From positions 1 through 32,089 of the forward strand of contig SVJT01000005.1 in NCBI GenBank assembly GCA_015068865.1: a stretch of 32,089 bases of DNA. The letters are read 5' to 3'. This document shows, in pieces, positions 1 through 32,089 of this stretch. Below the pieces are notes generated by a model. That model saw nothing but the letters and a program-made list of their open reading frames with translations. It ran no database searches and was not told where the DNA came from. The translations under genes and the position numbers were made by a program. The first letter of the stretch is position 1. Every line of letters begins with the position of its first letter. Source of the DNA: Oscillospiraceae bacterium. GTDB taxonomy: Bacteria > Bacillota > Clostridia > UBA1381 > UBA9506.

Positions 1-528
1 GCCAAACTAAAGTTTGTCGCCATTCTCCTACCTCATGTTCCGCCCGGCAGGGCATAAGAAGAAAATGTGGCGGTTAGAACGAAATATGAAAGGAATTACT
101 TTAGTTTTGTTATATTTTTATGTAAAGGGGATGACCGCTCATCCCCTTTACGAATCCCCTGCCGCGCCAGGCGTTTAAATTCTAAAAATCCAGCCGCTTA
201 TTTTTGCAAAATCTTATCGTCGCGCCCAGTCGGCAACTTATGCCTCCAGAGCGCTAAAACAAGCTGTCAGCAAAGGAAATCGAAACAGCTTGTTTTACGA
301 TGATTTTGCAAAACTTTCGCGGGGATTTTATCGGAATTTGAAACGCAACGGCGATTTTCTACGCAATTAGTTTATGATACTTTTCTAAATCACAAAACGC
401 AAAAAGCCTCTGCTATATCATCTTATATTTTATAATTAATTTAATTTTAATTCTTTTACGGAATTATGTCAATAGTAAAATTACATATAATTCTAATATA
501 GAATTTAATGTAAAGGTATTTGATATCT

Positions 529-786
529 ATGAAAATTAGAAAAAAAGAATATGGAAATAGTAATATCGTTGGCAAAACCATTGAAAAATTAAGACTCGAA
601 AAAGGCATTAAACAAAATGAATTTATATCTAGAATGCAAATTATGGGTTGCAATATCAACCCAACGAGTTATTCCAAATTAGAAGGACAAATTCGTATCG
701 CCACCGATAAAGAAGTTTTTGCCGCTGCTAAAATTCTGAATGTCAGCATTGATTCTCTGTTTCCTTCCCCAAAAGACGACGAATAA
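529..786 (+). CDS. Helix-turn-helix (XRE-like) transcriptional regulator, small
   Basis: ORF translation GKTIEKLRLEKGIKQNEFISRMQIMGCNINPTSYSKLEGQIRIATDKEVFAAAKILNVSIDSLF has HTH_XRE pattern; ATG at 529 preferred over TTG at 520 (aaagg upstream). Confidence 0.8.
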   Translation: MKIRKKEYGNSNIVGKTIEKLRLEKGIKQNEFISRMQIMGCNINPTSYSKLEGQIRIATDKEVFAAAKILNVSIDSLFPSPKDDE

Positions 787-803
787 AGCTCTGTAGCTAC
801 AAA

Positions 804-835
804 AAAAGACCGCTTGAAATTTCAAGCGGTCTTTT
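804..835. terminator. Bidirectional rho-independent terminator between convergent HTH gene and gap
   Basis: AAAAGACCGCTTGAAATTTCAAGCGGTCTTTT near-perfect palindrome. Confidence 0.85.
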
Positions 836-854
836 ATGATTTTTACATTAATTC

Positions 855-1868
855 TTAGCCTAATTCAGCAAAGTACTTAATGGTTCTTACCATCTGGCTG
901 GTGTAAGAATTCTCATTGTCATACCAGGAAACAACCTGAACCTGAGAATAACCGTTGTCCATATTGGTAACCATTGTCTGAGTAGCATCGAAGATGGAAC
1001 CGAACTTGCTGCCTACGATATCGGAAGAAACGATTTCGTCTTCATTGTAAGCAAAGGATTCATTAGCAGCAGCCTTCATAGCAGCGTTAATGCCTTCAAC
1101 AGTAGCCTTACCCTTAACAACTGCAACCAGGATTGTGGTGGAGCCGGTGGGGGTAGGAACACGCTGAGCGGAACCGATGAGCTTGCCGTTCAGTTCGGGA
1201 ATAACCAGACCGATTGCTTTAGCAGCACCGGTGGAGTTAGGAACGATGTTAACAGCACCTGCTCTGGATCTTCTCAGGTCACCCTTTCTCTGAGGACCGT
1301 CTAAGATCATCTGGTCGCCGGTGTAAGCGTGAATGGTGGACATGATACCACTTTCGATGGGCATGTAATCATTCAGAGCCTTAGCCATGGGAGCCAGACA
1401 GTTGGTTGTGCAGGAAGCTGCAGAAATAACAGTGTCTTCCTTAGTTAAAATGTCATGGTTAACGTTGAAAACAACGGTGGGCAGATCGTTACCTGCAGGA
1501 GCAGAGATAACAACCTTCTTAGCGCCTGCTGTGATATGAGCAGAAGCCTTTTCTTTAGATGTGTAGAAACCGGTACATTCCAGAACTACATCAACGCCTA
1601 ATTCACCCCAGGGGATGTTTACAGCGTCTTTTTCTGCATAAATTTTGATGGTCTGACCGTCAACGGTGATAGAATCTTCACCAGCAGAAACGGTGTCTGC
1701 CAGAGCATATTTACCCTGAGCGGAATCATACTTTAATAAGTGAGCCAGCATTTTGGGGCTGGTTAAGTCGTTGATTGCAACAACCTCATAACCTTCTGCA
1801 CCGAACATCTGTCTGAAAGCCAGACGACCGATACGACCGAAACCGTTAATACCTACTTTTACTGCCAT
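855..1868 (-). CDS. gap: Glyceraldehyde-3-phosphate dehydrogenase, type I
   Basis: [21 protein letters not shown]..., catalytic [27 protein letters not shown]. Confidence 0.98.
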
Positions 1869-2023
1869 AGTATAAAAACCTCCTAAATAATTGTTATAAT
1901 TTTATCATATCTATTTTACAATATTGTAATAAAATATGCAAGTATTATTTTGTATTTTTTTCATTTTTTCTTTTATTCCACATAAAAAAGGTACATTTTT
2001 CTTCGTTCTTTATATATTTTTAC

Positions 2024-2614
2024 TTATTCTGCCTCTTTAGTCAGTGTATAATCCTTTAAAATCTCCGCTTTTTTAATGACCGGTTTTTTAATAATCTCAT
2101 CATGATTTAAACCGCGGGTTGGTAGTGCTGCCATTTTATCTGCAATTTCAATTCCCTCAACCACTTTGGCAAAAGTAGCATATTTTCCATCTAAATAGGG
2201 CGCTGCATCTACCATTATAAAAAACTGACCACTGGCAGAATTGTGGTTATCGGCGCGCGCCATCGACAGAACACCACGTTCATGCTTTAAGTTATTCTCA
2301 AAGCCGTTTTCTGTAAATTCGCCTTTAATACTTTTACCGGATCCGCCTACACCAAAGCCATCAGCCGAGCCACCCTGCACCAGTCCGGGAATGCTGCGAT
2401 GAAACACTTTACCATCATAATAGCCGGACTTTACGCAATCCAAAAACAGTTTTACACTTTCCGGTGCGATTTCAGGATAGGTTTCAATAATAATTTCGCC
2501 TTCGTCTAACGTTAATTTAACAAAGGTGTGCTTTCCTCCACCGCTGTTGCAACCGGATAAAACACAAACACACAAAAGTAACACACTCATAACCATGGAT
2601 ATTATTTTTTTCAT
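2024..2614 (-). CDS. Peptidyl-prolyl cis-trans isomerase (cyclophilin type), lipoprotein
   Basis: Signal peptide with lipobox LSGCN; cyclophilin core FHRSIPGLVQGG, SASGQFFIMV; likely start MKKII at ~2614. Confidence 0.92.
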   Translation of the reverse strand: MKKIISMVMSVLLLCVCVLSGCNSGGGKHTFVKLTLDEGEIIIETYPEIAPESVKLFLDCVKSGYYDGKVFHRSIPGLVQGGSADGFGVGGSGKSIKGEFTENGFENNLKHERGVLSMARADNHNSASGQFFIMVDAAPYLDGKYATFAKVVEGIEIADKMAALPTRGLNHDEIIKKPVIKKAEILKDYTLTKEAE

Positions 2615-2725
2615 TGTAAAACTCCTTATCTTCTGCATTATTTTAATAGCAAAATCAGATGCCACAAAATCATTTTACCGTGAGTAAAAATGCTTGCTTG
2701 CAAGGGCATTTTTGCGACACCGTCA

Positions 2726-2772
2726 ATTGACACATACAGAATTCCATAAAATAAAATTCTATATGTGTCAAT
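2726..2772. repeat. Long imperfect inverted repeat downstream of the small membrane protein gene
   Basis: ATTGACACATA-c-AGAATT ... AATTCT-a-TATGTGTCAAT: 11+6 paired with one mismatch. Confidence 0.7.
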
Positions 2773-2802
2773 TATAGAATTCGTGAATGATTTAGATGCC
2801 GG

Positions 2803-3153
2803 TTATTTTCTCTTATCTAAAAAATATTTTAAAATTATTTCTAATATAGTAATAATTAGCGAGCATAACACAAAATGCCATATTAAAAACTGATATTCTT
2901 CTGTTACTTCAGGATGAAAACCAACCCCATAATTTTTACGTGATAAATACTCAAATATAAATCCGATTGTTGAACATATAAAAAGTACAAGATTATATAT
3001 TATCAAGTTTCTTTTTGAAGTCGCAAAACACACATTCACTAATGACACTGCCAACGCAAGTAAAACAACATATGTAACCGGTAATATTCCTATATAAACA
3101 AATAAACAAGGAATTATGATTGCTATATTCAGCAATAGCAATTTTCTTTTCAT
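2803..3153 (-). CDS. Small integral membrane protein, unknown function
   Basis: 116 aa, about four hydrophobic segments; lies 22 nt downstream of the four-helix-bundle gene on the same strand. Confidence 0.65.
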   Translation of the reverse strand: MKRKLLLLNIAIIIPCLFVYIGILPVTYVVLLALAVSLVNVCFATSKRNLIIYNLVLFICSTIGFIFEYLSRKNYGVGFHPEVTEEYQFLIWHFVLCSLIITILEIILKYFLDKRK

Positions 3154-3175
3154 TTCATCACCTTGGGTATATTAG

Positions 3176-3526
3176 TTAATTTTTCTTTGCAGTAGTTACG
3201 GATGCAATAAGCAATTTTTTGATTTTACTGCATTTATCATACATATTTGTGTATTCCTCTTCTGTTATCATTTTCGTTTCCTTGAAAAGAGCTAACCAAT
3301 AATCACTTTCGTAACACTCTTTCAAGGCTATCTGAAATTTATTTATAAAGTCTGCTTTACTTGCAGCATAATTTGCTTCATGAATATTGGCTCCAATGCT
3401 TGTACCGCTTCTCAAAAGCTGATTTAACAGTACATTTCCTTTTCTGTTTTCCTTTATCTCTGCACACAGATTAACAATATCAACTGCAAATTGTTTTGAC
3501 AAATCTACAAGTTTATTCTCTTTCAT
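3176..3526 (-). CDS. Four helix bundle protein (TIGR02436 / 23S rRNA IVS-encoded protein / Avd-like family)
   Basis: Family signature LLRSGTSIGANIHEANYAASKADFINKFQIALKECYESDYWLALF; RBS ggagaaaagatATG. Confidence 0.92.
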   Translation of the reverse strand: MKENKLVDLSKQFAVDIVNLCAEIKENRKGNVLLNQLLRSGTSIGANIHEANYAASKADFINKFQIALKECYESDYWLALFKETKMITEEEYTNMYDKCSKIKKLLIASVTTAKKN

Positions 3527-3540
3527 ATCTTTTCTCCATT

Positions 3541-4170
3541 TAATGAATTGACAACTTTGTTATCATGAATTGGCTAAAGCCATGAATTCTCACTTCGATC
3601 CATGAATTGAATTGCCTTTTAATGCACGAAGTGTAATTCATGAGCCGCAGGCTCAATTCATGAAATCGCAGATTTCAATTCATGTCGAAAGGCAATTCAT
3701 TGATTTCATCTTCGATGAAATCATTATATAATTAGGTTACAGGAAAGATGCACCTTGTTTTTAATGAATTGACAACTGGCGTTGTCATGAATTGGCTAAA
3801 GCCATGAATTCTCACTTCGATCTATGAATTGAATTGCCTTTTAATGCACGAAGTGTAATTCATGAGCCGCAGGCTCAATTCATGAAATCGTAGATTTCAA
3901 TTCATGCCGCAAGGCAATTCATCGATTTCATCTTTGATGAAATCATTATATAATTAGGTTACAGGAAAGATGCACCTTGTTTTTAATGAATTGACAACTT
4001 TGTTGTCATGAATTGGCTAAAGCCATGAATTCTCACTTCGATCCATGAATTGAATTGCCTTTTAATGCACGAAGTGTAATTCATGAGCCGCAGGCTCAAT
4101 TCATGAAATCGTAGATTTCAATTCATGACGAAGGCAATTCATTGATTTCATTTTTGATGAAATCATTATA
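3541..4170. repeat. Tandem array of three ~188-nt multi-hairpin units with identical 33-nt spacers
   Basis: Units 3541-3728, 3762-3950, 3984-4170; spacers 3729-3761 and 3951-3983 (taattaggttacaggaaagatgcaccttgtttt). Each unit: GACAAC/GTTGTC, GGC TAAA GCC, CACTTCG/CGAAGTG, TGAGCC GCA GGCTCA, TGAAATC G(C/T)A GATTTCA, GCC GCAA GGC (variable), GATTTCATC TTC GATGAAATC, separated by ATGAATT/AATTCAT. Confidence 0.95.
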
Positions 4171-4193
4171 GCACTTTCATAAAAAAATGGCAA
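4165..4193 (-). promoter_or_regulatory. Putative sigma-A promoter reading into hairpin array and four-helix-bundle gene
   Basis: Minus strand TTGCCA - 17 nt - TATAAT; the -10 is the outer edge of unit 3. Confidence 0.5.
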
Positions 4194-4217
4194 TATTTCT
4201 TTCGAAAATTGCCATTT
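4185..4217 (-). terminator. Terminator of AGCS symporter gene
   Basis: AAATGGCAAT...ATTGCCATTT 10-bp stem just downstream of the stop; shares sequence with the predicted -35. Confidence 0.65.
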
Positions 4218-4227
4218 GGTTTTTATT

Positions 4228-5589
4228 CTATTTTTTTATCCGACCAAAATAGTCCTTTGATATGGAACTGACCACTTTACTCAATCCAAATATACCAATT
4301 AGATTAGGAATAGCCATTAAACCGTTCATTGCCTCTGAGATACTCCAGATTAAATCAAGGCTGCCGATTGTGCCAACGAAGACAAACACTACATAAATAC
4401 ATCTGTAAACAAACACGGCCTTTTTAGACTTGTCCGACAAAAATTCTATACACACTTCACCGTAATAGGCCCAACCAAGAATTGTAGACAAGGCAAAGAA
4501 AATCGTCGATGCCGTCACAACAAAACCGCCAATACCGGGAATAATCGCATTGAAGGATGCAATGCTCAATGCCGCACCCTGAAACTCTCCCGCACTCCAT
4601 AAACCCGTTGTTAAAATAACCAGGGCAGAAATGGTGCAGATTATGAGGGTTGTAAAAAATACTTCAAACATACCCCAAAGCCCTTGATGAACGGGATTTT
4701 TTGTACTGGATGCCGCATGGGCAATGGGTGCACTGCCCAAACCCGCTTCATTGGAAAACACACCTCTGGAAAACCCATAATGCATTGCCAGGACAACGCC
4801 ATAGCCTGCCACACCGCCCGTTGCTGCTTTGAAATTAAACGCCTCTTTAAAAATCAATTCAAACGCAGCAGGGATTTTATCGCAATTAATGACTAATGCT
4901 ATCATTGAGCATATCACATAGAAAACAGCCATAAACGGTACTAATTTTTCATTAACGGAAGCGATTCTGCGCATTCCTCCCAATATAACTGCTGCAACAA
5001 CAACCGTAAGGACAGCACCGGTAATCAACGGATTAACACCAACAGTGCTTTCAAGGGCAACAGCTATAGAATTAGACTGGGTTGCATTGCCCGTACCCAG
5101 ACATGCTACCATGGCAAATACTGCAAATAAAACAGCAAGCCACTTCAGATGCAAACCATTTTTTATATAATACATCGGTCCGCCAACCCACTGTCCCTGT
5201 TCATTCTTCTCTCTGTAATGTAAAGAAAGAATGATCTCGGCATATTTTGTTACCATACCCAGCAAAGCACTGACCCACATCCAGAAAACCGCTCCCGGTC
5301 CGCCTGAAACAATCGCCGTAGCCAAACCGGCAATGCTGCCTGTTCCGATGGTGCCTGCCATGGCAGTAGCAACCGCCTGAAACGGGGTAACGCCCGAGCC
5401 ATCTTTTTCGTGTTGTTTTTTTGAAAAAACACCCAATATAGTGTTTTTCAGCATATAACCAAACTTTTTAAACTGCAAAAAACCTGTCTTAAACGATAGG
5501 AATAAACCTGTTCCTATCAATAACGTCAACATAACAGGACCCCAAACAACGCCATTCACTTTTTCAATAACCAGACTAATGAACTCCAT
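4228..5589 (-). CDS. Sodium:alanine symporter family (AGCS) transporter
   Basis: FKTGFLQFKKF, GTIGTGSIAGLATAI, GGPMYYIKNGL, FSRGVFSNEAGLGSAPIAHAA; ATG at 5589 preceded by ggagga. Confidence 0.95.
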   Translation of the reverse strand: MEFISLVIEKVNGVVWGPVMLTLLIGTGLFLSFKTGFLQFKKFGYMLKNTILGVFSKKQHEKDGSGVTPFQAVATAMAGTIGTGSIAGLATAIVSGGPGAVFWMWVSALLGMVTKYAEIILSLHYREKNEQGQWVGGPMYYIKNGLHLKWLAVLFAVFAMVACLGTGNATQSNSIAVALESTVGVNPLITGAVLTVVVAAVILGGMRRIASVNEKLVPFMAVFYVICSMIALVINCDKIPAAFELIFKEAFNFKAATGGVAGYGVVLAMHYGFSRGVFSNEAGLGSAPIAHAASSTKNPVHQGLWGMFEVFFTTLIICTISALVILTTGLWSAGEFQGAALSIASFNAIIPGIGGFVVTASTIFFALSTILGWAYYGEVCIEFLSDKSKKAVFVYRCIYVVFVFVGTIGSLDLIWSISEAMNGLMAIPNLIGIFGLSKVVSSISKDYFGRIKK

Positions 5590-5625
5590 GGTGTAAAAAC
5601 TCCTCCGATTTCCAATCCCCAAATA

Positions 5626-6093
5626 TTACATTGAAACAAAATCCTTTTTTTCCGGCAGTAAGCAAACTTCATACTTATTGGTGGAAAGGACAACCGATGT
5701 GCGGGTAAGAGACACCCCACCAATTGATTTAACAAAATTCAAAATTTCTTCCAGCGTTTTTCCCGACTTAGTTACAACCTTCAGAATAAAATCGAAATCT
5801 CCTGCTATATAATGACATTCTGCCACAGAACCGTTATTGTTAATCTGCCTTATAAACTCTTCATTATATTTAGGATGCTCAAGACTAACATATATAAACG
5901 CTACAAGGTCCCTGCCTATGGTATTTTGATTGATAATTGCCGTATACTTTTCAATAATTCCTGAATTTTCAAGTTTTTTAATTCTTTCGATAACTGCAGA
6001 AGTGGAAAGATTAATCTTCGCACCTATATTGGTTGCATTTTCTCTGGCATTCTCTTTTAAAGCCTCTAAAATTTTATAATCTAAAACATCCAT
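5626..6093 (-). CDS. Lrp/AsnC family transcriptional regulator
   Basis: LDYKILEALKENARENATNIGAKINLSTSAVIERIKKLENSGIIEKYTAIIN (AsnC HTH) and RAM/AsnC ligand domain. Confidence 0.95.
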   Translation of the reverse strand: MDVLDYKILEALKENARENATNIGAKINLSTSAVIERIKKLENSGIIEKYTAIINQNTIGRDLVAFIYVSLEHPKYNEEFIRQINNNGSVAECHYIAGDFDFILKVVTKSGKTLEEILNFVKSIGGVSLTRTSVVLSTNKYEVCLLPEKKDFVSM

Positions 6094-6372
6094 TTTGCAT
6101 CCCCCTTTTGATTAAATTATATAAAATTTAAAAAGAAATGTAAACACGACAAAAAAACATTCCTATTTTTTTCTCTAAAAATTTTATTGTCAAAAAATTT
6201 TTCTTTACATTTATTTTTTCCCAATATTAAACCGAAAAATTTTTGGTAAAATAAACACATATTGACAGAAAACGACAGGTTTTCTTACGAAACTAAATTA
6301 CAGATAACTGTAGACTTTATACAGAATTTGTAATATAATGAAATGAGTGTTTGTATTAAAAGGAGAAAAAAC

Positions 6373-7014
6373 ATGCGAATGAGAAAAAAGAAGCATCTCC
6401 ATGAGCGATTGGATGCTTGTACCGGCTTAATACTGTATGACATTTCAGAATTTAACAACGACATCAAAAGCGTTTTTCTGAATAATAATCCGCTCCGCAT
6501 GGAAATCGGTTGCGGCAAAGGCGGTTTTATACTGGAGATGGCAAAACGAAACCCACAGATTAATTTTCTTGCCATTGAAAAAAATATGAATGTTTTGTTG
6601 CTGGCCGCTGAAAAAATCAAGGCTGAGGGGCTGAAAAATGTTAAACTGTTTGCCGGCGATGTAAACATTCTCAGGCAGTTTGAAACTGAATCAAAGTGCG
6701 AGATGATTTACATAAACTTTTGTGATCCCTGGCACAAAAACAGTTATCGCAGACGTCGTCTGACCCACGAGCAGCATTTAAAGCTATGGGAAAAGCTTCT
6801 TTGTGAAAACGGGGAACTGCATTTTAAAACCGACAATCAGAAGTTGTTTGAGTTTTCCCTCAACTCTTTTGCCGATTATGGATTAAAGCTCCGGAATATT
6901 ACCTTCGATTTACATAACTCTGATTTTAAAGGCAATGTGATGACGGAATATGAAAAGCTCTTTTCCTCTCAGGGACAGCCAATTTACCGTTGCGAAGCCA
7001 TTTATGTTAAATGA
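6373..7014 (+). CDS. trmB: tRNA (guanine-N7-)-methyltransferase
   Basis: LRMEIGCGKGGFILEMAKRNPQINFLAIEK, FCDPWHKNSYRRRRLTHEQHLK, FKTDNQKLFEFSL; RBS aaaaggag before ATG 6373. Confidence 0.95.
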   Translation: MRMRKKKHLHERLDACTGLILYDISEFNNDIKSVFLNNNPLRMEIGCGKGGFILEMAKRNPQINFLAIEKNMNVLLLAAEKIKAEGLKNVKLFAGDVNILRQFETESKCEMIYINFCDPWHKNSYRRRRLTHEQHLKLWEKLLCENGELHFKTDNQKLFEFSLNSFADYGLKLRNITFDLHNSDFKGNVMTEYEKLFSSQGQPIYRCEAIYVK

Positions 7015-7015
7015 T

Positions 7016-7057
7016 AAAAAAGGATGTAAAAAAGTTAAACTTTTTTACATCCTTTTT
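7016..7057. terminator. Bidirectional terminator between convergent trmB and ispE
   Basis: AAAAAGGATGTAAAAAAGT taa ACTTTTTTACATCCTTTTT. Confidence 0.85.
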
Positions 7058-7058
7058 G

Positions 7059-7910
7059 TTATGCAACGGGCTTTGCTATAGCCACAAAATCATCACCAAG
7101 AAATGTTTTCACATCCTGCTCCGAAGGTTCTTTTAAAAAGATACCGAAGCAGGTGGCGCCGGAACCGCTCATCATCACGTGGTCTGCACCGGCTTTTTTC
7201 AATTTTACCAAAAGCTCCGAAATGGCAGGACAGTATGCCGTCGCCACCCTCTCCATCATATTGCTCATATGAAGAAATGCTCTTGGCAGGTCATTTTCTT
7301 TTAGCGCTGCAAGCAATGCATCGCTATCACCGATTTGGGGGTTTGTTTCTCCGTCCAATGCCTTATAAATCATACCCGTGCTGACTTGAACACCGGGATT
7401 TGCCAGCACAATATAGCAATTATTAAGCCCTGTTACCGATGTTAACCGTTCCCCGATACCTTCTGCCAAGGCAGGTTTTCCATATAGACAAAAGGGAACA
7501 TCGGCTCCCAGCTTTACACCTATTACTGCCAGTTCTTCAACTGTTTTCCCAAGATTGCAGGCTTTGTTGATTAAGTGCATCACTGCCGCCGCATTGGTGC
7601 TGCCGCCGGCAAGTCCTGCCGCAATGGGAATACGCTTTTCAATGTGAATGGAAAATCCACAGGAAAGGGCAAAGGTTTCCTGCATCAGTTTTGCCGCACG
7701 CCAGGCAATGTTCCCTTCGTCCACGGGCAAATCTGAAGCATTGGTGGTCAACTGTATCTCATTTGTTTCTAAAACAGAAAGAGTGACTGTATCACCAAAA
7801 TCTACTGTTTGCATCACGCTTTCAATATCATGATAGCCGTCGGGACGCTTGCCCAACACAAATAAGGACAGATTAATTTTGGCGCAAGCCGTCATGCTGA
7901 ATGTTTGCAT
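7059..7910 (-). CDS. ispE: 4-(cytidine 5'-diphospho)-2-C-methyl-D-erythritol kinase
   Basis: AKINLSLFVLGKRPDGYHDIESVMQTV, IPIAAGLAGGSTNAAAV, MSGSGATCFGIF. Confidence 0.96.
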   Translation of the reverse strand: MQTFSMTACAKINLSLFVLGKRPDGYHDIESVMQTVDFGDTVTLSVLETNEIQLTTNASDLPVDEGNIAWRAAKLMQETFALSCGFSIHIEKRIPIAAGLAGGSTNAAAVMHLINKACNLGKTVEELAVIGVKLGADVPFCLYGKPALAEGIGERLTSVTGLNNCYIVLANPGVQVSTGMIYKALDGETNPQIGDSDALLAALKENDLPRAFLHMSNMMERVATAYCPAISELLVKLKKAGADHVMMSGSGATCFGIFLKEPSEQDVKTFLGDDFVAIAKPVA

Positions 7911-7925
7911 AATATGCCTCTTTTC

Positions 7926-9191
7926 TTAGTTTACAAACTCAAATTCCAGATCGCAGATACGAACCGGATCCCCTTCATTGATGCCGGCCTCCTCTAAGGC
8001 TGCAATAATGCCGGACTCACGCAAAGAACGCTGGAAGAATTGCAGTGATTCATAATCAGAGAAGTTGGTACTGCCCACAATCCGTTCTGCACGGCCACCT
8101 TCCACGCGGTAGGCTTCGCCTTCACGAACAATGGTAAAGGTATCTGCTTCTTCCTCCTGAGGAATATCTTCATAAACCTCCTGTTCCGGAATGGGCAATT
8201 CTTTTAAGCAACCAAAGGCAAAGGCCATCAGCTCGCGAGTGCCCTGACCAGTCGCCGCCGAGATTTCAAACAATAACAAATCTCTTTCTTCCATTTCTTT
8301 TTTGAAGGCTTCGTACATATCAGGATCTGTTAAAATATCGGTTTTATTAGCAACGACTATCTGTGGTTTTTCAGCCAGTTTCGGATTGTATAATTTCATT
8401 TCTTCGCAAATGGTATCAAAGTCTTCAATGGGATTTCTGCCTTCAATACCGGATACATCAACAAGGTGCAAAAGCAGTCTTGTGCGCTCAACGTGGCGGA
8501 GAAATTCATGACCTAAACCGGCACCCTCACTGGCGCCTTCTATAATACCGGGAATATCGGCCATCACAAAGCTTTCACTTTCACCAACCGAAATAACACC
8601 TAAGTTTGGCTCTAATGTGGTAAAATGATAATTCGCTATTTTGGGACGGGCACTGCTGACAACTGACAAAAGAGTGGATTTGCCCACATTTGGAAAACCA
8701 ACCAAGCCTACATCAGCCAGCAGCTTCAGCTCCAGTTTGATTTTGCGTGAAACGCCGCGCTGACCGGGTTTTGCAAACTTAGGAACCTGACGGGTAGGTG
8801 TGGCAAAATGGGTATTCCCCCAGCCACCGTTTCCACCCTTTGCCGCCACAAAACGGTCCCCGTGATGGTTTAAATCCGCTATTGTTCTGTCTGTTTCTGC
8901 ATCTTTAATCAAAGTACCAATCGGCACACGGATAATCATATCTTCACCGCTGCTGCCGGTACATTTGGCACCGCGACCATCACCGCCGTTTTGTGCCTTA
9001 TATTCTCTTTTATAGCGAAAGTCCATCAGAGTGAGCAAACGTCCGTCGGCAACAAACACAACATCACCGCCTCGTCCGCCATCGCCGCCATCCGGACCGC
9101 CTGCCGCCACATACTTTTCGCGTCTGAAGGATACAAGACCGTTCCCTCCGTTTCCGGAACGAATTTCTATTTCTGCAACATCTACTAACAT
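7926..9191 (-). CDS. obgE: GTPase ObgE/CgtA
   Basis: Glycine-rich Obg fold, GFPNVGKSTLLS, DIPGIIEGASEGAGLGHEFLRH. Confidence 0.98.
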   Translation of the reverse strand: MLVDVAEIEIRSGNGGNGLVSFRREKYVAAGGPDGGDGGRGGDVVFVADGRLLTLMDFRYKREYKAQNGGDGRGAKCTGSSGEDMIIRVPIGTLIKDAETDRTIADLNHHGDRFVAAKGGNGGWGNTHFATPTRQVPKFAKPGQRGVSRKIKLELKLLADVGLVGFPNVGKSTLLSVVSSARPKIANYHFTTLEPNLGVISVGESESFVMADIPGIIEGASEGAGLGHEFLRHVERTRLLLHLVDVSGIEGRNPIEDFDTICEEMKLYNPKLAEKPQIVVANKTDILTDPDMYEAFKKEMEERDLLLFEISAATGQGTRELMAFAFGCLKELPIPEQEVYEDIPQEEEADTFTIVREGEAYRVEGGRAERIVGSTNFSDYESLQFFQRSLRESGIIAALEEAGINEGDPVRICDLEFEFVN

Positions 9192-9212
9192 ATTGTAAAT
9201 ACCTTTCCTTTC

Positions 9213-10055
9213 TCAGTTAATCTCATGACCGATACGCGCATCAAAAAACTTTTGATTTCCTCTTTCATCCGTAATCACATATATCGGTAATGCTACAAAC
9301 TCACGGCTATCTAAATAATCGCCTGCCATATAAAATCCATTTTCAATGCTTACAACGGTTTTCGGCCATCGGTCTTCCCTGTGTATTAATCCTGCCAAAA
9401 CAGCCGTTACATCCAGAAGTTGTTCATCTTCATAAACTTCTGCCTCCTGAGGGGAAAACCAATGTCCCTCCATCGTTACGATTGCCTCTTTATCCGTTTT
9501 AATACTCATGGAAATGCCATACATTTTTATATCCTTATATACAGGCACAACCTGACCGCAGAACAATCCATCTCGCTGTTTTCCTTTAACAATGGCAAAC
9601 TCTTTCGTTTTAAAACCCAACTCCGTTAGCCATTTTTTAATATTCTTCTCATCCGCCTTCTCATTCTGTTCATACCGCACATAATTCTTTTTGTTTTGAT
9701 AGGTAACATACGTTTCTTTAATCCGAAGAGTTGCTCTTTCGTTTTCAAACAAATATTCATGTTTTTCATCATCAGACAATTTAACTTCATAGGTACCCAA
9801 AAAAACCTCTGCCGCCTGTATTGGATTGCCAAAACTGTTTTTCATATTAATATTCTGATTTTTTGCACGTTTTAGCGGCACCGTTTCTTCACGGATATCA
9901 ATCCCTTTGTCACGCAAAACTTGTACCGTTTTCTGTACTGTTTCCTTCGGTAGCCGTTCATAATTTAAACGGGTTTGCAACAGAACAAACAGCAAAAAAG
10001 CATCTACCGTTAAAAACATAATAATTAAAATGGTTTTGGCTCGTCCCCAGTTCAT
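9213..10055 (-). CDS. yycI: YycI-like two-component system regulatory protein
   Basis: MNWGRAKTILIIMFLTVDAFLLFVLL N-terminus and position after yycH in a walRK locus. Confidence 0.85.
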   Translation of the reverse strand: MNWGRAKTILIIMFLTVDAFLLFVLLQTRLNYERLPKETVQKTVQVLRDKGIDIREETVPLKRAKNQNINMKNSFGNPIQAAEVFLGTYEVKLSDDEKHEYLFENERATLRIKETYVTYQNKKNYVRYEQNEKADEKNIKKWLTELGFKTKEFAIVKGKQRDGLFCGQVVPVYKDIKMYGISMSIKTDKEAIVTMEGHWFSPQEAEVYEDEQLLDVTAVLAGLIHREDRWPKTVVSIENGFYMAGDYLDSREFVALPIYVITDERGNQKFFDARIGHEIN

Positions 10056-10066
10056 GGCTCACCTTC

Positions 10067-11560
10067 TCACTCAAACAATCTTTCTTTCCCGTCAACAATA
10101 CCGTTCCAGGTAGGTGCGATGTTTCCTTCTTTATCGACTGTATAGCACACGGCAACCTTTTCAATGCGTAACGCATTTGTTCCGTCATACAAAGCATTTA
10201 CCAACTTATCTGCCGCCGAAATCACCGGTGGTAATTGCCATATCTCATTTTCTCTTTTTTCGTAAACCTTTAAATTATGACGGTAGGAAGTTAGGTATCC
10301 TTCTCTTACTTCCATTTCTATAACCGGACAATAACCGTTTTCTGTTTGTTGACGAACCGGAATCCCGTCAATACAATAATCAAAGGACAGTTTAAACGAA
10401 TTATGTTTATCTGTGTGATTCACAAGGCTTGTACTGATTTGTAAATGTTTAAAATATGAATTGGGCATATGATTACACAATTCCGTAACAAAATCAACCG
10501 CATCCGCCGTCGCTTTGTGCACATCATAGTTGGTTCTGTCTGTACTGTTTGAAATATCTAACCCATGGCTTCCCTGTACCGCCTGATACTCTAAAATACC
10601 GTTTGGATACAGCGTTAAAGTGGCATTATTCTCTACAAATACGCGTGCATTCTCTAAGTCTGTATAACGCCGCATAGTCCGTGAATTAACTGAAAAAACT
10701 TCCAAAACCGCATCCGTTAATTCATCAAACTTTTCACGATTTTCTTCTTCTGTGCCCGCAAGCTGTATGGTTGGGACCTCTACTGTTGTTAAATCCAGCA
10801 AAACTAACGGCTCAAACAATACTTTGGAAGCAGAATTTTCCTGCTCTTTATGGAAATTCAATTCAAAAGAATAAGAAGGAATACTGCCACCGGCACTTTC
10901 CTCTAAAAATTCTTTTAACTGTTCATCCAGTGTGCTTTTCTCGGTTTCAATTACATAGCGGTAAATGTTGTTGCTTTTTTTGTCTGTAATATAAAGAGAA
11001 ACGTCATTCATAACGCTGTCGTGTAAGCCAATAATGTAACCATTAATAACGCTTAAATCCTCCGTTAAAACAGAGCTGCTTTGATCACACACCGCCAAGG
11101 AAAACAAACGGAAATCACATTCCTTACCGTAATCAACATAAATTGTTTTTCCCTTTAAAAGAGAATGATATGTTTCTACACTGATAGATACTTTTGATTT
11201 AATTGTATATTTTTCTAACAGGACATTACTGATAAACTCATTAGAAAGGCTTCTCATTTCCTCATAATCTTTATGACCGCTTTGAAATACCACACGTTGT
11301 CCTGAATGGTTCAAAATAATTTTTTCAGGTTTAAACAACACCTTCATGTTTTGGGAAAAACCCTCTTTAGACTCTTTTGTAAACCACTGTTGAATCGGAT
11401 TCATAATGTGAGTGCGAAAAGATGTTGTTATGTAATCGTAACCGCCGGGCAGAAAATAGCTGCCAAACCAAATTTGCCAAACCAGAAAAAACATAAGACC
11501 AATTGAAAAAAACAACATTACATTTTTCAAGTGTTTCTTGACTATTGATTTTTTAAACAT
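10067..11560 (-). CDS. yycH: YycH-like two-component system regulatory protein
   Basis: N-terminal TM segment, ~500 aa extracytoplasmic protein, position between walK and yycI; likely start MFKKSIVKK at ~11560. Confidence 0.8.
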   Translation of the reverse strand: MFKKSIVKKHLKNVMLFFSIGLMFFLVWQIWFGSYFLPGGYDYITTSFRTHIMNPIQQWFTKESKEGFSQNMKVLFKPEKIILNHSGQRVVFQSGHKDYEEMRSLSNEFISNVLLEKYTIKSKVSISVETYHSLLKGKTIYVDYGKECDFRLFSLAVCDQSSSVLTEDLSVINGYIIGLHDSVMNDVSLYITDKKSNNIYRYVIETEKSTLDEQLKEFLEESAGGSIPSYSFELNFHKEQENSASKVLFEPLVLLDLTTVEVPTIQLAGTEEENREKFDELTDAVLEVFSVNSRTMRRYTDLENARVFVENNATLTLYPNGILEYQAVQGSHGLDISNSTDRTNYDVHKATADAVDFVTELCNHMPNSYFKHLQISTSLVNHTDKHNSFKLSFDYCIDGIPVRQQTENGYCPVIEMEVREGYLTSYRHNLKVYEKRENEIWQLPPVISAADKLVNALYDGTNALRIEKVAVCYTVDKEGNIAPTWNGIVDGKERLFE

Positions 11561-11658
11561 TTTCCGCCTCCTTTCCGATACGAAACAAAAACGAGGCATC
11601 CGCCGTTTTTAATCCACCGGATCAAAACTACTGACACCCCGTTACCATACTCCAGTAT

Positions 11659-12141
11659 TTAATTGAAGATTGCGCTGATAACACCTTTAATTCTGTCCAT
11701 AAAACTGATGTTCAAAAGATTAACTTCAAATTTTACAACAGTATAAACAGAATCGTCCCATCCGCCACGAATTAAAAACTTATTATTACCTTCATTTAAG
11801 TCCACCTGACCGGCATATAACATTGTGGCACCAACTGTGGTTTCCATCGGCACATCATCAACCACAATTTTGTGGTAGTTCCCGGTCGTTGGGTCAAACC
11901 GATATACCGTTACCTGAGCACCTTCAGGCACAGTAGCCGAAATAGGCAATTTTTTATTATTCGTTGACGTAATCAGCTGTTCGGGAGCTTTCAGCGTAAG
12001 CAAACCTTCTTCTGTGGATTCAATATCTGCAGGTAATACATCAGGCGCTGCATAAACACTTGTTGCCAAACCCACAGTCATAACAAGAAGCAGCAAAACC
12101 ACACAGATTTTTGTTATGTATTTTTTAAGAACCAACTGCAA
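11659..12141 (-). CDS. Secreted protein of unknown function within walRK operon
   Basis: Signal peptide (ICVVLLLLVMTVGLATSVYA|APD); start uncertain (TTG at 12141/12135 downstream of caggaggtg). Confidence 0.65.
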   Translation of the reverse strand: MQLVLKKYITKICVVLLLLVMTVGLATSVYAAPDVLPADIESTEEGLLTLKAPEQLITSTNNKKLPISATVPEGAQVTVYRFDPTTGNYHKIVVDDVPMETTVGATMLYAGQVDLNEGNNKFLIRGGWDDSVYTVVKFEVNLLNISFMDRIKGVISAIFN

Positions 12142-12301
12142 CACCTCCTGATACAGTTTCAGACAGGCAAAATGCCTTGTTAATAAGCCTCTTTTCCTTA
12201 TCAGTTCATACAATGACACTTCTAAGTGTACTTATTGTATCATATGTTCTTTACAAATGTGTTACGGCAATATTATGTTCCATTTACATTTTAAGGACGA
12301 A

Positions 12302-14071
12302 TTATGTTGACTCCGGTTTCATCATCGGCAACGTGATGATGACTTCTGTACCCTCATTCACCTTACTGTTAATGGAAATTGTTCCTTCGTGAGCATCAAC
12401 AATGCTTTTGGAAATGGCCAGTCCCAGACCGGTTCCGCCTTTTTCTCTGCTTCTGGCTTTATCCACTCGGTAGAAACGTTCAAATATACGTTTTAAATCT
12501 TTCTCCGGAATGCCCATGCCATTATCTTTTACCTTAATGGTCACTTTTCCGAAAACCTGGCTGGCCGACACTTCAATACGACCGCCATTGGGCGTATATT
12601 TAATTGAATTGGATATAATATTATACAATAATTGCTCCAACCGGTCCCTATCACCATAGAAGGTTTCAAAGGATTGTTTCGCATTCAGCGATAATCTGTG
12701 TCCCTGGTCCTTTGCCACCAGCTTCATCGTATCCACAACATCGGTAACCAGCACTTTAATATCAAATTCCGTCTTCTTCAGCTGATCCGCCTGTTCCAGA
12801 CTGGATAAAACCAAAAGGTCTTTTACCAACCGAGTCATACGGTCTGTTTCATTTAAAATAATGTTGATAAACGTCACAGGCACGTCGGTACCGTCTACCA
12901 TATCAAGCAAGGTTTCCGCATAGGATTTTACTGTTGTCAGCGGTGTCCGCAATTCATGAGAGACGTTGGCAACAAATTCACGACGGGAATTTTCCAGTTT
13001 TTGTTGTCTGGTTACATCATTGAGCACAACCAAAACCCCACCGGTGTTTTCCTGTTCACCTTCAAACACAGCAAAGCTGGCTTTTAGCGTTATGTGTTCT
13101 AATTCAATTTCACGTTCTACGTAACGATAATCCTCCAGATATAACATATCGCCCAAATGAACATCCACATTATGCCCAAGGAAAAACGCATCAAATTCAA
13201 TTTTTTCCTCGTCGGATAAAGCAAACATTTTTCTGGCAGTGGGATTAATATGGATTAAACTGCCATCTGTAGAAAACGCCATTACGCCATCGGTCATGTT
13301 TTGCAGAATGGTTTCACTTTTATTCTTTTCTGTAGACATTTCCAACATTGTTTCCTGCAATTTTGATGACATATCGTTAAAGGTTTCTGTCAATGTACCG
13401 ATTTCGTCATTGGATTTAACTTCCATTTTCGACTCAAACTCACCCTCTGCCAAACCTTTGGCTTTTTGGGTGAGGTTTGCAATGGGCGTAGTGATGGTAC
13501 GGGATAAAACATATCCCAATAACAACGAAACAACAATGCCCAATAAAATAGCCTGTAGAATAATATTAAAAATATGCTGAACGGTTGTGTTCAGTTCTTC
13601 CTTTGTATCCTGTACATAAATAATGTAAAAGCCCTGTCCCTTCACCGGCACAGCGTAATCCATCACCTCTGCCTGAGGATTTATGTTTCTTCCAACCTCT
13701 CCGGAAAGGGCAGTAATCAGATTCTGAGACTGCATGGGAAACTTGCCCTCATAGGGTATTGAGCTGTCAATAACTGTAGCCGTATTTGCTGAAATTACAT
13801 AGTAGTTACGGTAGGAATCTATTCCCAGCCGTGCCGTATGAGCTTTCAACAGTTCCTGAATGTATTCTTCTCCCTGTTCCTGTACAGTCCCGGCTTCCAT
13901 TTGCCCAATAAATGACTCTGTGAAAATAGAATCCATTTCATCAGCAAACAAACTGTAATATGTATTGGTAACGGAAAGGACTAAAAAGGTTCCGGCTACA
14001 GACATAATTGCCAGAACCAAAAGAACAAAAATGGTTACAATTTTCCACTGAAGGCTTTTAAACATAGTCAT
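12302..14071 (-). CDS. walK: Sensor histidine kinase WalK (VicK/YycG)
   Basis: Two TM, HAMP, PAS, FVANVSHELRTPLTTVKSYAETLLD, DNGMGIPEKDLKRIFERFYRVDKARSREKGGTGLGLAIS. Confidence 0.95.
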   Translation of the reverse strand: MTMFKSLQWKIVTIFVLLVLAIMSVAGTFLVLSVTNTYYSLFADEMDSIFTESFIGQMEAGTVQEQGEEYIQELLKAHTARLGIDSYRNYYVISANTATVIDSSIPYEGKFPMQSQNLITALSGEVGRNINPQAEVMDYAVPVKGQGFYIIYVQDTKEELNTTVQHIFNIILQAILLGIVVSLLLGYVLSRTITTPIANLTQKAKGLAEGEFESKMEVKSNDEIGTLTETFNDMSSKLQETMLEMSTEKNKSETILQNMTDGVMAFSTDGSLIHINPTARKMFALSDEEKIEFDAFFLGHNVDVHLGDMLYLEDYRYVEREIELEHITLKASFAVFEGEQENTGGVLVVLNDVTRQQKLENSRREFVANVSHELRTPLTTVKSYAETLLDMVDGTDVPVTFINIILNETDRMTRLVKDLLVLSSLEQADQLKKTEFDIKVLVTDVVDTMKLVAKDQGHRLSLNAKQSFETFYGDRDRLEQLLYNIISNSIKYTPNGGRIEVSASQVFGKVTIKVKDNGMGIPEKDLKRIFERFYRVDKARSREKGGTGLGLAISKSIVDAHEGTISINSKVNEGTEVIITLPMMKPEST

Positions 14072-14103
14072 GAGCCTTTCTGCCCGGGAGAATATGATAA
14101 TAC

Positions 14104-14132
14104 ACCCTCTTACCCCGGGCGGATAAGAGGGT
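14104..14132 (-). other. Hairpin in the walR-walK intergenic region (possible attenuator/processing site)
   Basis: ACCCTCTTA ... TAAGAGGGT 9-bp stem. Confidence 0.5.
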
Positions 14133-14139
14133 TTATGTA

Positions 14140-14838
14140 TTATTCTGCTGATTTACTGAAATAATAACCAACGCCGCGCTTGGTTAAAATATACTTGGGA
14201 TTGCTGGAATCATCTTCCACTTTTTCACGCAAACGACGAACCGTTACATCCACCGTACGCACATCACCGTAAAACTCATAACCCCATACACTGGAAAGTA
14301 ATGCTTCACGGGAAAAAATACGGTTAGGCTGCACCACCAGGAACTTTAAAAGCTCATATTCACGCAGAGTTAAATCCAGAGTAACCCCATTTTTAATGGC
14401 TTCATATTTTGTGGTGTTAATAATAAAATCAGGAGCGGCCACAATAATATCTTGCGCTTCCTCTTTGGTGTCGCCGGCAAAACGACGCATATTCGCTTTT
14501 ACACGAGCCAATACTTCGCGAACGCTGAAAGGCTTTGTAATATAGTCATCCGCACCAAGCTCAAGACCTAAAACCTTATCAACTTCTTCTTCTCGCGCCG
14601 TAATCATAATAATGGGCACGTTAGACTTTTCTCGGATGCGCTTACACACATCAAAGCCATCCATCTTCGGTAACATAATATCAAGCAAAATCAAATCAGG
14701 GTTCTTTGTCAAAGCCAGCACTAAGCCTTCTTCGCCGTCACTGGCGCCCAGAACCTTGAACCCTTCTTTTTCCAAATTAAATTTTAAAATCTCCAGAATT
14801 GGCTTTTCATCATCTACAACCAGGATTGTACGTTCCAC
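14140..14838 (-). CDS. walR: Response regulator WalR (OmpR family)
   Basis: ILVVDDEKPILEILKFNLEKEGFKV, Trans_reg_C VTVRRLREKVEDDSSNPKYILTKRGVGYYF. Confidence 0.97.
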   Translation of the reverse strand: MERTILVVDDEKPILEILKFNLEKEGFKVLGASDGEEGLVLALTKNPDLILLDIMLPKMDGFDVCKRIREKSNVPIIMITAREEEVDKVLGLELGADDYITKPFSVREVLARVKANMRRFAGDTKEEAQDIIVAAPDFIINTTKYEAIKNGVTLDLTLREYELLKFLVVQPNRIFSREALLSSVWGYEFYGDVRTVDVTVRRLREKVEDDSSNPKYILTKRGVGYYFSKSAE

Positions 14839-14857
14839 CTAGCCACCCCGTTTCTCT

Positions 14858-15667
14858 TTATTGTAATTCAATCACTGCACACATCCGGCCGGTTTCCCCG
14901 TCCCGTCTGTGCGAAAAGAATAATTCCTCATTGCAATATGTGCAACTTTTACTGGTGTAAATATGCTCCTGCAGAATTCCCATCTGCAAAAGAGAATACA
15001 CATTCAATGTATCTGTATCAATATAGTATTTATTGTTCTTTTTAATCGTGCACTTTTCTGCCATGCCACGAAAATGAAGCAAAAATTCAAGATAAACGTC
15101 TTCATCCACTTCAAAATGACATTGTTTAATGGAAGGACCCATAGCCACCAGGATATCTTCGCTGTTACATCCATACGCTCTCATCATGGTCATTGCGGCA
15201 CGCTGAGCGATTTTCTGCACCGTACCCCGCCATCCGGAATGAACGGATGCAATCACTTTTTGTTTAGGATCCAAAAACAGAATAGGTGTGCAGTCAGCAT
15301 AAAAGGTTGCCAAAGCAACACCCGGCTCATTGGTTACCAAGCCATCAATCTCTTTTAAATTGCTTTCCCGGTACAAACCCTTGCCGCAATCTTCTTTTCC
15401 GGCGCGATGAATTACTGTTCCGTGAACCTGCTGAGATAATACCAGATGTTCAGGGTCTATGGAAACATCACCGCAAAACAGCGAAAAATTCTGTTCCACG
15501 TTATCCGGTTGATCCTGCGTGTGTACCCCTAAGTTTAAAGACGAAAAGATGCCTGTGCTGCTTCCTCTTTTTTTCGTTGAAAAACCGTGTTTCACCAAAC
15601 CGGTAGCAGAAAAAGCATCGCAACACAATACGCGACCACCTTCATAGGTGAATCCGTCTTTACGCAT
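14858..15667 (-). CDS. pgeF: Peptidoglycan editing factor PgeF (multicopper polyphenol oxidase / laccase-domain family)
   Basis: STKKRGSSTGIFSSLNLGVHTQD, ADCTPILFLDPKQKVIASVHSGWRGTVQKIA, SCTYCNEELFFSHRRDGETGRM. Confidence 0.95.
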   Translation of the reverse strand: MRKDGFTYEGGRVLCCDAFSATGLVKHGFSTKKRGSSTGIFSSLNLGVHTQDQPDNVEQNFSLFCGDVSIDPEHLVLSQQVHGTVIHRAGKEDCGKGLYRESNLKEIDGLVTNEPGVALATFYADCTPILFLDPKQKVIASVHSGWRGTVQKIAQRAAMTMMRAYGCNSEDILVAMGPSIKQCHFEVDEDVYLEFLLHFRGMAEKCTIKKNNKYYIDTDTLNVYSLLQMGILQEHIYTSKSCTYCNEELFFSHRRDGETGRMCAVIELQ

Positions 15668-16196
15668 ACTGAAGACCTAATTCAATGGCTTTGATATTCT
15701 TTTCTAAAAGTGCTGCCTTTGAAGGTGGAATGCTCTTTTCCAAGCCGGCTTTTACCTCATCAAAAGTGTAAAGACCGGTCTCCTTAACCAGACAACCGAC
15801 AATAACCATATTAGCCAGATTGCCCAAATCGTTTTCCAATGCCATTTCACGGGCAGGAATTTTAATCACTTTTACATCTGTCCGTTCAACTTCGCGGTCA
15901 ACCAAAGAGCTGTCCACAATAATCAAACCGCCTGCCGGCAATGCTGCTTCAAATTTATCCAAGGAAGGACGGTTCATAGCAATGAGCACATCGGGATGCG
16001 GAATAATCGGCGAGCCAACCGGCTTATCAGAAATAACCACGCTGCAGTTTGCCGTACCGCCACGCATTTCCGGACCGTAAGACGGAAGCCAGGAAACTTC
16101 ACGTCCTGCCTTAAGTCCTGCATACGCTAAAACCTTACCGGCAAACAGGATACCCTGACCGCCGAAACCTGCCAACATAATTTTGCAATTTTTCAT
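15660..16196 (-). CDS. 2-oxoacid:acceptor oxidoreductase, gamma subunit (KorC/VorC-like)
   Basis: MLAGFGGQGILFAGKVLAYAGLKAGREVSWLPSYGPEMRGGTANCSVVIS; likely start MKNCK at 16196. Confidence 0.93.
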   Translation of the reverse strand: MKNCKIMLAGFGGQGILFAGKVLAYAGLKAGREVSWLPSYGPEMRGGTANCSVVISDKPVGSPIIPHPDVLIAMNRPSLDKFEAALPAGGLIIVDSSLVDREVERTDVKVIKIPAREMALENDLGNLANMVIVGCLVKETGLYTFDEVKAGLEKSIPPSKAALLEKNIKAIELGLQYA

Positions 16197-16289
16197 ATTT
16201 TTCAAAGCCTTTCTGCCCACAAAGGATATACTTTTTTTGAAAACCCCAACCTTATCTGTGGGCAAATAAGGAGACGGGCATTTAAATTT

Positions 16290-17546
16290 TTAATATGTAA
16301 CGCGCCGGATATCAGCACCTAGCGCTTTAAATTTTTCTTCAAATTTTTCATAGCCACGGTCGATATGCTTAAGCTCCGTTATTTCTGTCACTCCCTGAGC
16401 CATCAAACCGGCAATAACCATTCCCGCACCGCCGCGCAAATCTGTTGCTGCCACCTGTGTACCTGTTAAAGATGCCACACCGTTAATCACGGCTTTTTTT
16501 CCATCCACTTTCACATCAGCGCCCATTTTAAGCAGCTCTGTAACATATTGAAAACGGTTATCCCAAACCCCTTCAATCACATTGCTGGTGCCTTTAGCGA
16601 CTGACAAAAGTGCCACAATCTGCGGCTGCATATCTGTGGGAAACCCGGGATAAGGTAAGGTTTTAATGTTGATTGCTTCAATTTCTTCCGCACCCTCAAC
16701 ACGAATACTGTCATCATATTCCGTTACCTTAGCGCCTGTTTCTATCAGCTTAGCCGTTACCGATTCCATATGCTTAGGAATAATATTTTTCACTAAAACA
16801 TTGCCGCCGGTAGCAGCTGCCGCTACCATAAAGGTTCCGGCTTCAATCTGATCCGGAATAATGGAATACGTTCCGCCCCGTAAGCTTTTCACGCCTTTAA
16901 TTTTAATAATATCCGTACCGGCGCCCTTTACATTGGCACCCATGGCATTCAAGAAGTTTGCAAGGTCAACAATATGCGGCTCTTTAGCAACATTTTCTAT
17001 TTCGGTCACACCGTCAGCCAGCACCGCTGCCAACATAATATTTATGGTTGCACCTACGCTGACCGTATCTAAATACACGCTGGTTCCCCGGAGATTTTCT
17101 GCAGTTGCAAAAATCACATCCCCGTTTTGCTGAACCGTAGCCCCCAAAGCTTCAAAGCCTTTGATGTGCTGGTCAATGGGACGGGACCCGAAGTTACAAC
17201 CGCCGGGCATGGTAACGTTTGCCTCACCGAAACGGCCTAGCAAAACACCCAAAAGATAGTATGATGCACGCATTTTACGCATCATTTCATCCGGCTTATC
17301 CTGCTTCGTAACATTGCGGCAGTCAATCCGCAAGGTATATGTATCTATGTATTCAACACTGGCGCCCATATTTTTTAAAATGGCAACAATTACCTTAACA
17401 TCTTCAATATTCGGTACGTTTTCAATGGTGCAGACCCCATCTACCAAAATAGCAGCAGGGATGATTGCAACAGCAGCATTTTTTGCGCCGCTGACAGTTA
17501 CTTCGCCGTAAAGCTTTTTACCGCCTTTTACCACCATCTTCTCCAA
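16290..17546 (-). CDS. murA: UDP-N-acetylglucosamine 1-carboxyvinyltransferase
   Basis: [71 protein letters not shown]. Confidence 0.97.
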
Positions 17547-17678
17547 ATTCTACAACCCCTTAGCAATTCAAATCAAAAGATGCACATAATCATTATACCA
17601 TTTTATACGAAAAAATCAATAGTTTTTGTGTTCTTTCAAGATATTTTGTACTTATTTTGTAGATTTTTAAAAAAATGT

Positions 17679-17707
17679 TTTACAAAAATGACAATTTATA
17701 GTATAAT
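17679..17707 (+). promoter_or_regulatory. Sigma-A promoter of lysS
   Basis: TTTACA - 17 nt - TATAAT upstream of lysS. Confidence 0.7.
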
Positions 17708-17762
17708 AAAAAAATATGATATGTTAAACATAAAAAAACAGATATATTTCGGGAGGTTCTTT

Positions 17763-19247
17763 ATGCAGCAGCAACAAGCACGCGAAACAGATTTGAATGA
17801 AATTTTACAGGTCCGCAGAGACAAATTGAAGGAACTGCAGGAGGCAGGTTGTGATCCTTTCGTTCAGGTGAAATTTGACAGAACACACTCCTCTGCCGAA
17901 ATCAAAGGCAATTACGAGGCAGTTGAAGGCAAAAAGGTTACCGTTGCCGGTCGTTTAATGTCTAAACGCGGTATGGGTAAGGTTATGTTCTGTGACCTGC
18001 AAGATATCGACGGCAGAATCCAGCTCTTTGTCAAAAAAGATATGTTGGACGAAGAATACACCGCATTTAAAAAATTAGATATTGGTGATATCTTAGGCGC
18101 AACCGGTGAAGTGTTCACTACACAGACCGGCGAAATTTCCATCAAGGTAGAAAGCTACACACTTCTTTCCAAGTCCCTGCAGCCTCTGCCGGAAAAATTC
18201 CACGGTTTAACCGATACCGATATCCGTTACCGTCAACGGTATGTGGATTTGATTATGAACACCGAAGTAAAGGACACCTTTATCAAACGTTCTAAAATTA
18301 TCGCCAGCATCCGTAATTACTTGAACAATCAGGGCTTTTTAGAGGTTGAAACACCCATGCTGGTGGCTAACGCCGGTGGTGCCGCTGCCCGTCCTTTCGA
18401 GACCCACTTCAATGCTTTAAGCGAAGACTTTAAGCTGCGTATTTCTCTGGAGCTTTATTTGAAGCGCTTAATCGTTGGCGGTCTGGAAAGAGTGTATGAA
18501 ATCGGTCGTGTATTCCGTAACGAAGGCTTAGATACCCGTCACAACCCTGAATTTACCCTGATGGAACTGTATCAGGCATATACAGATTATCACGGTATGA
18601 TGGATTTAACCGAAAATCTCTACCGTCACGTAGCGCAGGAAGTACTGGGCACAACCAAAATTGTTTACAATGGTGTGGAAATGGATTTAGGTCAGCCTTT
18701 CCAGAGAATTACCATGGTGGAAGCTGTTAAGAAATATGCCGGTGTTGACTTTGACCAGATTCACACATTAGAAGAAGCACGCACTGTCGCCAAAGAACAT
18801 CACGTTGAATTTGAAGACCGTCACAAGAAGGGTGATATTTTAAGCCTGTTCTTTGAAGAATATGCTGAAGAGCACTTAATTCAGCCTACCTTTGTTATGG
18901 ACCACCCCATTGAGATTTCTCCGCTGACCAAGAAAAAGCCGGAAAATCCCGAATATGTTGAACGCTTTGAGTTCTTCATGAACGGTTGGGAAATGGCCAA
19001 TGCTTACTCTGAGCTCAATGACCCCATTGATCAGAGAGAACGTTTCAAAGCTCAGGAAGAACTGTTGGCGCAGGGTGATGAAGAAGCAAACACCACCGAT
19101 GAAGACTTTATGAATGCACTGGAAATCGGTATGCCCCCCACAGGCGGTATCGGCTTCGGTATCGACCGTATGTGTATGCTCCTCACTGACTCCGCCGCTA
19201 TCCGTGATGTGCTGCTGTTCCCCACAATGAAGCCGTTGGATAAATAA
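17763..19247 (+). CDS. lysS: Lysyl-tRNA synthetase (class II)
   Basis: [91 protein letters not shown] cgggaggttcttt-ATG at 17763. Confidence 0.97.
19218..19247 (+). repeat. attL-like repeat (functional lysS 3' end)
   Basis: ttccccacaatgaagccgttggataaataa, encodes FPTMKPLDK*. Confidence 0.85.
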
Positions 19248-19298
19248 AATGGCTTAAAACAAGCTATTTCAAGCATTTTACAATGTTGATATTTGTTA

Positions 19299-19319
19299 TT
19301 TTACGACAGATTTACGACA
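19299..19319 (+). promoter_or_regulatory. Putative integrase arm-type binding sites (left end)
   Basis: TTTTACGACA and gaTTTACGACA in tandem. Confidence 0.6.
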
Positions 19320-19348
19320 AATGACGAGCCTTGATATAGTAAACCATT

Positions 19349-19388
19349 AGGACATTATCACTATTATTTGGTGATGGTGTCCTTTTTT
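19349..19388 (+). terminator. Rho-independent terminator downstream of lysS (left part of element)
   Basis: AGGACATTATCAC ... GTGATGGTGTCCTTTTTT. Confidence 0.75.
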
Positions 19389-19704
19389 GTTTATCCGGAT
19401 AGTTTACATTTGCTTTTATAAATGAAATTCCCATATCCGCTATATCTGATGTTTTCACGTGTCAAGTTGCATTTGGAAATATCGAAGTAAAATATAATAT
19501 TATTCACACCGCCCCTTCTGTATAATATTATCGAACATACAACGATTTTGCGAAAATGCCAAAAATGGCTTAAAATAAGGTTTTGTAGGGTGTTGAACTT
19601 TTTACGGACCGAAATATTAAAAGCCTGAAACCCTTGAAATAACAAGGTTTTGTCGAACTCACTTACGAACTACTATAAATTTTATATGAATTTTTTAAGA
19701 AATA

Positions 19705-19733
19705 TTGCAAATAATGGATAAACGTGATACAAT
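19705..19733 (+). promoter_or_regulatory. Sigma-A-like promoter for structured leader RNA
   Basis: TTGCAA - 17 nt - TACAAT; predicted start site ~19740 coincides with P1 5' strand. Confidence 0.55.
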
Positions 19734-19739
19734 ATAAGA

Positions 19740-19904
19740 GCCAAACAAACTAAATATATATTATTTAGGGATAAAAGTTATTTTTTACAAGGGGTTGCTA
19801 TACCCTTTTATTCTAATACCTCACGTTTTAGAATTGGCAAAAATGCAAATTCCACTTACGTGAGTGTTAAAGGTTTTATCCCATTTATGTAAAGTTTGTT
19901 TGGC
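19740..19904 (+). ncRNA. Candidate structured RNA (multi-branched, closed by 12-bp P1) upstream of LRR gene; class not recognised
   Basis: Nested stems: GCCAAACAAACT 19740-19751 / AGTTTGTTTGGC 19893-19904; GGGATAAAA 19768-19776 / TTTTATCCC 19874-19882; AAGGG 19789-19793 / CCCTT 19803-19807; CTCACGT 19820-19826 / ACGTGAG 19858-19864 with inner GAATT/AATTC. Confidence 0.65.
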
Positions 19905-19927
19905 GACAATCGGAGTTTGCGTTTTTC

Positions 19928-19960
19928 AGGTGCGTTGACTTCGGTTGATGCACCTTTTTT
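19928..19960 (+). terminator. Intrinsic terminator with cUUCGg tetraloop between structured RNA and LRR gene
   Basis: AGGTGCGTTGAC TTCG GTTGATGCACCT TTTTT. Confidence 0.85.
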
Positions 19961-19991
19961 GGTACAATATTTTGGTTTTGGAGATGATTTA

Positions 19992-22529
19992 ATGTTTAAA
20001 AAAGTAAGGTTCTTATGTATCATTAGCTTGATGATAACTTTGATAGTTATGCCTCAAAACATATCGTATGCGGCGACATCGGGGGAATGTGGCAATAATT
20101 TACGATGGTCAGTTTATAGTAGTGCTGATGGCGGTCATTTGGTGATTACTGGCAGTGGCGCTATGAAGGACTATACATATACAAATACACCTTTCAGTTC
20201 ATTAAACATCACAAAGATTACTATATATAACGGAGCAACATCGATAGGAAAAGGAGCATTTCAAGATTGTGTAAATCTAAAGTCTATAATAATACCTGAT
20301 TCTATTACTTCTATAGGGGAACGTGCTTTTTTTAATTGTACTAGCCTAACAGCGTTGACTATACCTGACGGGGTTATTAGTATTGGCAAATTTGCTTTTT
20401 ATGGTTGTGAAAAATTAGAATCAATGGAACTCGGAGTTAATGTTTCTAATATAGAACCACTTACATTTTATGGTTTAGCGACTATAAATGACATAAGCGT
20501 TAACGATAAAAACTCAAGTTTTTGTGATGTCGATGGTACATTATTTACAAAAGATATGACTAAACTCATTAAATATGGGGGCGGATTATTTGAAAAGGAA
20601 TATACGGTTCCTGATGGAGTAATTACTATAAATAGTGGTGCTTTTTCTTGCGCATTGAACACAAATTCTTGGACAAGTAACTGGTTAGACGAAATCGTTT
20701 TACCCGATTCATTAGTTACAATAGGAGACCGCGCTTTCGAACATTGCAGCAGTTTAGATACATTGCTAATACCTAGTGGTGTGACAAGTATTGGAGCCTA
20801 TGCATTTAGTGGATGCTCTCAATTAAAAAGTATATCAATACCAGTTGTAGTAAAAAATATAAACGATGGTATATTTCAAGGTTGTGCTAGTTTAACAAGT
20901 GTAGTAATCCCTAGCGGCGTAACAAACATAGGAAATTCTGCGTTTAGTGCGTGTCTTGATTTAATAGATGTATCAATCCCCAATAGCGTAACAAGTATCG
21001 GTAATGGGGCTTTTGCAAATTGTAATAATCTTGAAATTGTAAGATACAATGGTACGGAAGATGATTTCGCAAACATTACAATAGATGCATATAATAATCC
21101 ACTAAAAAATGCTGAAAAGTTTTATTTCTTGCATGTAGAAATACTTGATATGTCCGGCAACATAATATGCAAAAGAATACAGGATGCGAATCAAATAATT
21201 AACATTTCAGATGTTATAGATGAAAATTCGGCATATTACTTATATTATGATAATCAAAAAGTCAATAGATATGATATTAATTCCAAAAAAACGTCTACAA
21301 TGGTGTTGTATGCAGAGATATTTAAACCAAAATTAGAAACCATATCTATCTCGGGCAGAGATTCGTCAGAATTAGGCGAAATTATCACAGAAACCGTATT
21401 CTTTGCAACTAACAAAGATGTAAATTATATACTCTGTAACATCAAATATCCTGATAGTTTGGAATTAAAAGAAATAATACCTGTTGATTTTATGTATGCA
21501 GAAGAAGAAAGTCGGAAAACAGAAAATGGATTTACCACTTTATCTGTTTATTGCCAATATGCAAATAGCGGTAACGTTGATAAGAATAAAACCATTATTC
21601 CTTTTGAACTGAAATTCGAAATTGACAAATATTCAAATGTTGGAGATGCTTCAATAGAAATTCTAAATACCACTGAATATGGAGCTTCGTCTACAGCAGG
21701 ATTTGACAGTATTGAAAACACAAACATTAAAATTCTACCAAAACTTGCAGAAAGTATTACAATATCAGGTAAGACTGATATTTCTGATGCCACAACATAT
21801 ACAGCAACAATTATTCCTGATTATACAACAAACAAAAATATTGAGTGGTCGGTAAGCGACGCTACCATTGCTACTATTACACAAGAGGGAGGATTAAAGC
21901 CTGTTATGAATGGTCAAGTTGTCATCTATGCTAAGACACTTGATGGTAGTAATCTTGTTGCAGAAAAACTTGTTAATATCTCAGCTAAAGCCAAACTCAA
22001 TACTTTGTCAACAAGTATCGGTGATTGGGAATGTGCATTTTATGAAGATCAAAGGGAATATACAATATATGTTCCGGAAGATGCTACACAAATTGGGGTT
22101 ACTGCTACCTATGATGGTGAAGGCGTAATGAGGATAGGTGGAAGCTTAACAAGGAGCGGTGTTACAAGAAATATTGAATTAACAAATGATATTACTCCAA
22201 TCTTAATAGAAAGAACTGGTGTTGGAGATAATTATATTGATTCAGAATATACGATTACTGTTATAAAAACCAAACCATTTACAAAGGTGACGGTATCAGA
22301 GGATGGTAAGTTATTTAATGTTCGTGCATATCTTGTGGACAATTACAGTAAAATAATACTAGCATTATATAAAGATAAAAGATTTATAACTTTATATGAT
22401 GACCTTGCAAATCAAGGTGTAACTATACCATTTACTGTTACGGAAGATTATGATACGGCAAAAGTTATGGTTTGGGAGAATTGGGACACTTTAAGACCTT
22501 TATGTGAAGTGGAAGAAATAAATAGATAA
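19992..22529 (+). CDS. BspA-like leucine-rich repeat secreted/surface protein with C-terminal Ig-like/cadherin-like domains
   Basis: Signal peptide MFKKVRFLCIISLMITLIVMPQNISYA; tandem LRR_5 repeats (TSIGERAFFNCTSLTALTIPDGVISIGKFAFYGCEKLESM ...); ggaga RBS before ATG 19992. Confidence 0.9.
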   Translation: MFKKVRFLCIISLMITLIVMPQNISYAATSGECGNNLRWSVYSSADGGHLVITGSGAMKDYTYTNTPFSSLNITKITIYNGATSIGKGAFQDCVNLKSIIIPDSITSIGERAFFNCTSLTALTIPDGVISIGKFAFYGCEKLESMELGVNVSNIEPLTFYGLATINDISVNDKNSSFCDVDGTLFTKDMTKLIKYGGGLFEKEYTVPDGVITINSGAFSCALNTNSWTSNWLDEIVLPDSLVTIGDRAFEHCSSLDTLLIPSGVTSIGAYAFSGCSQLKSISIPVVVKNINDGIFQGCASLTSVVIPSGVTNIGNSAFSACLDLIDVSIPNSVTSIGNGAFANCNNLEIVRYNGTEDDFANITIDAYNNPLKNAEKFYFLHVEILDMSGNIICKRIQDANQIINISDVIDENSAYYLYYDNQKVNRYDINSKKTSTMVLYAEIFKPKLETISISGRDSSELGEIITETVFFATNKDVNYILCNIKYPDSLELKEIIPVDFMYAEEESRKTENGFTTLSVYCQYANSGNVDKNKTIIPFELKFEIDKYSNVGDASIEILNTTEYGASSTAGFDSIENTNIKILPKLAESITISGKTDISDATTYTATIIPDYTTNKNIEWSVSDATIATITQEGGLKPVMNGQVVIYAKTLDGSNLVAEKLVNISAKAKLNTLSTSIGDWECAFYEDQREYTIYVPEDATQIGVTATYDGEGVMRIGGSLTRSGVTRNIELTNDITPILIERTGVGDNYIDSEYTITVIKTKPFTKVTVSEDGKLFNVRAYLVDNYSKIILALYKDKRFITLYDDLANQGVTIPFTVTEDYDTAKVMVWENWDTLRPLCEVEEINR

Positions 22530-22572
22530 ATGAATGAGATTCCTATGTTAACATAACAGTTTTGAAAAAACA

Positions 22573-22607
22573 GATGTGTCAAAAACGAATGTTTTTGGCA
22601 CATTTTT
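22573..22607 (+). terminator. Terminator of LRR gene
   Basis: ATGTGTCAAAAAC gaat GTTTTTGGCACAT TTTTC. Confidence 0.75.
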
Positions 22608-22653
22608 CTTTATGCTCAAAAATAGCGGAAAATTTAATTAAAAATAATTCAAA

Positions 22654-22699
22654 AAACGTATCAAAAACCATTTACATTTTGACACGTTTATGATATAAT
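22654..22699 (+). promoter_or_regulatory. Promoter (TTTACA-17-TATAAT) of serine recombinase with overlapping dyad operator/recombination site
   Basis: AAACGTaTCAAAA (22654-22666) / TTTTGAcACGTTT (22677-22689) around -35 at 22671-22676; -10 at 22694-22699. Confidence 0.6.
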
Positions 22700-22730
22700 A
22701 TAGTTAATCAAAGAAAAGGGGTTGACTATT

Positions 22731-23294
22731 ATGTTAGTTGGATATGCAAGAGTTTCAACAGACGGACAAAATTTAGACAGGCAGATAGATGCCTTAAAAG
22801 AAGTGGGCGTAGATAACAGGGTTTTGTATCAGGAAAAAATCACAGGCACGAAAAAAGACCGCCCCGAACTACAAAGAATGTTGGAAGAACTAAACGAAGG
22901 TGATACAGTAATCATTACTGACCTTACAAGAATTTCACGTAGTACAAAGGATTTGTTGGATATAATCGAAAAAATTAAAAATAAGGGTGCTACTATACGA
23001 AGTCTGAAAGATACATGGTTAGATACCACAAGCAACAATCCGTATAATGCTTTCCTTTTAACTGTTATGAGCGGTTTAAGTCAGTTGGAACGTGATTTGA
23101 TAAGCCAACGAACAAAAGAAGGTTTGGTAAGTGCAAAAGCACGTGGACGAAATGGCGGTAGACCGTCAAAACAAAACGAAAAAGGCGAAGTTGTAAAGGC
23201 ATTAGCCAATAGCGGTATGAAAATTGTGGATATTGTAAAAGAAACAGGTTTGTCTCGAAGTACAATAAACAGAATTTTAAGAGATAATAAATAA
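22731..23294 (+). CDS. Small serine recombinase (resolvase/invertase family)
   Basis: GYARVSTDGQNLDRQIDALKEVGVD, ITDLTRISRSTKDLL, SQLERDLISQRTKEGL, C-terminal HTH_7. Confidence 0.95.
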   Translation: MLVGYARVSTDGQNLDRQIDALKEVGVDNRVLYQEKITGTKKDRPELQRMLEELNEGDTVIITDLTRISRSTKDLLDIIEKIKNKGATIRSLKDTWLDTTSNNPYNAFLLTVMSGLSQLERDLISQRTKEGLVSAKARGRNGGRPSKQNEKGEVVKALANSGMKIVDIVKETGLSRSTINRILRDNK

Positions 23295-23315
23295 CAGTTA
23301 AATATCAAAAAATTT

Positions 23316-23344
23316 GCAAGGTTGAAATATACCTTGCTTTTTTT
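23316..23344 (+). terminator. Terminator of serine recombinase gene
   Basis: GCAAGGT tgaaatat ACCTTGC TTTTTTT. Confidence 0.75.
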
Positions 23345-23490
23345 ATGCAAAAATTCAAAAAATCACGTCAAAAGTGTGTTATGTTCAAAAACGCAAATTT
23401 TCATCAAAAAGTTTCAGAAAAAAAGAGAATAATCTTGTGTAGGGTGATTTATGTGCAACCAATGCCTAAAAATTACGGGAGGAATATTTA

Positions 23491-24408
23491 ATGAACAAAG
23501 AAAAAAGAATGGCATATTGCACGAACAATACACAAGTAGGTTTCCATACAGGGAACGGAACAACGGATAATATGATTGATTTTGAAGTTGCTGACAATAT
23601 CAACATCATAAATTCATGCAATGTGCGAAAAGTAAGAAATCGTGATTGGTACAAAACATATATACGTGTAAATCCAAATAAGAACAACGGCGGTTACATT
23701 TTAGAAAAGTATTCAGATTTCAAAAAGGTAATGAAAACTGTCTTTGATGAAATTGGCGTAGACGATTTTGAATGGAAACGTATTGATTTAAGCTTTAATA
23801 CGTTAGATAACGAGTATTACGAGAATTACACAAAACTGAATAGATTGTTGATTGCGTGTTTTGCAAGTGCGACAAACGACTACAATACATACGATACGAG
23901 GAACTTTTGGACCGGATGTACAAAAAGTCTTGCCACTAAAAACAATTATCGTGAAGTCGAATTCTATGATAAACAGGACGAAAGTCAAAATCGAAGTCCG
24001 TATTATAGCAGACTTGAATTTAGAAGTTTGCGTATGCGAGCTGATGTTGAAACTGAATTTTTGACAATATGGTTTGACAGGTTGGATAAAGCGGTAAAAG
24101 AATTTGAAAACGTGCAGCACAAATTTAATCAAAACATGGCAGAAATTTATTTGAATGACCTGAAAAAGAAAAAAAGAGAACGTCAATTTTTGGGCATCAA
24201 TAGTTTTCTGATGACAAGAAAAGATTATATCTTTACGAGCAGGCAGATGAAAAATCTACTGATGCTGATTGGCTTAAATGAGAAACAGGCGCAAAACAAA
24301 GCCTATAACTTCAAAAAGTATCATAAAATCGAATACTTTAAAAAAGAAGATTTGGTGGCGATTGTTGCCGACATCAAAACAAAAATTACTGACTATTTTT
24401 CTAAATAA
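23491..24408 (+). CDS. Putative replication initiation (Rep)-like protein
   Basis: Charged ~300-aa protein with RIDLSFNTLD, VEFYDK and SRLEFRSLRM segments resembling Rep proteins of small plasmids/IMEs; family not certain. Confidence 0.45.
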   Translation: MNKEKRMAYCTNNTQVGFHTGNGTTDNMIDFEVADNINIINSCNVRKVRNRDWYKTYIRVNPNKNNGGYILEKYSDFKKVMKTVFDEIGVDDFEWKRIDLSFNTLDNEYYENYTKLNRLLIACFASATNDYNTYDTRNFWTGCTKSLATKNNYREVEFYDKQDESQNRSPYYSRLEFRSLRMRADVETEFLTIWFDRLDKAVKEFENVQHKFNQNMAEIYLNDLKKKKRERQFLGINSFLMTRKDYIFTSRQMKNLLMLIGLNEKQAQNKAYNFKKYHKIEYFKKEDLVAIVADIKTKITDYFSK

Positions 24409-24497
24409 TCAGTAATAAATTACCAAAATACAAAATTATAAAATGTCGAATAGGCATTGAAATACAAGGCTTTATAGACGATTTTCTTTAAAGCTAA

Positions 24498-24532
24498 TTA
24501 CCTAATATATATGTAAGCATACATACAGGTAA
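24498..24532 (+). other. Hairpin in the intergenic region downstream of Rep-like gene
   Basis: TTACCT...TATGTA agca TACATA c AGGTAA two-stage stem. Confidence 0.45.
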
Positions 24533-24647
24533 CAGTTGTACATAAATACTCTACAAAAATTTATGTATAAAGGAGAAAAGTGCATTGGCACTAATATCTA
24601 CCAATAAAATAATCTTTTCATTAGTGCTGATAGCACGAGTGAAAAAT

Positions 24648-25220
24648 ATGGCAAATTATAAAATTTTATCAAATACTGAAAAACATACGAGATATAACAA
24701 TATGAAAAATAGATGTGGAAAATACTATCAGTTGCAAAATCCACGTTATGAAGGTACATATATGTGTGATGAATGGTTAGATAACAAATATGAAACTTTT
24801 TTCACTTGGTTAGATAATAACTATTATGAAGTTGACGGCGAAAAACAGATGGATATAGATAAAGACATCATCAAATACGGAAACAAACTGTATCATCCTG
24901 ACTTGTGTTTGGTAGTGCCACATAGTATAAATACATTCTATGAAACAATAGAGGTTGGCAAAACCAACATCACATATAATTCAAAAACAAAGAAATATCG
25001 TGTTAAAGTGGCAGATAAAAACGAATATCACGAATTGAGCAATATAGATACATATAATGAAGCGTTAGATATATATTGCGATATAAAGCAAGGGATATTG
25101 TTTAACAAAGCAAAAGCACTTAAAGATAAAGTGCCTGAAAAGGTTTATAATGCTTTGATGAATACCGACATAAAGGCTATCAACCAAAAGTATTGTGAAT
25201 CTGTTGAAGGTGAGGTGTGA
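24648..25220 (+). CDS. Unknown protein, resembles phage/IME HNH-AP2-type small proteins
   Basis: RYNNMKNRCG...MCDEWLDNKYETFFTWLDNNYY...MDIDKDIIKYGNKLYHPDLCLVVPHSIN pattern; ATG at 24648 (MANYK). Confidence 0.5.
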   Translation: MANYKILSNTEKHTRYNNMKNRCGKYYQLQNPRYEGTYMCDEWLDNKYETFFTWLDNNYYEVDGEKQMDIDKDIIKYGNKLYHPDLCLVVPHSINTFYETIEVGKTNITYNSKTKKYRVKVADKNEYHELSNIDTYNEALDIYCDIKQGILFNKAKALKDKVPEKVYNALMNTDIKAINQKYCESVEGEV

Positions 25221-25224
25221 GCCG

Positions 25225-25428
25225 TTGAAAAAGATAGAAATACCTATTTGGGAAAAATATGCTTTAACGATAGACGAAGCGGCTTTATACTTCAGAATTG
25301 GTGAAAATGCTATAAGACGTATTATAAACGAAAATCAGGATGCAAATTTTTGGTTCATGATAGGTAACAGGAAGTTAATAAAGCGAGTGCTTTTTGAAGA
25401 ATATATGAACGGCGTGACCGTAATTTAA
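25225..25428 (+). CDS. Excisionase-like (Tn916 Xis-type) DNA-binding protein
   Basis: IPIWEKYALTIDEAALYFRIGENAIRRIINENQDANFWFMIGNRKLIKRVLFEEYM immediately upstream of integrase; TTG start with aaggtgagg RBS. Confidence 0.85.
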   Translation: MKKIEIPIWEKYALTIDEAALYFRIGENAIRRIINENQDANFWFMIGNRKLIKRVLFEEYMNGVTVI

Positions 25429-25483
25429 CTTTAATGTATGGACGAATTGAGCCTGATATGGTATAATAGTTTCATACTATATC

Positions 25484-26782
25484 ATGGCTCTTTTCGGAAA
25501 GGAGATTTATTTAGTGTCTGAAAAGAGAAGAGATAACAAGAAACGAATTTTAAATAATGGAGAGAGCCAACGTAAAGATGGTAAGTATGAGTTTAAATAT
25601 GTAGATGCTAACGGCGTGCGTAGAAGTGCGTACAGTTGGAAATTGGTTGATACCGATAAAGTGCCTGAAGGAAAAAGGTGTGATATGAGTTTGCGAGAAA
25701 TCGAAAAACAAATACGCCGGGATTTGGAAGATGGTATCAGTACCCACAATGCCAACAGTAAAACATTGAATGATATATATAATACATATATGGAAAGTAA
25801 AACGGAGTTGAAGCCGTCAACAAGAACTAATTACAAGTATATGTATAAAAAATATGTAAGCATCTCAATCGGTAAAAGACGAATTTCTACTATTAAATAT
25901 AGCGATATAAAAAAGTTTTATAATAGCTTAATATTAGAAAAGGGATTTAAACCAAACAGTATGGAATCTATACATACAATTTTACATCCCATATTTACAA
26001 TGGCGGTTAGAGATGGTTATATACGCACAAACCCAACAGATGATGTGATGCGTGAAATTAAGAAAAGTCATAATTGGGAAACACCGAAACGTCACGCACT
26101 TACTGAAGAACAACAGGAAATATTTATTGACTTTGTTGCTAATTCAAAAGAATATCAGCATTGGCTACCCTTATTTACTGTTTTTCTCGGTACAGGGTGC
26201 AGAGTTGGTGAGATTATTGGTTTAACGTGGGAAGATTGCAACTTCAAAGAAGGTATTATATCAATCAACCATAATCTGATTTATAGGCAACAGGACAACG
26301 GAAAATGCGAAATGCACATTACTACGCCGAAAACAGAATCAGGCAAAAGAATTGTGCCAATGTTTGAGGCGGTACGCAAAGCGTTATTACAAGAGAAAAT
26401 GCGACAGATGCAAATAGGGTTTAACACAACCATAATAGACGGATATTCAGGGTTTGTGTTCAAAAACAGGTTTGGATATGTACACAATCCACATGCAATA
26501 AACAGAGCCATAAAACGCATTTACACCGCCTGTAACAAACAGGAAATGGAACGTGCAGCAAAGGAACGCCGAGAGCCGATATTGATACCACACTTTAGTT
26601 GTCATTCATTAAGACATACCTTTTGTACGAGATTTTGCGAGAATGAAACAGACCTGAAAATCATTCAGGAAATCATGGGACATGCCGATATTAGCACAAC
26701 AATGAACGTTTATAATGAAGCAACAAAGGAGCGGAAACAGGCATCTTTTGCAAGATTGGAAGGTAAAATCAAAATATGCTAA
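25484..26782 (+). CDS. Tyrosine site-specific integrase (Tn916-type; possible GTG start at 25514)
   Basis: Catalytic motifs GTGCRVGEIIGLTWEDC, HSLRHTFCTRF, MGHADISTTMNVY. Confidence 0.96.
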   Translation: MALFGKEIYLVSEKRRDNKKRILNNGESQRKDGKYEFKYVDANGVRRSAYSWKLVDTDKVPEGKRCDMSLREIEKQIRRDLEDGISTHNANSKTLNDIYNTYMESKTELKPSTRTNYKYMYKKYVSISIGKRRISTIKYSDIKKFYNSLILEKGFKPNSMESIHTILHPIFTMAVRDGYIRTNPTDDVMREIKKSHNWETPKRHALTEEQQEIFIDFVANSKEYQHWLPLFTVFLGTGCRVGEIIGLTWEDCNFKEGIISINHNLIYRQQDNGKCEMHITTPKTESGKRIVPMFEAVRKALLQEKMRQMQIGFNTTIIDGYSGFVFKNRFGYVHNPHAINRAIKRIYTACNKQEMERAAKERREPILIPHFSCHSLRHTFCTRFCENETDLKIIQEIMGHADISTTMNVYNEATKERKQASFARLEGKIKIC

Positions 26783-26785
26783 AGG

Positions 26786-26817
26786 TTTTACGACAACTTT
26801 TACGACATTTTACGACA
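26786..26817 (+). promoter_or_regulatory. Putative integrase arm-type binding sites (right end)
   Basis: TTTTACGACA at 26786, 26798 and 26808. Confidence 0.65.
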
Positions 26818-26924
26818 GATATATAAAAAGATATGAGGAGATATGTAGAATATCAAGTATTGACAAAGCTTGAATTTATGGATTATAATAACTTATAAGA
26901 AGTTATGGGAATGTGCAAAGTGTA

Positions 26925-26954
26925 TTCCCCACAATGAAGACATTGGATAAATAA
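26925..26954 (+). repeat. attR-like repeat (displaced lysS 3' end)
   Basis: ttccccacaatgaagacattggataaataa, reads FPTMKTLDK* in frame. Confidence 0.85.
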
Positions 26955-27043
26955 TATTGAAATAACAAGGTTTTGGGTAGTTTGCTACACCAAAACACTG
27001 CACCAATGTGTGCAAAAATTGAAAAGAGGCACCTGATGTTTGC

Positions 27044-27079
27044 AAGGACTACGGAATTAATTCCGTAGTCCTTTTTTTT
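27044..27079 (+). terminator. Rho-independent terminator, probably the original lysS terminator displaced by element insertion
   Basis: AAGGACTACGGAATT AATTCCGTAGTCCTT TTTTTT. Confidence 0.8.
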
Positions 27080-27328
27080 GTTACAAAAATGTAAGTTGAC
27101 ACAAGACAATATATAATAATCTGTAGTTGATGAAGTTTACATAAATTTCCTCTTGTAGTGGGATTAAGTGCTGCAACTGGTATTTATGAGAATATTATTT
27201 CCATCGCTTATGGTAGCACAGGGGACAGTTCAGACACTACACCAACTACACCATTTTCTGCATATTTTATATAGATTTGTAAACATTCAAGACTCAATTC
27301 CCAACAACAAAACCTTAAACTGATTCAA

Positions 27329-27364
27329 AAGAACCCAAGATATCCTTTGATATCTTGGGTTCTT
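27329..27364. terminator. Long perfect terminator-like hairpin
   Basis: AAGAACCCAAGATATC cttt GATATCTTGGGTTCTT 16-bp stem. Confidence 0.8.
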
Positions 27365-27468
27365 TTCTTGTGTTACCGAAAGAGACTGAGCAAAATGAGC
27401 ATCATCAATCCCTGCCTCTTTATATTTTTCACACAGAGCATCACTACAGCCCAGGACGAACAACAGCA

Positions 27469-28947
27469 TTAAAAAACAACATTTTCATCCAAGGGATATA
27501 TGGGCCGAGGAATCTTTTGAAAATCAAAGACGGAAAGATCACCGGAATTCAGTCCCGGCGGATCCGTTGAAATGATACGGCAAGCGGCATCGCCAAAGAA
27601 CCCGCGGAAGTGCTGGGTGGATTTTAACCCTACATAACGATATTCACGCAGGTCCGCTCCGGTCACTGCAAAGGGGAGGTCATCAAAGGTTTGATTCCGT
27701 ACCGAACCAATAATAATTTCCACATTTCCAACCTTTATTCTGGCACATTTCCCCAGTTTACCCGCAGCGCCCCGCAGGTTGGGGGATGTATAAATATAGT
27801 TTCCCAAGGATTGTGAAATAATGTTCGCATTTTGAATAGCAATGGGCTCGCCGAAAATCTTTTCATGCCGTCCGCCCAAAGAAAAGCTAATTGTATCTCC
27901 CGGTTTTTTCTGAAAAATTTCTTCTACCGCTATAGGATCCACCATATAACCAAAGATAGAGCCGGGCAGATTTCTATTAAGCATTTCCCGCAGTAGATGC
28001 GTTCCGTCTCCCGGACAGCCACCACCCGGATTATCGCTCATCTCATTGATGACAATGTAACCCGGTGCCACCTCCTGCTCTGCAAGGTCCATCGCCTCTG
28101 TCGGTGAGAGTACATGAACATTAAAATAATGCCGTCTTTCCCAAACAAATTCTGCCAGCTGCCGGGCCGCTTTTTTTACATCCTTACCTTTTTCCGCCAC
28201 CACCACTACACTGGCTCCGGAGCCGGGCACATCTGCATAAGGAAATCCGTGAAAAAAAGACGCGTAAATGAGTCCTTCCTGTTTTGTGTACGCCTCAAAA
28301 TATGCTTCCATCTCCGGAAAAGGTGGATTGGCAGTCATACCGGTGGATATTGGGACTAACATAGGCAGTCTCTCTACGGCTGTTTCTACCTGTATTTTTT
28401 CCTTCATCATACGGGCCAATGTCTTCATAGCAAGATAGCCGGCCGCTTCTTTATCTGTGTGAGGATATTTGCGGATGCCAAACAATCCGTTAGCCAGTTG
28501 TGTCATTTCTTCCGTTATGTTGCCGTGTAAATCCAGGCACACGGTAATGGGCATGGTATTCCCTACAATTTGCCGCAATCTTGTCAGCACATAGGTTTCC
28601 AAGTCATCATGTTCTTCCGAAACACCGGCACCGTGCAACGCCATGCAGATGCCATCAATCTCATCCTTATGTTTTTCCACTACCGGCAAAATATGCTCCA
28701 GCATTTTATTCACACACTCTTCCGTTAGAGTAGGAGCTGCGCAGGTGTATGCACAGGTGGGGATGATTTCTATGTTTTCCTCTCGGCAAGCTCGAATGAT
28801 GCCCCCAAGATAAACTGCCGTTCCTTCAGACTTCTGAACGGATTCTTCTCCAATCAAAATCCCTCTGCCGATAAATTCCTCATAAGAGGTTTTATTTTCA
28901 GCAAATGTATTGGCCTCGTGTCCAAAATGACCGATAATGACTTTCAT
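27469..28947 (-). CDS. M81 family metallopeptidase (MlrC-like)
   Basis: IIGHFGHEANTFAENKTSYEEF, DGICMALHGAGVSEEHDDLE, CLDLHGNITEEM, DNPGGGCPGDGTHLLREML. Confidence 0.93.
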   Translation of the reverse strand: MKVIIGHFGHEANTFAENKTSYEEFIGRGILIGEESVQKSEGTAVYLGGIIRACREENIEIIPTCAYTCAAPTLTEECVNKMLEHILPVVEKHKDEIDGICMALHGAGVSEEHDDLETYVLTRLRQIVGNTMPITVCLDLHGNITEEMTQLANGLFGIRKYPHTDKEAAGYLAMKTLARMMKEKIQVETAVERLPMLVPISTGMTANPPFPEMEAYFEAYTKQEGLIYASFFHGFPYADVPGSGASVVVVAEKGKDVKKAARQLAEFVWERRHYFNVHVLSPTEAMDLAEQEVAPGYIVINEMSDNPGGGCPGDGTHLLREMLNRNLPGSIFGYMVDPIAVEEIFQKKPGDTISFSLGGRHEKIFGEPIAIQNANIISQSLGNYIYTSPNLRGAAGKLGKCARIKVGNVEIIIGSVRNQTFDDLPFAVTGADLREYRYVGLKSTQHFRGFFGDAACRIISTDPPGLNSGDLSVFDFQKIPRPIYPLDENVVF

Positions 28948-28971
28948 CAAGCTTCCTCCTCTTCGTTTGCG

Positions 28972-29817
28972 TTACATCACATTACGGAATCCCTTACCGA
29001 TAACATTACTGGTGTTGGCAATGACTATAAAGGCTGATTTATCCACTGATTTTACATAGTTCTTAAGCTGAAGTGCCTGACTGCGGTATAAAACTGTTAA
29101 AATCAGTTTCTTTTCATCATTGGTGTATGAGCCTGTACAATCACAAATGGTTGCACCGCGGTGAAGCTCTTTATTAATATACTCCTTAATCTCATCCGCA
29201 TGACTTGTAATAATGGTAAAATACTTAGAAACATTCAGGCTCTCAATCATGCCGTCTACCACCAACGATTTACCTAAAAGACCCAGGAAGGAGAACAAAC
29301 CGGTTTCAATGCCGAATACGGCAAAAGAACCAAAAACAATTAAAGTGTCCGTTGCTAAAAGGGCTTTACCAATATCTAAAGACGTATATTTTTTCATTAG
29401 CATAGCCACAATATCCGTTCCACCGGTGCTGGCACCCCAGTTAAACAGTATGGCACTGCCCACAGCCGGCAGGATAATGGAAAATGCCAGTTCTAAAACA
29501 GGCTGTTTGGTCATAGGTTCCGTTAAAGGACAAAGCCATTCTAAAAGATAAATAGAAATCGACATCAGCATACTGCAATAGGCTGTTTTAATGCCAAAGC
29601 TTTTACCGAGAAAAATAAAGCCTATGAGCAGCAACAAGGCATTAATAACCAAAACGAAAGTTCCTGAAGATACTGCCGGTATCAAACCGCCCAAAATAAC
29701 TGAAATACCGCTGACTCCGCCGGTGGAGAAATTGTTCGGGAATTTAAAGAAATAAATACCAACCGATACACATAGGGTTCCGGCAGTTATAATCAGCCAT
29801 TCCACTAATTTTTTCAT
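28972..29817 (-). CDS. YitT family membrane protein (DUF161 + C-terminal DUF2179)
   Basis: FKFPNNFSTGGVSGISVILGGL, NWGASTGGTDIVAML, HRGATICDCTGSYTNDEKKLILTVLYR; start MKKLVEW with agaaagg RBS. Confidence 0.93.
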   Translation of the reverse strand: MKKLVEWLIITAGTLCVSVGIYFFKFPNNFSTGGVSGISVILGGLIPAVSSGTFVLVINALLLLIGFIFLGKSFGIKTAYCSMLMSISIYLLEWLCPLTEPMTKQPVLELAFSIILPAVGSAILFNWGASTGGTDIVAMLMKKYTSLDIGKALLATDTLIVFGSFAVFGIETGLFSFLGLLGKSLVVDGMIESLNVSKYFTIITSHADEIKEYINKELHRGATICDCTGSYTNDEKKLILTVLYRSQALQLKNYVKSVDKSAFIVIANTSNVIGKGFRNVM

Positions 29818-29930
29818 TCTGTTCAACCTTTCTTTTTTTACAATAAGCATCGATATTGTAACATATAAAGCAACAAAAGGAAAGACCATTTTTTATTTTT
29901 ATATAAAATAAACAGTCTTTCCTAAAATTT

Positions 29931-30653
29931 TTATGCAATAGACTTCCGATAGGAAACATAGGCACTAATCACAGATGCAGCAACAGAAGCAATAATCACC
30001 GAAAAACCATAACTGATACAGGAAAAAAACGGTATTACTCGCATCATCGTGCTCAAAGCTGCAGCTATAATAACCGCCCGTGTTACACCGGCATTTTTCT
30101 TCATAGCCGGCACAAAGATAGCCACAAACATTCCGTACAGTGCCATACCCAAAGCTGTCGTTACGGATGTCGGCAATACCATTCCTGCCGAAGCGCCAAT
30201 AAAGGTACCAACAGACCAACCGATATACGGTGCTAACACCAAGCCATACATATACTTAATATTCACTTTTTCCTGAGCTGAAAGAACGGCAAAGTTTTCA
30301 TCCGTAATAAATGTACTCAAAAACAATCTATGTCCTGTCGTGAAGCTACCGTCCAGTTTTTGCGAAAGGGAAATCCCCATTAAGGAATACCGCAGGTTAA
30401 TCACCAGTTGCACCATTGCCATTTCCAACAGCGTTCCACCGGCAGCAATCAGAGAAATACCTGCCGCCTCGCCGGCAGAAGTTAAGTTGGTCATCGAAAT
30501 AAGCAAAGCCGTAATCACATTGAGCCCACTGTTCACAGCCGCTATACCAATGCCGATGGAAACGGATAAATATCCCAACCCAATGGGGATGCCGTCTTTA
30601 AAACCTTGTTTAAATAGTGTGTTCAATCCTATACTGCCTTTCTGATTAGCCAA
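29931..30653 (-). CDS. azlC: AzlC family branched-chain amino acid exporter subunit
   Basis: GFKDGIPIGLGYLSVSIGIGIAAVNSGLN, TSAGEAAGISLIAAGGTLLEMAMVQLVINLRYSLMGISLSQKL. Confidence 0.9.
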   Translation of the reverse strand: MANQKGSIGLNTLFKQGFKDGIPIGLGYLSVSIGIGIAAVNSGLNVITALLISMTNLTSAGEAAGISLIAAGGTLLEMAMVQLVINLRYSLMGISLSQKLDGSFTTGHRLFLSTFITDENFAVLSAQEKVNIKYMYGLVLAPYIGWSVGTFIGASAGMVLPTSVTTALGMALYGMFVAIFVPAMKKNAGVTRAVIIAAALSTMMRVIPFFSCISYGFSVIIASVAASVISAYVSYRKSIA

Positions 30654-31452
30654 GCTTCAGTGTTTCGCCTGGCTTGATGCTATATTCTTCTGCATTGTCA
30701 TCTGTAAACCATATTTCCAATGCCGTGGGATTATACACCGTTTTGTTATCAACGGAAATCACTAGTTGGCGCTGTGCAGTAATGTATTCATAAATTTCAA
30801 TGTTCGTTGCATACCAGATATCTTCCCTGCTCCCTACCATCTGGCAGAACTGTTCAATTTTCGCCCACTCTTCTTCGTTGTTGAACTCATAGCTGTGTCC
30901 CCAGACATATAATAGTAAGGGTTTTGAAAAATACTTCCGTTCCGTCATAGTCATAAACTTCTCTGCCATAGCCAGGCATTCTCTGTGATGGCAAGTAGGA
31001 TGCCATTCCATAAAATTCTCCGGAAAGCTAAAATAATTTGTGCTTTTTACTGTTCTTGCATACACAATACCGCAAGCAGAAAGGGTTTTGATAATATCTT
31101 CATTGTAACTGCCGTTGGCATAGCTCATGCCGCGGATAATTTCACCGGTTATTGCTTCTAAATTCTGTCTGTCTGTCAAAATTTCCTGTATTACATTCAT
31201 AGAGGGCAACACCTGCATAGTGCGGTGACGCTCCCCATGGCAGGAGATTTCGTGATTTTTATATAGTGTTGCAAATTCTTCCGGCTGAATCTTTTTGGGG
31301 TTATGGAAATTGCCGGAATTTACGTGAAACGTACCGCGAATGCCATATTTGTTAAACAACTCAATTAACGGACGGTCATTTTCACTGCCATCATCATAGC
31401 TCATGGTCACGGCAAACTTTTTGCCATCTTTTAAACGGTTTAATACGATCAT
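30646..31452 (-). CDS. Polysaccharide deacetylase family protein
   Basis: FAVTMSYDDGSENDRPLIELFNKYGIRGTFHVNSG, EISCHGERHRTM, LLLYVWGHSYEF. Confidence 0.92.
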   Translation of the reverse strand: MIVLNRLKDGKKFAVTMSYDDGSENDRPLIELFNKYGIRGTFHVNSGNFHNPKKIQPEEFATLYKNHEISCHGERHRTMQVLPSMNVIQEILTDRQNLEAITGEIIRGMSYANGSYNEDIIKTLSACGIVYARTVKSTNYFSFPENFMEWHPTCHHRECLAMAEKFMTMTERKYFSKPLLLYVWGHSYEFNNEEEWAKIEQFCQMVGSREDIWYATNIEIYEYITAQRQLVISVDNKTVYNPTALEIWFTDDNAEEYSIKPGETLKLG

Positions 31453-31469
31453 TTTTGTTTCCTCCTTGT

Positions 31470-32089
31470 TTATGAAAGTCGAATGTTTGCGTCGCCATTT
31501 TCCTGATAGGTAATGCGGTCGCCACCATCTGCCATACTGTCAAGATATGCTAAATACTCTTCTTTTGATTTAAACTTAGGCTCATAAGCCTCTTTAATGG
31601 CTTTGGCTCTTTTGCCGCCATCCTTTAACAATAAGGTCAGCATAGCAAGCTGCCATTTAGCAGAACCAACAATGGCTCGCTCACCGTCTTCAATATAATA
31701 ATTTGCACCATGGCTTCTGCCTACCGCACCGGGTGCATGGGGATGAATCATCGGCATAATGCAGGCCAGATCGCCCATGTCGGTGCTGCCGGAGCCAATC
31801 TTACCGATTCTTTTAAATTCTTCTTCCGGTAAAATCTGACCTAAAGCTTCTTCTGCCACATCAATCATGTCGGGACAGTTGCGATAAGGCGCATAACCCG
31901 GCTGATCCTGAATATCAATATTAGCGCCCAAAGAAAGAGCACCACCACACAAAGCACGGTTCACCTTTTTGTTAGCCTCCAAAATAGCTTCAAAGCTTTC
32001 ACCTCTTATGTAACTTTCAATGGTGACCGTATCGGGGATAGCATTGACCGCACTACCGCCCTTAGTGATAATGGGATGCACACGAATGA
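31470..32089 (-). CDS. M20 family peptidase/amidohydrolase, C-terminal part (runs off window)
   Basis: KGGSAVNAIPDTVTIESYIRG, GSGSTDMGDLACIMPMIHPHAPGA; reading frame open to the window edge. Confidence 0.88.
   Translation of the reverse strand, partial: IRVHPIITKGGSAVNAIPDTVTIESYIRGESFEAILEANKKVNRALCGGALSLGANIDIQDQPGYAPYRNCPDMIDVAEEALGQILPEEEFKRIGKIGSGSTDMGDLACIMPMIHPHAPGAVGRSHGANYYIEDGERAIVGSAKWQLAMLTLLLKDGGKRAKAIKEAYEPKFKSKEEYLAYLDSMADGGDRITYQENGDANIRLS

Follow-up and report, generated by a model that had tools for sequence, protein, structure and literature searches.

The hairpin array and the adjoining four-helix-bundle (4HB) gene on contig SVJT01000005.1 of an Oscillospiraceae bacterium are best explained as a member of a family of mobile elements of very small size, whose 4HB protein probably binds the array and mobilises it. 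That these are mobile elements is highly probable from the comparison of sites between genomes, while the assignment of the 4HB protein as the mobility factor is an even call. The window, i.e. the whole stretch of DNA that was analysed, comprises 32,089 nucleotides of a 1.74-Mb metagenome-assembled genome (MAG) that is 81% complete, and nearly all of the genomes used for comparison are also MAGs. An element starts with a hairpin (h0), after which come seven arrayed hairpins that are joined by a family-specific word (W) and then by its reverse complement (rcW); the 4HB gene follows, in many cases with one cargo gene, and a short 3′-end motif closes the element.

The window array contains three units of ~188 nt, at the positions given by an earlier reading of the sequence alone, with a period of 221–222 nt and two copies that are 97% identical (Table 1). 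On the minus strand, which is the sense strand of the 4HB gene, the formula of a unit is h0 - W h1 W h2 W h3 W h4 - GGCAATTC - rcW h5 rcW h6 rcW h7 rcW, and the centre between the two halves is also given as AAAAGGCAATTC. The seven hairpins per unit and their ATGAATT/AATTCAT linkers had been noticed before; W (ATGAATT) occupies the first half and rcW (AATTCAT) the second. The arrays are on the 5′ side of the gene, and contact of one unit with the ribosome-binding site (RBS) was likewise found. The 33-nt spacer is identical between units, as described, but it is not neutral, as its sequence is similar to the 3′ end of related elements with TATAATG after it, and the same string terminates one of the array-only copies of a sister genome (L065). 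The sequence-only reading had confined the system to positions 3176–4170, and this had to be corrected, as the element extends to about 2785. It is neighboured by a symporter gene and a peptidyl-prolyl isomerase (PPIase) gene.

Table 1. Features of the window element and its immediate surroundings
Feature	Position	Strand	Remarks
4HB gene (PF05635/TIGR02436), 116 aa	3176..3526	minus	profile matches and AF2 fold; sole gene common to the elements
Array unit nearest to the 4HB gene	3541..3728	minus	h0 and seven hairpins; abuts the RBS
Array unit 2	3762..3950	minus	same layout as the other units
Array unit 3 (distal)	3984..4170	minus	same layout as the other units; RNA z = −7.4
33-nt spacer AAAACAAGGTGCATCTTTCCTGTAACCTAATTA	3729..3761, again 3951–3983	minus	followed by TATAATG of the next unit
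Promoter-like TTGCCA-N17-TATAAT	4165..4193	minus	directly 5′ of h0 of the distal unit; predicted from the consensus
h0 hairpin TGATTTCATCAAAAATGAAATCA	4143..4165	minus	further copies near 3924–3945 and 3701–3723
Small membrane-protein ORF directly downstream of 4HB	2803..3153	minus	no Pfam or NCBIfam match; probable cargo of the element
3′-end motif of the element GGCATCTAAATCATTC	2785..2800	minus	followed by TATAAT (2776–2771)
Second, array-less miniature element TATAATTGACACATATAGAATTTTATTT...GGCATCTGATTTTGC	2649..2776	minus	nested beside the window element

The array-less element at 2649–2776 belongs to a miniature family, TATAATTGACACATACAGAATTTTATTTCATAAAATTC...GGTAAAATGATTTTTC, which carries no word array and has the same GGCATCTAAATC 3′ end as the array elements, with several copies per genome (L008, about 1960–2150; L009, about 1890–2050; L155; L161). 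Elsewhere in the window, genes for a resolvase, a Rep-like protein, and a tyrosine recombinase are clustered at 22722–26782, probably as an unrelated small integrative element, and a large surface protein with leucine-rich (BspA-like) repeats is encoded at 19896–22529.

The 4HB protein matches PF05635 with 92 bits (curated cut-off 33.8, E 3e-26) and TIGR02436 with 102 bits (curated cut-off 24, E 2e-29), in agreement with the earlier assignment to the latter family. Its AlphaFold2 model is a four-helix bundle (pLDDT 92) that superimposes on 2RLD (TM 0.9), 2GSC (0.83), and Avd of a Bordetella phage retroelement (4DWL, 0.81). By this structural match the model has an S23/Avd-type fold, and the suggested kinship to Avd holds at the level of the fold. 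Proteins of this fold class form a pentamer family, and Avd is a nucleic-acid partner protein (PMC10053308).

The array is predicted to be strongly structured. The folding energy of unit 3 was not reached by any of 200 dinucleotide shuffles (z = −7.4 for RNA and −6.2 for DNA), and the stems of the hairpins covary between genomes with a score of 9.98 (shuffled mean 3.48, maximum 4.92). RNAalifold detected double changes in 11 of 28 pairs, and an additional conserved pairing connects W1 and the first arm of h1 with the central GGCAATTCA, with compensatory changes at columns 14/106. The hairpin loops have a strict polarity, C(TNC)G in the first half (22/0) and C(GNA)G in the second (32/0), and the array is therefore an inverted pair of sets of hairpin-plus-word units. 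GNA loops form hyperstable DNA mini-hairpins, and those of the second half are a hint of single-stranded DNA. In the strand-specific RNA test, G·T mismatches numbered 16 and A·C mismatches 9. A nested W:rcW pairing into stacked four-way junctions was not accepted as demonstrated, with a value of 0.9125 against 0.90–0.92 for other word pairings, and the pairing comparison gave no support for position-specific W:rcW pairs. The words of the array look like recognition motifs.

The coupling of array and gene recurs outside of the window. Of 80 loci with 4HB relatives, taken from further genomes of gut Clostridia, 72 show a word/reverse-word array in the 300 nt that precede the start codon; the figure for control windows is 14 of 848. 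The two parts thus form one conserved unit elsewhere, and the search of homologue flanks for word-linked hairpin arrays that the earlier reading had asked for was positive. In about 8 of the 80 loci the array is absent or decayed, which counts against our preferred explanation. 4HB genes are present in eight of ten genomes of the same genus, and before most of them stands an array with the same layout and another word. The words found with other 4HB subfamilies are GTGAAAT, ATGAAAT, GCGATAT, TCGATAT, and GTGATAT, with GCTAAAT in the family, and the copies of a word inside one array change in concert. Pairs of 4HB proteins with the same word are on average 87% identical and pairs with different words 49%, a difference that was reached in 0 of 5000 permutations of the labels. 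Since word and protein subfamily vary together, the array very probably serves 4HB as a substrate or ligand. The cognate pairing of the two is well supported by these sequence comparisons, and physical binding of a 4HB protein to its own array is likely. The proposal that the array is a substrate of the adjacent protein is in this respect upheld, within an apparently mobile element and not in a fixed RNA–protein system as first envisaged.

The association has limits. No array was found beside distant 4HB subfamilies of the SIPANIAEG type, which rules out an array universal to all 4HB proteins. At seven loci (L017, L019, L024, L030, L031, L035, L036), long inverted repeats of TTCACTATTCACT-like words replace the hairpin array upstream of 4HB; these loci are mostly located behind tRNA terminators, with a third copy of the terminator arm. 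In L265 (Monoglobus pectinilyticus NZ_OY725736, 2900–3400) and L244, TAATTAGGAATGAGG / GAATGAATAATGAA words flank 4HB genes, and the Monoglobus gene has been inserted into a type I restriction system, with hsdS on one side and hsdR on the other. Arrays of the GTGATAT and TGAAAT types also accompany 4HB genes on two contigs from human faeces that were deposited as phage; one of these loci stands behind tRNA-Arg.

An array that stops at the RBS, hairpins that covary, and a promoter-like TTGNNA-N17-TATAAT before h0 in several loci could also describe a structured 5′ leader of the 4HB mRNA, through which 4HB would autoregulate by binding, or a type III RNA antitoxin. Such a cis-acting role is improbable, as many array copies are not accompanied by a 4HB gene, some lie behind terminators where transcription is unlikely, others are inserted into promoters of other genes or into rumA, and no known toxin was matched by 4HB. 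Array-only copies are scattered in the genome of the window and in its relatives. Dispersed units unrelated to the gene family had been named as an observation against the initial proposal; the units are dispersed, yet they are related to the 4HB family.

Occupied and empty sites support the mobile-element explanation. In the ttcA promoter, the empty site of G006 (TTGAAA-N17-TACAAT) reads ATATGG-TACAAT-AAACAT, and the occupied site of G000 and G007 reads ATATGG-TATAAT-G..array..GGCATCCAAATCGTTCACTGATTC-TACAAT-AAACAC, so the ATGAATT array sits at the −10 box with the hexamer on both sides. In G005, a GCGATAT array is present at the identical site. G007 is without the window element before its PPIase gene, the product of which shares 90% identity with the window PPIase. 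The 3′ end of rumA holds 43 of the 80 elements; it is empty in most sister genomes and elsewhere contains arrays of several word types. In L138, L124, and L129, a second copy of the core CATGTNGARWCNGT follows 4HB and cargo and is itself followed by the apparent original rumA tail. In 30 of 42 cases, as against 2 of 340 shuffles, the h0 that precedes W1 pairs perfectly with the rumA sequence of the host over 7–19 bp to form its hairpin, although the host sequences differ. At other sites, the array starts directly 3′ of an intrinsic terminator (15 of 26 copies, compared with 25 of 1206 control positions), and these terminator-linked arrays stand behind tRNA genes of many isotypes. A 3′-end motif of one class, GGCATCTAAATCRTTC, marks the end of 4HB units, of array-only copies with any of several words, and also of a miniature element that is unrelated; it has 46 matches in ten genomes compared with two for a reversed-pattern control, and it closes the window unit at 2785–2800. 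In all 23 same-word pairs, 4HB identity exceeds RumA identity (e.g. 0.97 vs 0.51); between genomes, 4HB proteins are 70–97% identical and RumA mostly 48–71%, disregarding two RumA values of 0.17–0.18 that involve a probably mis-framed G003 sequence. Mobility is therefore well supported by comparison of copies, and the elements have apparently been transferred horizontally, also between genera.

The genes carried along are diverse. The 30 genes downstream of 4HB encode nucleotidyltransferase (NTase), AAA kinase, GNAT, NUDIX, TfoX-like, AlkD-like, NERD, ASCH, and DUF proteins or are plain host genes, and none of the 30 is a recombinase; inside the element, neither a transposase nor an integrase was found. 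Behind rumA, small genes (NUDIX, DUF2716, DUF5071, AlkD-like, and TfoX-like) stand in series like cassettes, with duplicated rumA 3′ ends between them (L138, L124, L129, L135, L141). In a few loci, arrays with a duplicated rumA core also precede other small genes, a TfoX-like one in L132 and an AlkD-like one in L135, and the array may for this reason be a recombination site for cassettes and not a part exclusive to 4HB. Together with the diversity of the cargo (GNAT, NUDIX, NTase, kinase, and DUFs), a core of ~14 bp common to element and host on both sides, and three tyrosine-recombinase matches in the own genome, these arrangements would suit arrays that are REP-like non-coding repeats, moved on short cores (rumA 3′ end, GGCATCTAAATC) by an unrelated recombinase of the host or of an integrative and conjugative element (ICE), with 4HB as one passenger of integron-like cassettes. 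We consider this unlikely, since 4HB is the only recurrent gene and the array word fits its subfamily, and since terminators and −10 boxes of unrelated sequence serve as sites too. The spacer of h0 ranges from 3 to about 24 nt, and with stem and spacer lengths this variable, a fixed tyrosine-recombinase core at rumA is not favoured. For array-only words, a cognate 4HB gene was often not found in the same assembly (G018, G019, G015, G002, G009), and within one genome no consistent link was seen between array-only words and 4HB words, which weakens the case for mobilisation in trans by 4HB.

The Avd-like fold and the choice of sites 3′ of terminators, which recalls group IIC introns, raise the question of a retroelement mobilised in trans, with 4HB as the Avd-like partner of a reverse transcriptase (RT) encoded elsewhere in the host. 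The earlier statement that the window contains no RT was borne out and extends to the genus: none of ten same-genus genomes has a PF00078 match (completeness is at least 90% in five), and eight of the ten carry 4HB elements. An RT in trans was accordingly rejected for this genus, and the chance that such a partner accounts for the elements is very small.

Part of the system is already catalogued as Gut-1 RNA (RF01706), which is listed as a noncoding RNA found only in the human gut and without a function (PMC2864571). Matches above the Rfam cut-off occur in 12 of 20 genomes of the family, and about 12 of 57 matches have a 4HB gene on their own strand and stand no more than 500 nt 5′ of it, where chance would give about 0.06 (33 4HB genes with a 1-kb window each, about 32 Mb). 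Those directly 5′ of 4HB on the same strand are on G004:C9, G003:C8, G016:C41, G016:C30, G016:C3, G009:C21, G012:C3, G006:C16, G014:C11, G008:C26, G008:C19, and G005:C17. Judging by these matches, Gut-1 is a fragment of the 4HB-linked arrays, namely a stretch of the first half with W = GUGAAAU. Arrays with other words in the genus of the window reach the gathering cut-off of 50 bits, whereas the window array, which carries another word, remains below it with 25.7 bits. The suggestion that the system had not been described appears to hold for the array together with its 4HB gene, of which no description was found in the literature searched (most subscription journals being outside its coverage), and fails for the part that Rfam already contains.

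As the sole recurrent gene, whose subfamily predicts the word, 4HB would, on the simplest reading, recognise the array and be either the mobility factor or its specificity subunit. In the mechanism that we propose, the Avd-like 4HB protein, whose homologues are homopentamers, would bind its own array at the hairpins that W flanks, the array being folded as RNA or as single-stranded DNA. The protein would then carry or guide this strand to a target that a hairpin or an opened duplex marks. Insertion would be completed by host enzymes or by 4HB itself, and array-only copies would represent non-autonomous derivatives. Tentatively, this could be a new mechanism of mobility, in which each 4HB subfamily reads its own 7-nt word in a folded array, the array and any gene behind it are inserted beside hairpins, terminator T-tracts, and −10 boxes, and host sequence is copied into a fold-back hairpin, with no RT, transposase, or site-specific integrase. 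If so, Gut-1 RNA, rRNA intervening sequences, and the present elements would belong to one superfamily. The element family offers two orphans, Gut-1 RNA and the four-helix-bundle/IVP family, a common explanation that can be tested. The code that relates protein subfamily to 7-nt word would constitute a specificity system open to testing. Because the elements are common in gut Clostridia, apparently cross genera, sit in promoters and rumA, and carry cargo, genes may flow between gut bacteria by this route, which would have been overlooked.

Among known systems, rRNA intervening sequences (IVSs) of Leptospira, Coxiella, and CPR bacteria, with S23p/23S_rRNA_IVP ORFs, share the protein family, the small size, and the hairpin ends, and they too are described as parasitic and horizontally transferred. 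IVSs with a four-helix-bundle ORF were reportedly described in 1993, and the function of the family is said to have been unexplained since. IVSs take the place of small hairpin loops of rRNA helices (PMC4990558), and CPR rRNA genes contain scattered insertions, IVP-coding and ORF-less, the latter at the same sites (PMC11270868); by analogy, both would fit a hairpin-targeting family. The present elements differ in their word-coded seven-hairpin arrays, cargo, and dispersed array-only copies, and in being located outside rRNA genes, next to symporter and PPIase genes in the window and at rumA, tRNA terminators, and promoters in its relatives. Diversity-generating retroelements (DGRs) have in Avd a protein of the same four-helix fold and pentamer family that is a nucleic-acid partner, but they possess an RT, which is absent here from all ten same-genus genomes. 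In REP/BIME systems with RAYT (TnpA-REP), a gene is flanked by hairpin repeats and repeat-only copies are dispersed in inverted pairs. This arrangement of a gene with hairpin repeats and scattered repeat-only copies is shared, but here a four-helix protein replaces the HUH/Y1 transposase, the word varies with the subfamily, and no HUH (Y1) transposase adjoins the window array, next to which only 4HB and the Pfam-less membrane ORF are found. Group IIC introns insert just 3′ of intrinsic terminators, as do many of the copies described here; no group II intron was matched by Rfam at positions 2000–6000, and no RT/maturase was found in the ten same-genus genomes. In type III toxin–antitoxin systems, the gene behind the repeats encodes a ToxN-fold endoribonuclease and not a four-helix protein. 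As regards integron gene cassettes, the cargo is arranged like cassettes, and the own genome has tyrosine recombinases. The class of element appears to be new, because the defining features of IVSs, DGRs, REP/RAYT, group II introns, and type III toxin–antitoxin systems that were tested are absent from it; if all 4HB-coding insertions were of one kind, these elements would instead be a variant of IVS elements.

Follow-up and report, generated by a model that had tools for sequence, protein, structure and literature searches.

The locus analysed here raises the question of what kind of RNA is encoded between a promoter and the start codon of a surface protein gene in an Oscillospiraceae bacterium. 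The window, by which we mean the whole 32,089-nucleotide stretch of DNA under analysis, had been given a preliminary description in which this leader figured as a candidate novel structured RNA, either a riboswitch-like cis-regulatory leader or an independent small RNA of a mobile element. Our results suggest that the element is probably a member of a new family of cis-acting, riboswitch-like transcription attenuators. The promoter, closing stem, nested stems, UUCG terminator and ribosome binding site with its ATG that had been described were all located in the sequence (Table 1), and the compact multibranch fold is real, as the leader has a minimum free energy (MFE) of -76.7 kcal/mol, whereas 200 dinucleotide shuffles give -51.3 +/- 4.5 and not one of them folds as well (z = -5.6). 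To these parts our analysis adds a 15-bp pseudoknot, an antiterminator, a mini-hairpin and three further copies in the same genome. The LRR_5 protein encoded downstream has, in its N-terminal sequence, a signal-peptide-like start. The stretch on the 3' side of its gene (window 22722-26782) encodes a serine resolvase, a Tn916-type tyrosine integrase and, between them, two open reading frames that match no Pfam family; it is possibly an integrated mobile element.

Table 1. Features of the leader and of the gene behind it, in window coordinates, with the basis of each assignment.
Feature	Coordinates	Strand	Details	Basis
Sigma-A-like promoter	19705..19733	+	TTGCAA 19705-19710, spacer 17 nt, TACAAT 19728-19733	sequence
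P1 5' strand (closing stem)	19740..19751	+	GCCAAACAAACT	fold
P1 3' strand	19893..19904	+	AGTTTGTTTGGC; 12 bp with 19740-19751	sequence, fold
Inner domain P2-P5	19768..19882	+		MFE fold of window
P2	19768-19776/19874-19882	+	GGGATAAAA/TTTTATCCC	MFE fold
P3 hairpin	19789-19795/19802-19808	+	AGGG/CCCT	MFE fold
P4 arm	19814-19826/19858-19869	+	contains CTCACGT/ACGTGAG	MFE fold
P5 inner hairpin	19831-19835/19848-19852	+		MFE fold
Pseudoknot 5' strand	19839..19853	+	AAAAATGCAAATTCC; inside P1 domain, overlaps P5	complementary to 19912-19926; homologue covariation
Linker	19905..19911	+	GACAATC, from P1 to pseudoknot 3' strand	conserved form GACWATC; covaries with P1
Mini-hairpin	19896-19900 with 19905-19909	+	P1 3' strand with linker	predicted fold; covariation
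Pseudoknot 3' strand (switching strand)	19912..19926	+	GGAGTTTGCGTTTTT; 15-bp pairing with 19839-19853	covariation
Antiterminator hairpin	19911..19943	+	19911-19917 and 19919-19922 with 19932-19935 and 19937-19943	fold; covariation
Intrinsic terminator	19928..19960	+	19928-19939/19944-19955; UUCG loop; U tract to 19960; -15.3 kcal/mol	sequence
Shine-Dalgarno	19980..19983	+	GGAG	sequence
BspA-type LRR_5 surface protein gene	19992..22529	+	ATG 19992; regulated gene in the proposal	Pfam LRR_5, E = 8.4e-64

The RNA does not correspond to a known family. Scans of the window and 20 homologous loci against Rfam 15 gave no family at the gathering cut-off for the element, relaxed Rfam scans of it returned only weak, unrelated matches at chance level, and the T-box, c-di-GMP-I and c-di-GMP-II models did not match it in these scans. 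Homologues are found in the hundreds. A DNA search detected three further diverged copies in the window genome, whose downstream genes encode a small lipoprotein, a secreted protein and a small membrane protein, and DNA matches in 13 of 20 genomes of the taxonomic family. An exact pattern derived from the conserved 3' part occurs in at least 120 stretches of the GTDB contig collection; among the matches listed (80 records), all are labelled Clostridia, a group within it, or Bacillota, nearly all are MAGs, and many come from the gut of ruminants and rabbits. Two shapes of the element, long and compact, were each used to build a covariance model. The model of the long type, R1, matches 17 of 20 genomes of the family, 56 of 95 of the order and 71 of 391 of the class, and the model trained on compact copies only, R2, matches 92 of the 391 class genomes; because R2 also recovers the long-type window copy (E = 1.8e-7), the two types are linked. 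In a phylum-wide genome sample neither model matches any genome but that of the window. Copy numbers range from 10 to 26 in the six genomes that were scored in full. The element thus represents a large RNA family of the class Clostridia that is absent from Rfam, and the suggestion of a novel structured RNA is supported.

The same searches speak against the suggestion that the element is a small RNA of a mobile element, since the RNA family is found on chromosomes and throughout the class. Only 4 IMG/VR contigs contain the search pattern, and BLAST with the window copy retrieved one phage record and no plasmid record, for which reasons a phage or plasmid element was rejected. Some copies stand in tandem, as two or three complete units about 200-350 nt apart (contigs C9, C16, C28 and C59 of genome G007, C50 of G089, C22 of G015 and C14 of G269), each with its own promoter and terminator where these were read; a promoter for every unit is unusual for tandem riboswitches. 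At another site (L018 / L025, contig C19 of G007) short palindromic repeats such as GCTTCATAAATCCGCTTTGCGGATTTGCTTCAT are clustered upstream of the first unit, where they stand in for the start of a unit that seemingly has neither promoter nor P1 5' strand.

Both shapes follow a common plan. From the 5' end this comprises P1, a largely conserved AATA, inner arms that vary and an A-rich AAAAAYGC..., and then the P1 3' strand, the linker (commonly GACWATC), a CGGAG-containing strand that ends in GYGTTTTT or similar, and the terminator. The long type, to which the window copy belongs, has P2, the P3 hairpin, P4 and P5, with similar arms in other long-type copies; the compact type has one long arm and measures about 130 nt to the end of the pseudoknot. 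In the window, the P3 hairpin together with the T-rich stretch that follows it (19789-19815) resembles a weak early terminator or pause site, and this combination (GGG..TATACCCTTTT) is frequent among long-type copies. A TATAAT-like hexamer with at least 5/6 matches precedes 89 of 110 long-type and 77 of 80 compact copies (40 and 16, respectively, in shuffled upstream sequences). In homologues of both types the commonest distance from the end of this -10 box to P1 is 6 nt, which places the expected start of the RNA at P1.

Conservation of these helices is seen in their compensating changes. An RNAalifold prediction on a MAFFT alignment recovered P1 alone because the inner arms differ in length. 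For this reason the helices were assessed on anchored segments, by permutation and against a named structure. Among compact homologues, both sides have changed in 7 of the 11 P1 pairs while 99.6% of cells remain paired, and P2 of the compact type covaries as well, as expected if the stems of the preliminary description form a conserved structure. Over P1, P2 and the pseudoknot of 46 compact sequences, 94.2% of cells are paired and 21 of 34 pairs have changed on both sides; their covariation score is 0.397, compared with 0.193 +/- 0.008 after shuffling and at most 0.121 when the partners are slid. In a permutation test on 55 non-redundant copies, which compared each copy's own strands with those of other copies and excluded the A/U core, the linker strand pairs with its own pseudoknot strand (z = -8.2) and with its own terminator 5' arm and loop (z = -10.2) better than in any of 5000 permutations, values in which shared ancestry is partly retained; two control pairings in the same copies were at chance (z = -1.0 and +1.1). 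Examples of the antiterminator pairing are ACAAAGCG with CGCTTTGT (locus L291) and ATGAGC with GCTCAT (locus L249). The signal is present in gene-linked and in gene-less copies when each group is tested separately, and it is weaker in the long type, where 38 copies not picked by a fixed pattern gave z = -3.3 for linker and terminator and z = -5.2 for linker and pseudoknot, with a control at -2.1. We also considered that the pseudoknot 5' strand might pair with the terminator, and rejected this because the pairing is no better than chance.

The switching region between P1 and the terminator has three alternative partners: the segment of the P1 domain, the terminator 5' arm and the P1 3' strand. 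The argument for the third, a mini-hairpin, rests on how the linker follows P1. In the pattern-derived set, whose search pattern itself admitted A or T only at linker base 4, this base tracks P1 pair 8 in 100 of 104 copies, with a mutual information of 0.80 bit where nothing else in P1 exceeds 0.144, and it makes standard pairs with the P1 3' strand in 106 of 110, where shuffles give 55. Among compact copies, linker position 3 and P1 position 7 are Watson-Crick partners in 77 of 79 copies. Where P1 contains a U-G wobble, the linker tracks the 3' strand, and a short hairpin between this strand and the linker is therefore the simplest interpretation; the coupling could alternatively reflect a base triple. 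By short-alignment count, the mini-hairpin taken alone pairs nearly as well when slid by 3 columns in the U run.

These elements together have the organization of a riboswitch that acts by transcription attenuation: a conserved, covarying structured domain lies before genes, promoter and start codon are separated by a terminator to which an antiterminator is the alternative, and pseudoknot and antiterminator use one and the same strand and both covary, which suggests that they would exclude each other in time during transcription. In the mechanism that we propose, transcription would begin at P1 and the folded domain P1-P5 would act as the sensor. In the OFF state, P1 and the pseudoknot would occupy the switching strand, leaving the terminator to fold and transcription to stop before the gene; in the ON state, the mini-hairpin and the antiterminator, formed by the CGGAG strand with the terminator 5' arm, would allow read-through into the gene. 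This direction of control, with the pseudoknot as OFF and the antiterminator as ON, is the one that we infer. By pseudoknot-free folding, the energies of the two window hairpins are almost equal, with -14.4 kcal/mol for the segment from linker to loop (19905-19946), which folds as the antiterminator, and -15.3 kcal/mol for the terminator. P1 and the antiterminator are both present in the MFE structure of a window transcript ending at the terminator loop, a prediction that cannot hold pseudoknots. A metabolite, an ion, a protein or another RNA would presumably stabilize one of the two states. The description of the element as a riboswitch-like cis leader is thus borne out in its architecture, from promoter, folded domain and alternative pairings to terminator and gene, while recognition of a ligand is putative.

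The genes behind the element give an indication of what the signal could be. Most pattern-derived copies, mainly of the long type, are followed by an open reading frame with a Shine-Dalgarno sequence that begins 66-150 nt behind P1. The products are diverse, with LRR_5 proteins in 14 of 105, dockerins in 6 and zinc-ribbon proteins in 5, in addition to many lipoproteins, and they are biased to secreted proteins and lipoproteins: a simple hydrophobicity rule, used instead of a trained predictor, calls signal-peptide-like N-termini in 35 of 63 downstream and 68 of 450 neighbouring open reading frames (odds ratio 7.0, p = 1.6e-11). AbrB/MazE-like proteins are also found among the downstream products along with those of the zinc-ribbon type, and behind four copies (L024, L093, L121 and L137) stand small proteins that by eye are of SLOG type (e.g. 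CCFTGHRPEKIG). A leader peptide behind GGAG, which some copies would allow (GGAG...ATG CGT CTA CTT CGG TAG), was rejected by eye, as other copies have no stop or no start. Given a regulon this broad, with its bias to surface proteins, our preferred guess for the trigger is a general signal such as a second messenger. The fuller proposal is a tentative one, to which we give somewhat less than an even chance. It sees in the element a new riboswitch class whose putative ligand is probably a global signal or a second messenger. Pseudoknot, antiterminator and P1-linker mini-hairpin would form a three-way switch with direct control over as many as about 26 transcription units in a genome, most of them for surface and secreted proteins, in about one in four of the Clostridia genera sampled.

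An explanation that overlaps with the attenuator keeps the same switch and replaces the small molecule or ion with a protein or another RNA as trigger; the present data suit either kind of trigger. The size of the domain and its variable inner arms, the single-stranded AATA kept behind P1 and the great diversity of the regulon all favour such a partner, and we regard it as a serious contender, at roughly one chance in three. However, no candidate came up in what was not a systematic search, and the Rfam scans contained no known antiterminator-protein recognition hairpin.

Copies without a gene bear on a different reading, according to which each unit from promoter to terminator produces a standalone, trans-acting short RNA, about 220 nt long for the window copy, whose placement ahead of genes would be a secondary matter. 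Behind 34 of the 80 compact copies (about 40%) there is no recognised gene start on the same strand, and most of the 20 gene-less copies that were inspected point at the end of a convergent gene. In several of these 20, part of the unit, namely P1 3' strand, linker and CGGAG, recurs in inverted form behind the terminator; at loci L303-L322 (e.g. L304, L303 and L317) this partial copy resembles the complement, e.g. CTCCGGTTGTTGCTACACAAAC. A duplex z below -3 was obtained for 6 of the 80 copies, all of them gene-less. Since the gene-less copies keep the switch pairings, their product may be a regulated antisense RNA or an RNA that stands alone. That these copies have no recognised gene start and yet keep their pairings, that tandem units have their own promoters and that the long-type signal is weaker all count against the attenuator, and the presence in every unit of a promoter at P1 and a terminator, as well as the existence of complete units in tandem, would suit an independent RNA. 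However, an antiterminator that covaries with the terminator has no point without read-through, a Shine-Dalgarno sequence and start codon stand close behind nearly all pattern-derived copies, and the downstream genes are strongly biased to secreted products. As an account of the whole family a standalone RNA is therefore unlikely; it is a possible role for the subset of copies that have no gene downstream. Last, a mobile or recombination element whose palindromes are selected as DNA and not as RNA would fit the many and sometimes tandem copies per genome, the inverted partial repeats behind some gene-less ones and the resolvase and Tn916-type integrase near the window LRR gene, but it is very improbable given that the copies are not near-identical and have diverged with compensating changes in the RNA pairings, that they keep the positions of promoter and terminator, and that the pattern is rare in viral contigs and the window copy has no plasmid match.

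If the attenuator reading is true, Rfam lacks a regulatory RNA that is both abundant and widespread in uncultured gut Clostridia, and the element would point to a signal by which these bacteria set their surface-protein repertoire in gut and rumen. With the pairings decoded, reporter and probing tests are simple to design, and the two covariance models make it possible to list the regulon in any genome.

Comparison with known systems places the element close to several of them. The c-di-GMP riboswitches of Clostridia are multi-copy leaders that control surface proteins through terminators, and the element resembles them as a multi-copy leader of Clostridia with terminators before surface-protein genes; however, their Rfam families fail to match it and its architecture differs. 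The RNA of type III toxin-antitoxin systems (ToxI) is likewise organized as promoter, structured RNA, terminator and gene, but the genes downstream of our element are diverse and do not form one toxin family: ToxN, CptN and TenpN are absent both as the window gene, which is LRR_5, and from the best 25 of 71 families among the 105 downstream genes. A reverse transcriptase, the sign of a retron, neither adjoins the window copy nor appears among the best 25 of those 71 families. As a structured RNA of gut bacteria outside Rfam, the element is similar to the candidate structured RNAs reported in human microbiomes (PMC8040213). The relevant passages of that paper's main text contain no such motif and we found no description of this RNA in the literature searched, although the supplementary motif tables of PMC8040213 may list it without a name. 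Riboswitches that act by antisense have been described (PMC9943018), and the gene-less copies facing convergent genes could act in the same way, although the majority of copies in this family are leaders in sense orientation. Riboswitches that terminate transcription and contain a pseudoknot, such as the preQ1 riboswitches, have been reviewed (PMC11625349), as have expression platforms (PMC10907184). The element differs from such riboswitches in having no Rfam match, two shapes, a linker able to pair with P1 as well, as many as 26 copies in one genome, a surface-protein regulon and a ligand that is only putative. It shares with them a promoter-proximal domain closed by P1, a pseudoknot to a downstream strand and a choice between terminator and antiterminator, all placed before genes.
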